From positions 1 through 64,000 of the forward strand of contig NZ_NXLR01000011.1 in the NCBI RefSeq assembly GCF_003364255.1: a stretch of DNA of 64,000 bases. The letters are read 5' to 3'. Under the pieces are notes generated by a model. It was not told the DNA's origin. It saw nothing but the letters and a program-made list of their open reading frames with translations, and ran no database searches. The DNA comes from Helicobacter marmotae (GTDB lineage: Bacteria; Campylobacterota; Campylobacteria; Campylobacterales; Helicobacteraceae). Position numbers and translations under genes: made by a program. Shown piece after piece: positions 1 through 64,000 of the stretch; position 1 is the stretch's first letter; the number at the start of each line of letters is the position of its first letter.

Positions 1-98
1 AGCAAGCACACACCACTTGCTAGACCATTGAATCCATCTATAATGTTTATTGCATTACTCACACCTACAAGTGCAAATGTGGTGAAAAATAGACCGAT
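1..98 (-). pseudogene. Fragment of a WecA/MraY-family glycosyl-1-phosphate transferase (3' part outside window)
   Basis: Read on the minus strand from base 98 to base 1, the DNA encodes a stretch containing NAINIIDGFNGLASGV. This is the signature of the polyprenyl-phosphate N-acetylhexosamine-1-phosphate transferase family (WecA/Rfe, MraY), which loads the first sugar of O-antigen or murein precursors onto undecaprenyl phosphate at the inner membrane. In the family this motif lies near residue 150, so more than 400 bp of coding sequence should precede it. Instead a TAA stop lies directly upstream (bases 99-101), and I could not find the missing part in bases 100-516. The homology ends where the inverted-end element at 102-404 begins, so I infer a gene broken at that junction. 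The rest lies outside the window and was not seen. Confidence 0.55.
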
Positions 99-101
99 TT
101 A

Positions 102-404
102 TGTAGCCTTGAGAGTTTTAACACTTCATTTAAGCGATTTGTTGAGTAATTCAAGCGGTAGCTAAGTTTGTCAGCTCTTTTAGTCTTGGAAGAGCTGGGC
201 TGAAGAGTTTCTACTAGAATCACTAAAGAGATGATAAACTAACTACCTTTTGTTGAAGTTCAGCCCCTCTCACTTAAAAAGCCTTAAAAGATGCCTCTAT
301 GCCTTATGGGCTTTTAGCAAAATGGGGGCGAGCAAGAGTCTGCGATACCCTCTAAAAAATCTTTAATCTACACAATGAAGTGTTAAAATTTCTTAGGCTC
401 TACA
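102..404. mobile_element. Small element with inverted ends (MITE-like)
   Basis: A perfect 15 bp inverted repeat (TTTTAACACTTCATT at 116-130 and its reverse complement at 374-388) is extended outward by weaker matching (TGTAG..CCT on both sides), giving ends of about 29-31 bp around a ~300 bp body with no open reading frame. Size, lack of coding capacity and inverted ends resemble a miniature inverted-repeat element. No target-site duplication could be confirmed and no second copy was recognised in this window, so mobility is inference. The body contains one hairpin related to the composite repeats at 22, 36 and 52 kb. Confidence 0.35.
162..211 (+). repeat. Diverged hairpin of the GTCA...GAAGA repeat family
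   Basis: The stretch AAGTTTGTCA is followed by an 8 bp perfect stem, CAGCTCTT (172-179) with AAGAGCTG (190-197), then a GAAGAGTTT flank. The upstream TCAAGCGGTAGC also occurs beside composite repeat B (reverse strand, near 36700). It most resembles hairpins 36216-36257 and 51767-51808 but has different stem sequence. Confidence 0.5.
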
Positions 405-516
405 GAAGGCTCTAGAGATAATGAAAATGTAATGAGCACAATATGTCTTCAGCGATTCTCATAGTTTTTTATTTTTTAAATTATTATAGAATAGAGAGAT
501 CGCTTAAGGAGTATGT
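405..516. other. Intergenic leader of the 517 gene
   Basis: The stretch is A+T-rich. A ribosome-binding site AAGGAG (506-511) precedes the ATG at 517 by five bases, and a TATTATAGAAT-like stretch at about 482-492 could be the -10 region. No other gene was seen here. Confidence 0.35.
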
Positions 517-1056
517 ATGAAAATGTTATTTTATGTAGCTATGTTTGCTGCAGTGTTGCTTACAACAAGTTGTGCTTCAAAGAAGCCTGATACCCCGCCT
601 GCTAAACCCACTCAATTTTGCAAAAACCCCGAGTATCAAATCATATTAGGGGAAATACAAACACATAAAGATAATATCCTCTCAAAAGAAGAATTTATGC
701 CTATTTTGGATGTAGCATTAGCACAAAGTGGGTGCTTTGATAAAGTCAAAAAGCCCACAGACAATGTCTATAAACTTGATATTTTCTATAATCTCGCCCT
801 CTTGGAGACAAAAGAAAACACAAGTCTTCTTAGCTCTAAGGATAGTATAACACTTCGTGGTGATATGCAATTTAAGCTTACTCATACCTCTAAAAGCATT
901 GAGCAAAATGCCACAAGCACACTCAAGCTCAGTGAGAAAAAATATCTCGGCATAGGACAAGAGGTAGATATAAGTAAGGAACAAAAGGAAGATGTAATCA
1001 AACGTTGTTTAAAAACGATTTTTACCAATCTCTCAAATATGTCTAAAGGAGCGTAA
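517..1056 (+). CDS. Predicted lipoprotein, function unknown
   Basis: The 179-residue protein has a short charged N-terminus, a hydrophobic stretch and a lipobox ending LTTSC with the acylated cysteine at residue 19, so it should be exported and lipid-anchored in the envelope. The mature part starts with a proline/lysine-rich linker and then a soluble domain of roughly 140 residues. I do not recognise the family. The start is supported by AAGGAG five bases upstream. The stop directly abuts the ugd start (TAA then ATG), so the two genes are probably cotranscribed. Confidence 0.75.
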   Translation: MKMLFYVAMFAAVLLTTSCASKKPDTPPAKPTQFCKNPEYQIILGEIQTHKDNILSKEEFMPILDVALAQSGCFDKVKKPTDNVYKLDIFYNLALLETKENTSLLSSKDSITLRGDMQFKLTHTSKSIEQNATSTLKLSEKKYLGIGQEVDISKEQKEDVIKRCLKTIFTNLSNMSKGA

Positions 1057-2418
1057 ATGCAGGTTAGCATTGTTGGCAGTGGGTATGTGGGGCTTGTAGC
1101 GGGAGCGTGCTTTGCTCAAATGGGGAATCATGTCATCTGCCTTGATGTAGATGAAGCCAAGATAGAGGCTTTATCAAATGGGGAGATACCTATTTATGAG
1201 CCCGGCTTAGAATCGATGGTTAAAGATAATGTAGCCTTAGGGACACTCTCCTTTACTACCAATAAGCCCCAAGCCCTCCAAAATGCACAAGTGATTTTTA
1301 TCGCGGTGGGGACGCCTATGGGCGAAGATGGCAGTGCGGATTTAAGATATGTACAAAGTGTGGCAAAAGATATTGGCACATATATGCAGGCAGGCTATTG
1401 TGTGGTGGTTAATAAAAGCACCGTGCCTGTGGGGAGCGCAAAAATGGTGCGCGAAATTATAGAATCTATCTTGCAAAGTCGCGGTATAAAGGCAGGGTGC
1501 GGGGAGAGTGGCTTGGAATTTTGCTTTGATGTAGTGAGTAATCCGGAATTTTTAAAAGAGGGTGTGGCTATTAAGGATTTTATGAGCCCAGATAGGGTGG
1601 TGATAGGCTCAGATTCGGCACGTGCCCTTGAAGTGATGAAATCCCTTTATGCGCCGTTTTTACTCAAAAGTGATAGATTCCTTACTATGGGTATAGAATC
1701 TGCTGAAATGACTAAATATGCGGCAAATGCTATGCTTGCTACAAAGATTAGCTTTATTAATGAAATGGCTCAAATTTGCGAGAGGGTAGGGGCAAATATC
1801 AATGATGTACGTTTGGGGATTGGCTCAGATTCACGCATTGGCTATAGCTTTATTTATCCGGGTTGTGGTTATGGGGGGAGTTGCTTCCCTAAAGATGTGC
1901 GGGCATTAGAAAAAAGCGCACAAGATTCTGGCTATGAGGCAGTGATATTAAAAGCTGTGCAAGAAGTGAATGAAAAGCAAAAAATGCTTTTGGTAGAGAA
2001 GATTGTAGGGCATTTTGGAGAGGATTTAAGGGGAAAAACTTTCGCCCTTTGGGGGCTTAGCTTTAAGCCAGAGACTGATGATATGCGCGAGGCAAGCTCT
2101 TTAGTGCTTGTGAGGGAGCTAGTAAAGAGGGGAGCGAAGATTCAAGCATATGATCCAAAGGCATTTTCACAGGCTAAGTTTTATTTCAAAGATATTTTAG
2201 AGCATATTACTTTGTATTCAAGCAAATATGAGGCGCTTAAAAATGCACAAAGCCTAGTGCTTTTGACGGAATGGCGGGAGTTTAGAAGTCCGGATTTTGA
2301 AGAGATAAAAAAGCTTTTAAGCGAGCCTGTGGTTTTTGATGGGCGCAATATTTATCAGCATTGCCATTTAGCATCTAAAGGCTTTGTGTATTATCAAATT
2401 GGTGTTAGGAATTCATAG
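1057..2418 (+). CDS. ugd: UDP-glucose 6-dehydrogenase
   Basis: Cytoplasmic NAD-dependent oxidation of UDP-glucose to UDP-glucuronate, a precursor for surface glycans. The 453-residue protein has the N-terminal Rossmann motif GSGYVG (7-12), the KSTVPVG segment typical of the UDP-glucose/GDP-mannose dehydrogenase family, and the catalytic loop GYGGSCFPKD with Cys276. The C-terminal UDP-binding domain includes the conserved GLSFKPETDDMR stretch. Length is normal for bacterial Ugd. A relative acting on UDP-N-acetyl sugars cannot be fully excluded by eye. It lies in a surface-glycan neighbourhood upstream of a YwqK-like protein and a phase-variable glycosyltransferase. Confidence 0.9.
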   Translation: MQVSIVGSGYVGLVAGACFAQMGNHVICLDVDEAKIEALSNGEIPIYEPGLESMVKDNVALGTLSFTTNKPQALQNAQVIFIAVGTPMGEDGSADLRYVQSVAKDIGTYMQAGYCVVVNKSTVPVGSAKMVREIIESILQSRGIKAGCGESGLEFCFDVVSNPEFLKEGVAIKDFMSPDRVVIGSDSARALEVMKSLYAPFLLKSDRFLTMGIESAEMTKYAANAMLATKISFINEMAQICERVGANINDVRLGIGSDSRIGYSFIYPGCGYGGSCFPKDVRALEKSAQDSGYEAVILKAVQEVNEKQKMLLVEKIVGHFGEDLRGKTFALWGLSFKPETDDMREASSLVLVRELVKRGAKIQAYDPKAFSQAKFYFKDILEHITLYSSKYEALKNAQSLVLLTEWREFRSPDFEEIKKLLSEPVVFDGRNIYQHCHLASKGFVYYQIGVRNS

Positions 2419-2430
2419 AGGGAGCGAGCG

Positions 2431-3336
2431 GTGCTAAGGGTAGTATTATCTGTATTGGGGCTATTTAGCATTTGTGTGGGCTTAGAGCTTGAGATACGCA
2501 CGATTACTAAAAAAACGGCGGGAGAAGTCTTGCAAGGAAAGATTAGCTATATAAAAGGCACAGATATAAAGCATGGCAGGGAGGCGTGGTATAGTGGAGA
2601 GGGGCATTTACTCTATCAAATGCACTTTGTCAATGGGCGTAAAGAGGGCAGGGAGCTCAAATATTCACCTGAGGGGGAAGTGATTTATGATGCGTATTAT
2701 AAAAATAATAAGCTTCAGGGGGTAGCATGGGAGTTTTACCCGCATAATATCTTGCGCTCAGAGATTATCTACAATGAAGATAAAATACAAGATAAGGCAA
2801 AGTGGTATTATGAAAATGGCAAGCTTGCTAAAGAGGAGCATTATAATAATGGAATCTTAGAGGGCAAGAGTGTAGAGTATCATCAAAATGGCAAAATCGC
2901 TCAGCAGTATCATTATAAGAATGGCAAGCTTGATGGGCAAGCGCGGAAATTCTCTCCCAATGGTCAAACCATAGAAGTGGCTACATATCTTCAAGGTGTA
3001 AAAAATGGCGATGTGCGCGAATATTATGAAAATGGTGCCCTGCATAGAGAATCACATTATAAAAATGGACAGAAAGTTGGCTTTGAACGTAGCTATGATA
3101 CAAATGGTGCTTTAAGCACGGAGTTTGAGTATATTCAAGGAATCCCCGCTCAAGTGAAAGTTACATGGTTTTACCCTGATGGCAAGGTAAAAATGCAAAT
3201 GCTTTATGAGGATAATCAAGCCCTTTGGCAAAGAAGTTATAATAAATTAGGTGAGATTAGTGCAAAGCTTGATTGCAAGGCGGAGAATTGCTTATCAGGG
3301 CTCTCTCAAGTGCGCGCGCAAATGCAAGAAGAATAG
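2431..3336 (+). CDS. YwqK/MORN-variant repeat protein, probably exported
   Basis: The 301-residue protein starts with GTG behind a GGGAG site and has an N-terminal hydrophobic signal-like segment (about residues 1-18). The rest is a run of about ten repeats of roughly 22-24 residues built around Y-x-NG-K-x-x-G, for example YYENGKL and YHQNGKI. This is the MORN-variant repeat seen in proteins annotated as YwqK-family antitoxins. Such repeats form extended beta sheets. The toxin-antitoxin label attached to the family is not supported here because no toxin-like partner is visible, and the signal-like N-terminus suggests a periplasmic or surface role. It follows ugd by 12 bp. Confidence 0.7.
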   Translation: MLRVVLSVLGLFSICVGLELEIRTITKKTAGEVLQGKISYIKGTDIKHGREAWYSGEGHLLYQMHFVNGRKEGRELKYSPEGEVIYDAYYKNNKLQGVAWEFYPHNILRSEIIYNEDKIQDKAKWYYENGKLAKEEHYNNGILEGKSVEYHQNGKIAQQYHYKNGKLDGQARKFSPNGQTIEVATYLQGVKNGDVREYYENGALHRESHYKNGQKVGFERSYDTNGALSTEFEYIQGIPAQVKVTWFYPDGKVKMQMLYEDNQALWQRSYNKLGEISAKLDCKAENCLSGLSQVRAQMQEE

Positions 3337-3377
3337 ATTGCAAGAGTAGATGAGAGGGGGAGTTGGAAAGGAGTTAT

Positions 3378-4938
3378 ATGTTTAGGGCTAAGATGGGAAT
3401 ATTTGCTCAAATGTGTTTGGTTTTTATCTTTAGCTGTGCGTTGCAGATACTTATTTTGCATAATGGGCATGATTGGGGTGGAGACTTTTCTCAATATATC
3501 GCACAAGCTATAGCCATTGTCTCAGATTCTATAAAAGAGCAAATAGCTAATAATACCTTTATGATGAGCCATTGTGATTCACTTTTTGGTCCTTATGTGT
3601 ATCCGTGGGGGTTTCCTTTGTTGCTTGCACCATTGTATGCGATGTTTGGCTTGTCTTTTTATGCTTTGAAAATGGTAGGGGTCATAAGCTTTGGCTTGTT
3701 TGTCGCGGGGTTTTATTGTTTTTGTGCTTCAAGGCTTAAGAGAAGTGCTTGCATTATAGCAACACTCTTTTTTATGCTTAATCCGCTTCTTGTGGGGTTT
3801 GCAAATAATATTCTCTCAGATATTCCCTATCTTTGCGCAAGCTTTTTTGCCATATTGTGTTTAGAACGTCTGCTTGCGACCTCTGCGGGGGGGGGGGTAT
3901 AAGCCTCTTCTTTATGCGATTTTAGGGGGAATCTTTGCAAGTATAGCATTATGTATTCGCAGTAATGGGGTTATTATTTTCTGTGCATTTTTTGCGATGG
4001 AATGTCTGCTTCTTTTGAAATGCTTGCTGCCACAATCAAGGATTGCCAAACTTTGTCCATATAGTGCGCTTTGCTTAAAGAGCTTTTGGAGCATAGCCTA
4101 TATAATGCCATATTTGATTTGTCTCTTGTTTTTTGTCTTTATAGGCTATAGTTTCTCTTCATTTGGTGGTGAGGGGCATATAGGCGTTTTAGAATCTATA
4201 AGTTGGCAGAGTATTGCTAGAAATATGCTCTATTATATGGGTGTTTTTAGCGATTTTTTTAGCTTTCCTAATCCGCTTGAGTTGTTGTCTTTTAAGCCAA
4301 GCTACCTTATACCTAATCCTTTTGGGTTTGTGGCTTTTGTGCTTGCGTGTATATTTATGTTTATAGGGCTTAGAGAACGATATAAGCAAGATATGTTTTT
4401 TATACTTTTTGTGCTCGGCTCGTTGTGTATGTTGATTTTGTGGCCCGCCTTGCAGGGGATTAGATTTGTATTTTGTATGCTACCTTTTATGGTGTTTTGG
4501 TGTGCTTTTGGGGTTATGAGAGTTATGCAACGTTGCTCTTTAAGCCTTAAAATCATTTGTATAAGCTTAATGACCCTTACTCTGATGTTTTTTGCTTTAA
4601 AGATAGCCCATTTTGCCTATAGTCTGCATATTAAGCATAAAGAAGTGATATTAGAGAAGTACTACCCCGCCAATAACGCACAAAGTCAAGCCATATATAC
4701 ATATATTAAAGAGCATACACAAAGCCAAGATGTGATTATCTTTTTTAAGCCTAGAGTGTTGTATTTATTTACCAATCGCCTAAGCTTTGCTACACATACC
4801 TTAGATAAGCTTTTAGAAGCACAATATCTTTTGGATTATCGGGGTTTGAGCGTAGATGAAAGTTTTATGCCATATTTAATTCCTATCTTCAAGCAGGGAG
4901 ACTATACATTTTATAAAATTAATTATCATACGCCCTAG
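3378..4938 (+). CDS. Phase-variable membrane glycosyltransferase (GT39/ArnT-like), OFF in this sequence
   Basis: Two overlapping reading frames form one gene. The first runs from ATG 3378 (AAAGGAG at 3368-3373) to a stop at 3900-3902. The second continues in another frame from the G tract to 4938. They meet in an 11-G run (3887-3897). Deleting one G or adding two restores one frame of about 519 residues. The joined protein has many membrane segments, an early GHDWGGDFSQYIAQA stretch like the first periplasmic loop of dolichyl-phosphate-mannose/ArnT-type transferases with acidic catalytic residues, and a soluble C-terminal tail. Such enzymes use polyprenyl-linked sugars on the periplasmic side. 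Slipped-strand switching of surface-sugar genes by homopolymer tracts is well known in Helicobacter and Campylobacter. The acceptor is unknown. Confidence 0.75.
3887..3897. repeat. Homopolymeric G tract (11 G), contingency locus
   Basis: Eleven consecutive G residues lie inside the glycosyltransferase gene. With 11 G the upstream frame ends in GTA TAA right after the tract. With 10 or 13 G the upstream and downstream frames join. It is the only poly-G or poly-C run of this length I saw in the window. Confidence 0.9.
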
Positions 4939-4972
4939 CTTGCTTTATTTCAGCTTATAAGCAAACTTGATA

Positions 4973-4981
4973 TGCTACAAT
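4973..4981 (+). promoter_or_regulatory. Extended -10 promoter for the nitrilase-like/nif3/flgZ/waaA operon
   Basis: TG-C-TACAAT (TG 4973-4974, TACAAT 4976-4981) lies about 40 bases before the ATG at 5022. It fits the extended -10 form of epsilonproteobacterial housekeeping promoters. Confidence 0.45.
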
Positions 4982-5021
4982 GCTTTGAGACCCACTTAAA
5001 GCCATTAAAGAAGGATAATTA

Positions 5022-5792
5022 ATGAATCTTGCTCTCTTGCAGCTTCCGCCACTTGCCTCTAATGATGTGAGACTAAGCAAGTATTTACAGAGCTGCAAGA
5101 AGCAAAAGGTGCATTTAGCTGCATTTGGCGAATATGTGTTTTCTCCCTTTTATCGCGATGTGCTAAAAGATGCAAGATTCTATAAAGAATGCAATATGCT
5201 TATAAATACCCTAAAAAAGCTATCTCACAAATACAAGCTTGATATAGTAGCCCCCGTGATACATGCAAAAGAAGACAAACTTTATAAAAGTATCGTACTT
5301 ATTCAGCAAGAGAGTGTTCAATTCTACTATCCGCAACGTCTTATGGCTTATTCTCATTGGAATGAGAGAGACTTTTTTGATAATGCTTTGCCCAAATCGC
5401 CTAAAACCCCGCTTATTTTTGAAAAAGATGGTTGTAAAATCGCTCTTGTGAGTGGCTTTGAAGTCCATTTTGATGAGATATGGCTTAAATTGAAGCGTGC
5501 AGGCGTTGATGTGGTCATTATGCCTTGTAGCAATACATTTGCCTCACAAGAACGTTGGCGTATTTTAACCCAAGCACGGGCTTTTAATAATAATATGGTG
5601 ATCTTGCGTATTAATCGTATTGGCGAGCTTAACTATGATGGGGCGATATGGAGATTCTATGGGGATAGCCTTTTTGTGAATGCAGATGGGCATATAGAGG
5701 ATAGCCTTGAAGAAAGAGAGGGCGTGATGATAATAGAATTGCAAAGTGAGCAGATTAAAGATATACAAAAGCAATGGGGCTTTAGGGCATAG
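5022..5792 (+). CDS. Nitrilase-superfamily fold protein lacking the catalytic cysteine
   Basis: The 256-residue protein has the length and order of segments of a carbon-nitrogen hydrolase. The first catalytic position is kept (Glu37 in FGEYVF). The usual Lys is not evident in the YYPQRLMAY segment. The nucleophile motif, normally ICYDxRFPE, reads SGFEVHFDE, putting Gly145 where the cysteine belongs. The downstream WRILTQARAFNNN segment matches the family. It is therefore probably not an active amidase or nitrilase and may be a binding or regulatory homolog. It starts 30 bp after an SD-like AAGGATAA region and is followed 11 bp later by the nif3-like gene. Confidence 0.7.
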   Translation: MNLALLQLPPLASNDVRLSKYLQSCKKQKVHLAAFGEYVFSPFYRDVLKDARFYKECNMLINTLKKLSHKYKLDIVAPVIHAKEDKLYKSIVLIQQESVQFYYPQRLMAYSHWNERDFFDNALPKSPKTPLIFEKDGCKIALVSGFEVHFDEIWLKLKRAGVDVVIMPCSNTFASQERWRILTQARAFNNNMVILRINRIGELNYDGAIWRFYGDSLFVNADGHIEDSLEEREGVMIIELQSEQIKDIQKQWGFRA

Positions 5793-5803
5793 GAGGTAGG
5801 ATT

Positions 5804-6562
5804 ATGGCTTATAAAGTGAGAGATATATATGAGTTATGCGATAGCCTATCACCATTTGATAGCCAAGAATCATGGGATAAAAGTGGCTTAAATTTAGGAA
5901 GTTTGAATGATGAATGTAGCGACATAGTGGTTTGCCTTGAGCTTAGTAAAGAGATAGCCCTCTCTTTAAAGCCTCATACGTTGGTTATCACTCACCATCC
6001 TTTGTTTTTTAGAGCATTAAGTGCCTTTCATACAGATACATATCCTGCGAATCTTGCAAGTATTCTCATTGCTAAGCAATGCTCTCTTTTAAGCTTGCAC
6101 ACGAATTTTGATAAATCTCATTTGAATGCCTATCTTACGCATAATGTGCTCAAATGGAGGCATTTTCTCCCTCAAGGCTTGTGTATGTATGGGAGGATTG
6201 AGGCTATGCCTCTTATGGAGCTTGGGCATTATGTATGCTCTGCCCTTGGGGCTAGGAGTGTGAATGTAGTACAAGCGAGTGTAGATCATTTGATTGAAGA
6301 GGTGTATGTGGTCTGTGGGAGTGGCTGCTCTTTACTTGATTCATTGCCACTTTTGGAGCGAACTTGCTTTATTACCGGCGATATTAAGCACCACGATGCA
6401 ATGAGTGCTAAAAGTATGGGTATAAGTTTAATTGATATGGGGCATTATGAGAGTGAAAAGTATTTTGTAGAAATTTTTCAATCTATTTTGCAAAATGCAG
6501 GATATAAGGTTATAATTAAAGATTGTAAAAATCCATTCTCTTTATGCCTGCAGTCAAGTTAA
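5804..6562 (+). CDS. Nif3-like dinuclear metal-centre protein
   Basis: The 252-residue protein belongs to the NIF3/YbgI family, whose members form hexamers with a dinuclear metal site. The metal ligands are visible: THHPLFF in the N-terminal half, SLHTNFDKS, and a C-terminal GHYESEK histidine/glutamate pair. The family is sometimes annotated as a GTP cyclohydrolase, but its physiological reaction is not settled. An AGGAGG ribosome site precedes the ATG. The order nif3, zinc-ribbon coiled coil, waaA, pseudouridine synthase is conserved in Helicobacter and Campylobacter. Confidence 0.85.
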   Translation: MAYKVRDIYELCDSLSPFDSQESWDKSGLNLGSLNDECSDIVVCLELSKEIALSLKPHTLVITHHPLFFRALSAFHTDTYPANLASILIAKQCSLLSLHTNFDKSHLNAYLTHNVLKWRHFLPQGLCMYGRIEAMPLMELGHYVCSALGARSVNVVQASVDHLIEEVYVVCGSGCSLLDSLPLLERTCFITGDIKHHDAMSAKSMGISLIDMGHYESEKYFVEIFQSILQNAGYKVIIKDCKNPFSLCLQSS

Positions 6563-6589
6563 GAGATACCCCATATCCAAGGAGATGTA

Positions 6590-7345
6590 ATGAATAAACA
6601 TTTAGAAGAACTCATAAAAGTAGCGAGCTTTGATAAGCAAATTGATGATTTAGAGCCTAAGATTTCTCAAGCACGTTCTGGGCTTGATGAGAAAATCAAG
6701 CAAAAAGAACATATTTTAAAAGATGTAGCGGCTTTGGGCGAGGAGATTCATAATATTGAGCTTGAAATATCCCGCCATGATCGCAATATACAAGAGGCGT
6801 CTCTTAAATTAGAGCAAATCATCAAAAAGCAAAAAGAAGTGAAAACAGAAAAAGAAGTACGCGCCCTTGATGTGGAAAATGATATTGCCAAAGAGAATAT
6901 GACGCACTCTAATGCCGAGATAGAGCGACTTGAAGCATTGAAAAATGCTAAAACTGAACAAAAGCAAGCATATACCCCACAATTAGATGAATTAGATAAA
7001 GCCATACAAGAGCTTGAAGTGAAAACACAAAAAGAAGTAGAAGAAATTAAAAAAACACAACAAAAGCTTTTTGAACAAAAGCAAGCCCTTGTAACGCAAA
7101 TGGATAGCAAAATTACAGGCTTTTATGCCAAAATTAGACGTTGGGCATTAAATACGAGCGTTGTGCCTGTGTTTAAACAAGCTTGTGGCGGGTGTTTTAT
7201 TAGACTAAATGAGAGTATTTATAATGAGATTCTTAAGGGCAATGATATTATTAATTGCCCTCATTGTGGGCGTATTTTGTATATCAAGCCCGAAGAGTCA
7301 CAAGCAGATTTAGAAGAAAAGCCTAAGAAAAAGACGAAAGCATAA
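6590..7345 (+). CDS. Zinc-ribbon coiled-coil protein, HP0958/FlgZ-like
   Basis: The 251-residue protein has a long Glu/Lys-rich coiled coil (about residues 10-175) followed by a C-terminal zinc ribbon with two CxxC pairs (C199/C202 and C223/C226). This is the architecture of H. pylori HP0958 (FlgZ), reported to stabilise RpoN and to bind flaA mRNA, so a role in flagellar gene expression is the best guess. The assignment rests on architecture and on its position between nif3 and waaA. The far C-terminus is a Lys-rich tail. An AAGGAGATGTA site precedes the ATG. Confidence 0.85.
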   Translation: MNKHLEELIKVASFDKQIDDLEPKISQARSGLDEKIKQKEHILKDVAALGEEIHNIELEISRHDRNIQEASLKLEQIIKKQKEVKTEKEVRALDVENDIAKENMTHSNAEIERLEALKNAKTEQKQAYTPQLDELDKAIQELEVKTQKEVEEIKKTQQKLFEQKQALVTQMDSKITGFYAKIRRWALNTSVVPVFKQACGGCFIRLNESIYNEILKGNDIINCPHCGRILYIKPEESQADLEEKPKKKTKA

Positions 7346-7381
7346 TTGATATTAACTTGATATTAAAAGGAGGTGAATGCT

Positions 7382-8602
7382 TTGAAAAATCATATATCAC
7401 CCCCTTTTCCTTTTCTCTATTATCTTGCTTGTGTGCTCATTTTTGTGGTGGCTTTGCCTTTTTTAATTGTGAGTTCATTTCGCTCTAAACATCGCGATTC
7501 TATTCCTGCACGTTTTTTTCCATGGCATATTAAAAAGCTTGAATATGAGCCATATTATTGGTTTCATGCGTGTTCATTTGGTGAAATACGATCCTTGCAG
7601 CCACTCCTTAGCACACTTAGCACTGAATCTGCGCCTATTCTTATTACGACCATTACACACACTGGCTACAAAGAGGCAAAACGTCTTTATGAGCAGACAT
7701 ATAAGGCTCCTATTATGGTACGTTATTTGCCTTTTGAAATATTTTTATTTATGTGGGGGAGGCGTTGTGCCAAGCTCAAAACGCTTGTTGTTACAGAAGC
7801 GGAAATGTGGAAAATGCTTTTTTACTTTGCAAAATCTCATAATGCCCGCACTTTACTCCTTAATGCACGTATTTCTGAGCGTTCGTTAAAAAGCTATGAA
7901 CGCTTTGCGTGGTTTTATCGTGGGGTATTTGCACTCATTGATGAGGTATTGGCACAAAGCCATAAAGACAAGCAGAGATTAGAAGATTTAGGGGCGAGGA
8001 GCGTTGAGGTTTTTGGGAATCTTAAGACACTTAATACTCCATTGCTAAGCACTCATTATGCTAAGCCAAACTTGCCTGTATTTATCGCTGCAAGCACGCA
8101 TAAAGGTGAGGAGCTCCTTGTGCTTGAAGCCTTTAAGCAATATAAAGATGGCAAAAACGCACTTTTACTCCTAGCCCCCCGCCACCCTGAACGATTTAAG
8201 GAAGTCTATGAGTTAAGCAAGAGTATGTTTGCACATACAACTTTGTTTTCAAATAATGCCTTAGAGGGGGAGGGTGATGTCATTGTGGTTGATGTATTAG
8301 GGGAGCTAAATAACCTTTATGCGATAAGCGATGTAGTGATCCTTGGGGGGAGCTTTGTCAAAAATGTAGGAGGGCATAATCCCCTTGAGCCGGCATTTTT
8401 TGGAGCGAGGCTCATAAGCGGGGAGCATATTTTTAACCAATATGCGCTTTTTGAGGAGGTGGCAAATTATGTGTTAATCCCTCCACAAAGCCTTTTTGAT
8501 ACTCTCAATCGTTGGGAATCTCTTCTACCAACCTCCTTAAATGTAAGCTCGCACGAGAAGCTTAATGCCCTTGTAGCAAAGATACAATATGAGCAAAGAT
8601 AA
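7382..8602 (+). CDS. waaA: 3-deoxy-D-manno-octulosonic acid (Kdo) transferase
   Basis: Adds Kdo from CMP-Kdo to the lipid A precursor at the inner membrane face. The protein of about 406 residues has an N-terminal membrane anchor, the GT30-type N domain (WFHACSFGEIRS, VVTEAEMWK) and a C-terminal CMP-Kdo domain with GGSFVKNVGGHNPLEP. A longer GTG start at 7373 would overlap the ribosome site AAGGAGG (7367-7373). The TTG at 7382 sits eight bases after it and gives MKNHISPPFPF, so I chose TTG. The 3' end overlaps the next gene by 14 bp. Whether it adds one or two Kdo residues cannot be told from sequence. Confidence 0.9.
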   Translation: MKNHISPPFPFLYYLACVLIFVVALPFLIVSSFRSKHRDSIPARFFPWHIKKLEYEPYYWFHACSFGEIRSLQPLLSTLSTESAPILITTITHTGYKEAKRLYEQTYKAPIMVRYLPFEIFLFMWGRRCAKLKTLVVTEAEMWKMLFYFAKSHNARTLLLNARISERSLKSYERFAWFYRGVFALIDEVLAQSHKDKQRLEDLGARSVEVFGNLKTLNTPLLSTHYAKPNLPVFIAASTHKGEELLVLEAFKQYKDGKNALLLLAPRHPERFKEVYELSKSMFAHTTLFSNNALEGEGDVIVVDVLGELNNLYAISDVVILGGSFVKNVGGHNPLEPAFFGARLISGEHIFNQYALFEEVANYVLIPPQSLFDTLNRWESLLPTSLNVSSHEKLNALVAKIQYEQR

Positions 8603-9335
8603 AGCCTATAAGATTCTTGCTAAAAAGCATACCCTCTCGCATAAGCAAGCTAAGGCATTGATTGATAAGGGGCTTGTGCATATAGGGGGCAAAAAGCTTA
8701 CATTAGCCCGTGCATATATCCCCTCTGATAGCCATTTTGAAATTTTAGAGATACGCACCCCTCAAGTGCTTTTTTGCAATGATGAGATTCTTGCAGTGGA
8801 TAAACCGGCATTTATAGAATCATATGATTTATGCACATTTTATGAAGGCTGGAATTTGCTCCATAGGCTTGATAGAGAGACAAGTGGTGTGATATTGCTT
8901 ATTAAAGAGAAAAGTGCTTTTGCAAAAAAATGCAAAGAAGCTTTTAAGGAGCAAAAAGTACAGAAAGAATATCGAGCTATTGTGCATGGGCGTATAGTGG
9001 ATTCTATTTCTATAGAGAAGCCCATAAGCACGATTAGGAGGGGATTTGCTAAATCATATATAGATAAAAATGGCTTATATGCTTATACGCAGCTTAATCC
9101 ACTTGCTATTGTGGGTAAAAAGACTTTAGTGCAAGTTTATATCACTACAGGGCGCACACATCAGATACGCGTGCATTGCCAAAGCCTCAAACACCCTATA
9201 TATGGGGATAGAATCTATGGCATACAAGATAGTGCTCCAAGACTTATGCTCCATGCCCATAAGATCGCGCTTTTGGGGTATGAGTTTGTCTCGCCAATTC
9301 CCAAAGAGCTCCAACTTGAGCATTGGGCACAATAG
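8589..9335 (+). CDS. RluA-family RNA pseudouridine synthase
   Basis: The 248-residue protein has an N-terminal S4-like RNA-binding segment (about residues 1-60) and the RluA catalytic motif HRLDRETSGV with the nucleophilic aspartate. It converts uridine to pseudouridine in rRNA or tRNA. The target base is not predictable from sequence. The ATG lies inside the end of waaA, so translation is probably coupled. The same neighbour is seen in related genomes. Confidence 0.85.
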   Translation: MSKDKAYKILAKKHTLSHKQAKALIDKGLVHIGGKKLTLARAYIPSDSHFEILEIRTPQVLFCNDEILAVDKPAFIESYDLCTFYEGWNLLHRLDRETSGVILLIKEKSAFAKKCKEAFKEQKVQKEYRAIVHGRIVDSISIEKPISTIRRGFAKSYIDKNGLYAYTQLNPLAIVGKKTLVQVYITTGRTHQIRVHCQSLKHPIYGDRIYGIQDSAPRLMLHAHKIALLGYEFVSPIPKELQLEHWAQ

Positions 9336-9338
9336 CAA

Positions 9339-9926
9339 ATGCAGTTTTTCTACTCTCATGGATTTCATTCATCGCAAAATTCTCTAAGCTATAAAGGTAT
9401 ATGCGCGGGTTTGAATCTTGCGCCCTTAGAGCTTATATATGAGAATGGCGGAGATTTTAGGACAAATTTGCAAGCTTGCAAAAGCCAACTTATAGAGCAT
9501 AAATTCCGCCCTCCTTTTGGCTTTATAGGGAATTCATTGGGGGCATTTTATCTCTGGCAGCTTATTTTGCACGCCCCAAAGCTTAATATAGCATTGCCTG
9601 AAGTTTTTATACTTTTTAATCCTGTATTTGAGCCACTTAGTCAGCTAAAAAAATATATCAATATGCCTCAAAGTAATAGCACAACGGGGGCTGGATTTAG
9701 CCTTTCTAGGAAAAATTGGCAAAGTTATGCCCATGCCTTGCGCACGCCTATGCCTAGTGCTATCCGCACACTTGTATTTTTAAGCGTAGATGATGAACGC
9801 ATTGATGGGAGTATCTCAGAGGCGTATTGGGGAGAGTATGCGCAAATACGTCATATACAAGGAGGGCATATTATTAGCGATTTTTCAGCACTTTATGCTG
9901 ATGTGCATTCATTTTTAATGGGATAA
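9339..9926 (+). CDS. YqiA/YcfP-type alpha/beta-hydrolase esterase
   Basis: The 195-residue single-domain protein begins FFYSHGFHSS, has the nucleophile elbow GNSLGAF, an acid near SVDDERID and a late GGHII histidine. This matches the small YqiA/YcfP esterase family. The substrate is unknown. The ATG is three bases after the upstream stop and has no clear ribosome site, suggesting coupling. It ends convergently, three bases before the minus-strand gene at 9930. Confidence 0.7.
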   Translation: MQFFYSHGFHSSQNSLSYKGICAGLNLAPLELIYENGGDFRTNLQACKSQLIEHKFRPPFGFIGNSLGAFYLWQLILHAPKLNIALPEVFILFNPVFEPLSQLKKYINMPQSNSTTGAGFSLSRKNWQSYAHALRTPMPSAIRTLVFLSVDDERIDGSISEAYWGEYAQIRHIQGGHIISDFSALYADVHSFLMG

Positions 9927-9929
9927 GTG

Positions 9930-10256
9930 TTAGTGAGTTTTATGGCGAGCACGTTGGGCTTTGCGTTTGGCAAGGAAGAGATGATATTTGGCTTGTTTGA
10001 GAAGTTGTTGCTTGATGTGGGTTTGTGCGGATTTGCTCTTTAGCATATTGGGTGTGAGAGATTGCACAATTTGCAACGATTCTTCAATGATTTCTTCTAG
10101 CTCTTTAAAGTGCCCCACTTCTTGCTCAGATTGGAGAAGTTCAAGCTTTTCTAAAACTTCTTTAGGCATAACCTCGCGTTCAGCTTTTGTGATATGGAGC
10201 AATGGCATAAGCTCTTCTCTATCTTGCTTGGTTAAAATGATTTTATGCTTTGACAT
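9930..10256 (-). CDS. Conserved small coiled-coil protein, unknown function
   Basis: The 108-residue highly charged protein has a strong AAGGA site before the ATG. The middle is Glu-rich and helical (about 25-75) and the C-terminus is Lys/Arg/His-rich, ending AKRKAQRARHKTH, which could contact nucleic acid. There is no signal or membrane segment. I do not recognise a family. It diverges from gltA, with about 200 bp between the start codons. Confidence 0.6.
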   Translation of the reverse strand: MSKHKIILTKQDREELMPLLHITKAEREVMPKEVLEKLELLQSEQEVGHFKELEEIIEESLQIVQSLTPNMLKSKSAQTHIKQQLLKQAKYHLFLAKRKAQRARHKTH

Positions 10257-10399
10257 AAGATGTCCTTAAAGAGTTTTTATAAATTTATATGATGTATGTA
10301 TTATATAAGAAATTTTATAAAGTTTTTATCTCGTTTGAGGGCTTAAATGTATCATTTAGTGCTTTTTGGGGCATTTTTAAGTGAAAATTTAATTTTTTT

Positions 10400-10430
10400 T
10401 TGACTTTTGATAAGACATTTGTGCCATAAT
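10400..10430 (+). promoter_or_regulatory. gltA promoter
   Basis: A T9 run leads into TTGACT (10400-10405). An extended -10 TGCCATAAT (10422-10430) follows, with CATAAT at 10425-10430. The 19-base spacing is long, so the extended -10 probably dominates. It lies 30 bases before ATG 10461. Confidence 0.5.
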
Positions 10431-10460
10431 GCGAGGTATATACTATTTGAAAGAGAAAGT

Positions 10461-11744
10461 ATGGCAACCATTACTCTAACGAACAATGAAACAAAAGAAA
10501 GTTTTGATTTTGATTTAATTGAATGCAAAAGGGGTCCTAAGGCGGTGGATTTTTCTAAGCTTTTTGAACGTACAAATATTTTTTCTTATGATCCGGGTTA
10601 TGGCTCGACAGCGGGGTGTAAATCTACCATTAGCTATATTAATGGCAAAGCAGGCGAGCTTCTTTATAAGGGTATTCCTATAGCGGATCTTGTGGATAAA
10701 TATCACTTTACAGATGTATGTAAATTGCTCATTACAGGCAAGGCTCCAAATAATGATACAGAATCTAAAGAGTTTGAAATAGAGCTTATGCACAGGAGTT
10801 TTCTGCCTGAGGGGCTTATCAATATTTTTAAAGCATTTCCTGATACAGCACATCCTATGGCAAATCTCTCTGCTGCACTCTCTGCGCTCTCAACATTTCA
10901 CTTCCACCATATAGATATGTCTAATGAAGAAGAGCGCCAAGTAATGGCTAAGCGCGCTATAGCTAAAATCACTACACTTGTGGCTTTTGCTTATCGCCAT
11001 TCTTTAGGGATACCTTATATTTACCCCGATGTGGAGCGAGGGTATATTGAGAATTTCCTCTATATGCTTCGTGCGTATCCGGGGGGTAAGATGAAGCAGA
11101 CTATAAAAGGTGCGGTTGAGATTACACCTTTAGAAGTAGAGGCACTTGATAAGATCTTTATACTCCATGCAGATCATGGGCAAAATGCTTCTACGACTAC
11201 CGTTCGCAATGTAGCTTCTACAGGAGCGCATCCTTATGCGGCATTGAGTGCGGGGATTAACGCTCTGTGGGGTGCTGCACATGGAGGTGCGAATGAAAAG
11301 GTGCTTGATATGCTTAATGAAATTGGCGATGCAAAGAATGTTGATAAATTTATTGCTAAAGCCAAAGATAAAAATGACCCATTTAGACTTATGGGCTTTG
11401 GACATCGTGTATATAAAAATTATGACCCGCGCGCGAAGATTCTTAAAAAGCTTAAAGATGATTTAGACGCTAAGGGGATTAAAATGGATTCCCGCTTAAG
11501 CGACTTAGCGCATAAAGTCGAGGAAGTTGCCTTGCATGATAGCTATTTTGTTGAGAGAAATCTCTATCCGAATGTGGATTTTTATTCTGGTATTATCCTC
11601 TCTGCCCTTAAAATCCCTGTATCGCTCTTTACGCCTATTTTTGTTATTGGACGTATGCCCGGTTGGTGTGCGCAGCTTTTAGAGCATGTGAAAGACCCAA
11701 CTACAAGGATTACTCGCCCACGTCAAGTGTATATAGGAGACTAA
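10461..11744 (+). CDS. gltA: Citrate synthase
   Basis: Condenses acetyl-CoA and oxaloacetate at the entry of the TCA cycle. Starting from ATG 10461 the protein has 427 residues, the usual length of type II (hexameric) citrate synthase. An upstream in-frame start at 10407 would overlap the promoter and was rejected. Visible family features are [39 protein letters not shown] and the late PGWCAQ. A short inverted repeat begins at the stop codon. Confidence 0.95.
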
Positions 11745-11792
11745 CTCAAGTGCATTTAAGTTAGCTTGAGTATAATGGCGATTTTTTATTTT
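11744..11792 (+). terminator. Inverted repeat after gltA overlapping the rplY promoter
   Basis: ACTCAAG (11744-11750) pairs with CTTGAGT (11765-11771) and a T6 run follows about 12 bases later. The right arm overlaps a consensus -10 TATAAT (11771-11776) about 35 bases before the rplY ATG. It may be a weak terminator or simply part of the promoter. Confidence 0.35.
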
Positions 11793-11809
11793 AAGCATAA
11801 AGGATAGGA

Positions 11810-12346
11810 ATGTTAGAAGGACAAATTAGAGAGAGTATTTCTAAATCTCAGGCAAAAGCTTTGAGGAATGATGGTTATCTAATTGCAAACATTTATGGTA
11901 AAGGGCAGGAGAATATCCACTGCGCCTTTAAGCTGAATGACTTCATTAAGGCTATCAAACATAAAAATACCTTAATCTTCCCGGTTAAAGTTGGTGGGAA
12001 GACTTTAGATGTGGTGATTCAGGAGTATCAAAAAGACCCTGTGACAAATACTATCATTCATGTTGATTTGCTTTTAGCCCAAAGAGGCATAGTAAGCAAA
12101 TATAAAGTACCTGTGAGTGTCAAGGGTAGTGCGAAAGGCTTAAAAAATAAAGGTGTGCTTTTTGTCTCTACAAAGCGCATTAGTGTCAAATGCACTCCAG
12201 AGAATCTCCCTAATACGTATGAACTTGATGTGAGTGATCTAGATGTGGGGGATTCTATTTTAGTGCGTGATTTACCACAAATTGATGGCGTGAGTATTAT
12301 AAATCGCCCATCTGTAGCGGTAGTTGGGGTAATTAAAGCGAAATAA
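11810..12346 (+). CDS. rplY: 50S ribosomal protein L25, Ctc form
   Basis: The 178-residue protein has the L25 5S-rRNA-binding domain (about 1-90) followed by the CTC-type beta domain, the long form common outside enterobacteria. AAGGATAGGA precedes the ATG. It overlaps the pth start by one base (TAATG), a classic coupled pair, and the rplY-pth-LptFG order is the same in H. pylori. Confidence 0.95.
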
Positions 12347-13005
12347 TGTCTTGCCTTCTTGTTGTGGGGCTTGGCAATCCCGGTTTGAAATACCAAAATA
12401 CTCGGCATAATGCGGGCTTTATCGCACTTGATTTTCTATCAGAGAGCCTAAACTTTCATTGGTGTTTTGAGAGTAAGTTTCAAGCAGAGGTTGGCACATT
12501 GCAAGTGCATTCCCATAAGGTATTCTTCCTTAAGCCACATACTTTTATGAATCGCTCTGGTGAGAGTATAGCCCCTTTTGTGCGTTATTTTGATGTGGCT
12601 CATACATTGGTGATACATGATGAGCTTGATATTGCATTGGGTGATATACGTTTTAAATATGGTGGTTCAAGCGGTGGGCATAATGGCTTAAAGTCTATTG
12701 ATAAAGCTATTGGGTCGCAGTATTTGCGCTTGCGTTTAGGCATAGGTAGGAATCCAAATGAAGATGTTGTGCATTATGTATTAAGTGATTTTAGCAAGCA
12801 AGAGAGAGAATGCCTCATGGAGAGAATGCCTCTTATACAATCTTCTATCCAATATTTTTGCCAATACTTTTGTGCAGCATTTGATCAAAGCCCCCAAGAG
12901 CTACTTGCATACTTGCAAAATCACTTTAGCTTTAAGACAAAATCTCAAATGACTTTACATTCTCGACATTCTCAAGCAAACAATACCTCTAAGGAGCCTA
13001 AATGA
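12346..13005 (+). CDS. pth: Peptidyl-tRNA hydrolase
   Basis: Releases peptides from prematurely dropped peptidyl-tRNA. Motifs visible in the 219-residue protein are VGLGNPGLKYQNTRHNAGF with the catalytic His, KPHTFMNRSG, HDELDI and GGHNGLKSI. A tail of about 25 residues rich in Ser/His/Lys extends beyond the usual core. Start and stop overlap both neighbours. Confidence 0.95.
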   Translation: MSCLLVVGLGNPGLKYQNTRHNAGFIALDFLSESLNFHWCFESKFQAEVGTLQVHSHKVFFLKPHTFMNRSGESIAPFVRYFDVAHTLVIHDELDIALGDIRFKYGGSSGGHNGLKSIDKAIGSQYLRLRLGIGRNPNEDVVHYVLSDFSKQERECLMERMPLIQSSIQYFCQYFCAAFDQSPQELLAYLQNHFSFKTKSQMTLHSRHSQANNTSKEPK

Positions 13006-14081
13006 GGGCTTTCAGGTTTATAGGATTTTACTACCTTAAGTATTTTCTTATTGTGTTTTTGGCTTTGGAGGGGTTTTTTCTTGCTATTGATACATTAAAA
13101 TATGTTGATGATTTGCCAGATTCTGCTAATTTGCTTATTTTGTTTTTGTTTTATGATGGGATTTTCGCCTTAAGTTATACTCTGCCTATTTCTCTTGTGC
13201 TTTGCTCGATTTTGTTTTATATGGCTTTTCTTAAAAGTTCGCAACTTACCGCGCTTATGGCTTTAGGGTATTCTAAGAGGCAGATTCTCTATCCATTACT
13301 TTTGATTTCAAGTCTTTTTACGCTAGGTCTTATTGCGCTAAGCTCTACATCTTTTGCTTATGCGCAAGAATATGCAGAGAGTATTATCTATCAAAATACA
13401 CAAAATGTGCGAGAAAATCTGCTTTTAAAAAGCGATAATCAATACATCTTTTTACGCACACTTTATCCCTTGCTTAATGGTGAGGCAAGGGCAGAGGGTA
13501 TTAAGATTTTTACGCTCAATGATGAGCATAAGCTCGTAGGATACCATGAAGCACAAGAAGCATTTTTTGAAAACAATGCGTGGATTCTTAAAGACGCTAA
13601 AAGTGTGGAGATTGCTCCTATATTGGCATTAGGAGAGAGTGTTTTAAAGATGAGGGTAAATAAAGAAATAGAGACATTAAGGGGGTTTAGCTCTAAGGTG
13701 CTTGAGACCATTGCTCAAGACAAACCCACAGCCTCAGTTATTGATGCCCTAAATTCACTTCGTATTGCCTATAAACAAGGGGTGAGCTCGCATAAAATAC
13801 GAGGAATCCTCTATGGCTTATTGATTGTGCCATTTTTTGTCCCTCTTTGTATAGCCATTGTTGCTTATTATATCCCCTCTCTGCCTCGTTATGGGAATCT
13901 TGCGCTTATTAGCTTTGTCTCCATTGTGGCTGCTTTAGCTATTTGGGGCTTGTTTTTCTCTCTCTCCCAATTAAGCGTAGCAGGGCTTATATACCCCGAA
14001 ATAGGTTTGCTCCTCCCTATGGGTATATTATTTATTATATTTTTGTGGCATATTGGTCGCTTAAATCAAAAATTTTCATAA
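13002..14081 (+). CDS. LptF/LptG-family permease of the LPS export complex
   Basis: The 359-residue inner membrane protein has two clusters of about three transmembrane helices (roughly 10-120 and 265-350) around a periplasmic beta-jellyroll domain, the YjgP/YjgQ (LptF/G) fold. With LptB and LptC such proteins extract LPS from the inner membrane. A second family member is encoded at 26123-27142, so both partners of the usual heterodimer lie in this window. By eye I cannot assign F versus G. It overlaps pth by four bases. Confidence 0.85.
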   Translation: MRAFRFIGFYYLKYFLIVFLALEGFFLAIDTLKYVDDLPDSANLLILFLFYDGIFALSYTLPISLVLCSILFYMAFLKSSQLTALMALGYSKRQILYPLLLISSLFTLGLIALSSTSFAYAQEYAESIIYQNTQNVRENLLLKSDNQYIFLRTLYPLLNGEARAEGIKIFTLNDEHKLVGYHEAQEAFFENNAWILKDAKSVEIAPILALGESVLKMRVNKEIETLRGFSSKVLETIAQDKPTASVIDALNSLRIAYKQGVSSHKIRGILYGLLIVPFFVPLCIAIVAYYIPSLPRYGNLALISFVSIVAALAIWGLFFSLSQLSVAGLIYPEIGLLLPMGILFIIFLWHIGRLNQKFS

Positions 14082-14157
14082 AAGTAGAGAAAGTTTAAAG
14101 TAAAACTAACAAAAAACAAGGCATAATCCTTGCACTTCATAACTTCAAGGGGTTAGC

Positions 14158-14838
14158 ATGGATGATAGAGTTTTTACTTTTGCAGGCTTGATTAATAGCG
14201 ACCACGATTTTATTATCGGCTTTCATACACTGCTTGTAGCATTGATTATCCTTATTTTTGCACGTTATGCTACGCACAAAATGCAAGTTGTGCCCGGTGG
14301 CATACAAAATGTATTTGAGTATATTATTTCGGGGATTATTACTTTTGCAAAAGACATTGTGGGTGAAGAAGTAGCACGTAAGTACTTCCCGCTTGCAGCT
14401 ACTATTGCGTTTTTAGTGTTTTTTGGTAATGCCATTGGTATCATTCCGGGCTTTGAATCTCCCACTTCAAGCTGGAGCTTTACATTGGTTTTGGCTTTGG
14501 TTGTGTTTTTTTACTATCACTTTGAGGGTATCCGTACTCAAGGCGTGTTAAAATACTTTAAGCACTTTATGGGTCCTGTATGGTGGCTTGCTCCGCTTAT
14601 GTTCCCTGTGGAGATCATCTCTCATCTCTCACGCATTATTTCCCTCTCTTTCCGTTTGTTTGGAAATATCAAGGGTGATGATATGTTCTTGCTTGTTATG
14701 CTTATGCTCGCTCCTTGGGTTGTGCCTGTAGCGCCATTTGCTATCCTTACTTTTATGGCTTTACTTCAAGCATTTGTTTTTATGATTCTTACTTATGTTT
14801 ATATTCACGGCGCAGTAGTCGTGGATGAAGACCACTAA
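14158..14838 (+). CDS. atpB: F0F1 ATP synthase subunit a
   Basis: The 226-residue membrane subunit forms the proton half-channels next to the c-ring. The C-terminal helices include [14 protein letters not shown] with the essential arginine and the [14 protein letters not shown] helix. As is common in Campylobacterota it lies apart from the main atp operon. AAGGGG precedes the ATG, and a CATAAT at about 14121-14126 may be its -10. Confidence 0.95.
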
Positions 14839-15385
14839 TTTTACTTCCCTTTTGATTACACCCTCCATAGATAGGGTGTATATTCACGCACTCGCTTTAG
14901 CCATCCCTCGATTCAATATAGATTGGATTATGTATCGCTATGAAAATGAGCAATACATTAGACTTTTTTTAGATACGCTTTCCCCCTTTGGTAAAAAGCT
15001 TTTACTTAATATTCCATTCACAAGCCCCCAACAAGCCCTTAGGCTATCTTGTGAATTTGGCGGTGTGCATTTAAAGTCTCATCTTTTGGATTATATTGCT
15101 CCACTAAAGACAATGATAAAGCAAGATAAAATCATAGGCTATAGTGCCCATAGTGTAGAAGAGTTAATGTATGCCTTGCATTTGGGGGCACATTATTGCA
15201 CATTAAGCCCCATATTTCCCACGTCCAATAAAGGCGCACCTTTAGGCTTAGAAGTCTTCGAGCATATCCCTTGCCATTTGCGTCAAAGAGTCATCGCTCT
15301 TGGAGGTATCACCCCCTCACACACAGAGGTTTTAAGGGCATTAGGGCTAGGAGGTTTTGCGGGTATAAGTTGCTTTCAGCCTTAG
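14825..15385 (+). CDS. Thiamine-phosphate synthase/TenI-like protein
   Basis: The 186-residue TIM-barrel protein resembles the ThiE/TenI family: [17 protein letters not shown], the [19 protein letters not shown] phosphate region and a late ALGGI. True ThiE usually has a GVHLGQ motif and a longer N-terminus, so a TenI-like thiazole-tautomerase role, or an altered ThiE, is possible. The start overlaps atpB by 14 bp. It ends two bases from the convergent mqnD. Confidence 0.6.
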
Positions 15386-15386
15386 G

Positions 15387-16244
15387 TTAGGAGAATCTTA
15401 GCTGTGCATATTCAGTGGGGATAAGATAATCTTGTGCCTTTATCTTTTGCCTATAATATCCTGCATTATAGCCTAGTGCAAAAAGCCTATTGAGCGCCTC
15501 TAGCTCCTTATCGTTCATAGATATAGAATCTACATTGGCATAGAGTGTGAGATAGGTATCAAGCTGTTTGGCATCTACGCGGATAATGCCGCGCTCAAGG
15601 AGCATTTGACTCAGTATGTGTTTATTTTCTACAGCAAGTTGGACAGCTTTTGTGAGCAGATTTTCACATTCTATTGCTTGAGTGAGGGGTAATGAGCGCC
15701 GCAAAGCCATACCCCCAAGTGGCAAGGGAAGCCCTCCCCCGCTTAATTCTTGCCATATATCCCATAATTCAGCCTCCACACAGAGACTATCATCAAAATC
15801 TAAAATAGACTCATGTATCAGCACGCCCGCATCTACCTCTCCATTCAGCACAGATTCTTCTATTTGCAAGAAGTTTTTATACACAATGCGTGCGTTGGGA
15901 TAAGCTATGCGAAAGATCATAGCATTGGTTGTATGCTCCCCACTCAGGGCGACTTTGAAATGTTTTTTAAGGAGAGTATTTTTCTTTTTAATAAGCTTTG
16001 GTCCATAGCCATTGCCAAAGCTTACACCCGTGCGTAAAAGCGCATAGTCTTGGGCGATGAGCGGATAGAGGGCAAAAGAAATAGCACTAATATCATATAT
16101 GCCCTTTAGTGTTGCAAGATTAAGCGTTTGTATATCTTCAGCGGTATTAGAGAAGCGAAGATTTGTAGAATCTACCCACCCAAAAACAATAGCATAATAC
16201 ATAAATAAATCATCAGCATCGGGGCTATGGGCAAGTTTTATCAT
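15387..16244 (-). CDS. mqnD: 1,4-dihydroxy-6-naphthoate synthase (futalosine menaquinone pathway)
   Basis: The 285-residue periplasmic-binding-fold enzyme converts cyclic de-hypoxanthine futalosine to 1,4-dihydroxy-6-naphthoate. The diagnostic start LAHSPDADDLFMYYA is present, with an SFGNGYGP loop and GEHTTNAM. Helicobacter and Campylobacter make menaquinone by this route rather than the MenFDHCEB route. AAGGAGAG precedes the ATG. It stands alone on the minus strand between atpB/thiE-like and recA. Confidence 0.9.
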   Translation of the reverse strand: MIKLAHSPDADDLFMYYAIVFGWVDSTNLRFSNTAEDIQTLNLATLKGIYDISAISFALYPLIAQDYALLRTGVSFGNGYGPKLIKKKNTLLKKHFKVALSGEHTTNAMIFRIAYPNARIVYKNFLQIEESVLNGEVDAGVLIHESILDFDDSLCVEAELWDIWQELSGGGLPLPLGGMALRRSLPLTQAIECENLLTKAVQLAVENKHILSQMLLERGIIRVDAKQLDTYLTLYANVDSISMNDKELEALNRLFALGYNAGYYRQKIKAQDYLIPTEYAQLRFS

Positions 16245-16347
16245 TATCTCTCCTTGTGGTTTTGTATAAAATTATAAGGTTAATTTAGTCAAGTTTGGAT
16301 AAAATCCACTATTTTTACCCCCTCACTGGGTTTAAGAAAGGATAGTA

Positions 16348-17385
16348 ATGATAGATGAAAAGAAGCAAAAAGCCATAGAATTAGCCTTAAAGCAAATTGA
16401 CAAGGCATTTGGCAAGGGTGCCTTAGTGCGCTTAGGCGATAAACAAGTTGAGAAAATTGATAGTATATCAACAGGCTCACTCGGGCTTGATATGGCTCTT
16501 GGTATTGGCGGCGTGCCTAAGGGGAGGATTATTGAAATCTATGGTCCAGAATCAAGTGGGAAAACAACCCTTAGTCTTCAAGTAGTAGCAGAATGCCAAA
16601 GGCAAGGCGGAGTTTGTGCTTTTATCGATGCTGAGCATGCCCTTGATGTATATTATGCAAAACGTTTGGGTGTAGATACGGAGAATCTGCTTGTCTCCCA
16701 GCCTGATACAGGTGAGCAGGCATTGGAAATTTTAGAGACACTTACACGAAGTGGAGCAGTGGATTTGATTGTGATAGATTCTGTGGCTGCCCTTACGCCA
16801 AAGGCTGAAATTGAGGGAGATATGGGAGAGCAGCATGTAGGGTTGCAAGCGCGGCTTATGAGCCATGCTTTGCGCAAGATTACAGGTGTGCTTCATAAGA
16901 TGAATGCCACATTGATTTTTATTAATCAAATTCGTATGAAAATTGGCACAATGGGTTATGGTAGCCCAGAAACCACCACAGGCGGTAATGCACTGAAATT
17001 TTATGCGAGTGTGCGTATAGATGTAAGGAGAATAGCGACCTTAAAGCAAAATGACCAGCAAATTGGAAACCGCACAAAGGCAAAGGTTGTGAAAAACAAA
17101 GTTGCCCCGCCATTCCGTGAAGCGGAGTTTGATATTATGTTTGGCGAGGGTATTAGTAAAGAGGGCGAGATTATCGATTATGGCATAAAGCTTGATATTA
17201 TCGATAAAAGTGGTGCATGGCTTAGCTATAACGATAAAAAGCTTGGGCAGGGACGTGAGAATGCAAAGGTATTGCTTAAAGAAGATAAGGCTTTAGCAGA
17301 TGAAATCACTGCAAAGATTAAAGAGCAAATAGGCGCACAAGATGAAATCTTGCCATTGCCTAGCGAGCCAGAATCTGAAGCATAA
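16348..17385 (+). CDS. recA: Recombinase RecA
   Basis: The 345-residue ATP-dependent strand-exchange protein shows the Walker A motif GPESSGKTT, the IDAEHALD segment, the Walker B-like [10 protein letters not shown] and loop L2 around [24 protein letters not shown] precedes the ATG. A TAAAAT stretch at 16300-16305 may be the -10. It begins the recA-eno-ftsB-like-AMIN-aroK order seen in H. pylori HP0153-HP0157. No SOS box was seen, in keeping with the absence of LexA in this group. Confidence 0.97.
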
Positions 17386-17399
17386 ACAAAGGAGATAAA

Positions 17400-18677
17400 A
17401 TGGTGTATATTGAATCAATTGATGCACAAGAAGTGTTGGATAGTCGTGGAAATCCTACTATTAGGGCAATGGTAAGATTAAGCGATGGCACAAGGGCGGG
17501 GGCTATAGTGCCAAGTGGTGCAAGCACGGGTAAAAGAGAAGCCCTAGAGCTACGTGATGGGGATAAAGAGCGCTATTTGGGTAAGGGCGTATTAAAGGCT
17601 TGTGGGAATATTAAAACAGAAATTGCCACACATCTTAATGGCGTATCCCCTTATGATCAAAGCAAAATTGATTTGATTCTCAAAAAAATAGACGGCACAG
17701 AGAATTATTCAGAGCTTGGGGCAAATGCCATTTTAGGCGTGAGTATGGCGATTGCAAGGGCAAGCGCACAATCTTTGCATTTGCCCCTTTATCGCTATTT
17801 AGGCGGGAGTAATGCGCTTGTTATCCCAACGCCTATGTTAAATATCATTAATGGCGGCAGCCATGCTGATAACACGGTAGATTTCCAAGAATATATGATT
17901 ATGCCCTTAGGCTTTGATACTTTTGCAGAAAGTCTGCGTGCTTCTGCTGAAGTCTATCATCATTTAAGAGCTATTCTTAAAGAAAGTGGGCATATTACAA
18001 GTATTGGTGATGAGGGAGGGTTCGCCCCAAATCTTAAAAGCAATGAAGAGCCTATCGAGCTTATCCTTAAAGCCATTGAAAAAGCGGGTTATAAGCCACT
18101 TGATGAAATTGCCATTGCCCTTGATGTAGCAAGTAGTGAGCTTGTAGGTAAAGATGGGAAATATCATTTGCAAGGCGAGGGCAAGGTGCTTGATAGCGCG
18201 GGTATGATTGAATATTATGAGAATCTTGTCGCAAAATATCCTATTGTTTCTATTGAAGATGGCTTGAGCGAAGATGATTGGGATGGCTGGAAAGCCCTTA
18301 CTCAAAAGCTTGGAGGGAAAATTCAATTAGTGGGCGATGATTTGTTTGTAACCAATAAAAAAATCTTGCAAGAGGGTATTGATAAAAATGTCGCTAATGC
18401 GATTTTGATTAAACCTAATCAAATTGGCAGTGTGAGTGAGACAATGCAAAGTGTGCGCTTAGCCCAACGCAATAATTACAAATGTATTATGAGTCATAGA
18501 AGCGGAGAGAGTGAAGATACCTTTATTGCGGATTTTGCCGTAGCTCTCAATACATGTGAGATTAAGACAGGCTCTACTGCGCGAAGTGAGCGAATCGCAA
18601 AATACAATCGCTTGCTTGAGATTGAACGCGAAGTGAGCGATACAGAATACATAGGCAAAACACTCTTTAAAAAATAG
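17400..18677 (+). CDS. eno: Enolase
   Basis: Interconverts 2-phosphoglycerate and phosphoenolpyruvate. The 425-residue protein contains [15 protein letters not shown], the GDEGGFAPN catalytic loop, the [11 protein letters not shown] metal site and the signature [13 protein letters not shown] with [16 protein letters not shown] precedes the ATG. It is cotranscribed with recA, 14 bp upstream. Confidence 0.97.
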
Positions 18678-18685
18678 GCATAAAA

Positions 18686-18958
18686 ATGCTTGAGCACAAC
18701 CAAGAATTATTTGATAAACCCTCAAAATTATGGCGCTTACTTTATGTGAATCGCGTTTGGTTTGCTATTTTTGGCATTATTGTAGCAAGCGGACTTTATA
18801 TAGGTTATCTCCTTTTTGGGAGTAATTCTGTGGAAGTACTCTTGCAATTAAGGGCACAAAAAATGCGTTTAATACAAAATGCGCAGATGATAGAAGAGCA
18901 AAATGCTCGTTTGCAAAGGCGGATTTTTGAGCTAAATGGAGTAAATTTTGAAAAATAG
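18686..18958 (+). CDS. FtsB/DivIC-like small membrane coiled-coil protein
   Basis: The 90-residue protein has one transmembrane helix (about 28-47) followed by a coiled coil (about 52-85) rich in Gln/Leu/Arg, the layout of septum-formation FtsB/DivIC proteins. It occupies the place of H. pylori HP0155. Function in division is inferred from architecture. It overlaps the next gene by 11 bp. Confidence 0.7.
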   Translation: MLEHNQELFDKPSKLWRLLYVNRVWFAIFGIIVASGLYIGYLLFGSNSVEVLLQLRAQKMRLIQNAQMIEEQNARLQRRIFELNGVNFEK

Positions 18959-19547
18959 CATATTGATTTGGTTATGTCTCTCTTGCATACTATGGGCGAG
19001 GGAAAATCCTTTTGAATCTGTGATTACGCCAAAGGCAGAAGCCCATAAACCTCCAAATATATACCAAGACCCGCTATCTAATGTAGAGTTTGTGCTCCCA
19101 AGCACGGCAAGAGTGCTAAAAAGTGTGCAAATTACATATCAAAACCTTGATGGATCTATTGAAAATAAAATTATTCAACTCGATGAGGGCATAGATTGGC
19201 ATTATCCTCTTTTAATTTCTCAAAGGGCGGAGGGTGCGAGCTACAAGGCGGAAAATCGCTTTAAAGTTGGCAGTTTTGAGCTGATTATTAATAATAATAC
19301 GCTTTTTGTAACCACACGTAAAAAAATCTTGCGAGATTTTATTTTGCCTGAGCCCTATCGGCTTGTGCTTGATGTTGAGGGGGTTAAAGAGAGCGAATAT
19401 GAAAAAATCACTTTGAATAAAAAATATTTTAGTGGGGCAGATGTTTCTACGCATGAGGGATTTTATAGAATCTCCATTGAGCTTGATGGACGCTATAAAT
19501 ATCGTATATCACCCCAACGCGATGGCTTTATGATTACTTTGGAGTGA
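18948..19547 (+). CDS. AMIN-domain periplasmic protein
   Basis: The 199-residue protein has a signal peptide (about 1-16) and starts with TTG behind GGAG (18938-18941). The C-terminal part, with beta strands such as YRLVLDVEG and YRISIELDGRYKYRISP, fits an AMIN domain, a peptidoglycan-targeting module. It corresponds in position to H. pylori HP0156. With the FtsB-like gene upstream, an envelope or division role is plausible. Confidence 0.7.
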   Translation: MKNSILIWLCLSCILWARENPFESVITPKAEAHKPPNIYQDPLSNVEFVLPSTARVLKSVQITYQNLDGSIENKIIQLDEGIDWHYPLLISQRAEGASYKAENRFKVGSFELIINNNTLFVTTRKKILRDFILPEPYRLVLDVEGVKESEYEKITLNKKYFSGADVSTHEGFYRISIELDGRYKYRISPQRDGFMITLE

Positions 19548-19549
19548 GT

Positions 19550-20056
19550 GTGGAAAATATCGTTTTGATTGGTTTTATGGGTTGTGGTAAAACGACTATC
19601 GGTAGAGAAATAGCCTCACTCGGGGGGAGATTCTTGCTTGATACAGACCAGATTATAGAGCAAAATATGGGTAAAAGCATAAAAGAGATTTTTCAATCAG
19701 TGGGTGAGAGTGGGTTTCGCCGTATAGAATCCCAGCTGATTTTATGGCTTGGGGCGAATGTTAAAAATGCAGTGATTGCCACAGGCGGGGGAATGGCGGT
19801 TTATAATGATATAAGTTATTTGGGGAAGGTTTTTTGGCTTGATGTGAGATTTGATTCTATCCTTGAACGTCTTGATAGTATTCAAAGAGACAAGCGTCCA
19901 TTATTTCATAATATTCCTCAAGCAAAGCAACTTTACAATGAGCGTAAAAAGATATATGAGAAAAAAGCTCAATATAGAGTAAATGGCAGTGCTTCTATAG
20001 CAGAGATAGCCCGCCAAATTGTAGAGTATATGGAGAGGGAGAGTAATGGCTTATAA
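19550..20056 (+). CDS. aroK: Shikimate kinase
   Basis: Phosphorylates shikimate in aromatic amino acid synthesis. The P-loop GFMGCGKTT lies near the N-terminus, with DTDQIIE and ATGGGMAV for shikimate binding and an RPLFHN lid. Two GTG starts are possible. The first (19544) overlaps the ribosome site GGAG, whereas GTG 19550 is five bases after it, so I chose 19550 (168 residues). It overlaps no coding region after this correction. Confidence 0.93.
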   Translation: MENIVLIGFMGCGKTTIGREIASLGGRFLLDTDQIIEQNMGKSIKEIFQSVGESGFRRIESQLILWLGANVKNAVIATGGGMAVYNDISYLGKVFWLDVRFDSILERLDSIQRDKRPLFHNIPQAKQLYNERKKIYEKKAQYRVNGSASIAEIARQIVEYMERESNGL

Positions 20057-20089
20057 GAGGCATATAAAATAATGAGATTGCCATTTTTT

Positions 20090-20098
20090 TGTTATAAT
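20090..20098 (+). promoter_or_regulatory. Extended -10 promoter of the aminotransferase/dehydrogenase pair
   Basis: A T-rich run is followed by TG-T-TATAAT (TATAAT at 20093-20098), 33 bases before the GTG start at 20131. This is a consensus extended -10. Confidence 0.6.
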
Positions 20099-20130
20099 CT
20101 TTGGCTAATTTGAAAGTAAGGGCATTGTAA

Positions 20131-21228
20131 GTGGAATTTATTAATCTCAAAGCGCAGTATCAAAGCTATAAGGCAGAAATTGATAGGGCAATATCAGATG
20201 TATTGCATTCATCGCAATTTATTATGGGCAAGCCTGTAAGTGATTTAGAGCTCGCCCTTAGCGAGTATGTGAGGGGAAGTGAAGCCATAGCATGCAGCAG
20301 TGGGACAGATGCACTGATCTTAGCCCTTATGGCACTTGATGTAAAAAGCGGCGATGAGGTGATTACCTCCCCATTTAGCTTTATAGCAAGTGTAGAGGCG
20401 ATTATGCTTCTTGGGGCAAAACCTGTGTTTGTAGATATTGACCCTAAAACCTACAATCTCTCCCCATCAAAGCTTGAAAATGCCATTACTTCCCATACAA
20501 AGGCGATTATCCCCGTGGCGATTTTTGGGCAAATGGCAGATATGGAATCTATAAATACCATTGCCAAAAAATATGATATTCCTGTGATTGAAGATGCCGC
20601 TCAGAGCTTTGGAGCAAGCCAGAAGACAAGTGATGGGAAAACACTCAAATCCTGCAATGCAAGCATGATGGCTACTACGAGCTTTTTCCCCAGTAAGCCT
20701 TTGGGCTGCTATGGTGATGGTGGGGCGGTCTTTACAAACAATAAGGCTTTGGCTCAAAAAATCCGCTATCTTCTTAACCATGGGCAGATGAGACGTTATG
20801 AGCATAGCTTTATCGGGCTTAATGCGCGACTTGATGCCCTCCAAGCAGCTATTTTAAGTGTGAAGTTGGCACATTTAGATGATGAAATCAACAGGCGTCA
20901 AGTCATTGCAAAGCGATATGATGAGCAGCTTAAAGATGTGACTATCCCCTTTATAGCAGCGGGTAATATCAGTGCGTATGCGCAATATTCCATTGCTACC
21001 CCTAATCGTGCTGCGCTAATAGCTAGGCTTGAAGCTGCGCATATCCCTTATGCGGTGCATTATCCTATTCCTTTACATTTGCAAGAAGTTGTATGTAAGG
21101 CATATCCTTATAAAAAGGGCGATTTCCCTGTGAGCGAAGAGCTTTGTGATAATGTCCTCTCCCTGCCTTTTAGTGCGTTTTTTAGCCAAGATGAGCAAGA
21201 TAGGGTAATAGAGGTTGTGAATGGATAA
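20131..21228 (+). CDS. DegT/DnrJ/EryC1/StrS-family sugar aminotransferase
   Basis: The 365-residue PLP enzyme transfers an amino group to a nucleotide-linked keto-sugar. The PLP lysine Lys189 is in FFPSKPLGCYGDGG, with the usual early SGTDALILAL and EDAAQSFGA motifs. It starts with GTG. The next gene is a Gfo/Idh/MocA oxidoreductase overlapping by eight bases. This pairing recalls the WbpB/WbpE step that makes 3-amino-3-deoxy-GlcNAcA derivatives for surface polysaccharides. The exact sugar cannot be read from sequence. Confidence 0.85.
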   Translation: MEFINLKAQYQSYKAEIDRAISDVLHSSQFIMGKPVSDLELALSEYVRGSEAIACSSGTDALILALMALDVKSGDEVITSPFSFIASVEAIMLLGAKPVFVDIDPKTYNLSPSKLENAITSHTKAIIPVAIFGQMADMESINTIAKKYDIPVIEDAAQSFGASQKTSDGKTLKSCNASMMATTSFFPSKPLGCYGDGGAVFTNNKALAQKIRYLLNHGQMRRYEHSFIGLNARLDALQAAILSVKLAHLDDEINRRQVIAKRYDEQLKDVTIPFIAAGNISAYAQYSIATPNRAALIARLEAAHIPYAVHYPIPLHLQEVVCKAYPYKKGDFPVSEELCDNVLSLPFSAFFSQDEQDRVIEVVNG

Positions 21229-22174
21229 GCCCGTACGTATTGCCCTCTTTGGTATTGGGAAAATGGGGCAAAACCATTTGAGAATCTTAAGTATGCTTAA
21301 AGATGTAGAAATTGCATTTTTATATGATAGCAATGTAGAGCTATGCGAGGATTTGAGCAGGAAGTTTGGTATTAAAATTTTAGAGAATCTTGACCAAGAC
21401 CTCAAAAGCTGCGATGGAGCCATTATTGTAACGCCTACTTTCACGCATTTTGATTATATTAATAAAGTTAGCGATTATGTGAAAAATATTTTTGTAGAAA
21501 AGCCCCTGACTAATACCTTAGAATCAACCCAAGTGATAGTAAATCTTGCTAAGGATAAACACTTAAATATTCAAGTAGGCTTTATTGAGCGATATAATCC
21601 AGCTGTTATCACGCTCAAAGCCATTCTCGCCCATAATAATCACAATATTATCAACATCGACCTCACCCGCACAAATAAGATGAGTTCGCGTATCACAGAT
21701 GTTGATGTTGTGATTGATTTGATGATACATGATATTGATTTGGCTCTTAATTTTAATGGTGATATAGCAGATATTTATGCCCATGGCGTGGTGATAGATG
21801 GTATGATAGAGTATGCGAGGGCGTGTATGAAGCATACAAATGGCTCTTTTTCTAATATCGTAGCAAGTCGCATTACAGAGAAGCGACTTCGCCAAATTAG
21901 CATTACAACACATAATGAATATATTGATTGTAATTTATTGCGTAAGGAAGTTTTTGTGGATAAGCAGAGCGTGGAGCAACGGCTTGATAATGTCTCCATT
22001 AGTGCCAATACCGAGACTATTGAAGTAAGAGGGCAGGAGAGCTTGCTCTCAGAGCTTATTGACTTTGTGAATATGTGTAAAAATATCCCTACAGATAATA
22101 GACCAAATCAAGATGATGGCATGAAAGCTATGCAAGTGGCTCATAAGATTCAAAGTATCATTCATAATGCTTAG
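21221..22174 (+). CDS. Gfo/Idh/MocA-family sugar dehydrogenase
   Basis: The 317-residue NAD(P)-dependent oxidoreductase has a Rossmann start ALFGIGKMGQNHL and the family EKP motif with Lys94 (FVEKPL). The C-terminal half has DLMIHDIDLAL, the typical catalytic histidine region. It probably supplies the keto-sugar used by the preceding aminotransferase. It is the last gene before composite repeat A. Confidence 0.85.
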   Translation: MDKPVRIALFGIGKMGQNHLRILSMLKDVEIAFLYDSNVELCEDLSRKFGIKILENLDQDLKSCDGAIIVTPTFTHFDYINKVSDYVKNIFVEKPLTNTLESTQVIVNLAKDKHLNIQVGFIERYNPAVITLKAILAHNNHNIINIDLTRTNKMSSRITDVDVVIDLMIHDIDLALNFNGDIADIYAHGVVIDGMIEYARACMKHTNGSFSNIVASRITEKRLRQISITTHNEYIDCNLLRKEVFVDKQSVEQRLDNVSISANTETIEVRGQESLLSELIDFVNMCKNIPTDNRPNQDDGMKAMQVAHKIQSIIHNA

Positions 22175-22183
22175 TCTATTTGA

Positions 22184-22643
22184 TTCAATATCTTGGTTTG
22201 TGTGAATTGATTTCACACAAACGCCCTCAAAGCTTGACTTATAGCTAAGCTACGCTTATCTATCAAGTCTTTTTTTTTGAGGGCTTTAAATTGTCGCCTG
22301 AAAGCGCCTGTGCTGGGGGCATTTCTATTAATTTGATGTCTTGGTTTGCAAAAATAAATTTTGCAAACCGCCTAAAGCCCTGCGGGTGGGCACTCTATAC
22401 TAACTTTTTTACCCTTTTGGGTGGTTTTGGTTTCTCCTACAAAAGGTAGTTCGTTTGTCATTCTGAGGGAGCACGAAGTGCGACCGAAGAATCTCTCTTA
22501 TCCGCTAAAGACTCCTTAACAGAAACACTAGAAAGGCAGTTACTTTGTCATGTCTTGCGGGCTTTATGCCCGAAGAATTCACAAACGAATCACTAGTCAC
22601 CCACAGAGATTCTTCGGTCATTACCACTCCCTAAGACATGACA
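22184..22643 (+). repeat. Composite repeat A: array of small hairpins
   Basis: In order: hairpin GTTTGTGTGAA (22196-22206)/TTCACACAAAC (22212-22222); a long hairpin 22223-22284; hairpin GGTTTGCAAAA (22343-22353)/TTTTGCAAACC (22359-22369) followed by CGCCTAAAGCCCTGCGGG; GTCATTCTGAG...CGAAGAATCTC (22457-22495) with inner GCAC-GAA-GTGC; a conserved linker; GTCATGTCTT...GAAGAATT with inner CGGGC/GCCCG (22558-22572); and an inverted-orientation copy at 22606-22643. The order matches repeats B and C. The array lies just after the end of a plus-strand operon. Confidence 0.8.
22223..22284 (+). terminator. Hairpin with T9 run, possible terminator
   Basis: The inner stem CTTGA (22233-22237)/TCAAG (22263-22267) with TAGCTAAGC/GCTTATCTA above it is followed by nine T residues (22270-22278). 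An outer 9 bp stem GCCCTCAAA/TTTGAGGGC (22223-22231, 22276-22284) encloses both. It is placed to end transcripts of the aminotransferase operon. Relatives lie at 36871-36904 and 36965-37000. Confidence 0.5.
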
Positions 22644-23050
22644 AGCTCATTACCCTTATGGAGGAAGTCCCAAACGTCTTCTAGCGGTAAGATATATCCT
22701 CATCACAGGATAAAATAAAATCGCACAAAGTACCACCTTTAAAAGCTTCCCTCTTGTGGGGGATATATAAGGGGGCAAGAGCATTAGTTATATGTTAGAC
22801 CTCGCATACAAGCGTAGTATATGAGCGCACTTGCACAATTCTTTGAAAAACACACAAAAGACAAGCAGAGATAAAGAACTCTAGCACTCTATCTTCTCCA
22901 AATGCTTTTAAGCACATATAAAAAATAAAGGAGGGTAGGGCTATTTGAAGTGAGGTAATAGCAGATTTATATAAAGAATAGCACAATTTAATCGTGCTAA
23001 AAGCGAGGAATAAATATAATTGCACCTTATTTCTTTCTTAAAGGGTTTTA
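22644..23050. other. Intergenic region before nrdB
   Basis: About 400 bp without a convincing gene. It holds the imperfect palindrome at 22980-22998 and an AAAGGG ribosome site before the nrdB ATG. A hydrophobic minus-strand frame (22795-23025) has no ribosome site and was not accepted. Confidence 0.4.
22980..22998. promoter_or_regulatory. 19 bp imperfect palindrome in the nrdB leader
   Basis: AGCACAATTTAATCGTGCT pairs with itself at eight of nine positions around a central T. It lies 53 bases before the nrdB ATG. It could be a protein-binding site or an mRNA hairpin. It does not look like the NrdR box. Confidence 0.3.
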
Positions 23051-24100
23051 ATGAATAACGCAGACAGGTCTCAACCAATTACGCGCAAGCTTATTTATAA
23101 TCCAGAATCAAATGAAAGTGTGAATGATAGACGCATTTTTGGTGGAAATCCTACAAGTATGTTTGAGCTCAATAAAATTAAATATCAATGGGCGTATCAC
23201 TTATGGAAAGTAATGCTTGCGAATACTTGGTTTCCTGAAGAAGTCAATATGAATCCAGATAAACGCGATTATAATGATGGCTTAACCGCACAAGAAAGGT
23301 TAGGTTATGATAGGGCTTTGGCTCAACTTATTTTTATGGATTCTTTGCAGACAAACAATCTTATAGATAATGTCAATCCCTATATCACAAGCCCAGAGAT
23401 TAATCTTATCCTTGTGCGTCAAGCGTATGAAGAGGCACTGCATTCTCAAAGCTATGCGGTAATGGTAGAATCTATCTCTGCCAATACTGATGAGATTTAT
23501 AATATGTGGCGTGTTGATATGCAGTTACGAAGCAAGAATGATAATATCGCCAATGTTTATATTGAGCTTGCTAAGAATCCCAATGAAGAAAATCTCTTAA
23601 AAGCTATGTTTGCTAATCAAATTTTGGAGGGGATTTATTTTTATAGTGGGTTTTCATATTTTTATACACTTGCACGTAGTGGTAAAATGCTAGGCTCTGC
23701 GCAAATGATACGATTTATCCAGCGCGATGAGGTAACGCATTTATTGTTATTCCAAAATATGATTAAGTCTTTACGCACGGAGCAAGCATATCTCTTTACC
23801 CCTGCTTTAGAAGAAGAGGTCATAGAGATGTTTAGAAAGGCAGTAGATATTGAATCTATTTGGGGTGAGTATATTACACAGGGGCAGATTCTAGGGCTTA
23901 CTGCAGATATTATACGCGAATATATCCAGCATTTAGCCGATGATCGTCTTAAGGCAGTTGGCTTTAAGCCTCTTTACAATTCTAAGAATCCTATCAAATG
24001 GGTCGAGCAGTTTGCGAATTTCAATGATCAAAAAACCAATTTCTTTGAAGCAAAGGTAACAAATTATTCAAAAGGGAGCATTAATTTTGATGATTTCTAA
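23051..24100 (+). CDS. nrdB: Ribonucleoside-diphosphate reductase beta subunit (class Ia)
   Basis: The 349-residue radical-generating subunit holds the di-iron tyrosyl cofactor used with NrdA to make deoxynucleotides. Iron-ligand helices are visible ([49 protein letters not shown]). The C-terminus ends in acidic/aromatic residues (SINFDDF), typical of the tail that docks to NrdA. nrdA is not in the window. AAAGGG precedes the ATG. Confidence 0.95.
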
Positions 24101-24827
24101 AAAACTCTATAGTATGCAGATTAAAAGCGGGCAAGATTTCACAGAAAATCTCAAACAAGTGGAGGATTTTGTCGCTCAATGTGGGAAAGATGCGATTATT
24201 TGTACGCCTGAGGTGGTATTAAGCGGCTTTGCTTACCAACGTATGAATGAGGCAAGTGAGTTCTCCAAAAGCGCTACAGAAGCACTTTTAGTATGTAGTG
24301 CTAAATATAAGAACACAATTGTTACTACGATGATTGAGGAGAAAAATAAAAAGTTTTATAATAATCTGAAAGTATTTTCTAAGGGTGAAATGGTGCATAA
24401 GCAGAGCAAAAATAAGCTTTTTTTGCTTGGTGATGAGCATTTGCATTTTAGCGCAGGGGAGAGAGAGGAGATTAGTATTTTTGAAATTGATGGCATTAAA
24501 TGTGCTGCGCTGATTTGCTTTGAGCTACGTTTTGTGGAGCTATGGGAGCAAATAAAGGGTGCGGATATTATTTTTGTAAGTGCTCAATGGGGCAAGGCGC
24601 GTAAGAATCACTTTGAGATTCTCTCTGCGGCATTAGCGGTGGCAAATCAAGCATTTGTTGTAGCAAGCAATAGTGCTAATGATATTATGGCAAGGGGGAG
24701 TGCTATTATCACGCCATATGGGATTGTGTATAAAAATGACAAGAAGCATTTTGTCGCCTGTGAGGTTGATATTAGTGAAACATCGCGAATGAGAAAGTAT
24801 ATTAATACGAATATAAAGATAAATTAA
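24090..24827 (+). CDS. Carbon-nitrogen hydrolase (nitrilase superfamily), catalytic triad intact
   Basis: The protein of about 245 residues shows the complete triad: Glu in TPEVVLSGF, Lys in KQSKNKLF and Cys143 in ALICFELRF. It hydrolyses an amide or nitrile, substrate unknown. The family includes omega-amidases and N-carbamoyl hydrolases. ATG 24090 is preferred over the TTG at 24087. Both overlap the end of nrdB. Unlike the homolog at 5022 this one should be active. Confidence 0.8.
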
Positions 24828-24837
24828 AGATAAATTG

Positions 24838-25473
24838 ATGTACAAGTTTGCCCTCAAAGAAATGTGCAATGAGATTCAAAAGCTTTTCCCTCTATCGCCT
24901 AAAGTGGCTCATGCTATTTGCGTTGTGGATAGGGAGAAGTTTATTCCCGCTGGTTTTGCTAGACATTTGGCATATAATATAAATCCCCTGCCGCTTTGTG
25001 AATCTCAATATATTAGCTCTCCGCTCACTGTTGCACAAATGACAGAATATCTCTCTCCCAATGGAGGAGATAGTGTGCTTGAAATTGGCTGTGGGAGTGG
25101 GTATCAGGCTATGGTGCTATCCCATCTGTTTCGCCGTGTGTTTAGTATAGAGCGCATTGATAAGCTCCTCTCACAAGCACGAGAGCGATTCAAGCTTTTA
25201 GGGGCACATAATATTTTTATCAAACTTGATGATGGGCAAAAAGGTTGGCAGGAGTATGCTCCCTTTGATGCGATTTTATTTTCTGCGTGCATAGGGGCTA
25301 TCCCACAGCCTATTATTAATCAGCTCCAAGAGGGTGGGGTGATTGTAGCGCCCATACTTGAGGGAGGAAGGCAGGTTATTAAACGTTTTAGAAAGCATAA
25401 TGGCATATTGGGGGGCGGTGAATTTTTGGGAGAGTGTCTGTTCGTAGATGTTAAAGATGGCGTAGTGAGGTAG
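24838..25473 (+). CDS. pcm: Protein-L-isoaspartate O-methyltransferase
   Basis: Repairs isoaspartyl residues using SAM. The protein of about 211 residues has the family start with SSPLTVAQMTEYL, the SAM motif VLEIGCGSGYQ and a late GVIVAPILEG. ATG 24838 follows a TTG at 24835. No strong ribosome site is visible, so coupling to the upstream gene is likely. Confidence 0.9.
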   Translation: MYKFALKEMCNEIQKLFPLSPKVAHAICVVDREKFIPAGFARHLAYNINPLPLCESQYISSPLTVAQMTEYLSPNGGDSVLEIGCGSGYQAMVLSHLFRRVFSIERIDKLLSQARERFKLLGAHNIFIKLDDGQKGWQEYAPFDAILFSACIGAIPQPIINQLQEGGVIVAPILEGGRQVIKRFRKHNGILGGGEFLGECLFVDVKDGVVR

Positions 25474-25476
25474 ATA

Positions 25477-26130
25477 ATGGACATATCGCTATGGGGTTTT
25501 GCGCTTTTTTCTTTATGCTATGCCTTTATGGGAGTGATTTTAATCGCTTTATATGTGCATACCTATAGGGGGCATATTTTGCCATTTGTGTTTTCATCAT
25601 GGGAGTATAGAATCTACTTTTTGCTTTTATGTGCCTTTTCATTTATGATTCTTGTTTGGCAGGGGTTGGGGGCACTTTATGTGATTTTAATGTTTTTGCT
25701 TTTGCTTGGGATTATTGACATTAAATGCCTTGCATTGCCTGATATATTGAATTTTGCACTTCTTGGTATATGCGTGGTATATGCGTTTTTAGAATCTACT
25801 CTTATGCAAGAATCCTTTATACAGAGGGTGCTTTTGGGCTTTGGCGTGGGGGGAGTGTTTTTCGCACTTAAGATTCTCTATCAGTCTTTGAGTAATAGAG
25901 ATATTATGGGGGAGGCAGATATTATTGTTTTATGCTCTTTGGGGGTAGCCTTTGGCACGCTTGATACTTTTATGAGTGTGTTTTTGGGGAGTATTTGTGC
26001 GCTTTTATACGCACTTGTTTTTGCACTATATTCTAGGCAAAGTTTAATCCAACTCAAACTTCCCTTTTGCTTTTTTGTATTTTTGGGCACTATGCTGCAT
26101 TTAGGTTTTGGAGTTTGGCTCTATGCTTAA
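25477..26130 (+). CDS. A24-family prepilin peptidase-like membrane protein
   Basis: The 217-residue polytopic protein carries the two aspartyl active-site motifs of type IV prepilin peptidases: GIIDIKCLALPD (first Asp, with the PD turn) and MGEADI (second Asp). The N-terminal cytoplasmic zinc/methylase domain of full PilD is absent, so it is the short A24 type. It would cleave a pre-pseudopilin-like substrate. No pilin or secretion gene is in the window. It starts three bases after pcm. Confidence 0.7.
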   Translation: MDISLWGFALFSLCYAFMGVILIALYVHTYRGHILPFVFSSWEYRIYFLLLCAFSFMILVWQGLGALYVILMFLLLLGIIDIKCLALPDILNFALLGICVVYAFLESTLMQESFIQRVLLGFGVGGVFFALKILYQSLSNRDIMGEADIIVLCSLGVAFGTLDTFMSVFLGSICALLYALVFALYSRQSLIQLKLPFCFFVFLGTMLHLGFGVWLYA

Positions 26131-27142
26131 ACGTTATCTTTTTATGTCTTTTGCACAGATTTTTTTCCCTTTCTTTTTGGTGTTGTTTTTTATCGCCTCT
26201 GTGGTGCTTTTAATTGATATAGCGGGGCGCACTTATGTGGTGAAGATGAGTTTTTTAGATTTGGGGACATTATTTTTATACTTGATACCCGGGAGTTTGT
26301 TTTTTATCATTCCTATTACATTTTTTGCTGCTTTGGTGCTTTCTATATCGCGTTTGGCTTATGAGTATGAGCTTATGGTGTGCTTTTCGCTTGGGAGTAA
26401 GCCATCAGATATTATTGGATTCTTTTTGCCTATTACATTGCTTGCTACAGCGATTTTGTTTGTCTTTTCGCTCATTATGCTCCCTTTGGCTAATAGTGCG
26501 TCTAAAAACTTCGTGGCACAAAAGAGGGCTGATATTGATGTGAATATCAAACCCGGTGAATTTGGACAAAAGCTGGGTGATTGGCTTGTGTATGTCGATG
26601 ATGTGCAAAATCGCACTTATCAGAATCTCATTTTATTTTCTGAAAATGGCTTTGAGGGGGATACATTTATCATCGCGCAAACAGGCAAGACAAATAATAA
26701 TCAAGGTTTATTTGAGCTTAATCTCACGCAAGGCAGCGCATATTTTGCCCAACCAGAAGAAATTAAAAGAGTAGATTATGAGCAAATGAGCGTACGGCAA
26801 AATGTCGGCGAAGCCCAACTTAGGGGGTATGATTTATTTGAATATTGGCATGATGCCTTTGATAGCCAAACTCATCAAAAATCCCGCAAGCTTGCTCAAG
26901 CGGTGCTAGTATCACTTTTCCCCCTATCTTCACTCTTTTTTGTGCCTCTTTTTGGCATAGCTAACCCACGCTTTAGTGCAAATAGATCATATTTTTATGT
27001 GATTGCAAGTGTGGGGGTGTATTTTATATGTATGCACATTATTTCAGAGCATTTTCCGCTGGTGGGTATGGTATGTATGCCATTATTGTGGTTTGCTCTA
27101 GGCTTTGGCTTATATAAGAAGTTTATTGTTAAGTTTTATTAA
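26123..27142 (+). CDS. LptF/LptG-family permease of the LPS export complex
   Basis: The protein of about 339 residues has N- and C-terminal transmembrane clusters and a central periplasmic domain, as in YjgP/YjgQ. ATG 26123 lies about nine bases after GGAG (26110-26113) and is preferred to a TTG at 26108. It overlaps the upstream gene by eight bases and truA by one. It is the likely partner of the homolog at 13002. Confidence 0.85.
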   Translation: MLKRYLFMSFAQIFFPFFLVLFFIASVVLLIDIAGRTYVVKMSFLDLGTLFLYLIPGSLFFIIPITFFAALVLSISRLAYEYELMVCFSLGSKPSDIIGFFLPITLLATAILFVFSLIMLPLANSASKNFVAQKRADIDVNIKPGEFGQKLGDWLVYVDDVQNRTYQNLILFSENGFEGDTFIIAQTGKTNNNQGLFELNLTQGSAYFAQPEEIKRVDYEQMSVRQNVGEAQLRGYDLFEYWHDAFDSQTHQKSRKLAQAVLVSLFPLSSLFFVPLFGIANPRFSANRSYFYVIASVGVYFICMHIISEHFPLVGMVCMPLLWFALGFGLYKKFIVKFY

Positions 27143-27870
27143 TGCGTACATATAAGGCTGTGATTGCTTATGATGGCAGTGCGTTTTGTGGATTTGCTTT
27201 GCAAAAGCATAAGAGAAGTGTGCTTGGGGCATTGCAGGAGGGATTTAAGCGTGTGGGGATTGAGGGGGAGATTTTGGGGGCTTCTAGGACAGATAAGGGC
27301 GTGCATGCTACAAGGCAGGTTATTAGCTTTAAAAACGCATATCTTCATACCTATGATACACACGCTTTGCTCGCTTTATTAAATACTAAGCTTTATCCGC
27401 ATATTGCTTTGCGCTCTATTCAATGCGTAGATTGGGGCTTCCACCCACGTTTTAGTGCAAAATGGAGGGCATATAGGTTTTTACTCTCCTCTTCTTCTCC
27501 TAATCCCTTTCTTGCGCGGTATGTAAGCTATGCAAAAATAGGCGATAAGGCTAGGTTTGCCTCTGCATTGGGTATGTTTAAAGGGGAGCATAACTTTTTA
27601 TTGTTTAAAAAGAATGGTTCATATACACAGCACAATAGAAGAGAGATTTTTAATATAGCATATTATAGTCATAGCGGTTTAGATATAGTGTATGTGCGTG
27701 GAAATGGGTTTTTACGCTCTCAAGTGCGTTTAATGGTGGGTGCGGCTTTGAGTGTGAGTAGGGGAGAGATGAGTATGCAGGCTTTAGGCGAGCAGCTTTT
27801 AGCTAAGAAGCGGCATTATTATTACCCCATTGCCCCTCAAGGGCTATATCTATGCGGTATAGGATATTAA
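27142..27870 (+). CDS. truA: tRNA pseudouridine(38-40) synthase
   Basis: The 242-residue enzyme modifies the anticodon stem-loop. The catalytic aspartate lies in ASRTDKGVHA, with YDGSAFCGF at the N-terminus and the late FLRSQVRLMVG signature. The start overlaps the LptFG stop (TAATG). nrdB-pcm-LptFG-truA matches the H. pylori HP0361-HP0364 neighbourhood. Confidence 0.95.
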   Translation: MRTYKAVIAYDGSAFCGFALQKHKRSVLGALQEGFKRVGIEGEILGASRTDKGVHATRQVISFKNAYLHTYDTHALLALLNTKLYPHIALRSIQCVDWGFHPRFSAKWRAYRFLLSSSSPNPFLARYVSYAKIGDKARFASALGMFKGEHNFLLFKKNGSYTQHNRREIFNIAYYSHSGLDIVYVRGNGFLRSQVRLMVGAALSVSRGEMSMQALGEQLLAKKRHYYYPIAPQGLYLCGIGY

Positions 27871-27900
27871 AGAAAGTACCCAAAAGCTAGATTCTATATG

Positions 27901-29556
27901 CTAGAAGGTAAAGCTTCCGCCCACGCGGAGGTTGAAGTAATGCGGAATAGGTGTGCCAGAGACATTGGTAAATCTTGTGCTTGATTGCAAGGCAATATCT
28001 AAAAATCCGAGCACATTTGTCCCAGCAGTTAAGATAAGCCCTGTATCTTGCTTTAAATCCTGCATTACCCCTAGACGCAAATCTATTAATTTCAAATCAA
28101 AGCCCACCCCTCCACCGATCATTTGACTTTGCTGTTTTGTGTTGCTAAAGGCAATTAAATCATTAGGGGCTAAGTCTGCATCAAAAGCAAGTGTGAGAAA
28201 TCGTGAGTTATAGCCTATGCCCAGACGATATTGAGGTTTGAGTACAATATTTTCTAAACTTGCCTTAAAGGTAGGGGAATTGATATTTTTAGCCACAAGC
28301 CCTAGTGTCAAATAGCGGAATCTAGGCAAATCTAGCTCATATAGCACACCTAAATCTATCCCAAAGTTATTGGATTGGGTGGTATTGTCCAGTGAAGCGA
28401 AGTTTTTAAGCTCTTTAAGAAAATCTGTGTTTTTAGTGATAGCGATACTATTTTGCACGCTTAGTCCATTCATAAGTTTCGCATTTACCCCGAGATTGAG
28501 ATTACCCCTTTTGAGATAAAAGGTACGTGCATAGCCAATGGGGATTTCAGAGAGCACAAAGCTTGTGGCTATGAGTTTATGCGCATCACTGCCATTTTCT
28601 AAAGAGGCAATAAGGGAGTGTTGATTATAGGAGTTCTCATCAGATTTTTTATATGAGTAGGTATTGCCATTATTGCTTAGCTCATAATAGCCATTTCCTC
28701 CCTTAATGATGAGTCTTAGCTTGTTGGGGTCGGCTTTAATAGAGAGGTTTGAATAAAGAGAGGCAAATAAGGCTACAGCTAAAGAGCCTAGCTCTTCATT
28801 CATTGTTTGTGTTGAGATTTGTAATATTACGCCATTTTGGCTTACAATGCTAAGACTATTGTCTTTTAAAATATCTTGCATGTTACTTATGTCTTCCATT
28901 GTTTTATCAAGCCCTTTGTCTCCACCTTTTGTAATGGTGATACTCTCCAATACATTAGGCGTTGCCGCAGTAGAGCTAGAGAAGTTAAGGTTTTTATAGT
29001 CAATGCCCGAAGCAATAGAATCTATAATGTCTTTTTGTGCTTGAGAGAGGCTAGAGCTTTGAGCTACTTGGGTTTTTATCGCATTTGCAAGATCGCTATA
29101 ATCCCCGCTACCTTGCTTATTTTGCAAATATGTTTTAAGTTTGTCTGCTACGCCGCTACTTGTGCTTCCACTTCCACTACCGCCTCCAGCACTCCCTGAA
29201 GTGGTACTTAAGCTATCGAGTGCCTTTTCTACGATGTTGGTTATCTCACCTGCAGATGTATTAGAGCCATTGGTGAAAGTTTGTATCAACCGCTCAGCGG
29301 TATTTGACATATTTTGGACATCAATTTTTGTAATTTTGGCAAGATTATGCTCTTTTAAGGCAATGCCAAGTGAGTAGCCAAGCTTGACTTTAGGGCTGGA
29401 GCTTAGCAGGGCTGGGTTGTAGTATAAGCCCCAAGCGGAGTGTTTTAGGGCTACTCCCGCACCGCCCATACTCGCAGATGTATTGCCCATGGAGCCAAAT
29501 TCTAAAGTATATGCTATGCTGCAAAAGCCTAACATTATGGCGTATAATGCCCTCAT
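27901..29556 (-). CDS. Outer membrane beta-barrel protein, TraF_2/FadL-like
   Basis: The 551-residue protein has a signal peptide (about 1-18) followed by LEFGSMGNTSASMGGAGVA, typical of the FadL/TraF_2-like long barrels in which the N-terminus plugs the pore. Many amphipathic strands follow and the last residue is Phe (RVGGSFTF), the usual signal for the barrel assembly machinery. A Ser/Gly-rich linker (about residues 120-138) lies within a helical insertion. The substrate, if any, is unknown. The TraF name does not imply conjugation here. Confidence 0.65.
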   Translation of the reverse strand: MRALYAIMLGFCSIAYTLEFGSMGNTSASMGGAGVALKHSAWGLYYNPALLSSSPKVKLGYSLGIALKEHNLAKITKIDVQNMSNTAERLIQTFTNGSNTSAGEITNIVEKALDSLSTTSGSAGGGSGSGSTSSGVADKLKTYLQNKQGSGDYSDLANAIKTQVAQSSSLSQAQKDIIDSIASGIDYKNLNFSSSTAATPNVLESITITKGGDKGLDKTMEDISNMQDILKDNSLSIVSQNGVILQISTQTMNEELGSLAVALFASLYSNLSIKADPNKLRLIIKGGNGYYELSNNGNTYSYKKSDENSYNQHSLIASLENGSDAHKLIATSFVLSEIPIGYARTFYLKRGNLNLGVNAKLMNGLSVQNSIAITKNTDFLKELKNFASLDNTTQSNNFGIDLGVLYELDLPRFRYLTLGLVAKNINSPTFKASLENIVLKPQYRLGIGYNSRFLTLAFDADLAPNDLIAFSNTKQQSQMIGGGVGFDLKLIDLRLGVMQDLKQDTGLILTAGTNVLGFLDIALQSSTRFTNVSGTPIPHYFNLRVGGSFTF

Positions 29557-29578
29557 GTGCTCTCCTTAAGATAGAATC

Positions 29579-29995
29579 TTACTTTGCCACCAAAACAGGT
29601 ATAGGAGAGGAGTTAATAAAACTATTTTGATGAGAGTTGAAGATTCTGTGTAAAAGAGAGGATTCACTCGCGCCAATCACAAGTAAATCATAATCATGTA
29701 CAATTTCAAGCACTACATCAATGGGATTACCCGTTTTGAGAATCTTTTGGCATGTAATGCCCTCTTTTTGAAACGCACTTTCAAATTCATTTAAGATATT
29801 ATTTGACTTTTCATTCTCTATGTGTTCAATAGTCCCATAATCCACAATCCCACTCTCAGCATATACGACTATTTCTGGTGTTACATGCAAGAGTGTGAGC
29901 AGGGTTTCTTCTCTATGTCCAAAAAAGCGCACAATGGTTGAAATGGCTCTGCGGCATTCCTGGGTATCACTTACACCAAATAAAAGCTTTACCAT
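29579..29995 (-). CDS. Universal stress protein family
   Basis: The protein of about 138 residues has the UspA fold: an N-terminal VKLLFGVSDT strand, a central DLLVIGASESS and a C-terminal SPIPVLVAK. The ATG at 29995 lies behind AAAGGAG. A longer frame beginning at 30013 overlaps the moeA end and was rejected. It is the last gene of the selA operon. Confidence 0.8.
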   Translation of the reverse strand: MVKLLFGVSDTQECRRAISTIVRFFGHREETLLTLLHVTPEIVVYAESGIVDYGTIEHIENEKSNNILNEFESAFQKEGITCQKILKTGNPIDVVLEIVHDYDLLVIGASESSLLHRIFNSHQNSFINSSPIPVLVAK

Positions 29996-30005
29996 ATTTT
30001 CTCCT

Positions 30006-31241
30006 TTAGTCATTCACAAAGTCCATTATATCACAAAAATCGGCACCATAAGGGATAACCTTAATATGCTCACCTTGCCTAAAATGGCTCTTTTCACAAA
30101 TGGCTATAGCATTATTTTGCCACATATTTACGAGCGCACTTGAGCCAATTTTGCCATTTTTGTAGAGCATAAAAGTATCATTATGGATTGTGCCTAAAAT
30201 CATACTTACACAAGGCTTGAGTTGGCACTCTTGGCTAAGTTTTAAGCTTAAACTTTGGGGGTAGAATGCCCTAGCTCCTTGCATAGATTCTAAAATAGGC
30301 AAGATTAATGTATGAAGATGTAAAAGCATAGCAAGGGGATTGCCCGGGAGCAAGATAAAAAGCCTCCCTTGTAATGTAGCAATGCTAAGGTGGCGCCCGG
30401 GTTTAATATCCACCCCAGAGAAGAGAAACTCTGCCCCCTCATGCAATAGCACTTCTTTTATTAAATCCGCCTCTCCTACACTCGCTCCGCCACTAGTAAT
30501 AATCACATCATATTGTGCGAAGTCTTCAAGCTTTGCTTTAAGTGTGGCTTTATCATCTGCTAAAATGCCTCCATAGTGGCATTCATAGCCGCGGCTTTTA
30601 AGGAGTGTGTAGCAGCTTGTGGCATTGGTATTATAAATTTGATTGAGTGTTGCTACCCCTTCTGGTTCAATGACTTCATCGCCGCTTGAGAATATCCCCA
30701 CGCATAAAGGAGCAAAGCATTCTATATGTGCTATCCCCTGTGAGGCTAAAATGCTTAAATCTAAGTGATTAAGTCTTGTGCCTTTGGGGATAAGCAAGGC
30801 ATTTTGGGCAATTTCCTCCCCTTGAAAGCGGATATTCTGCCCTTGAGTGATGTGGTTTTGCACATCTGGGGCAGGAATGCGCACTTTCTTACCCTCAACT
30901 TGTGTCCATTCAAACTGCACTACCGCCTCTGTATTTTGTGGGAGTGGCGCTCCTGTCATCACTTTATAGGTATGCCCTTTTTTCAATATAAGCCCTGCAC
31001 TTGATTCTCCAGCGAGAATGCGTCCATCGCAGATACAGCTACTCCCATAATCTGCTAGCATAATCGCATAGCCATCCATGGCGGAGTTATCAAAAGGTGG
31101 GAGAGCCTTGCGGGCGATAATATCATTTGCTATCACTCGCCCATAGGATTCAAAAAGCTTGGTTGTAAGGGTTTTTTTGCGCCCCTCCTTGCTTATTGGG
31201 AGAGATGTGCCAAGAGCGAATGCCTCCTTAAAACTTACCAT
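30006..31241 (-). CDS. moeA: Molybdopterin molybdenumtransferase
   Basis: Inserts molybdate into adenylylated molybdopterin. The 411-residue protein has the MoeA features PPFDNSAMDGYA, the MTGAPLP loop, SSGDEV and ITSGGASVGEADL, and LPGNPLAM. AAGGAGCTTAT precedes the ATG. Its place in the selA-selB operon suggests cofactor supply for a molybdenum/selenocysteine enzyme, most likely formate dehydrogenase, though no fdh gene is in this window. Confidence 0.92.
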   Translation of the reverse strand: MVSFKEAFALGTSLPISKEGRKKTLTTKLFESYGRVIANDIIARKALPPFDNSAMDGYAIMLADYGSSCICDGRILAGESSAGLILKKGHTYKVMTGAPLPQNTEAVVQFEWTQVEGKKVRIPAPDVQNHITQGQNIRFQGEEIAQNALLIPKGTRLNHLDLSILASQGIAHIECFAPLCVGIFSSGDEVIEPEGVATLNQIYNTNATSCYTLLKSRGYECHYGGILADDKATLKAKLEDFAQYDVIITSGGASVGEADLIKEVLLHEGAEFLFSGVDIKPGRHLSIATLQGRLFILLPGNPLAMLLHLHTLILPILESMQGARAFYPQSLSLKLSQECQLKPCVSMILGTIHNDTFMLYKNGKIGSSALVNMWQNNAIAICEKSHFRQGEHIKVIPYGADFCDIMDFVND

Positions 31242-31250
31242 ATAAGCTCC

Positions 31251-32342
31251 TTATGTGTGAAATTGTGCTAATTGCAAATATGTATTGGCAATATTTGCGC
31301 TCAAAGCAGGTATATCTGTAATCTCCCTATAGCTTACACTTAATAATTCGCGGCATATATGCTCTTCATAGCCCATGTGTGAAAGCACAAAAGAAGGCTT
31401 GGCATGACCAAAAAGGCAATCACTCCCATTAATGGCATAGATTCCCGCTATTTGCAAGCTTTGTATGAAAAGCCTTGCTTTGATATGCTTAAAGCGCAAG
31501 GCAAGGGCATTTTTTGCACTTAAATGCAAGGGTGAAAAAAGCGAAATATGCTCTTTAAGATGAGATGTGAGTTGCTCAAAAAATGCTTCTTTGCTCTCTT
31601 CTTGAGGGGGGATAGCAAGTATATCTTCTAAAGCTTTCATAGCTGCCTTAAAGAGATTTGGGCATAAAAGCTGTGTGCTGTAATAGTCATTTATAGCGTG
31701 ATTATGTGCTGTTATATCACTAAGTATAAAGGCGCTCTTGCGCATTAAGCCGATGTGCTCGCCATTACAGAGAAAAAACACTTGAGGGTGTGCTAAAGTG
31801 TGCAAAAATGCTAAACCCTCTTGTGTGAGTTGGCTTGCAAAAAGTGAAATATCGCAAAAAATCAGTGCATTTTGAGAGAGCTGAAGTGCCTCATCTATGA
31901 GAGATTCTATAGGATTGCATGAGAGTATATCTTGGTTGATAATGGGCAGGAAAATGGCTATTTTTTGGCTTTTTGGGACGTTGCAAGAGAGCGATTCTGT
32001 AATGCCATTTTGATTAAGTGGGAGAAAAGAAAGTCCATTTGGGATTAATGCTTGAAATTGCTTGCCCGCATAGAAGCTTTGCTGGGAGAGGCTAGGGGAG
32101 AGGAGAATGTGATAATGATGAGAAAAGAGCGTGCAAAAAAGCGAGAGAAATTCCGCATGACTATATTCAAAGCTTGTTGCATGGTTTTTGGCAAATGTTT
32201 TAGCAAGCTTTAGAGAATCTTCTTTAAGATGGGCTAAAAATACATTATCAAAGGTATTAGGATTAGGATAGGGGGTAGCTAGGAGTGCGTTTGCAGCTTG
32301 ATTTTGTGGGAAGTTTGCTAAGAAGTCAAGGCGAGTTGTCAT
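31251..32342 (-). CDS. Degenerate NifS-like (class V aminotransferase fold) protein in the sel operon
   Basis: The 363-residue protein is diverged, but its C-terminal third follows cysteine desulfurases: AGIYAINGSDCLFG with Cys309 at the catalytic cysteine loop, then PSFVLSHMGY and a late SVSYRE. The middle keeps FLPLNQNGI and a FCDISLFA segment like the PLP-pyridine Asp. Where the PLP lysine motif (HKxxGPKG) is expected the sequence reads FFLCNGEHIGLMRK, so the lysine appears lost, and the early histidine is not evident. NifS-type enzymes can deliver selenium. Lying one base after selB with an AAAGGA site, it may act in selenium handling as a carrier or partner. This function is inference. 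Confidence 0.55.
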   Translation of the reverse strand: MTTRLDFLANFPQNQAANALLATPYPNPNTFDNVFLAHLKEDSLKLAKTFAKNHATSFEYSHAEFLSLFCTLFSHHYHILLSPSLSQQSFYAGKQFQALIPNGLSFLPLNQNGITESLSCNVPKSQKIAIFLPIINQDILSCNPIESLIDEALQLSQNALIFCDISLFASQLTQEGLAFLHTLAHPQVFFLCNGEHIGLMRKSAFILSDITAHNHAINDYYSTQLLCPNLFKAAMKALEDILAIPPQEESKEAFFEQLTSHLKEHISLFSPLHLSAKNALALRFKHIKARLFIQSLQIAGIYAINGSDCLFGHAKPSFVLSHMGYEEHICRELLSVSYREITDIPALSANIANTYLQLAQFHT

Positions 32343-34220
32343 TTATGTCCTTTTATACTTCAATGTCCGCTTGTTTTCAATACATGCAATATCTTCAAAT
32401 CTATCTAAATATTCTAAATAGCCAATTAAATACTTGCGGCTAAGATGTGTCTCCTCTCGCAAGGTGCTCACATCTACATAGCCATGCTTAGCAATAAGCC
32501 CTCGCATAAGATGCACCATTTGTGTGAGTGCATTGGAAGTGATGAAAAGATTGTGATTAAGCCGCACTACCTTTTTAGCTAGGCTTAGGGCTTTTAGGGC
32601 ATTATCCCCTGTTTGCTTGTCAATATCAAGCTCTTCATAAATATTATATGGGGCTAATGGTGCAAAATGCTGCTTTGAGAGAGTAGTATAGAGTGTATCT
32701 TGCACAAAGGTATTTATGTCTTTTATGGTATTGAGTTTAGAGAGATACAGCCCATTTTTGTAGCGTATAAGTCCCTCTTTTAATAGCTCATCAAGTGCCT
32801 TCTGGGCAAGGGCAGGTGAGGCATATTTATATCTTAGGCTAATGCTTGAAGCGGAGAGGAGGGCGGATTTATTTTTCTCAAAAATGCAAAGAATGAGATT
32901 TGCTAAAGTTTGGATTTGAGAGAGTGGATAGAGGGTAAGAGAGCTTTGGTCAAAAAAGATAGATTCTATATTTGTTGCAATAGCTTTGCTTTGCTCATGG
33001 CTTAGGGCGAAACGTTGTGTTGAGCTAATAAGCCCAAAGCCTTTTTTGTGGATTTGAGTAAGCTGTGTAAAGGCATTTTGGAAGTCCTTTTGAGCCAATG
33101 CCTGAAGTAGCGCGATTTTTGTATGCTTTTTGATAGGGTCAATAATGGGGTTTAAAATCACGCCTCCGCAGATATTGCCATCATCACTTCGTAAAATAAA
33201 ATGCTGTGAAAATATCCCAAATACCGCTATATCGCATTTAAGTGTGGCGAGTTTAAGTGGGGCTTTACCAAAGGAATGGGAAGAAATGGGTATATCATCT
33301 AAAAGTTGTACTTTGGCATTAAACTTTTGAGTGCCTAAGTAGCATTGATATATCATATTGTGTTTTATCTCCCCAAATACCCCTACATCAATGCTATCAA
33401 ATCCGCGCAAATAGCCCTTTGGCGCAAGGAGATAGCCTCTTTGTAGCTCTGTGTGATTTATTTGTGAGAGATTGAATGCCACGCGATGAGAGGGGGTAGC
33501 CACCGCTGCGGGTCTATCATGGATTTGTATGCCTTTAATAAGCACTTCTTTATTGGCTTGATAGACATAGAGTTTATCATTTAGGGCACAAGAGCCGCTT
33601 AGCACACTGCCGCTAACCACGCAACCAGCGCCTTTAATATGAAAACTTCTATCAATATAATATACAAACATACCATAGTCGGTTTTGGGCATTTTAGGCA
33701 CAGAATCTAAGCACATTTTTAGCTCTTGGATTTGTTTTGCATTCTCTGCTTCTGGGTGGAGGCTAAGGGCGATTATGCTATGAAGAGTCATATCGCAAGA
33801 CTGAAATAACGCTTTGATTTGAGCTTGTAAAAGGGGAAGTTCTTCTTTAGGGGAGTTTAGTTTGTCAATTTTAGTAATCACACATATGCAGGTTTGAATG
33901 CCTAGCAAATTAGCGACCTTCATATGCTCTAAACTTTGAGGCATAATGCCCTCATTGGCGGCAATCACAAGTAAAAACACATCAATACCAAATGCCCCGG
34001 CTATCATATTTTTAAGCAGTTTTTCATGCCCGGGCACGTCAATAAAGGCGACATTGCGAGAGGGGAGCTGAAGTGAAGAGAAGCTTAAATCAAGGGTAAT
34101 GCCCCTTTGCTTTTCTTCTTTGAGGCTATCACCATCAAAGCCATTTAGGGCTTTAATAAGTGTTGTTTTGCCATGGTCTATATGCCCACCTAAACCAACG
34201 ATAATATCATTATCTTGCAT
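32343..34220 (-). CDS. selB: Selenocysteine-specific translation elongation factor
   Basis: Delivers selenocysteinyl-tRNA to UGA codons marked by a SECIS hairpin. The 625-residue GTPase has the P-loop GHIDHGKTTL near the start, the switch region GITLDLSF, DVPGHEKL and ITKID, then EF-Tu-like domains 2-3. The C-terminal ~200 residues look like winged helices that bind SECIS RNA. The start overlaps selA by 11 bases. Confidence 0.93.
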   Translation of the reverse strand: MQDNDIIVGLGGHIDHGKTTLIKALNGFDGDSLKEEKQRGITLDLSFSSLQLPSRNVAFIDVPGHEKLLKNMIAGAFGIDVFLLVIAANEGIMPQSLEHMKVANLLGIQTCICVITKIDKLNSPKEELPLLQAQIKALFQSCDMTLHSIIALSLHPEAENAKQIQELKMCLDSVPKMPKTDYGMFVYYIDRSFHIKGAGCVVSGSVLSGSCALNDKLYVYQANKEVLIKGIQIHDRPAAVATPSHRVAFNLSQINHTELQRGYLLAPKGYLRGFDSIDVGVFGEIKHNMIYQCYLGTQKFNAKVQLLDDIPISSHSFGKAPLKLATLKCDIAVFGIFSQHFILRSDDGNICGGVILNPIIDPIKKHTKIALLQALAQKDFQNAFTQLTQIHKKGFGLISSTQRFALSHEQSKAIATNIESIFFDQSSLTLYPLSQIQTLANLILCIFEKNKSALLSASSISLRYKYASPALAQKALDELLKEGLIRYKNGLYLSKLNTIKDINTFVQDTLYTTLSKQHFAPLAPYNIYEELDIDKQTGDNALKALSLAKKVVRLNHNLFITSNALTQMVHLMRGLIAKHGYVDVSTLREETHLSRKYLIGYLEYLDRFEDIACIENKRTLKYKRT

Positions 34221-35589
34221 GCTTAAAAATCTCTATAAGTATATTGGCTAACATCTCTCCTTGCCCCTTTAATAAAGTGCGCATATCAAAAAGCACACTT
34301 TTAGCTTTTATGCAGGCTACCACTCCCTTAGTGCGTAAGGAATCTTCTAAATCTTTTGCTAGCATAGATTTTGGATTAATCTCTATGCCAAAAGATTTAA
34401 AAGAATCTTCAGGCATAGCCCCTCCTCCTGCAAGTGAGTGTAGCTCGATAATATCTATATCAGCCTTATTGCTTATGCAAGAGAGGCGGTTTTTTAACAT
34501 AGAGGCTTGGTGCTCTAAATCTTTAGGAGAGGCAAGGAGCATACTTAGGGTTGGGATTTTATGATAGGCTTTATCTTTATAGGCTTGGAGTGTCGCTTTG
34601 AGGGAGAGAATGCTAAATTTATCGACTCTAAAAGTGCGCAAAAGCGGGTTTTTCTTTAATGTCGCTATGAGCTCTCTCTTCCCGCAGATAATGCCCGCTT
34701 GAGGTCCGCCTAAAAGTTTATCCCCACTAAAGCTGAGAAGTGCGGGCTTATAAGCACAAATCTCTTGCACACTCATTTCATCTTTAAGAGGTATAGCCCC
34801 CATATGTCCGCTACCTAAGTCAAAATAATCAATAAGCCCCCTCTCTTGTGCTAGGGCTATAAGTTCCTTTATATGACATGAATGTGTGAATCCACTTTGA
34901 TAGAAATTACTTCTATGGGCTTTCATAATCAAAGCACTTTGCTCATTTATGGCTTTTTCATAATCTTGCAAGTATGTTTTATTGGTTGTCCCTACTTCAT
35001 GGAGGATACACGAGGCATTTTCCATAATTTCTGGGATTCTAAACCCTCCGCCTATCTCTACAAGCTCTCCACGCGAGATAATTACTTCTTTGTGTTTGGC
35101 AAAGGTGTGGAGGATTAAAAACACTGCCGCAGCATTATTATTGACTAAAAGCGCATCTTCACAGCCACATATTTGGCAAAGCAATTGCACACAATGCCTA
35201 TAGCGTTCCCCCCTTTTGCCTGCTTCTAAGTCATATTCTAAGGTATGATAGGAGCAGAGAAATGGTGTGATTTCATCAATAATCTCTTTAGAAAACACAC
35301 TTCGCCCGAGATTGGTATGCAACACAACCCCTGTGGCATTGATTACTCGCTCTAAAGTAGGCATTTGTGCTAGTTTGGCTTTAGCTTGAAGTGTAGGGAT
35401 AAGCTCATTTATGGCTTGGGAGAATGCTTTAGGTGAGAGTGTTGCGTTTTTAAGCCCCCAACGCAGGCTATCTAAATGAGAGGTGATAAGCGGTAAAAGC
35501 AGAGATTTCTCAAATACCCTTAACTCCGCAGAAGCAAGCAATGTATCGACTTTAGGGATAGATTTTAAAAGCTCTTGTAGGGTATGCAC
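34210..35589 (-). CDS. selA: L-seryl-tRNA(Sec) selenium transferase
   Basis: Converts seryl-tRNA(Sec) to selenocysteinyl-tRNA with selenophosphate. The PLP lysine lies in SFSGDKLLGGPQAG, with INATGVVLHTNLGRS near residue 75. A frame from 35616 would contain the ribosome site AAAGGAG inside the coding region. The GTG at 35589 is six bases after it and gives about 459 residues. selD and tRNA-Sec are not in the window. Confidence 0.93.
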   Translation of the reverse strand: MHTLQELLKSIPKVDTLLASAELRVFEKSLLLPLITSHLDSLRWGLKNATLSPKAFSQAINELIPTLQAKAKLAQMPTLERVINATGVVLHTNLGRSVFSKEIIDEITPFLCSYHTLEYDLEAGKRGERYRHCVQLLCQICGCEDALLVNNNAAAVFLILHTFAKHKEVIISRGELVEIGGGFRIPEIMENASCILHEVGTTNKTYLQDYEKAINEQSALIMKAHRSNFYQSGFTHSCHIKELIALAQERGLIDYFDLGSGHMGAIPLKDEMSVQEICAYKPALLSFSGDKLLGGPQAGIICGKRELIATLKKNPLLRTFRVDKFSILSLKATLQAYKDKAYHKIPTLSMLLASPKDLEHQASMLKNRLSCISNKADIDIIELHSLAGGGAMPEDSFKSFGIEINPKSMLAKDLEDSLRTKGVVACIKAKSVLFDMRTLLKGQGEMLANILIEIFKHAR

Positions 35590-35642
35590 CTGTTTCTCCT
35601 TTGTATAAACAGCCAAAGTAGGATTCTATCTTGCTTATGTAA

Positions 35643-35648
35643 ATTATA
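35643..35648 (-). promoter_or_regulatory. Candidate -10 of the selA operon
   Basis: TATAAT on the minus strand lies 54 bases before the GTG of selA, in the divergent region shared with msrA. No -35 was recognised. Confidence 0.35.
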
Positions 35649-35675
35649 GGAGAGGGCATTTCAAAAGGAGCGTGA

Positions 35676-36173
35676 ATGGCGGTTATTTATCTTGCTGGAG
35701 GTTGTTTCTGGGGGATACAAGGCTATTTTGATAAGCTTAATGGGGTTTGTAACTCAATTGTGGGCTATGCTAATACTTTGATAGCTAATCCAAGCTATGA
35801 GTTGGTATGTACGGGCAGAAGCGGGGCGGTTGAGGCTTTAAAGCTAGAATATGAGAGCCACATACTCTCTTTAGAGGAGATTGTAGGGCGCTTTTTAAGC
35901 ATTATCGATCCTTGCGCGCTAAATTTTCAAGGCAATGATGTAGGAAGCCAATACCGCAATGGCATATATTTTGTCAATCAAAGTGATGAGCATATCATCA
36001 AAGATTGCCTTCGTGCGTGGGAGGAGGCACATCAAGCAAGGGCAGTTACAGAAATTTTGCCATTACAGAACTTTTATCCTGCAGAGGCATATCATCAAAA
36101 ATACTTGCAAAAACACCCGCAAGGCTATTGTCATATTGATATAGACTTAGCCTTAAAGCCTTATAAGGTTTGA
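35676..36173 (+). CDS. msrA: Peptide methionine sulfoxide reductase A
   Basis: Reduces methionine-S-sulfoxide. The 165-residue protein has the catalytic GCFWG motif near the start (Cys9), QYRNGIYF and a C-terminal cysteine (YCHID) likely used for disulfide resolution. It lacks a signal peptide, so it is cytoplasmic. The AAAGGAG site before the ATG is strong. It lies divergent from selA and directly before composite repeat B. Confidence 0.93.
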
Positions 36174-36215
36174 TTATTTTAGAGTTATTGTGCTTGGAAT
36201 AAATGAAATGAATTT

Positions 36216-37203
36216 GTCGCCTCTTGCAGGCAGGCGTGATGGCTACCGAAGAATTGCTGCTTGATTTACTAGAGACTCTACCACTATTGTCATGTCTTAG
36301 GGAGCATAGGAGGCGAAGAATTGCTACTTGGATTTCTAGCAGATTTCATTCCGTTGTCATTCTGAGGGAATGGTAATGACCGAAGAAACTCTGTGGGCTT
36401 TCTGTGAATCATTGCTTTTTGGATTTTTAGTAAATGTTGTTAGTTTGTCATTCTGAGCTTGAGAATCAAGCGAAGAATCTCTCTTGGCGGCTAGTGATTC
36501 GGGTAGAGATTCTTCGCTACGCTCTAGACATGACAAAATGACGGATTTTCTAGTAAATCTATAAAGAGATTCTTCGGGCATAAAGCCCGCAAGACATGAC
36601 AAAGTAACTGCCTTTCTAGTGTTTCTGTTAAGGAGTCTTTAGCGGATAAGAGAGATTCTTCGGTCGCACTTCGTGCTCCCTCAGAATGACAAACTTTGCT
36701 ACCGCTTGAGTTGCACAAACCACCCAAAAAAGGTAAAAAGTCAAAACTAGTGCCCCCCGCAGGGCTTTAGGCGGTTTGCAAAATTTATTTTTGCAAACCA
36801 AGACATCAAAATAATATGAGCGCCCCCGCTAGGCGCTTTAGGCAAACAACTTAAAGCCCTTAGAAAAAGACTTGATAAACGCACAAAGTGCGCTTACTAG
36901 TCAATCTTTGAGGGCGTGTGCAAAAATTTACTTTATGTGAAGCAAGACATACCTTAAAAAAAGACTTGATAGATAAGCGTAAGCTTAGCTATAAGTCAAG
37001 CTTTAGGCGCGAAGCGGGATTTACTCCCGCGAGCAAGACATCAAATCAATAGAGCGCCCCCCGCAGGGCTTTAGGCGGTATGTGTGAATTGATTTCACAC
37101 ATACCAAGACATCAAATCAATGACGGCGAAGTATCTTTTTGGATTGCTAGCAGATTTTGTCCTATTGTCATCTCTAGAGAGAGCGTAGGAGGCGAAGAAT
37201 TCA
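36216..37203. repeat. Composite repeat B: longest hairpin array
   Basis: Plus-orientation GTCA...GAAGAA hairpins at 36216-36257, 36289-36324, 36356-36391 and 36447-36481. Minus-orientation ones at 36508-36534, 36568-36600 and 36654-36690. Then GGTTTGCAAAA-type (36773-36799), terminator-like (36871-36904 and 36965-37000), GCGGGA/TCCCGC (37014-37030), GGTATGTGTGAA-type (37077-37105), and a final plus copy ending near 37203. Read on the minus strand, the order 37105 to 36568 parallels repeat A read on plus. The array fills the whole gap between msrA and the end of the cmoB operon. Short reading frames inside it are translations of the repeat. Confidence 0.8.
36956..37000 (-). terminator. Hairpin with T7 (minus strand), possible terminator
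   Basis: TCAAG/CTTGA arms (36965-36969 and 36996-37000) with GATAAGC/GCTTAGC above them are followed on the minus strand by seven T (36956-36962). It is downstream of the minus-strand operon ending at 37304 and is a relative of 22223-22284. Confidence 0.4.
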
Positions 37204-37303
37204 CGTGGGCGGCTAGTGTTTGAAGTAGAGATACTTCACTTCCATTGTGTGTGCTTCCTCAAGGGGTGAGAAAATTAGCCATTCATAAAAGCAGCACAAT
37301 ACA

Positions 37304-37768
37304 TCAATGCGTTTTTTCTTCCTCATCTTTAAAGCGGAGTTTGAAGATTTTTTTATCAAAAACGGCGATATGAAAGATTGAATCAAAGATCTTAATATCG
37401 AGCAAATAACCCTCAACCTTGACTTCACACTTTTTGGTATCAGTTTGGATCGCATCAGCTTTAAAAAGTATCTCATGCCCTAACTCAATAGGCGCTAAGA
37501 ACTTTACATCAGCGGCGATAAGCACGCTATGCTTTTTATTGATCGCCGCCATTGCTGCAAAACTCGCTGCATTAAATACATATCCCATATGTATCATTTT
37601 ATTTTCATCCATAATCATACGCTCACTAGGCACAAAACGCACAAGGGCTTTATTGCGATAGAGCTCTAATAAATCTCCAACCATATTTGCATTAAGCTCT
37701 GTGCAGATAAGCAAATCATCATTTTCTAATGGGAGGGCATTTTCTTCATTTAAATCATCTTTAATCAT
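37304..37768 (-). CDS. Hotdog-fold (thioesterase-like) protein
   Basis: The 154-residue protein shows the hotdog pattern: MGYVFNAASFAAMAAIN (central helix, here with Asn-Ala rather than the usual acidic catalytic residue), then SVLIAADVKFLAPIELG and KVEGYLLD. It resembles the FapR/PaaI-like group. Substrate and activity are unknown. It ends the metG-cmoB cluster, where H. pylori has a similar gene beside cmoB. Confidence 0.6.
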   Translation of the reverse strand: MIKDDLNEENALPLENDDLLICTELNANMVGDLLELYRNKALVRFVPSERMIMDENKMIHMGYVFNAASFAAMAAINKKHSVLIAADVKFLAPIELGHEILFKADAIQTDTKKCEVKVEGYLLDIKIFDSIFHIAVFDKKIFKLRFKDEEEKTH

Positions 37769-37777
37769 TTTTCTTCC

Positions 37778-38710
37778 TTATTTTTTAATTTTAAAATATC
37801 CCCTTAATGGAGGTGGGTAGCCCTCTATAGTGAGTGTTTGTGTTGCATTTAAAAAGCCATCTAAACTTTGGGAATCTACCCACTTGCTTTTTGCTTGCTC
37901 AGCAGTGGTTGTGGCTTTAAATCCAAGTATCTCAAAGGAAGTAAATTTCGCACGCTCACACCAGCCTTTAAGGGCAGCGACACTTGGGATAAAATAGACA
38001 TTTGACATTTTGGCATAGCTTGGGCTTGGGCAGAGACATATTTGGAGCTCATGCTCATATATCAGTGTATCTAAGATTACCTCCCCGTTAGCATTAAGGG
38101 ATTGATAGAGTTGTTTTAATGTCTCTATGGGGCTTAATCTATGATAGAGCACGCCTAAGCAAAAGATTATATCAAAATAGCTTTGCTTATTTTGGCAAAA
38201 CATCGGGAGGTCTTCTACTCCAAGGAGTTCAAAGTCTAATGGTGCTCCAATAAAGTGGTTCATAAAATCAAATTGTGCCTTGAAAACCCCGCTAGGGTCA
38301 AATCCTATAATCTTTGATGGGGCATTGGCTTTATTATGTAATAGCATTTCAAACATATAATACCCATTATTGCAACCTACATCAGCTACTCTTTTACCGC
38401 CTAAATCACAATGAGGCGCGAGAATCTGCCATTTTATAAAGCTTTTCCACTCACTCTCAATATGTATATCAAATAAAAAAAATGGTCCCTTACGCCATGG
38501 TTTAAGCGTATAAGCAAGGTTATAGAGTCTCTCACATACTTTAGAATCAAGTGTTTGTGATGTGCAAATGTGGATTCCATTATCGCTATAAAATGTAGAT
38601 TCAATCTTAGGGAGAGACTCTATCTGCGCCAAAAGCGGGGCTATGTTTTTTGCTTTTAGAATATGTTGTGCTTTTGTGAGGGCATATTCTTCAAAGTTGC
38701 TGCTCTTCAT
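37778..38710 (-). CDS. cmoB: tRNA 5-methoxyuridine/cmo5U synthase
   Basis: Carboxymethylates 5-hydroxyuridine at tRNA position 34. The 310-residue SAM-dependent protein matches CmoB in length and motifs: WRKGPFFLFDIHIESEW, VADVGCNNGYYMFEML, IIGFDPSG and FCLGVLYHRLSPIE. Its reading frame overlaps the preceding gene by about 20 bases. The upstream partner cmoA is not in the window. Confidence 0.9.
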   Translation of the reverse strand: MKSSNFEEYALTKAQHILKAKNIAPLLAQIESLPKIESTFYSDNGIHICTSQTLDSKVCERLYNLAYTLKPWRKGPFFLFDIHIESEWKSFIKWQILAPHCDLGGKRVADVGCNNGYYMFEMLLHNKANAPSKIIGFDPSGVFKAQFDFMNHFIGAPLDFELLGVEDLPMFCQNKQSYFDIIFCLGVLYHRLSPIETLKQLYQSLNANGEVILDTLIYEHELQICLCPSPSYAKMSNVYFIPSVAALKGWCERAKFTSFEILGFKATTTAEQAKSKWVDSQSLDGFLNATQTLTIEGYPPPLRGYFKIKK

Positions 38711-39722
38711 TCCACATACCTGAGAATAAATCTGGCTCGAGAATCTGCCTGTGGTTTGTATTGAGCGCGTTGATTAGGGTATCATCATTAATGCCTAAAA
38801 TAAGGGCGAAGTTAAAATTCTCTCTATGAATATATGAGCATAGCTCTTCTTGTGAGTTGTATGCAAAGGTTTGGGCGATTTGGCTAAAAAGCTCTACATA
38901 CATTTTGGGCACCAAAAAGAGTGTTTTCCCCCAAGCGGCGTTATTGGCGATATAAGCCATATAACGTTTAAATTGCTCTATATCTTCTTCAGCAATGGCT
39001 ACTTTTGAGGCTTGCCCATATTCTATGACTTTGCCAAAAGCATTTAAAAAATTAGGCTTAAAAAAGGGGATATATTTAAAATTGCCAAGATGGCAGCTAA
39101 GCCCCTCTTGCTCGCAAAAGTGCAAAATCGTGCTTAATTCATTAAAAAAGAGTTTAGGGAGATTAATGCGATAGTGCATATCTTTATAGAGAATAGTGCT
39201 ATCAAAAAGTGTATAAGAGAGCGTGAGGAATGGACGCTCTTTAGGCTTATTTACTTGTATGGTGTTAAATCCAAGCTCCATAATCTGCGTATTATTAGTG
39301 ATAATAAAATGCAAGGGTTGATTTAAAAGCTCACAAAATGCACTAATATCTCCATTAAAAAAGCACACCCTTTCATCATCAATAATATTTTTAGCTATGG
39401 CTTGTTCAATAGGACTTAAAGCGCTAATGAATGCAATATCTTGCACTAAAAGCCTATAGCGCACTAATCGTACGAGGCAGTCTTGCATATTTTCTACAAG
39501 AATATAGGCAACTTCTTTATCGCTTATGGGTATCTCTCTCTCGCAAATAATCCCATATGCGCCATTTAAAATAGCCTGCTCTATATGCGATGGATTCAAT
39601 GCGATAAATAAATCTCCCCTTTGAATCTGCCCCGCATCGCAGATTATGCGAGAAAACATAGCAATAGATGGTGCTTGAATGAGGACGCCTTTGGCGATTT
39701 CTACAATTTCATTTACCCTCAC
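38691..39722 (-). CDS. Orphan MurE/MurF N-terminal-domain-like protein
   Basis: The protein of about 343 residues starts at GTG 39722, five bases after GGAAG. The longer frame running back to 39821 is metG sequence read in another frame. The first ~110 residues look like the UDP-substrate-binding N-domain of Mur ligases (ISRIICDAG-like, RGDLFIALN, GAYGIICE). The ATP-binding GxxGKT motif and the rest of a Mur ligase are missing. The remaining ~230 residues are unrecognised. It sits between metG and cmoB as in H. pylori. Confidence 0.55.
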   Translation of the reverse strand: MRVNEIVEIAKGVLIQAPSIAMFSRIICDAGQIQRGDLFIALNPSHIEQAILNGAYGIICEREIPISDKEVAYILVENMQDCLVRLVRYRLLVQDIAFISALSPIEQAIAKNIIDDERVCFFNGDISAFCELLNQPLHFIITNNTQIMELGFNTIQVNKPKERPFLTLSYTLFDSTILYKDMHYRINLPKLFFNELSTILHFCEQEGLSCHLGNFKYIPFFKPNFLNAFGKVIEYGQASKVAIAEEDIEQFKRYMAYIANNAAWGKTLFLVPKMYVELFSQIAQTFAYNSQEELCSYIHRENFNFALILGINDDTLINALNTNHRQILEPDLFSGMWNEEQQL

Positions 39723-39744
39723 ATAACTTCCTTGAGTAGAGAAA

Positions 39745-41655
39745 TTAGCTAATCTTGCTCCCGTTTTTTCGCGCCTTATCCACGCTAAGGAGCGATAAGC
39801 CATTTTCATCAGAACTAGCAAGTATCATTCCCTCACTGATTTGCCCCATAAGTTTTGCTGGCTTGAGGTTGATAATAAGGCATACTTGCTTATGAATTAG
39901 ATCTTTAGGCGTGTAATGTTGGGCAATGCCTGAAATGATCTGTCGTGGCTTGTTTTCCCCAATATCTACTAAGAGTTTCAATAGTTTTTGACTTTTTTCT
40001 ATAGCTTGGCACTCCACAATCGTGCCTATGCATATATCAAGCTTGTGGAAGTCTTTTATATCAAGCAGATTTTCTCTCACTTCTTCTTTTTCCTTATGTG
40101 TTTGCTGTTGTTTGGGTTTAGATTCTAAACGTGGGAAAAGCGGTGGAATCTTCTCTAAAGTAATGAGTGGGAGGAGCTGATTTTTTGTGATATAAGATTC
40201 AAAGCTTTTGGCATTTATGTCTAAACCCAAGGAGCGCGCGATTTTTGTAGCATTTTTAGGCATAATGGGATAGAGGAGAATGCTCCCCTTAGCAAGGATA
40301 TTGGCTATAAGGGCTAGTAAAGCCATAGCTTGGGTATTTTTATGCTCTTTAATGAGATTCCATGGTTCATATTTGCTAATGGCGTGATTACCGAGACTAA
40401 AAATCTTCCATAATTCTTCAATAAAGCGATGAGGTTGCATAAGGTGCATTTTCTCTAAAGCATTGTGTATGTATGTATGAAGTTGCTCTAGCTCATTTTC
40501 AAAATATGCTCTCACATCGGTGCTATCTATGCTTAAGTCAAAGTATTTCTCACTCATACCATAGAGCCGATTTAAGAGATTGCCTAAATCATTGCCCAAT
40601 TCTGTATTAATGCGCTCAATCAAAGATGTTTCACTAAAGTCTCCATCTTGCCCAAAGGGCATTTCACGGAGTAAAAAATACCTTAAAGGCTCTACGCCAT
40701 ATATATCTGCCATTTCTTTTGGATTCACCACATTGCCGATACTTTTGCTCATTTTTGCTCCATCTCTTGTCCACCAGCCATGTGCGTAGATATGCTTAGG
40801 TAGCGGGAGAGAGAGGCTCATTAAGAATCCAAGCCAATATATCGCATGAAAGCGCAATATATCTTTACCTACAAAATGTATAGCTCCCTCCCAATAAGGC
40901 ATTTTGGCATTATCACTTAAATATCCAAGCGGGCTAAGATAGCTTAAAAGCGCATCAAGCCATACATACATTACATGCTTTTTACTATCATCTCGTGTAG
41001 GATTTTCTGGTAGGCTTACCCCCCATTCAAAACTCGTGCGAGTAATGGAGAGGTCATTTAAGCCATTTTGGACAAAGTTTATAATCTCATCTTGATAGAA
41101 TGCGGGGGCAATCATTTTAGGGTGTGATTTGAGATATTCCAAAATAGGCTTCTCATACTTGCTTAATGCAAAAAAGTAGCTCTCTTCTTGCACAAGTTGG
41201 GTTATCTTCCCGCAATCAGGGCAAGATTCATTTGCTCCTAGCTGCGTTTTGGTAAAAAAGCTCTCACAAGAGATACAATAATGCCCCTCATAGCTGCCCT
41301 TATAAATATCTCCTTTTGCATACATAATCTCAAATGCCCTCTGCACACTAAGGCAGTGAGATTCATCAGTGGTGCGCACAAAAATATCATAATCTATGCT
41401 AAATTCATTCCACAACTCACGGAATCTTAGGCTAATTTTATCCGCATAAGCTTTGGGGCTAAGGGCGTGCTTTTGGGCAGATTGCTCTATCTTCTGCCCA
41501 TGTTCATCAGTCCCTGTGGTGAAAAGCACATCTTTACCCTCTAGGGTATAGAATTTTTTTAGCATATCAGATAAAAATGTCGTATAAGCATGCCCGATAT
41601 GAGGGACATCATTGACATAATAAATAGGCGAGGTAATGTAGATTTTTTGCTCCAT
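39745..41655 (-). CDS. metG: Methionyl-tRNA synthetase with C-terminal tRNA-binding domain
   Basis: The 636-residue class I synthetase has HIGH as PHIGHAY, the KMSKS loop GAKMSKSIGN and a zinc knuckle (CISC...CPDCG). The C-terminal EMAP-II/Trbp111-type domain (about 530-636: DFHKLDICIGTI, KQVCLIINLKPAKL) supports dimerisation and tRNA binding. The ATG follows an AGGAG site. It leads an operon of at least four genes. Confidence 0.96.
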   Translation of the reverse strand: MEQKIYITSPIYYVNDVPHIGHAYTTFLSDMLKKFYTLEGKDVLFTTGTDEHGQKIEQSAQKHALSPKAYADKISLRFRELWNEFSIDYDIFVRTTDESHCLSVQRAFEIMYAKGDIYKGSYEGHYCISCESFFTKTQLGANESCPDCGKITQLVQEESYFFALSKYEKPILEYLKSHPKMIAPAFYQDEIINFVQNGLNDLSITRTSFEWGVSLPENPTRDDSKKHVMYVWLDALLSYLSPLGYLSDNAKMPYWEGAIHFVGKDILRFHAIYWLGFLMSLSLPLPKHIYAHGWWTRDGAKMSKSIGNVVNPKEMADIYGVEPLRYFLLREMPFGQDGDFSETSLIERINTELGNDLGNLLNRLYGMSEKYFDLSIDSTDVRAYFENELEQLHTYIHNALEKMHLMQPHRFIEELWKIFSLGNHAISKYEPWNLIKEHKNTQAMALLALIANILAKGSILLYPIMPKNATKIARSLGLDINAKSFESYITKNQLLPLITLEKIPPLFPRLESKPKQQQTHKEKEEVRENLLDIKDFHKLDICIGTIVECQAIEKSQKLLKLLVDIGENKPRQIISGIAQHYTPKDLIHKQVCLIINLKPAKLMGQISEGMILASSDENGLSLLSVDKARKNGSKIS

Positions 41656-41672
41656 AATACTCCTTTAGGAAT

Positions 41673-41951
41673 CTAGTTAAAATCAAAATTGCCTTGTTGT
41701 CCTTTAGACATACTCTCATATACGGCTTTTACATACGCATCGCGCACTTCACAGCCTATAAAGGATTCACACAATGAGCAGCTTTTTAGGGATTTATCAT
41801 GCTGGCATTGCTGCAAAAGGCTTGTTTTCTCTTGTAGTCTTTGCTCATAAATATCATCTCCTTGCTCTATTGCAGCTTGTGCTGAAGCTCCTATTGAAGT
41901 CTTTATGGGAGATTCTATTGCTATGTTTTGGGCTAGGTTTGCTTCATTCAT
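41673..41951 (-). CDS. Conserved small cysteine-motif protein between fbp and metG
   Basis: The 92-residue soluble protein has a C-terminal CSLCESFIGC cluster that could bind metal, and ends KGQQGNFDFN. It overlaps fbp by eight bases and precedes metG. A gene in the same position occurs in Campylobacter (between metG and fbp), which supports a real gene of unknown function. Confidence 0.7.
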   Translation of the reverse strand: MNEANLAQNIAIESPIKTSIGASAQAAIEQGDDIYEQRLQEKTSLLQQCQHDKSLKSCSLCESFIGCEVRDAYVKAVYESMSKGQQGNFDFN

Positions 41952-42783
41952 AAATATTCCTTACAAGTTTCATTTCTTCAAGGCTACCAAAAAAGCAAGG
42001 TGTGCTCTCATGGATATGCCCCACTTCAAGGTCTAAGATTCTTTGTGTGCCTGTGCTCGCTTCACCTCCTGCTTTCTCATATATGAAAGCAAAGGGAAAT
42101 ACCTCAAAAAGCTTGCGTAGCTTGCCTTGAGGCGCATCGCTTGTGGCAGGATAGCTAAATAACCCTCCGCCTTTAATGAGAATCTGGTGTAAATCAGGCA
42201 CTGCCCCGCCAGAATAGCGCAAGCGATACCCTTGTGCAAAAAGTGATTCTATGAGTGTTTTATGTTTTGCTTCCCAATGCTTTTGCGTGCCACCGGGTGC
42301 GTTGATATAGCCCTTTTTCTTTAGCTCTAATGCCCCTAAGTTTTGCCATATATTTCCATTGTAGTGATAGTGCAAGACTTGCTCTTGGGCTATGACTATT
42401 TCAAGGGCAGGTCCATAAATGATATAGCCACTTGCTATGAGTGCTTGTGCGCTAAGCTTTTGATTATAAATACCAAAGATACTCCCCACGCTAAGATTGC
42501 TATCAATGAGTGAAGAGCCATCAAGTGGGTCATATGCCACAATATATGGAGCATCTTGATATGCTGAATAATGCAGCTCTGCTTGCTCTTCACTGCAGAT
42601 ACCCTTTACACAAGGGAGCTCAAGTAATGCCTCTTCAAGGATTTTATCTGCTTTGACATCTACTTCAAGCTGTGTATCTCCGCTTGTATTTGTGCTCTGC
42701 AAATAGCCTCCCTTGTGGGTTTTAAGCAATGTGTCTATATGGATAGCAGATTCTTTTAGCGTTTCAATAATCATATCTACCAT
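41944..42783 (-). CDS. fbp: Class 1 fructose-1,6-bisphosphatase
   Basis: Gluconeogenic phosphatase. The 279-residue protein has the metal-site motif DPLDGSSLID, an ICSEEQAE segment and GEASTGTQRILD near the C-terminus. It is somewhat shorter than enterobacterial enzymes, as usual in this phylum. AAGGAGATG precedes the start. Confidence 0.93.
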   Translation of the reverse strand: MVDMIIETLKESAIHIDTLLKTHKGGYLQSTNTSGDTQLEVDVKADKILEEALLELPCVKGICSEEQAELHYSAYQDAPYIVAYDPLDGSSLIDSNLSVGSIFGIYNQKLSAQALIASGYIIYGPALEIVIAQEQVLHYHYNGNIWQNLGALELKKKGYINAPGGTQKHWEAKHKTLIESLFAQGYRLRYSGGAVPDLHQILIKGGGLFSYPATSDAPQGKLRKLFEVFPFAFIYEKAGGEASTGTQRILDLEVGHIHESTPCFFGSLEEMKLVRNIYE

Positions 42784-42850
42784 TTCATCTCCTTATATGG
42801 GTCATCTCCTTAATGTGGCACGCTCCTTTGTAGCTCCAAGATTCTAATAT

Positions 42851-43492
42851 TCAAAGTTTAATGATTTTCTTAAGCTCTAGTTCAAAGCTACTTGCGGCGA
42901 TCATTGGGGAAATGCTCGCGTGGTGGGCAGGTTTATAGAGTGGGATATTTGTATCACTTAGAGGTATTGCGTTCCACGCATGCCCTATAAGAGCGATAAT
43001 ATTCGTACGCCGTAAATATGAGGGTTTATCTGCTATATAGACATTCTCCCATTTTTGAAGATAAGGCGGGCGGATTTTGGGCGTATGATAGCCCACAGGA
43101 TCAAGGGTAAGGAGGTAATGCAGCGGGGTATCAAGGCTATGTTGCAGGGCTTTATAAAAATTACTTCCTCCCCATGAGTGAGCGATCACAAAAAGCGGGA
43201 GCTGATATGCACAGAGGCTTTTTAGATAAGTACTAAAAAGCGTGCTGCTATCAAAGCTTGCATATATTTTAATGCAAGAGGGTGTGTTAAAGACTTCAAA
43301 CTCCCTATATACCGCACACATAATGGTATCCCAAAAGCCGCCTATAAAGATTACAATAGCCTTAGGGTTGCGTGGAGATAGTATATGTTGCATAGGTATG
43401 CTAAAGCCATAGTTGATAAAGGCTTGCTTGGGCTTTATGAGTGTATCTGGGCAGATAAATGTAGGCATATACAATGCTTTAAGCTTAGACAT
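42851..43492 (-). CDS. Alpha/beta-hydrolase-like protein
   Basis: The protein of about 213 residues has a nucleophile elbow VIAHSWGGSN, a TLDPVGYHTP segment typical of lipase-like hydrolases, and a late His pair (PAHHASI). The ATG at 43492 follows GGAGGG and replaces a longer frame that starts at 43522. Substrate unknown. It lies alone between fbp and the divergent rpe. Confidence 0.6.
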   Translation of the reverse strand: MSKLKALYMPTFICPDTLIKPKQAFINYGFSIPMQHILSPRNPKAIVIFIGGFWDTIMCAVYREFEVFNTPSCIKIYASFDSSTLFSTYLKSLCAYQLPLFVIAHSWGGSNFYKALQHSLDTPLHYLLTLDPVGYHTPKIRPPYLQKWENVYIADKPSYLRRTNIIALIGHAWNAIPLSDTNIPLYKPAHHASISPMIAASSFELELKKIIKL

Positions 43493-43597
43493 TTTCCCTC
43501 CGCCATACTTTCTCCCCATCACTATCTCTCCCCCTTATTTTTAGAGTAGAGTATTGTAGCTATAAAGTTTAAGGTTTTAGGCAGGTGTAGCTTTTTG

Positions 43598-43606
43598 TGT
43601 TACAAT
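43598..43606 (+). promoter_or_regulatory. Extended -10 promoter of rpe
   Basis: TG-T-TACAAT (TACAAT 43601-43606) lies 37 bases before the rpe ATG and is preceded by a T run. Confidence 0.5.
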
Positions 43607-43642
43607 CATTTTTAAAGTTTATGGCATACATAAAGGATAAGA

Positions 43643-44293
43643 ATGAAAAAAGAAGTGCTTGTTTCCCCTAGTATGCTCGCAGCAGATTTTCTAAGATTGG
43701 GAGAAGAGGTAGGGCGTATTTGTGCTGCGGGTTGTGATTATGTGCATATAGATGTCATGGATGGGCATTTTGTGCCAAATCTTACCATGGGTCCTTGCGT
43801 GGTAGAGCATATTGCTAAGGCTTCTTCTAAACCCCTTGATATTCATCTTATGGTAAAAAATGTGCCATTTTTTGTAGATTTATTTATCCCCTTAAAGCCT
43901 GCTATTTTAAGCGTGCATATAGAGGAAGTGGTGCATTTACATCGCCTTATTTGGCATATTAAAGATGCGGGTATTAAGGCTGGTGTGGTGCTTAACCCCC
44001 ATACAAATGAGCAGCTTTTAGAATATATCTTGCCTGATATTGATGTCATCTTGCTAATGAGTGTGAATCCGGGCTTTGGCGGGCAGAGCTTCATTCCCTC
44101 TAGTCTAACCAAACTTGCTAATCTCAAAAAAATGCGCGATAGATTAAATCCTGCCTGTATGCTAGAGATTGATGGGGGCGTGAGTGATAAAAATATCCAA
44201 GCTTTAAAAAATGCGGGGATTGATATGGTGGTGGCGGGAAGTTTTGTGTTTAACTCACAAGATTATGCGAAATCCATAGCTGCCCTTAGATAG
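43643..44293 (+). CDS. rpe: Ribulose-phosphate 3-epimerase
   Basis: Pentose phosphate pathway enzyme, 216 residues. TIM-barrel metal ligands are visible: SMLAADF, HIDVMDGHFVPN, DIHLMV and MSVNPGFGGQSF, then EIDGGV. AAAGGATAAG precedes the ATG. It is cotranscribed with dnaQ (3 bp gap), as in H. pylori. Confidence 0.95.
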   Translation: MKKEVLVSPSMLAADFLRLGEEVGRICAAGCDYVHIDVMDGHFVPNLTMGPCVVEHIAKASSKPLDIHLMVKNVPFFVDLFIPLKPAILSVHIEEVVHLHRLIWHIKDAGIKAGVVLNPHTNEQLLEYILPDIDVILLMSVNPGFGGQSFIPSSLTKLANLKKMRDRLNPACMLEIDGGVSDKNIQALKNAGIDMVVAGSFVFNSQDYAKSIAALR

Positions 44294-44296
44294 TCT

Positions 44297-45064
44297 ATGA
44301 CCTATTCCCAACTTTTTGAAAGACTGCGTTTAAGGCGTTTAGAGCCTATGAGCAAAAAGCAGTTTTATATGTATATTAAAAGTATAGGCGGGCTTTATGC
44401 AGATTTAGATTCTGAATTAGAGTTACTCAAAGGCTGTGGTGCGCCTTTAGATATAGAGGTGCGTAATGATGGCATGTACTTTAGTCTCAATACTTTTAAA
44501 AAGCTCTGGCGTGAGAGTGATTTGGTGTTTGTAGATATTGAAACCAATGGCTCAAAGCCCAAAAGTAGCGATATTATAGAGATTGGCGCGATAAAAACTC
44601 GCAATGGTGAAATTATAGAATCTTTTGAAAGCTTCGTGTATGCTGCTTGCGTGCCTGAAGTTATTAGTAACCTTACAGGTATTACTTCTAAAGATATAGC
44701 CCATGCCCCTAAAAAAAAGGAAGTCCTAGCAAAGTTTCGCACATTTTTAGGCGATAGCGTGTTTGTGGCGCATAATGTGAATTTTGATTACAATTTTTTA
44801 GATATTCACTTGCGAAAGTGCGGTATGTTTGGCTTACTTAATCCCAAGCTTTGCACGATAGAGCTTGCACAAAGAACGATCCCTGCACGTCGATATGGGC
44901 TTTCATATCTCAATGACTTTTTAGGCATACACACTCCTGTTTCTCATCGTGCGTACGCTGATGCGCTAACAAGTTTTGAAATTTTTAAAATCGCTATGCT
45001 GATGTTTCCCTTTTGTGTGGTGAGTGTGCAGGATTTGATTGACTTTTCAAAACATCGCCTTTAG
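44297..45064 (+). CDS. dnaQ: DEDDh 3'-5' exonuclease, DNA polymerase III epsilon-like
   Basis: The 255-residue protein has Exo I as FVDIETNG, Exo II as HNVNFDYNFLD and Exo III with HRAYADA, the DEDDh proofreading set. An N-terminal extension of about 75 residues precedes the nuclease domain. It ends in a 4 bp convergent overlap with prmC. Confidence 0.85.
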   Translation: MTYSQLFERLRLRRLEPMSKKQFYMYIKSIGGLYADLDSELELLKGCGAPLDIEVRNDGMYFSLNTFKKLWRESDLVFVDIETNGSKPKSSDIIEIGAIKTRNGEIIESFESFVYAACVPEVISNLTGITSKDIAHAPKKKEVLAKFRTFLGDSVFVAHNVNFDYNFLDIHLRKCGMFGLLNPKLCTIELAQRTIPARRYGLSYLNDFLGIHTPVSHRAYADALTSFEIFKIAMLMFPFCVVSVQDLIDFSKHRL

Positions 45065-45897
45065 GGGAAATACGCGCTAAAGCCCCTATCTAAACCGCTT
45101 AAATCTTTAAAAAAGTGAATATGCTTTGCCCCTTTTAATAGCGCTTCTAGGGCTGCTTTTTGATTATAACCTATCTCGCAAACAAGCCATACATTTGAAT
45201 AATTTGATACAAGATTGATAATCTCTCTATATACATCTAGTCCGTCTTTACCTCCAAAAAGAGCGACTTTTGGCTCAAAGGTGAGGGGCTTGCTGATAGG
45301 ATAGCCCTCTTCTATATAAGGGGGATTGCTCACTAGGAGCTCAAAGCGAGGGGCATTGGGTGGGAGCAGGGAGCAATGCTGCAGAGTGATGTTTGCGTTT
45401 TTTGCGTGTGTGGCGATATTTTGCTTGGCTACATTTAAGGCTTCTAGGCTTATATCTGTGGCGAAAAAGTGGCATTGTGGCATAAGCCTAGCAAGTGTGG
45501 TGGTAATCACGCCTGAACCTATGCCAATCTCTGCTATAGAGCGGATATTATGGGATTCTATAATCGCCCTTGCTTCTTCAATAAGCAGTTCAGTCTCTGG
45601 GCGAGGGATAAGCACATCTGGATTCACAAAAAATTCATACCCATAAAAGCTCGCACTTTGTGTGATATACTCAATAGGCATACCATTTTTACGCATTTTG
45701 ATAAGCGAGAGATAGTGCTCTGCAAGGGGAGATTCTACAGAATCTTTAGTATGTGTGTGGAGATACACTCGAGGTTTTTTAAGGATAAAAGCAAGGAGAA
45801 TCTCACTCTCAAAATGTGGCTTGAGATTTAGCTCTTCTGCCACATTTTGCAGCTCTAAGGAGCCCTGTTTTAAGAGTGCTTCAATGCTGGATTTCAT
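45061..45897 (-). CDS. prmC: Release factor glutamine N5-methyltransferase
   Basis: Methylates the GGQ glutamine of release factors. The protein of about 278 residues has the IAEIGIGSGVI SAM motif and the substrate signature SNPPYIEEGY, with a helical N-terminal domain beginning MKSSIEALL. A longer frame to 45990 overlaps the protease gene and was rejected. The chosen ATG 45897 overlaps it by 17 bases. Confidence 0.92.
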   Translation of the reverse strand: MKSSIEALLKQGSLELQNVAEELNLKPHFESEILLAFILKKPRVYLHTHTKDSVESPLAEHYLSLIKMRKNGMPIEYITQSASFYGYEFFVNPDVLIPRPETELLIEEARAIIESHNIRSIAEIGIGSGVITTTLARLMPQCHFFATDISLEALNVAKQNIATHAKNANITLQHCSLLPPNAPRFELLVSNPPYIEEGYPISKPLTFEPKVALFGGKDGLDVYREIINLVSNYSNVWLVCEIGYNQKAALEALLKGAKHIHFFKDLSGLDRGFSAYFP

Positions 45898-47140
45898 AAT
45901 CAAGGGCTTTAAGCCTTTGTAAGAGTGGAGGATGTGTGCAATAAAAGAAAATATATGCAGGGTGGGAGCTTGGGAAACTTTTATTTTCATTCACAAGCCG
46001 CACAAGAGCATTTGCAAGGCAGTGTTTGCTTGAAATATGAGCACCAAATTCATCAGCGGCATATTCTGCCTTGCGGCTAAAATAGCCAACTAGCGGCATA
46101 AACCAAAAAGCAATGACAGGAGAGATAAGGAGCATAATAATAAGTATGCCAGATCCATTATGAGCTAAGCCTAATGCGTTAAAAAGTGCGCTAGGCAAAT
46201 GCCCCACGACAAAAAAGAGCACAAAAAGCAAACTTGCCATAATCACTATATTTTTAAGTATGTCCTTATGCTTAAAATGCCCCAACTCATGTCCTAAAAT
46301 CGCAATGAGCCCATCGGCACTGATTTTATCAAGCAAGGTATCAAAGAGCACAACTCTCTTACTCTTCCCCAAGCCGCCAAAATACGCATTAAGCCGCCCA
46401 TCGTGCTTAGAAGCGTCCATAACAAAAACGCCATTACTTTTAAAGCCTATGGTATTAAGAAGTGATTCTATACGTGATTTGAGATTTTCATCATCAAGCG
46501 GGGTGAATTTATTAAAAAGTGGGGCAATTAAGGTGGGGTAAATGCAATTTGCGAGTATCACTATAGCAAGGAGTGCTCCAAAGCCTAAAATCCACCACAG
46601 CCTAAAATTATCAATAATAAAAATAAGCAATGCAACAACCGCACCGCCAATAATCACACTCAAAACAAATGTTTTTAACAAATCTGTAATAAAAATGCGA
46701 GGTGTTTGCTTAGAGAAATGAAATTTTTTATCAAGCCCAAATACTTGATAGATAGTAAAGGGGAGGTTTGCAATGCTATTTAAGAGCACAAAGCTTAGCA
46801 CCAGAGCGACATCATAATAGAGTGTATTGCCCTCTAAAGAAAAGGCAGAAGAGAAGTTGGCTTGAGGGAAAAAAGATTCAAGCCCCGCAGAGAGCCAGCT
46901 TAAGCCAAAAGTAAGCCAAAAGATGAAAATAAGCATTTCATAGAGCTGAGAGATGATATTAAGCCTAAGGGAGGCGAGGGCATATTCTCCTGCTAAGATA
47001 TAGTCTTCTGATTCTAAAAGAACGGCAGGTTTATGCAACTCTAGTTTGATATGTTTGCTTTGTAGCATAGCTAAAATAATGCTTGGAATGGTATATGCAC
47101 AGATAAATAGACCAATAGATAAAAGCAGAATATCTTGCAA
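45881..47140 (-). CDS. Ste24-like M48 membrane zinc metalloprotease
   Basis: The polytopic protein of about 419 residues has the zinc motif HELGHFKH and a downstream EYAADEFGA glutamate ligand, as in Ste24/CAAX-type M48 proteases. These act in membrane protein quality control. The TTG at 47140 is six bases after AAGGAG and gives MQDILLLSIG. A GTG at 47236 lacks a ribosome site, so the longer form is less likely. Confidence 0.85.
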   Translation of the reverse strand: MQDILLLSIGLFICAYTIPSIILAMLQSKHIKLELHKPAVLLESEDYILAGEYALASLRLNIISQLYEMLIFIFWLTFGLSWLSAGLESFFPQANFSSAFSLEGNTLYYDVALVLSFVLLNSIANLPFTIYQVFGLDKKFHFSKQTPRIFITDLLKTFVLSVIIGGAVVALLIFIIDNFRLWWILGFGALLAIVILANCIYPTLIAPLFNKFTPLDDENLKSRIESLLNTIGFKSNGVFVMDASKHDGRLNAYFGGLGKSKRVVLFDTLLDKISADGLIAILGHELGHFKHKDILKNIVIMASLLFVLFFVVGHLPSALFNALGLAHNGSGILIIMLLISPVIAFWFMPLVGYFSRKAEYAADEFGAHISSKHCLANALVRLVNENKSFPSSHPAYIFFYCTHPPLLQRLKALDYEIQH

Positions 47141-47283
47141 TGTATGCTCCTTATTGATGTTAATTAAAGCTTGGATTAGAGTAGAATCATAGGTAAGAAA
47201 ATACAAAATAAAGTAAATTAACGAGCTTTTAACCACGGATTTAATATTATTGCCAATCTAATTTATCACTTTAAAGGCTTCGC

Positions 47284-48900
47284 ATGGCTCAATATATATT
47301 TGTAACAGGAGGGGTTCTAAGCTCTCTAGGCAAGGGCATTACCTCTTCTTCAATAGCAACCTTACTTCAACATAGCGGCTATAATGTATCTATTCTTAAA
47401 ATTGATCCTTATATTAATGTAGATCCGGGCACAATGAGCCCTTTAGAGCATGGGGAAGTGTTTGTGACCTGTGATGGAGCGGAGACGGATTTAGACATAG
47501 GGCATTATGAGCGCTTTTTAAATAAAGATTTTCATAAGACTAATAACTTCACTACCGGGCAAGTATATATGTCTGTGATTGAAAATGAGCGCAAAGGCAA
47601 ATATTTGGGGAAAACGATTCAGATTGTCCCCCATATTGTAGATGAAATCAAAGCGCGCATACGACTTGCAGGAGAGGATAGAGATTTTCTTGTTGTAGAG
47701 CTTGGAGGGACGGTTGGCGATATAGAGGGTATGCCTTATTTGGAAGCTATGCGGCAAATGAAGCATGAGCTAGGATCAAATCAGGTAATTTCTATACATG
47801 TTACACTCATTCCCCTTATACGTGCCGCAGGGGAGCTTAAAACTAAGCCCACGCAGCATTCAGTGCAAGAGTTAAGGCGCATAGGGATTTCCCCGCAGAT
47901 TCTCGTAGCACGATGTGAAAAAAGCCTTGATAAAGACTTAAAGCGCAAACTTGCGATGAGTTGTGATGTCGATGATGATAGCGTGATTGTCGCAGAAGAT
48001 ACAGAGAGCATTTATAAATGTCCTCTTAATTTTTTAGATGAGGGGATACTTATCCCCATAGCAAGGCATTTAAAGCTAGAGAAATTAGAGCCCAAAATGG
48101 ATAATTGGAATATGCTTGTTAAAAAAATCATCGCCCCAAAGTCGCATATTACCATTGGCTTTGTGGGTAAATATCTTAGCCTTAAAGAATCATATAAATC
48201 TCTTATAGAATCGCTTATCCACGCAGGGGCAAATACCGACATAGGTGTGAATATCAAATGGATTGATAGTGAGGCGCTCATTCAAGAGCCAAGTTTATTA
48301 CATAATGTAGATTCTATCCTTATCCCCGGGGGCTTTGGTGAGCGGGGCATAGAGGGCAAGCTTAATGCCATTAAATATGCGAGGGTTGAGGGCATACCGA
48401 TGTTAGGGATTTGTTTGGGTATGCAGCTTTCTTTGATTGAGTTTGCACGCAATGTGCTAGGGCTAGCTGAGGCAGATTCTATAGAGTTTAATCCCCACAC
48501 GAAAGAGCCTGTAGTGTATTTGATTGAAGATTTTATTGATACACAAGGCAATATGCAGCTAAGAACGCATACTTCACCTATGGGTGGGACAATGCGCTTA
48601 GGCGAGTATGAATGCTCCTTAAAAGAGGGTAGTAAGCTCTATGAAGCCTATGGGCGCGCAAGCCTTATTAAAGAGCGACATCGTCATCGCTATGAGGCAA
48701 ACCCCGCTTATAGGGATCTTTTTGAAGCACATGGCATGGTGATAAGTGCGCAAAGTAATGGACTTATAGAGGCTATTGAGTTATCAAATCACCCTTGGTT
48801 TGTTGCCGTGCAATTCCACCCAGAATTTACCTCTCGCCTTCAACGACCAAACCCCATTATCCTTGAGTTTGTCAAGCATACCTTAAAGCATAAAAAATAG
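47284..48900 (+). CDS. pyrG: CTP synthase
   Basis: Aminates UTP to CTP using glutamine. The 538-residue protein has the synthetase start [27 protein letters not shown], and a C-terminal class I glutaminase with [10 protein letters not shown] (nucleophile Cys) and VQFHPEF. Length is normal. recJ starts after two bases. Confidence 0.97.
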
Positions 48901-48902
48901 CC

Positions 48903-50507
48903 ATGTCTTATCCTTATATCAATAAAGCAGATGTCGTGGAGATTCTTAAATCTCGCGATGTGCAAAGAGGCATTTTCTCACTCTCTCATCTCCCCCTTCC
49001 GCAGAGTTTAGCTCATATCACACAAGGGGCGCAAATTGTCGCGCAATGTATTAAAAATGCCAAAGAAGTGCTTGTAGTGGGGGATTATGACGCAGATGGG
49101 ATATGCGCAAGTGCGGTTATGGTGAAGTTTTTTAAGCTTTTAGGCTATGAGCGTATGCGGCTTGTTATCCCTAATCGTTTTATCGATGGCTATGGCATTA
49201 GCGCGGCATTATTGCAAAAGCATGCCCATAATGCCGCTGTGATAATCAGTGTAGATAATGGCATAAGTGCGATGTGTGCGGGGGAATGGTGTGCGAAAGC
49301 GCATATCCCGCTTGTGATTACAGACCATCATACCCCAAGTAAAGAACTCCCAAAGGCTAGTGTGATTATTGACCCTCACCTGCCTCAATGCTCTTTCCCT
49401 CAAAAGGACATTTGTGGTGCGGTAGTGGCATGGTATTTTTGTGCTGCACTCAAAGAAGCCTTGCAAGCAGATATTGATATGAAATGCTTTTTTGAATACC
49501 TTGCCATAGCGAGCATTGGTGATGTAATGCCCCTTGTGGGGATTAATCGCATACTTGTGCAAAAAGGCTTGCAAGCCTTGCAGAGTGCGAAAAGCCCTTT
49601 GGCGGAGTTTCTCTGCCTCAAATATAAGTATATCAATGCACAAACTTTAGCATTTTATATCGCCCCGCTTTTAAACTCTGCAGGACGTATGGCAAGTGCG
49701 GATATTGCGTTGGAGTTTTTAGTGTCTGAAAATCTCACCCAAGCACACCAACTCTATGCCAAGCTTTCATCTTTAAATGCAGAGCGTAAAGCCATTCAAG
49801 CGGAGGTTTTAGCAGCCGCTAAAGAGTGTGTTATAGAGAAGGAGCATTTTATTCTAAGCTATGGGGAGGGCTGGCATGAGGGGGTATTAGGCATTGTGGC
49901 GGCTACTTTAGCTAAAGAATATCAAAAAAGTGCCTTTGTGTTCAATAAACATAAAGATGTGCTTAAAGGCAGCGGCAGAAGTGAGGGAGGAGCAAATCTT
50001 ATAGGCAGCATTACTTGCGTAGATTCTTATTTGCTTCACTTTGGTGGGCATAAGGGCGCGGTTGGCTTAAGTTTAAGTGTGGATATATTAGAAGATTTTA
50101 TAGGCACTTTAGGGGAGCATTTTATGTATGAGGCACGAGCACAAGAGCCCATACTTGGCATTATTGGCAGTGAAGAGATTGATTATGAGCTTTTGGCATT
50201 ATGCGAGGAGTTTGCTCCATTTGGGGAGGGGAATCCCATACCTTTATTTATATGCGAGGATTTGCTGATACAATCCATAAAGCCCATAGGCAAGGATGGC
50301 AAGCATTTTGAATATGTCCTTTATGATAGGAGGGCTCATATTAAGCTTGTGGGTATTGAGTTTTTCGCTCCATTTATGCGTGAGGTAGGGCAGAGTGGCG
50401 ATGTGTGCTTTGAGCTAAGTAGAGATGAGTTCCGCTCCACTTTGAAGCTAAAAATTATTCACTTTACTCCCAAGTCTTCTTTGCCTAAATCTGTCTTAAT
50501 GGTTTGA
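48903..50507 (+). CDS. recJ: Single-strand-specific exonuclease RecJ
   Basis: The 534-residue DHH-family 5'-3' exonuclease has VVGDYDADGICAS, SVDNGIS, the DHHTP motif and a DHHA1-type GGHKGAVG. It acts in RecF-type recombination and repair. Its last 49 bases overlap the convergent permease gene. Confidence 0.93.
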   Translation: MSYPYINKADVVEILKSRDVQRGIFSLSHLPLPQSLAHITQGAQIVAQCIKNAKEVLVVGDYDADGICASAVMVKFFKLLGYERMRLVIPNRFIDGYGISAALLQKHAHNAAVIISVDNGISAMCAGEWCAKAHIPLVITDHHTPSKELPKASVIIDPHLPQCSFPQKDICGAVVAWYFCAALKEALQADIDMKCFFEYLAIASIGDVMPLVGINRILVQKGLQALQSAKSPLAEFLCLKYKYINAQTLAFYIAPLLNSAGRMASADIALEFLVSENLTQAHQLYAKLSSLNAERKAIQAEVLAAAKECVIEKEHFILSYGEGWHEGVLGIVAATLAKEYQKSAFVFNKHKDVLKGSGRSEGGANLIGSITCVDSYLLHFGGHKGAVGLSLSVDILEDFIGTLGEHFMYEARAQEPILGIIGSEEIDYELLALCEEFAPFGEGNPIPLFICEDLLIQSIKPIGKDGKHFEYVLYDRRAHIKLVGIEFFAPFMREVGQSGDVCFELSRDEFRSTLKLKIIHFTPKSSLPKSVLMV

Positions 50508-51526
50508 GTTTTGCAGATTCTTAAAAGTGAGATAAAGAGCGCGGTGAGGGCAGGGGCGATGATAATCCCCCAGAATCCAAGACTTGTAAGCCCCGCTAAA
50601 ATCGCAAAGAAAATCAGCAATTCATTGATTTTCACTGAAGTTTTTAGCACTTTTTTATTGATAATGCCAATTAAAATGGGCTTGATGATATTATCAATCA
50701 ACACCGCGCATACTACAAGCGCATAAACAGCGATGATAATGGCATTTTGCGTATGCCCAAGATAGAATTCATAAAACCCAAGTGGTAGCCACACTAAGCC
50801 CCCGCCGATGATAGGCACAATGGAAGCTAGTCCATAAAGCATACCAAAAAATATCCCATCATAGCCAAAGAAAACAATCATCACGCCAAAGGCAAAGCCT
50901 TGCAAAACGATATTGAGTAATGAAGTATAAAAGACCACTTTAATGGTGTTAGTTACTTCATTAGAGACAAGCGAGATTTGGGCATTATCAAAGGGTATAA
51001 GCTCGAGTACATACATATATGCTTGCTTCCCATAGAGGAAGTAAAAGAATAAAAACACAATGATAAAGCCTGTATCTACCATAAATCTTAAACTTGACTT
51101 GCCAAGTTGGGAACTGAAGTTAAAGATATAGCTAAGGATGGAGGTAGCTGATATATTTTGCAGAGCAGATTCAATTTTGGCTTGAACTTCGGGGAATGAA
51201 GCAAAAAGGGAGAGAATCTCCCCCTTAGCCCCCTCGATAAATGCGCTAAAGGCAGAGGCATTAAGTGTGAGCTCTGTGGCTTGAGTGATGATACTTTTAA
51301 TCAAAAAAAACAATGGCACAAATAAGAGCAACACAAGAATACACACACTAATAAAAGCAGAGATAATGGGGTATTTGATATGGTGTGAGAGATAAGTATA
51401 TAAGCCAAAAGTCGCAATAGAAATTAAAAGTGCTATAAGCATATCCATTAAATATGCAGAATAAACATAATACATCGCATATGCACTTAAGCCAAATATA
51501 ATCCAAAAAAACGCGCCGGCTTTCAT
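50459..51526 (-). CDS. AI-2E (PerM/YdiK-type) family membrane protein
   Basis: The 355-residue protein has about eight membrane segments and the family signature around YGLASIVPIIGGGLVWLP near residue 240. Members include exporters of autoinducer-2 and Na+/H+ antiporters. The substrate here is unknown. The 3' end overlaps recJ convergently. Confidence 0.8.
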   Translation of the reverse strand: MKAGAFFWIIFGLSAYAMYYVYSAYLMDMLIALLISIATFGLYTYLSHHIKYPIISAFISVCILVLLLFVPLFFLIKSIITQATELTLNASAFSAFIEGAKGEILSLFASFPEVQAKIESALQNISATSILSYIFNFSSQLGKSSLRFMVDTGFIIVFLFFYFLYGKQAYMYVLELIPFDNAQISLVSNEVTNTIKVVFYTSLLNIVLQGFAFGVMIVFFGYDGIFFGMLYGLASIVPIIGGGLVWLPLGFYEFYLGHTQNAIIIAVYALVVCAVLIDNIIKPILIGIINKKVLKTSVKINELLIFFAILAGLTSLGFWGIIIAPALTALFISLLRICKTQTIKTDLGKEDLGVK

Positions 51527-51766
51527 TCTAAGCCTCCATTACCTTAATAGAGTTCAATGATTTAGGGATTTTACTTAGAGAATCTTAATCTTTCATACCT
51601 TTATGTGATGTATGTGATGGAATAATTGCATATCAATGCGGACTCCAAGATTAGGTAAAAAGAGGGGATAAAAAGAGGGGGCAAGAAAGAGGGATAAGTT
51701 TGTTTTCTTAAGTAAGGCGTAAGTGTATTGCTTAATTGCAGTTTATTTAAAGACTTTGTTTAGTTT
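51527..51766. other. Intergenic region before composite repeat C
   Basis: About 240 bp. It holds purine-rich AGAGGGG stretches (51661-51700) and no recognisable gene. It presumably contains the promoter of the minus-strand permease. Confidence 0.3.
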
Positions 51767-52306
51767 GTCAGCCCTTGCTGGTAGGCGTGATGGCTACCGA
51801 AGAATTGCTACTTGGATTTCTAGCAGATTTCATTCCGTTGTCATTCTGAGGGAGCGTAGCAACCGAAGAATCTCTGTGGGCTTTCTGTGAATCATTGCTT
51901 TTTGGATTTTTAGTAAATGTTGTTAGTTTGTCATTCTGAACCCCTGCAAGGGGTGAAGAATCTCTTTTGACGACTAGTGATTCTTTAAGAGATTCTTCGG
52001 TCGCACTTCGTGCTCCCTCAGAATGACAAGCTAACGGATTTTCTAGTAATCTAAAAGAGATTCTTCGGGCATAAAGCCCGCAAGACATGACAAAATAACT
52101 GCCTTTCTAGTGTTTCTGTTAAGGAGTCTTTAGCGGATAAGAGAGATTCTTCGCCTGTTTCACAGGCTCAGAATGACAAACTAACCACACAGGCGAGAAG
52201 CTCAAACCACACCCAAAAAAGGGCAAAAAAGTTAGTATAGAGTGCCCCCCGCAGGGCTTTAGGCGGTTTGCAAAATTTATTTTTGCAAACCAAGACATCA
52301 AATCAA
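51767..52306. repeat. Composite repeat C
   Basis: Plus-orientation hairpins at 51767-51808, 51840-51874 and 51930-51964 (inner ACCCC/GGGGT). Minus-orientation ones at 51991-52027, 52059-52091 and 52145-52177 (inner GCCTGT/ACAGGC). Then a GGTTTGCAAAA/TTTTGCAAACC hairpin at 52265-52291 with flanks GCAGGGCTTTAGGC and AAGACATCAAATCAAT. The linkers match repeat B almost base for base while most inner stems differ. It lies between two divergent genes. Confidence 0.8.
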
Positions 52307-52445
52307 TACAACCACTCAAAACTTCCAATAAGATATTTGGGTTATGATACACTTTTGGCTTCATCTTCCTTGAGAGTAAATGAAAATGTGAATTAAGCAT
52401 GTTATTACCGAGAGATAACTCGCTGTATTTCATCAAAAAATTAAA

Positions 52446-52460
52446 ATTACAATATGTATT
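52446..52460. promoter_or_regulatory. Operator candidate, distal copy
   Basis: ATTACAATATGTATT: the same design as 52515-52529 with one mismatch. It lies about 70 bases upstream of the proximal copy. Confidence 0.35.
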
Positions 52461-52514
52461 TTAAAAAATATGTAAAAAAGTAACATCTCCGCAAAAAATT
52501 ACATATTTTCATAT

Positions 52515-52529
52515 ATTACATATTGTAAT
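52515..52529. promoter_or_regulatory. Operator candidate over the -35 region of the metY promoter
   Basis: ATTACATATTGTAAT is a 6-3-6 perfect inverted repeat ending 13 bases before the -10. A further ATTACA half-site is at 52498-52503. The binding protein is unknown and no regulator gene is in the window. Confidence 0.45.
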
Positions 52530-52540
52530 CTCATTTTTTT

Positions 52541-52548
52541 GTGATAAT
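52541..52548 (+). promoter_or_regulatory. Extended -10 of the sulfur cluster promoter
   Basis: A T-rich run then TG-T-GATAAT (GATAAT 52543-52548) lies 33 bases before the ATG at 52582, the same design as the promoter at 20090. Confidence 0.55.
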
Positions 52549-52581
52549 ATCACCTCGTTAATTTTAAATAAAGGACACAAA

Positions 52582-53874
52582 ATGGCAAATTTAACACATA
52601 ATAAATTTTCACCAGATACGCTTGCATTACACGCAGGTTATACTTATGATACACAGCGCACAATGAGTGTGCCAATTTATCAAAATACCGCCTATAGTTT
52701 TGAATCCCTCCAGCAAGCCGCAGCACGATTTGGCTTGCAAGAGTTAGGGAATATCTACTCCAGACTTACAAATCCCACGGTTGATGTCTTAGGGGCTAGG
52801 CTAGCTGCCCTAGAGGGAGGGGCATTTGGTGTGCCTACAGCAAGCGGGGCGAGTGCGATTTTTTACGCGCTTGTGAATTGTGCGCAAAATGGCGATAATA
52901 TTTTGTATTCAAACAAAATCTATGGCGGCACACAAACTCTGCTTGTGCATGTTTTAAAGCGTTTTGGCATAGAAGTGAGGGTTTTTGATATAGATGATAT
53001 AGAAAATTCCCTCCCCAAGCTGATAGATACAAAAACTAAGGCAATTTTCTTTGAAAGTCTCTCAAATCCGCAAATTTCCATAGCTGATACAGAGAAAATC
53101 ACTCAAATTGCTAAACAAAATAAAATCATCACTATTTGTGATAATACCGTTGCTACAGCATTCTTACACAAGCCTTTTGATTATGGTGTAGATGTAGTGG
53201 TATATAGTTTGAGTAAATATATCAATGGGCAAGGAAGTGCGCTAGGTGGGGCGATTATAGAGAGAAATGGCTTAAATGCGCTGATTGAAGATAATCCACG
53301 TTATCCTGCCTTTAATACCCCAGATCCTAGCTATCATGGGCTTATATATGCGAGCCTCCCCTTGCCTATTTTCTCTATACGCGTAATTATTGAGTGGCTA
53401 AGGAATATCGGGGCGACTTTAAGCGCGCAAGCGGCATGGATTATTTTGCAAGGTTTGGAGACTTTAGAGCTTCGTATTAAAAAGCATAGCCAAAGTGCAT
53501 TGAAAGTCGCAGAGTTTTTACAATCTCACCCTAAGGTAAAAAGTGTGGCTTATCCGGGGCTAGATTCTGATCCTTATAATGCCTTGCTAAAGAAATATTA
53601 TACCAATGCCCTAGCAAGCGGGCTTTTGAGCTTTGAGGTAGAAAGTCATCAAAAGGCGCAGCAAATCTGTAATGCGACAGAGCTTTTTGCGGTGGTTGTG
53701 AATATTGGTGATAGCAAAAGCCTTATTATTCACCCTGCTTCAACCACGCATTCTCAACTTAGCCAAGAAGAGCTGCTATCTGCGGGTATCACGCCAAACA
53801 CAGTGCGCCTAAGCATAGGTTTAGAAAATGCTGATGATTTAATCGCGGATTTAAAGCAAGCCCTTGAATCATAA
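52582..53874 (+). CDS. metY: O-acetylhomoserine sulfhydrylase (Cys/Met metabolism PLP enzyme)
   Basis: The 430-residue PLP enzyme is of the O-acetylhomoserine aminocarboxypropyltransferase type, making homocysteine from O-acetylhomoserine and sulfide. The PLP lysine is Lys212 in SLSKYINGQG. The start LHAGYTYDTQRTMSVPIYQ and the 430-residue length fit MetY better than the shorter MetB/MetC. With metA and a sulfite reductase downstream, direct sulfhydrylation is likely. AAAGGA precedes the ATG. Confidence 0.88.
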   Translation: MANLTHNKFSPDTLALHAGYTYDTQRTMSVPIYQNTAYSFESLQQAAARFGLQELGNIYSRLTNPTVDVLGARLAALEGGAFGVPTASGASAIFYALVNCAQNGDNILYSNKIYGGTQTLLVHVLKRFGIEVRVFDIDDIENSLPKLIDTKTKAIFFESLSNPQISIADTEKITQIAKQNKIITICDNTVATAFLHKPFDYGVDVVVYSLSKYINGQGSALGGAIIERNGLNALIEDNPRYPAFNTPDPSYHGLIYASLPLPIFSIRVIIEWLRNIGATLSAQAAWIILQGLETLELRIKKHSQSALKVAEFLQSHPKVKSVAYPGLDSDPYNALLKKYYTNALASGLLSFEVESHQKAQQICNATELFAVVVNIGDSKSLIIHPASTTHSQLSQEELLSAGITPNTVRLSIGLENADDLIADLKQALES

Positions 53875-53897
53875 AAATAAACACAAAAGGAGCATAT

Positions 53898-54713
53898 ATG
53901 AAATCTTTGACTTTAAGCCTTTTAGCGGCAATTTTATTCCTTGGCTGTTCAAGCTCTCCGCAAGAGAGTTTGAATACAGATAAAACACTTTTAGAAGCAT
54001 TGCAAGTGTTGCAAAAGGGCAAATGGATTGATTTGACTCATAATGTAAGCCCAGAGATTCCACGATTTGGGGCTTTCCCTGCTTTGGAGATAGAGACTCC
54101 CTATAGTGTGGCAGAAGATGGATTCTTTGTGCATAAGGTGAGTTTTGTAACGCAATATGGCACGCATATTGATGTGCCTGTGCATTTTGTAGATAATAAA
54201 CGCACTTTAGAGCAAATCGAGCTTAAAGAGTTTATTTTGCCTTTGGTGGTGGTGAATAAGGAGCGCGAAGTAGAGCAGAATCCGGATTTTATTTTAAGCG
54301 CGCAGGACATTTTGGATTGGGAGGCAATACATGGGGAGATCCCTAGCGGGAGCTTTGTGGCTTTTGCAAGTGGGTGGAGCAAAAGATTTGGTAAAAGTGA
54401 TTTTAGCAATAAAGATTCTAAAGGTAATCCTCATACGCCCGGCTGGAGCATAGAAGCACTTGATTTGCTTTTAAACAAAAGGGGAGTTGTGGCTATAGGG
54501 CATGAAACTTTTGATACCGATGGCAGCGCTGATGTGGCAAAAAATGGCTTTTTTGAGAGTGAGAAATTTGTACTAGCACACAATAAATTCCAGCTAGAGA
54601 TATTAAATAATCTCACGCTTTTGCCACCAAAGGGAGGGCTTATTGTCATAGGTGTGCCTAAATTTGAGGGATTTCCCGGGTTTCCTGTGAGGGCTTTTGC
54701 GATTGTGCCCTAA
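53898..54713 (+). CDS. Cyclase/kynurenine-formamidase-family lipoprotein
   Basis: The 271-residue protein begins with a lipoprotein signal (LFLGC, acylated Cys17), followed by a cyclase-family domain with the metal motif GTHIDVPVHF and a late GHETFDTDG. Family members are metal-dependent hydrolases of cyclic amides or formamides. Export and lipid anchoring are unusual for the family. Its position between metY and the sulfite reductase suggests, but does not prove, a link to sulfur compounds. Confidence 0.7.
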   Translation: MKSLTLSLLAAILFLGCSSSPQESLNTDKTLLEALQVLQKGKWIDLTHNVSPEIPRFGAFPALEIETPYSVAEDGFFVHKVSFVTQYGTHIDVPVHFVDNKRTLEQIELKEFILPLVVVNKEREVEQNPDFILSAQDILDWEAIHGEIPSGSFVAFASGWSKRFGKSDFSNKDSKGNPHTPGWSIEALDLLLNKRGVVAIGHETFDTDGSADVAKNGFFESEKFVLAHNKFQLEILNNLTLLPPKGGLIVIGVPKFEGFPGFPVRAFAIVP

Positions 54714-54747
54714 TGGGCTAGATATGTAATAAATGGAGGGGGGAGAG

Positions 54748-56499
54748 ATGAGTGTGTATAACATACCAGATTCGGTTTTAAGGGATGATTTTGCGTTTTT
54801 TAAGCAAAGTTATGATGACTTCAAAAATGGCAAAATAGATGCTGCCGCATTTAAGGCTATCCGCGTACCTTATGGAATCTATGAGCAAAGAGAAAGAAAT
54901 ACTTATATGATTAGATTAAAAACGCATGGGGGAGTGGTGAGCCCAAAGCAGCTTTTAGCGCTCTCTGGCTTTGCTAAAAAGTTTGCGAACTTAAAGCTGC
55001 ATGTAACTACAAGGGGAGGCTTGCAGCTGCATTATGCGCGCTTTGAGGATTTGTGCGAGATTATAGAATCTTGCCATAAGATAGGCATTACAGGACGAGG
55101 CAGCGGAGGGGGCTGTGTACGTAATATTGTGAGTGATGTGCTAAGCGGGGTGGCTTTAGATGATGTGTTTGATGTGCAGCCTTATGCAAATGCGCTCACA
55201 AGCAAGTTTTTAGGGCTTAAGGATAGCTTTACCTTGCCCAAAAAGTTTAAAATCGCCTTTTCTAGCTCTCGGGCTGATAGAAGCCTAGCAACTATCACAG
55301 ATGTGGGCTTTATAGCAACTATTAATAAAGACAATAAAGGTTTGGAAAAAAGGGGGTTTATCGTTTATACTGCAGGGGGTTTGGGGGCAAAAAGTAGATT
55401 GGGGTTTAAGCTTTTTGACTTTATCCCTGATAATGAAGTGTTTTTGGTCGCAGAGAGCATAAAACGCGTTTTTGATAAGTTTGGTGATAGGGAGAGAAAG
55501 TCTCAAGCAAGACTAAGGTTTGTTGCAGAGAGATTGGGAGAGGAGGAGCTAGCAAGGCTTATTAAGAAAGAGATAGCATATCTAAGGCAGCAGGGGGGAT
55601 GGGAGATTCATATATCTCACTCTGTATCTTTGCCTCCGCTTGAAGATACTGTCTTGCCAGAGATGAATAGGGAAGAAAAGCTATGGTGGAGTCGCTTTGT
55701 CTCTCCGCAAAAGCAAGCAGGGTATTATTACATTAAAGTACCCTTGCAGTTAGGGGATATACCCTATGAGTGGGCAGAGAAGCTAAGCATTGCTTTAAAG
55801 TATGCCCCGCAAGGTTGCATTTGCTTTAGCTCTGAGCAAAATCTCTATCTTAGGCATCTAAACTCTAAGCTCGCGCTCTCTTTATATAGCCTTATAGTGG
55901 AGTTTTCTCCTCAAAGTTTAAAGCCCACTTTACTGGGGGATATGGTGGCTTGCACAGGGGCAGCGACTTGCCAGCTAGGGATAGCTCGCCCAAGGGGTGC
56001 GCTTTTAGCTATTGAATCTTACCTTAGCCAAAGAGATATGAAGCTTGATAGTTTGCAAGGCTTTAGCCTGCATATGTCTGGCTGTCCCAATTCTTGTGGA
56101 AATCACGCCACTGCAAACTTAGGATTCTTTGGGAAGATTAAACGCAAGGGGGAGCATTCTTATCCTGCTTATAATGTGCTTGTTGGGGCATTTATAGAGG
56201 AGGGGAAGACAAGACTAGGAAAAAAAATAGCAGATATTTCTGCCTTTAGATTACCTGAATTTGTTTATGCCGTTTTATCAGCTTATATGAAAGACAAGCC
56301 TAAATTTACAAGCTTTGAATCATGGCTAGGAGAAGGGGGCGGAGAGCAGGAGATTATCTCTTTAGCCCAAAAGTATGAAGAGATACCAGATTTTGATGAA
56401 GACCAAAAGCCTTATTATGATTTTACAAGTGATGAGCTTTTTGATGTGAGCTTAAGCAAGAGAGGCATAGGGGAAGAAAACAATAAAAAAGGTGCATAG
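54748..56499 (+). CDS. Siroheme [4Fe-4S] sulfite (or nitrite) reductase
   Basis: The protein of about 583 residues has two ferredoxin-like/NiR-SiR repeats and the siroheme-[4Fe-4S] cysteines C402, C408, C446 and C450 (CTGAATC and CPNSC). It also shows TRGGLQLHYAR and TGRGSGGGCVRN for siroheme contacts. It starts at ATG 54748 after a GGAGGGGGGAGAG site, not at 54733. Neighbouring metY, siroheme synthase and metA argue for six-electron reduction of sulfite to sulfide. Nitrite cannot be excluded. No flavoprotein partner is adjacent, so ferredoxin is the likely donor. Confidence 0.82.
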   Translation: MSVYNIPDSVLRDDFAFFKQSYDDFKNGKIDAAAFKAIRVPYGIYEQRERNTYMIRLKTHGGVVSPKQLLALSGFAKKFANLKLHVTTRGGLQLHYARFEDLCEIIESCHKIGITGRGSGGGCVRNIVSDVLSGVALDDVFDVQPYANALTSKFLGLKDSFTLPKKFKIAFSSSRADRSLATITDVGFIATINKDNKGLEKRGFIVYTAGGLGAKSRLGFKLFDFIPDNEVFLVAESIKRVFDKFGDRERKSQARLRFVAERLGEEELARLIKKEIAYLRQQGGWEIHISHSVSLPPLEDTVLPEMNREEKLWWSRFVSPQKQAGYYYIKVPLQLGDIPYEWAEKLSIALKYAPQGCICFSSEQNLYLRHLNSKLALSLYSLIVEFSPQSLKPTLLGDMVACTGAATCQLGIARPRGALLAIESYLSQRDMKLDSLQGFSLHMSGCPNSCGNHATANLGFFGKIKRKGEHSYPAYNVLVGAFIEEGKTRLGKKIADISAFRLPEFVYAVLSAYMKDKPKFTSFESWLGEGGGEQEIISLAQKYEEIPDFDEDQKPYYDFTSDELFDVSLSKRGIGEENNKKGA

Positions 56500-56514
56500 A
56501 TTAAAGGAAAACTT

Positions 56515-57975
56515 ATGGGGGATAATAAATTATTAAAACAAGATGCTAAAAATGTGCTTCCTATAGCCCTCACTCCTAAGAAAACTTTGCTTATAGGGGC
56601 GGGGGCAGTAGCCAAGCAAAAATACCAAGTGCTAAAAGAAGCGGGATTTGAGATACAAATCTGTGCAAAGGAGATAAAAGATGCATTTTTCTCTCCTTTA
56701 AGCGAAGACATAGTGTTTGCTCATTTTGGTATGTCAGAGGAGATGGGCTATACGATTATGGATAGAGAGTGGCATGAGGATATAAGTGATTTTATTAGTA
56801 AAAGAGGCTTTGGCTTGGTGGTTGATGCGAGTGGGGATGGTGCTTTGGGGCAGTTTTTGTTTGCTTATAGGCGCAAGGGCGGGTATTTGCTCAATGTCGT
56901 AGATATGCCGCATTTATGTGATTTTTATTTCGGTGCGATTACGCGCAAGGGTGAAGTATCTGTGCTTGTAAGCTCAAATGGTGCTAGTCCCCTTCTGGCT
57001 CAAAACATTAGGGATAAAATCGCTACGCTTTTGCCTAAGGCTATTGCGTCTTTTTCATATATGCTACAAAAGAGTCGCACGAAGCCACTAGGGGCGCAAG
57101 CCAAGCAAAGCATAAGGGCATTGTGTAAAGAGAACTTAGGCAAGGTGTTTATTATAGGCTGTGGTCCCAATAAGCTCTCAAGCTTGACGCTCAAGGCGTT
57201 TGAAAGCTTAAGCCTGCTTGATGTGGCATTATTAGATAATCTTGTGGGGGAAGAGATTTGGGCATATTTGGAGCATTTGGGTGTAGAGTGTATAAATGTA
57301 GGCAAGGCTAAAGGTAAGCATAGCTTTAAGCAAGAAGCAATCAATGCCCTTATGCTTCAATACGCTAGAGAAGGCAAATGCGTAGGTCGGCTTAAAGGGG
57401 GCGACCCTGCGCTTTTTGGTAGAGTGTGGGAGGAAGTGAGCTTTTTACAAAAGCAGGGTGTAGAGTGTGAATGTATAGCGGGGCTTAGCTCTTCACTCTG
57501 TGGGGCATTGAGTGCGGGGATAGTGCCTACTTTGAGGGGGGTGAGCTCGGGCGTGCTGATTGTAAGTGCGCATTTGAGGGAGAATATCTTCCATGCAGAG
57601 TGGCTTACTTGGCTTTTAAACTCGCCCTTTACTTTCATAGTAATGATGGCTCATAGCTTCGCTTCGCGCATAGTGGCTTATGCAAAGGATTTGGGCATTT
57701 CTTTGAGCATTCCTGCGGCTTTTGTCTCTCAAGTGGATTGTAGGGAACAAAAGGCAGTTATAGGGAGTTTAGGACAATTAGAGCAAATGGCAGCAATGGT
57801 TGAGAGACCCGCTATATTGATACTTGGGGAGGCGGTGAAATCATCTCTAAGTATGCCTTATGCTGGGCAGAGGATAGTCCTCCCGCCCTTAAAGCAGGAC
57901 TTCGCACTAGGCACAAAGCTTAGGCTTAATGCCCAAAATGATGTGAATAATGCAAGAATCATGCAAGAAGTATAG
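56515..57975 (+). CDS. cysG: Siroheme synthase, CysG-type fusion
   Basis: The 486-residue fusion has an N-terminal precorrin-2 dehydrogenase/ferrochelatase domain (about 20-210: LLIGAGAVAKQKYQVL, NVVDMPHLCDFYFGAI with the key Asp). The C-terminal uroporphyrinogen-III methyltransferase domain (about 215-460) has FIIGCGPNKLSSLTL and GRLKGGDPALFGR. Together they make siroheme from uroporphyrinogen III for the reductase encoded 15 bp upstream. Confidence 0.9.
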   Translation: MGDNKLLKQDAKNVLPIALTPKKTLLIGAGAVAKQKYQVLKEAGFEIQICAKEIKDAFFSPLSEDIVFAHFGMSEEMGYTIMDREWHEDISDFISKRGFGLVVDASGDGALGQFLFAYRRKGGYLLNVVDMPHLCDFYFGAITRKGEVSVLVSSNGASPLLAQNIRDKIATLLPKAIASFSYMLQKSRTKPLGAQAKQSIRALCKENLGKVFIIGCGPNKLSSLTLKAFESLSLLDVALLDNLVGEEIWAYLEHLGVECINVGKAKGKHSFKQEAINALMLQYAREGKCVGRLKGGDPALFGRVWEEVSFLQKQGVECECIAGLSSSLCGALSAGIVPTLRGVSSGVLIVSAHLRENIFHAEWLTWLLNSPFTFIVMMAHSFASRIVAYAKDLGISLSIPAAFVSQVDCREQKAVIGSLGQLEQMAAMVERPAILILGEAVKSSLSMPYAGQRIVLPPLKQDFALGTKLRLNAQNDVNNARIMQEV

Positions 57976-58031
57976 AAGTGTTTCATAGCTTTAAGTATAT
58001 AAGATGATAGAGAGAATAATGGGGGAACATA

Positions 58032-59408
58032 ATGTATATAAAAAAATGGGGGAAAGTCTTTGCAAGTGAAGATGGCTTGGCAAATGCTATAGGTTTGTTT
58101 TTGATTGGTGTTATAAGCTTGTTTTGGGCTTTTGATGCGTTGGGGGCTTTGAGTGTGTTTAAGGTGAAGTTTAGCTCTTGGGGAAGTGGAGGTGAGATAT
58201 TCAAAGCTTTGAATGTCAGTGTATTTCATATCTTTGCTTTATGGGCTTTGTTTTTAGCCATTTTTGCCTTGGGGGCTTATATTTTGGGACGTAATGCAAG
58301 GCATTTTGTCTTAGGCTTTAGTATCGTGTATGTGCTTTCTTTGGTGGTGGCACTTTTAAGCACGCATACTTTTGCCAAAGCTTGGAGCTTAGAGACACCG
58401 CTTATTGCGCTGCTTCTAGGGCTTTTAATAAGTAATAGCTTTGCTTTGCCACAATGGTTTAAAGATACGCTTTTAGTAGAGCAGTATGTGAAAGTAGGCA
58501 TAGTGCTTATGGGGGCTACTCTGCCTTTGCATTTGCTTCTTAGTGCTGGTGGAGTAGCGATAGCTCAAGCTTGTATTATTACGATCATCACCTTTTTTAG
58601 CATATTTTTTATAAGCACGAAAGTTTTCAAGCTAGAGCCTAGCTTTGGGGCGACTTTAGGTGCTGGGGGAAGTATATGCGGGGTGAGTGCAGCCATTGTG
58701 ATAGGGAATGCCGCTAAAGCAAAGGCTGAATATATAAGCGTGAGTATTAGTATAGTGGTGTTTTGGGCTGTAGTCATGGTGATACTCTTGCCACCATTAT
58801 GCCGCTATTTAGGCTTAGATATGGGTGTGGCTGGAGCATGGATAGGTACATCAGAGTTTGCCGATGCTGCAGGGCTTGCAGCTGCTCAAAGCTTAGGGAG
58901 CGAGCGGGCTGTTGCTAGCTTTACTTTGATTAAAGTGATTGGGAGAGATATGTTTGTAGGTATATGGGCTGTGCTTGTAGCATTTTGCTCTATAGCGCTT
59001 TGGTCAAAGAGTGCTAATAAGGAAAATGCTGTTACAATACATTCCCATACAGATTCTCAAGCCATAACATCAAAAGTCAGCATAAGTGCGATTTGGGAGC
59101 GGTTTCCTAAGTTTATTTTGGGCTTTATTGTGGCTTCAATTTTAGGCACTTTGTTTTTGGCATTGCTTTCACTTGATAGTCAGAAACTCTATCAAAAAGA
59201 AGCCTTAGGCTTTGTCAAAGAGCTTAGGAATTGGATTTTTGTTTGGACATTTTTGTGCATAGGTTTAAGCACAGAGTTTAAGAAAATCTTGCAAGTTGGG
59301 CTTAAGCCCTTTGTGGCTTTTAGCTTAGGGGTAGCTATTAATTTACCCTTAGGCTTTATTCTATCGCAATATGTTTTTTATGAGTTTTGGAGTAATTTCC
59401 CACAATAA
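58032..59408 (+). CDS. YeiH-type (UPF0324, putative sulfate exporter) membrane protein
   Basis: The 458-residue polytopic protein has the family pattern LGAGGSICGVSAAIVIGNAA and AAAQSLGSERAVASFTLIKV. The family is named for sulfate export, but direct evidence is thin. In this operon it may move sulfite, sulfate or another sulfur compound. Its N-terminal ~75 residues include an extra membrane segment. The stop is followed by metA after 30 bp. Confidence 0.8.
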   Translation: MYIKKWGKVFASEDGLANAIGLFLIGVISLFWAFDALGALSVFKVKFSSWGSGGEIFKALNVSVFHIFALWALFLAIFALGAYILGRNARHFVLGFSIVYVLSLVVALLSTHTFAKAWSLETPLIALLLGLLISNSFALPQWFKDTLLVEQYVKVGIVLMGATLPLHLLLSAGGVAIAQACIITIITFFSIFFISTKVFKLEPSFGATLGAGGSICGVSAAIVIGNAAKAKAEYISVSISIVVFWAVVMVILLPPLCRYLGLDMGVAGAWIGTSEFADAAGLAAAQSLGSERAVASFTLIKVIGRDMFVGIWAVLVAFCSIALWSKSANKENAVTIHSHTDSQAITSKVSISAIWERFPKFILGFIVASILGTLFLALLSLDSQKLYQKEALGFVKELRNWIFVWTFLCIGLSTEFKKILQVGLKPFVAFSLGVAINLPLGFILSQYVFYEFWSNFPQ

Positions 59409-59438
59409 TGCGTTTAACTATCACATCAAGGGGGGCAT

Positions 59439-60320
59439 ATGCCTTTAATCATTCCTAGAGATATTCCAGCTTTTGAACTTTTAAAAAGTCATGCTTTTGT
59501 GATTGACACACAAAGGGCACAACACCAAGATATACGCACTTTAGAGGTGCTTATTATTAATCTTATGCCCATTAAAATAGAGACAGAAAATCAAATTCTC
59601 TCTTTGCTGGCTAACTCCCCCTTGCAGGTGAATATCACGCTTCTCTCCACAGCGAGCTATGTGGGCTCAAATACATCTAAAAGCCATTTAGAGCGATTTT
59701 ATGTGAATTTTAGCGATATTTTGGGGCGCAATTTTGATGGTGCGATTGTTACCGGCGCGCCTGTGGAGCATTTAGCTTATGAAGAGGTGGCGTATTGGGA
59801 AGAGCTAAAGCAAATTATGGATTATCTTAAAGCCCATTGCACAAGCACACTTTATCTCTGCTGGGGGGCTATGGCTGGGCTATATCATTTCCATAAGATT
59901 CCTAAAGTCGCCCTTAGTGCGAAGGCTTTTGGTATCTTTGAGCATAGAATCATCACACAAGATAGCCTACTCACAGGCGTAGATGAGATAGTCAAAATGC
60001 CTCATTCAAGGCATTCAGGCATAGATGAAAAAAGTGTGCGCGCAAGCGGGCTTAAAATCTTGCTTGAAGGGGAGGAGAGCGGTATAAGTGCGTTAAGGGA
60101 TGAAAAAGATTATTTCATACTCGCTCACCCAGAATATGCTAAAGATACGCTTTTGCTTGAATATGAGCGAGATAAGCAAAAGGGCTTAGATATAGCTAAG
60201 CCTTTGTATTATTTCAATGAGCGGGGCGAAGTGGTGCTTTCTTGGAAGTCAAGTGCGAGTGTGATGTTTTCAAATTGGCTGAACTTTTCTGTGTATCAAA
60301 ATACGCCTTTTGTGCTATGA
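59439..60320 (+). CDS. metA: Homoserine O-acyltransferase (MetA family)
   Basis: The 293-residue protein activates homoserine for methionine synthesis. The catalytic Cys141 lies in LCWGAMAGLYHF and the His/Glu pair is in LAHPEYA. INLMPIKIETENQ near residue 40 is diagnostic. Many MetA proteins use acetyl-CoA rather than succinyl-CoA. The presence of metY suggests O-acetylhomoserine here. An AAGGGGGG site precedes the ATG. Confidence 0.9.
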   Translation: MPLIIPRDIPAFELLKSHAFVIDTQRAQHQDIRTLEVLIINLMPIKIETENQILSLLANSPLQVNITLLSTASYVGSNTSKSHLERFYVNFSDILGRNFDGAIVTGAPVEHLAYEEVAYWEELKQIMDYLKAHCTSTLYLCWGAMAGLYHFHKIPKVALSAKAFGIFEHRIITQDSLLTGVDEIVKMPHSRHSGIDEKSVRASGLKILLEGEESGISALRDEKDYFILAHPEYAKDTLLLEYERDKQKGLDIAKPLYYFNERGEVVLSWKSSASVMFSNWLNFSVYQNTPFVL

Positions 60321-60447
60321 AGTTGCCTAAAATGAGTATTTTTGTAAAATACAATTGCAAAAAGTGCATAAAAGATTCTATATTTAAAGAAAAAATATAT
60401 TCATTCATATTAACTTAAGCCCTTTAAACCACTTACAAAGGCAGAAT

Positions 60448-61227
60448 ATGAAAAAGTTTTTTATTGCTCTTTTATCCCTAGCCCATATAGTTTATGCTAT
60501 AGATTTTAGCGATATTGATGTGCATATTATTTCACTCGGTGAGTTTGACCCACCGGTCTCTAAGCTCATAATAGAAGAGAAAGACAAGCAAGAAATCGCT
60601 AAAAAAGTAAGAAAAAATCAGCATAATGTTATGCTCCTTAAGGGAGAAGGCTTTAATGCTCTTGTAGATACGGGCTATAGCCACACTCAAGGCACACTTA
60701 AAGAGAAGCTTCAGGCGCATGGGCTGGGGTTTGGCGATATTACGCATATCATTATCACGCATGCTCACCCAGACCATATAGGCGGCATACTCAATGATAA
60801 AGGCGAGCTTAACTTTAGTAATGCCCTTATGTTGATTGATGAGAGGGAATATGAGTTTTGGCTTAAAAGTGATAATGAACTCATAAAGAGAAGCCTCCTT
60901 GCCCTCAAGGATAAAAAGGCATTTTTTGACCACAGCAAACCACTCTTTGAGACGCAAACGCAAGTGCGGGCTCTAGCTGCTTATGGGCACACACCCGGGC
61001 ATAATCTCATAAGTATTGAAGATACGCAGGCAAAAATCGTATTTTGGGCGGATTTATTGCATGTCTATGATGTGCAGATTCAAAACCCAGATATTACTAT
61101 TGCCTTTGATAATGACAAACAAGAGGCGCTCAAAACGCGTAAATCATATTTGGAGCTTTTTAAAGCCCAGAATGTGCAAGTAGTAGGCTCGCATATGCCT
61201 TTTAGCGACCCATCATATTTACCCTAA
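60448..61227 (+). CDS. Exported metallo-beta-lactamase-fold hydrolase
   Basis: The 259-residue protein has a signal peptide (about 1-17) and the MBL zinc motif THAHPDHIGG plus GHTPGH and a late GSHMPF. It is probably periplasmic. The substrate is unknown: the fold covers lactonases, thioester hydrolases and others. An AAAGGCAG site precedes the ATG. It is separated from metA by about 130 bp. Confidence 0.8.
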   Translation: MKKFFIALLSLAHIVYAIDFSDIDVHIISLGEFDPPVSKLIIEEKDKQEIAKKVRKNQHNVMLLKGEGFNALVDTGYSHTQGTLKEKLQAHGLGFGDITHIIITHAHPDHIGGILNDKGELNFSNALMLIDEREYEFWLKSDNELIKRSLLALKDKKAFFDHSKPLFETQTQVRALAAYGHTPGHNLISIEDTQAKIVFWADLLHVYDVQIQNPDITIAFDNDKQEALKTRKSYLELFKAQNVQVVGSHMPFSDPSYLP

Positions 61228-61425
61228 TGCTTTGATTGAGCTTTGTGCCACATCTTGCCTTTGTGGGCTTCAAAGTGTGAAATACTCTTTTAATTTTTGG
61301 TGATTTCAAAAGAGATGTTTTGCACTTTGCAGATTGTGCTTTGCTTACTTTTGTGTGGCTCTGCCATCTTGCATCGGGTCATTACCACTCCCGCTGAAAT
61401 GTGATATTCCCGTGCAGGTAGAAAT
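61228..61425. other. Intergenic region, decayed repeat sequence
   Basis: Scattered pieces recall the composite repeats (GGTCATTACCACTCCC at 61378-61393, as in 22616-22631), but no gene is visible. Confidence 0.3.
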
Positions 61426-61470
61426 TTTGTCATTCTTCACCCTCTGTAAGAGGGAGAGTCGCTGGTGATT
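61426..61470 (+). repeat. Decayed hairpin of the composite-repeat family
   Basis: TTTTGTCATTCTTCA is followed by a perfect CCCTCT (61440-61445)/AGAGGG (61449-61454) stem with GTA loop. The right flank has lost GAAGAATC. The inner stem is intact although the flanks have changed. Confidence 0.5.
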
Positions 61471-61510
61471 CTCTTAAGAGATTCTTTACTTCGCAAACAT
61501 TCTGCTTAAT

Positions 61511-61741
61511 ATGATAAATTGCCTTGTTTGTGTTTATTGTATTAAAGATGAATTTGTTGAAAATATGAATAAAAAATATTGCGAAGAAAACAAGCTGAAA
61601 TTTGTTGAAGTCGTTTTGGCTAAATAATATTTAAGCAAAGAAAGACAACTTGAGTTTTGCCTAATGCTGTGCGTTTTGATAGGCAAGTATTTGGAGCAAT
61701 CCAAGTAACAAAACAATACGAGATAACCTCAAAAAATAAGG
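61511..61741 (+). pseudogene. Possible remnant of an unidentified gene
   Basis: A 38-codon frame (61511-61627, MINCLVCVYCIKDEF..., ending VEVVLAK) stops at TAA. A second frame just before the next gene reads NAVRFDRQVFGAIQVTKQYE and ends near 61737. The two are in different frames and codon-like composition suggests a frameshifted remnant. I do not recognise the protein. Confidence 0.25.
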
Positions 61742-61753
61742 CAAGATAATAAA

Positions 61754-63318
61754 ATGAAACCTATCACCCTTGAAGAATTTAATGCTTATGCCAAGACGTG
61801 TTCAGAAATGAAACCTAATCTTTGGCAATTCCTTACTCAACTCAGCTTTGATAAGCATAAGCGCGTTGTTTATCAAAACAATACTTTGATTGTCAATGTA
61901 AAAATAGAATTTATAAGAAATGATAGGCAAAGTGAGGATTTACTTTGTAAAGAGTTGATATTTAAAGATATGCACTTTATGCAAGATGTAAGCATTGATA
62001 AAATTGATGATTTACTTTTACATATTGATAATAATGTAGTTTTTAAAAAATTCCTCATAAAAAGTATTAATGAAGAAGAGATAAAAGGGAGCACAAATAA
62101 TGTATGGATACATAAAGATTTTAAATGTGAAGAATGTATCATAATGAATTATCGTATCGTTTCATTTTGTGTGTTTGCTCATAATATGTATGGAAATTTT
62201 ACTTTTAATGAATGCGAATTTGAAAATTTTTTCTACTATCAGGCAGAGTTTCATAAATTTAATTTCTATGGAAAGATTTTATTTCGTGCTTGTATTTTTA
62301 AAAATAATACGACTTTCATAAATTCCATCTTTCACAATCAAGTAGATTTCAAAAAATCAAAATTTTGTGATAACCCTCATTTTAATAATGCTATTTTTAA
62401 GGAATCTGCGGATTTTCACGAGTGTGTATTTGAGAAAGTAGCGTGTTTTTATGGTGTAACCTTTGAAAAAGTCCCAAATTTCTCACAAGCAACTTTTGAG
62501 GGAAGTGTCAATCTTGTCAATGCAAAGCTTGAGTTTGACTTTGAAAATGTAGAGACAAATATCAAAGAAACGCATAAAGCATATCATCAAGAAAGACAAG
62601 AGAATAAGCCATTAGCATATTTTGCCAATGATTTTCGCGATTCATTTCGGCTCTTTAAAAATGCGTTGATTAAAGATAATAATCTTTTAGAGGCTTCGCA
62701 GTGGCATAAACTCGAACTTTATTGCAAAGAAATAGAGCTAGATTCTAAAAAGTCTAAAATATTTAGCAAAGAATGGATAGATAAATGGGTATTGAGATTC
62801 TACCGCGCTACCTCTGAGCATCACACGGATTTGTTGAAGATTCTCAATAATGTATTAATGTTGATAGCATTGTTTGGATTATTTAGTTTTGGAATGTTTT
62901 GTTTTGCGCAAAAAGGAGATATTGGATACGCGCAAGATACACAAGCGGTATGGTAATGTTAGGTAAAATCCCTCCATCATCGCATTTTTGGGTTGATTGG
63001 GATTACGAGGTGTTCTTAGAGTTGATTGTAATAAGCGCGATTTGCTTTGCCTTTGTCGTTATATTTTTTATCTTACTTTATTTGAGGCAATATGAATGGT
63101 TTAAAGCCATTATGGCTTTGTGTTTTATCGGAGATATTTTGATACTTGCCATTAAACCTGCCTTACTTCTCCCTATCTTTGGCAAATTCCTTGATGAAAG
63201 CTTAAAAGTAAATTTCCCTGCATTTACGAGTCTAAGTGCAATTTATGCAATCTTAATGTTTTTACTCATTTTTTCCTTGCAAAAAACCGCACGTAAAAAC
63301 TCCATAATCCCGCATTAG
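61754..63318 (+). pseudogene. Pentapeptide-repeat membrane protein, split by a frameshift
   Basis: The first frame (61754-62956, 400 residues) carries a run of Phe-centred pentapeptide-like repeats (about 120-265, e.g. FNECEF, FKKSKF, FHECVF), a helical segment, and one membrane helix before it stops. The second frame (from about 62950 to 63318) supplies more membrane helices and ends FSLQKTARKNSIIPH, a tail I associate with the C-terminus of intact Helicobacter/Campylobacter members. The frames overlap at 62899-62956 without a long homopolymer. Function unknown. It may be a disrupted gene, a sequencing error or two coupled proteins (ATGGTAATG overlaps the TAA). Confidence 0.55.
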
Positions 63319-63408
63319 GATTCTCTATAAGATAAGGCTTATTCCTTAAGACAGAAGAGCGAGCTTTAGAGCTATAATCAGCACATTTTAGGACTAAGGT
63401 TAAACAAA

Positions 63409-64000
63409 ATGGAAGACACAATCAATAATTCAAGCCAAAGTGTGCAAGGCTGGGACATCGTGCTAGGCAATCCCCCATACGGAGCAGATATAAGGGAATA
63501 TAAAAATCTTTATAAAAGCATTTATAAACACACCAATAGCGGCGCACTTGATAGCTATAAGTTTTTTGTGGAGTTGGGCTATAAGCTCTTAAAAGATAGA
63601 GGGGTTTTAAGCTTTATCACGCCTATTAGTATTACAAGCTCTAAATCAAATGCAAATTTGCATAGATTGCTTTTAAGCCAATGCGAGCAAATAAAAGTAA
63701 GTAGCTATGGGAATTCCCCTGCTAGAATTTTCCTCAATGCTGACCAAAGGGTATCTATCATAACTTTTACAAAGACTTTCACCCCGTGTAAGAGATTGCT
63801 TACTAGCAAAGTAAATTTAAGAGATAAAAACACATCTATCCAAAGCATTATTGATAATCTCTGTTTTATAGATAGCTTAGCGTTTATTAAAGATGGGGCT
63901 TTTGCCAAAATGGGCTTAAAGATAGAAAAAGACATTTTATCTAAACTTTATGCCCATAAAACCACGCTTAAAGACTTTATGCAAGGCAAAGAAAATGTGT
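63409..64000 (+). CDS. N-terminally truncated Eco57I-type adenine DNA methylase (runs off window)
   Basis: From ATG 63409 the frame is open to the window end (197 codons). The catalytic motif WDIVLGNPPYG places NPPY at residues 21-24, followed by the family pattern DSYKFFVELGYKLLKDRGVLSFITP and a KVSSYG segment. In type II/IIG enzymes the SAM-binding motif and often a nuclease domain precede NPPY by hundreds of residues. Here an in-frame TAG lies at 63367. So this is a 5'-truncated gene or remnant, unless the missing part is encoded elsewhere. No ribosome site is obvious. Confidence 0.6.
   Translation, partial: MEDTINNSSQSVQGWDIVLGNPPYGADIREYKNLYKSIYKHTNSGALDSYKFFVELGYKLLKDRGVLSFITPISITSSKSNANLHRLLLSQCEQIKVSSYGNSPARIFLNADQRVSIITFTKTFTPCKRLLTSKVNLRDKNTSIQSIIDNLCFIDSLAFIKDGAFAKMGLKIEKDILSKLYAHKTTLKDFMQGKENV

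Follow-up and report, generated by a model that had tools for sequence, protein, structure and literature searches.

A degenerate NifS-like protein encoded between selB and moeA in Helicobacter marmotae is a candidate partner of one FdhD class in formate dehydrogenase maturation

The window analysed here is a stretch of 64,000 nucleotides from Helicobacter marmotae (contig NZ_NXLR01000011.1). Its minus strand carries a run of genes that begins with selA and selB, followed by an open reading frame, here called X. The map of open reading frames placed X right after selB and before moeA, in agreement with a first-pass annotation of this DNA. The genes and the codons discussed below are as follows.

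34210..35616, minus strand: selA, gene 1 of the run
32343..34220, minus strand: selB, directly upstream of X
31251..32342, minus strand: X, a degenerate NifS/IscS-fold protein of 363 aa, proposed FdhD partner in formate dehydrogenase Mo-cofactor sulfuration
31851..31853, minus strand: Asp164 codon of X, putative equivalent of the PLP pyridine-binding Asp (motif and profile alignment)
31758..31760, minus strand: Glu195 codon of X, at the PLP-lysine position or one residue away from it (homolog alignments)
31416..31418, minus strand: Cys309 codon of X (homolog alignments)
30006..31241, minus strand: moeA (Mo insertion, cofactor synthesis), directly downstream of X
29579..30013, minus strand: Usp-like gene overlapping the end of moeA, an order shared with genomes G120 and G110

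The stop codon of selB touches the start codon of X (TAAATG), and 9 bp separate X from moeA downstream. The motifs quoted in the first-pass annotation (NGSDC with Cys309, PSFVLSHMGY and FFLCNGEHIGLMRK) are all present in X. A chance reading frame or a pseudogene was ruled out, as 59 intact homologs with no internal stops were found among 121 genomes of the family Helicobacteraceae. In the window, fdhD and X are unlinked, and the genome has a separate gene for a full NifS (L066).

The kinship with NifS that had been proposed from the letters alone was confirmed by profile search and predicted structure. When X was searched as a single sequence, Pfam gave no match, and the NCBIfam NifS model matched weakly over the C-terminal third (E = 0.0014), with a score of 17.5 bits that lies far below the curated cut-off of 530.75. 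The same model matched 49 of the 59 family members, the best at 4e-10, and a profile of the 59 homologs aligned over nearly its full length with Thermotoga maritima NifS (PDB 1ecx, E = 1.3e-7). Moreover, the AlphaFold model of X was of high confidence (pLDDT 95.5, pTM 0.93), and its best Foldseek matches in the PDB were NifS, IscS, Nfs1 and selenocysteine lyase, with E-values down to 3.5e-17 and a TM-score of about 0.7. The AF2 model, Foldseek and the profile all assign X to the class V aminotransferase fold. Along with the predicted fold, X shares with NifS/IscS proteins, including Helicobacter pylori NifS and 1ecx, an N-terminal LDxxxNP-type strand, a C-terminal loop with a catalytic-type cysteine, and a PS/VL helix; the His, Asn and Asp of the PLP pocket are partly kept in the Helicobacter proteins.

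The conservation of the active-site residues was evaluated in the homolog alignments. Cys309, on the C-terminal loop, is present without exception in the 59 Helicobacteraceae homologs, in the 32 homologs from Arcobacter, Sulfurimonas and Sulfuricurvum, and in seven reduced homologs of the termite-gut type. Across the 59 homologs, which span nine genera, the surroundings of this cysteine are conserved as NGxxC, GxxxPSxVL and RELLSxS. The lysine that forms the Schiff base with PLP in NifS has no conserved counterpart in this family: in the 59 Helicobacteraceae homologs, no column near the PLP site is conserved as Lys, and the consensus at the site reads L-x-N-G-E-x-(L/I)-G-(L/I)-x-R-x-x-G, with Glu at column 195 in 52 of 59 and Lys at column 196 in two of 59. 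The equivalence of Glu195/His196 to the NifS lysine was drawn through the Arcobacter-type homologs as a bridge family, because direct hhalign alignment of the Helicobacter X family with NifS misplaces the lysine segment. A PLP lysine shifted to a nearby position was ruled out for Helicobacteraceae; the sole strongly Lys-conserved column of the family is K288, in the C-terminal domain. Elsewhere in the pocket, as judged from alignments, the Asp164 position has Asp (52/59) or Glu (7/59), and the PLP-stacking His (equivalent to His86) is found in 48 of 59, although the window protein has Ser there. The first-pass finding of a persulfide-type cysteine in a protein that has lost the PLP lysine held across the Helicobacteraceae homologs.

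The search was extended with the X profile to an order sample of 399 genomes. Strong matches were obtained in 50 further genomes from three other families, and two additional weak matches were true NifS. The proteins of the other families are clear homologs of Helicobacteraceae X (hhalign, 2.7e-44). A scan of the named collection with the single X sequence gave no matches, and the profile scan recovered loci in Arcobacter, Aliarcobacter, Malaciobacter, Poseidonibacter, Sulfurimonas, Sulfuricurvum and termite-gut or other Helicobacteraceae metagenome-assembled genomes, the label termite-gut being deduced from isolate names. All of these loci are of Campylobacterota type, with one further contig (L272) that is labelled uncultured Pseudomonadaceae and is probably misbinned: its X gene is closest to Aliarcobacter, and another bin from the same sample is Aliarcobacter. 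A profile of the C-terminal part was also run against 40 genomes of Campylobacter, Sulfurovum and other X-lacking families; no hidden diverged X was found, and it matched only full NifS-length proteins. One Arcobacter-type genome (G429, L151) has two X genes, the second of which follows only a 140-aa reading frame and lies near a tungstate/molybdate-type ABC transporter.

The residues lost from the PLP site differ among lineages. In Arcobacter, Sulfurimonas and Sulfuricurvum, an invariant Tyr-Lys aligns with the NifS lysine (32/32), Asn stands in place of the Asp in 31 of 32, and the His is mostly replaced by Ser, Thr or Cys. By motif, a pair of Sulfuricurvum proteins may keep both Asp and Lys. 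The termite-gut type is reduced to about 225 aa, and the lysine-bearing segment is gone, yet the protein still folds in prediction (pLDDT 84) with IscS as best match. Hence Lys is lost in one lineage, Asp in another and most of the large domain in a third, and the alignments point to a family whose PLP residues decay in differing combinations, with the Cys loop as the sole constant part.

The genomic context of X was then compared among families. In the Helicobacteraceae, X is mostly found with selAB and moeA, and fdhD lies elsewhere. Outside this family (Arcobacter, Sulfurimonas, Sulfuricurvum and the termite-gut relatives), X stands at the end of a formate dehydrogenase operon, after fdhA-fdhB-fdhC-fdhD, with either nothing or a 140-aa reading frame and a ModE-like gene between fdhD and X. 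At least 32 of the 39 X genes outside Helicobacteraceae follow fdhD directly or no more than 0.8 kb downstream; among the 39, two more links are masked by over-long ORF starts and three genes lie at contig edges. In Arcobacter, selA is away from X, which is inside the fdh operon. Outside Helicobacteraceae, moeA often comes after X, and the X-moeA adjacency is common in the Arcobacter and termite-gut lineages. A Wolinella-like genome (G120) has the order selA-selB-fdhD-modE-X-moeA-usp, which joins the selAB layout and the fdhD layout. In genus g8 and two g6 genomes, X adjoins none of the sel, fdhD or moeA genes and is found only in selA-bearing genomes. As a separate observation, X-lacking Campylobacter and Sulfurovum have a single protein of about 245 aa after fdhD (L198:7264-8001) that appears to correspond to the Arcobacter 140-aa reading frame plus the ModE-like reading frame (L149:6163-6949); the 140-aa part had no Pfam or NCBIfam match.

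The distribution of X was evaluated against the genes for selenocysteine and for formate dehydrogenase (FDH). Of the 121 Helicobacteraceae genomes, 59 carry X, 63 have a full-length selA and 62 have FdhD. This sample alone cannot separate a link to selA from a link to FdhD, because selA accompanies X in 59 of 59 genomes and FdhD in 57 of 59. Within the 63 selA-positive genomes, X was associated with FdhD (Fisher p = 0.018), and two genomes, G076 and G098, keep selA and selB with FdhD and X both absent. In the order sample, FdhD is present in 74 of the 78 X-bearing genomes (48/50 outside and 26/28 inside Helicobacteraceae); the exceptions are G095, G100, and G213 and G232, whose X sits at a contig edge. 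Thus the presence of X follows that of FdhD. By contrast, X is missing from about 120 of the 200 genomes of the order sample that carry selA.

The first-pass annotation had suggested that X could carry selenium to SelD and had named homologs that never co-occur with selA/selB as evidence against this idea. Such evidence was obtained in part. Although selA is present in 75 of the 78 X-bearing genomes of the order sample, which is because their FDH is a selenoprotein, three (G434, G344 and G245, the last 75% complete) lack it. In these three, the X-linked FdhA reads ARICHS, with Cys, and in the others ARIUHS, with Sec encoded by TGA (3/3 vs. 0/26 readable). The chance of selA loss coinciding exactly with the Cys-type FdhA in three genomes is 1 in 3654. 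Hence X is kept with a Cys-type FDH where the selenium genes are gone, as would not be expected of a selenium-delivery protein, which should never occur without selA/selB. A pure selenium function was ruled out by these genomes, which show X to be independent of selenium. Delivery to SelD is therefore not supported, given also the position of X beside fdhD outside Helicobacteraceae and the joint loss of FdhD and X in G076 and G098 despite selA/selB; the more general proposal of a carrier or scaffold is still plausible. The link between X and formate dehydrogenase is well supported.

Several observations on the selenocysteine and molybdoenzyme genes were made alongside. G095, G098 and G100 keep selA/selB with no FDH, and G076 (L061) has intact selA and selB but lacks both FdhD and any PF00384 molybdoenzyme. 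In genus g2 (e.g., G026-G039), the SelA-like reading frames are mostly N-terminally shortened, with scores close to or under the family cut-off; one has internal stops, and full SelB is absent in most, which looks like a decaying Sec system. A molybdoenzyme gene in G100 (contig C23, L194/L196) lies in two overlapping frames, likely a frameshift or an assembly error.

In a phylogenetic tree, the FdhD proteins of Campylobacterales formed two classes, with a very long branch (1.3 changes per site) between them. X is found only with class II FdhD (100% SH-aLRT), and this holds in Arcobacteraceae, Sulfurimonadaceae, the termite-gut relatives and Helicobacteraceae. The loop motifs differ by class (SGC[CG]xGVTGN vs. 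SGCG[RK]SxTAN; e.g., L149:5379-6167 and L199:6280-7062), and the CxxC of Escherichia coli FdhD is in neither. Furthermore, the site eight residues before TGC is Cys in 31 of 32 X-lacking genomes and in none of 60 X-bearing genomes: class I FdhD has Cys in all cases, and class II FdhD that occurs with X has Ser, Thr or Asn. Among the class II genomes, G106 and G115 have lost X. FdhD of G106 has Cys at the site (EKGCTLFHTTGC), and its X-bearing sisters, such as G109 (EKGNLLFHTTGC), have Asn; G115 has Thr, and the Cys was not gained. X changes only three times along the tree, too few independent pairs for a significant covariation (sign test, p = 0.5). The association between the presence of X and the absence of the FdhD Cys, which depends on few independent events, is therefore suggestive and not significant.

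Taken together, these results favour, with a probability of about 0.6, the reading that X has a class V desulfurase fold that in Helicobacteraceae has lost PLP chemistry, and that it is a partner of one FdhD class in FDH maturation. In E. coli, FdhD receives sulfur from IscS via its loop cysteines and uses it to sulfurate bis-MGD (PMC10609526); FDH cannot do without the sulfido ligand (PMC12140954). Because X has a lysine-less fold, keeps the persulfide loop and is tied to one FdhD class, the simplest role for it would be a relay or docking subunit between NifS and FdhD. More specifically, we tentatively propose, at somewhat less than even odds, that X is a PLP-free persulfide relay for the FDH Mo cofactor, in which its loop Cys replaces the Cys lost by FdhD and active-site decay was staged across independent lineages. 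The true NifS of the cell would make a persulfide from cysteine, a reaction established for IscS and NifS generally, and X would take up the sulfur at Cys309 on its mobile loop. X would then dock on FdhD and transfer the sulfur to the cysteine in the FdhD loop (SGC[C/G]), standing in for the cysteine absent from class II FdhD, as the covariation hints. FdhD would finally sulfurate the Mo cofactor and deliver it to FdhA, Sec- or Cys-type alike. We infer the persulfide on Cys309, the binding to FdhD and the direction of transfer.

Some observations stand against a role in FDH maturation. G095 and G100 lack both FdhD and FDH yet retain X and selA, and they have NapA and other molybdoenzymes, among them a TMAO-reductase-like enzyme. 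The usual placement of X with selAB and moeA, apart from fdhD, in Helicobacteraceae also counts against this role. X is also not essential for FDH in general, because class I FdhD works without it, as in Campylobacter and Sulfurovum, and because G106 and G115 have FDH and FdhD and have lost X, in G115 with no gain of the FdhD Cys. The two Nap-bearing genomes, together with the X-moeA adjacency in Helicobacteraceae and many Arcobacter, would agree with a general molybdoenzyme factor that acts with MoeA on the cofactor itself or serves Nap/Tor besides FDH, and the Nap sulfuration factor is unknown (PMC10609526). However, G098 and G106 have NapA without X, and outside Helicobacteraceae the linkage to fdhD is the stronger signal, so we regard this role as quite unlikely. 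A non-catalytic scaffold is unlikely: X would hold FdhD, NifS or MoeA together, for example as a docking subunit with an IscS-like surface, and Cys309 would be structural or metal-binding. In favour of it, IscS itself is a hub that binds many partners, the pocket of X decays while its C-terminal surface block (IKAR...NGxxC...PS) is its most conserved part, and the reduced 225-aa form survives in the termite-gut lineages. The strict invariance of Cys in every lineage and the absence of the FdhD Cys where X is present nevertheless fit chemistry better than scaffolding.

Two further explanations concern the cofactor and the cargo. At least in the Lys-bearing lineages, X could bind PLP, PMP or another ligand and work as a specialised desulfurase or selenocysteine lyase; Arcobacter-type X may indeed use PLP because its Lys is invariant, which counts against a PLP-free relay there, and the Helicobacter homologs retain the Asp and mostly the His. 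Nevertheless, the latter have no Lys, most Arcobacter-type proteins have neither Asp nor His, the termite-gut homologs have lost the whole lysine segment, and no lineage keeps the Lys-Asp pair, Sulfuricurvum perhaps excepted, which makes a PLP enzyme very unlikely. The least probable alternative is a selenium carrier, in which X would hand perselenide from another desulfurase to SelD or SelA. This would suit the selA-selB-X order in the window and most Helicobacteraceae, the full-length selA of every X-bearing genome in that family, and the retention of X and selA in the two genomes that have no FdhD. It is contradicted by the three selA-less genomes with Cys-type FdhA, by the Arcobacter X genes in fdh operons with selA elsewhere, by G076 and G098, and by the many selA-positive genomes that have no X.

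Compared with known systems, the proposed relay to FdhD would resemble the E. coli FdhD-IscS pathway, in which a desulfurase supplies the sulfur that FdhD adds to bis-MGD, and X has genetic ties to FdhD and FDH. However, the donor in E. coli is the housekeeping IscS, whereas here an additional degenerate desulfurase accompanies a Cys-lacking class of FdhD. Unlike NifS/IscS, Helicobacteraceae X lacks the PLP lysine, falls below every curated cut-off and exists beside a separate true NifS. By the lysine test it is not a cysteine desulfurase, and it is classed here as working like a Moco-sulfuration partner. A dedicated NifS-like protein for Mo-cofactor sulfuration, as proposed for X, is known from XdhC-NifS4 of Rhodobacter and the N-terminal domain of MOCOS/ABA3, but these are active PLP-dependent desulfurases that serve the xanthine oxidase family, while X has no Lys for such a PLP-dependent domain and goes with an FDH of the DMSO-reductase family. 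LCB1 of serine palmitoyltransferase is a lysine-less subunit of a PLP enzyme and, like X, keeps the PLP fold without the Schiff-base lysine; LCB1-type subunits form a heterodimer with an active paralog, and X instead keeps the persulfide cysteine. No published description of a lysine-less desulfurase relative tied to FdhD was found in the literature searched, which stops short of most subscription journals.

Formate dehydrogenases attract interest for CO2 reduction, but the route by which sulfur reaches their molybdenum is understood only in part, and the loop cysteines required by the E. coli IscS-FdhD model are missing from many FdhD proteins. If the proposed reading is true, a second FdhD class accompanied by a lysine-less relative of the desulfurases would concretely answer this question for one large bacterial group. 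Moreover, X would be a clear case of a fold that has lost its cofactor chemistry and kept its sulfur-carrying arm, with intermediate stages in living relatives.
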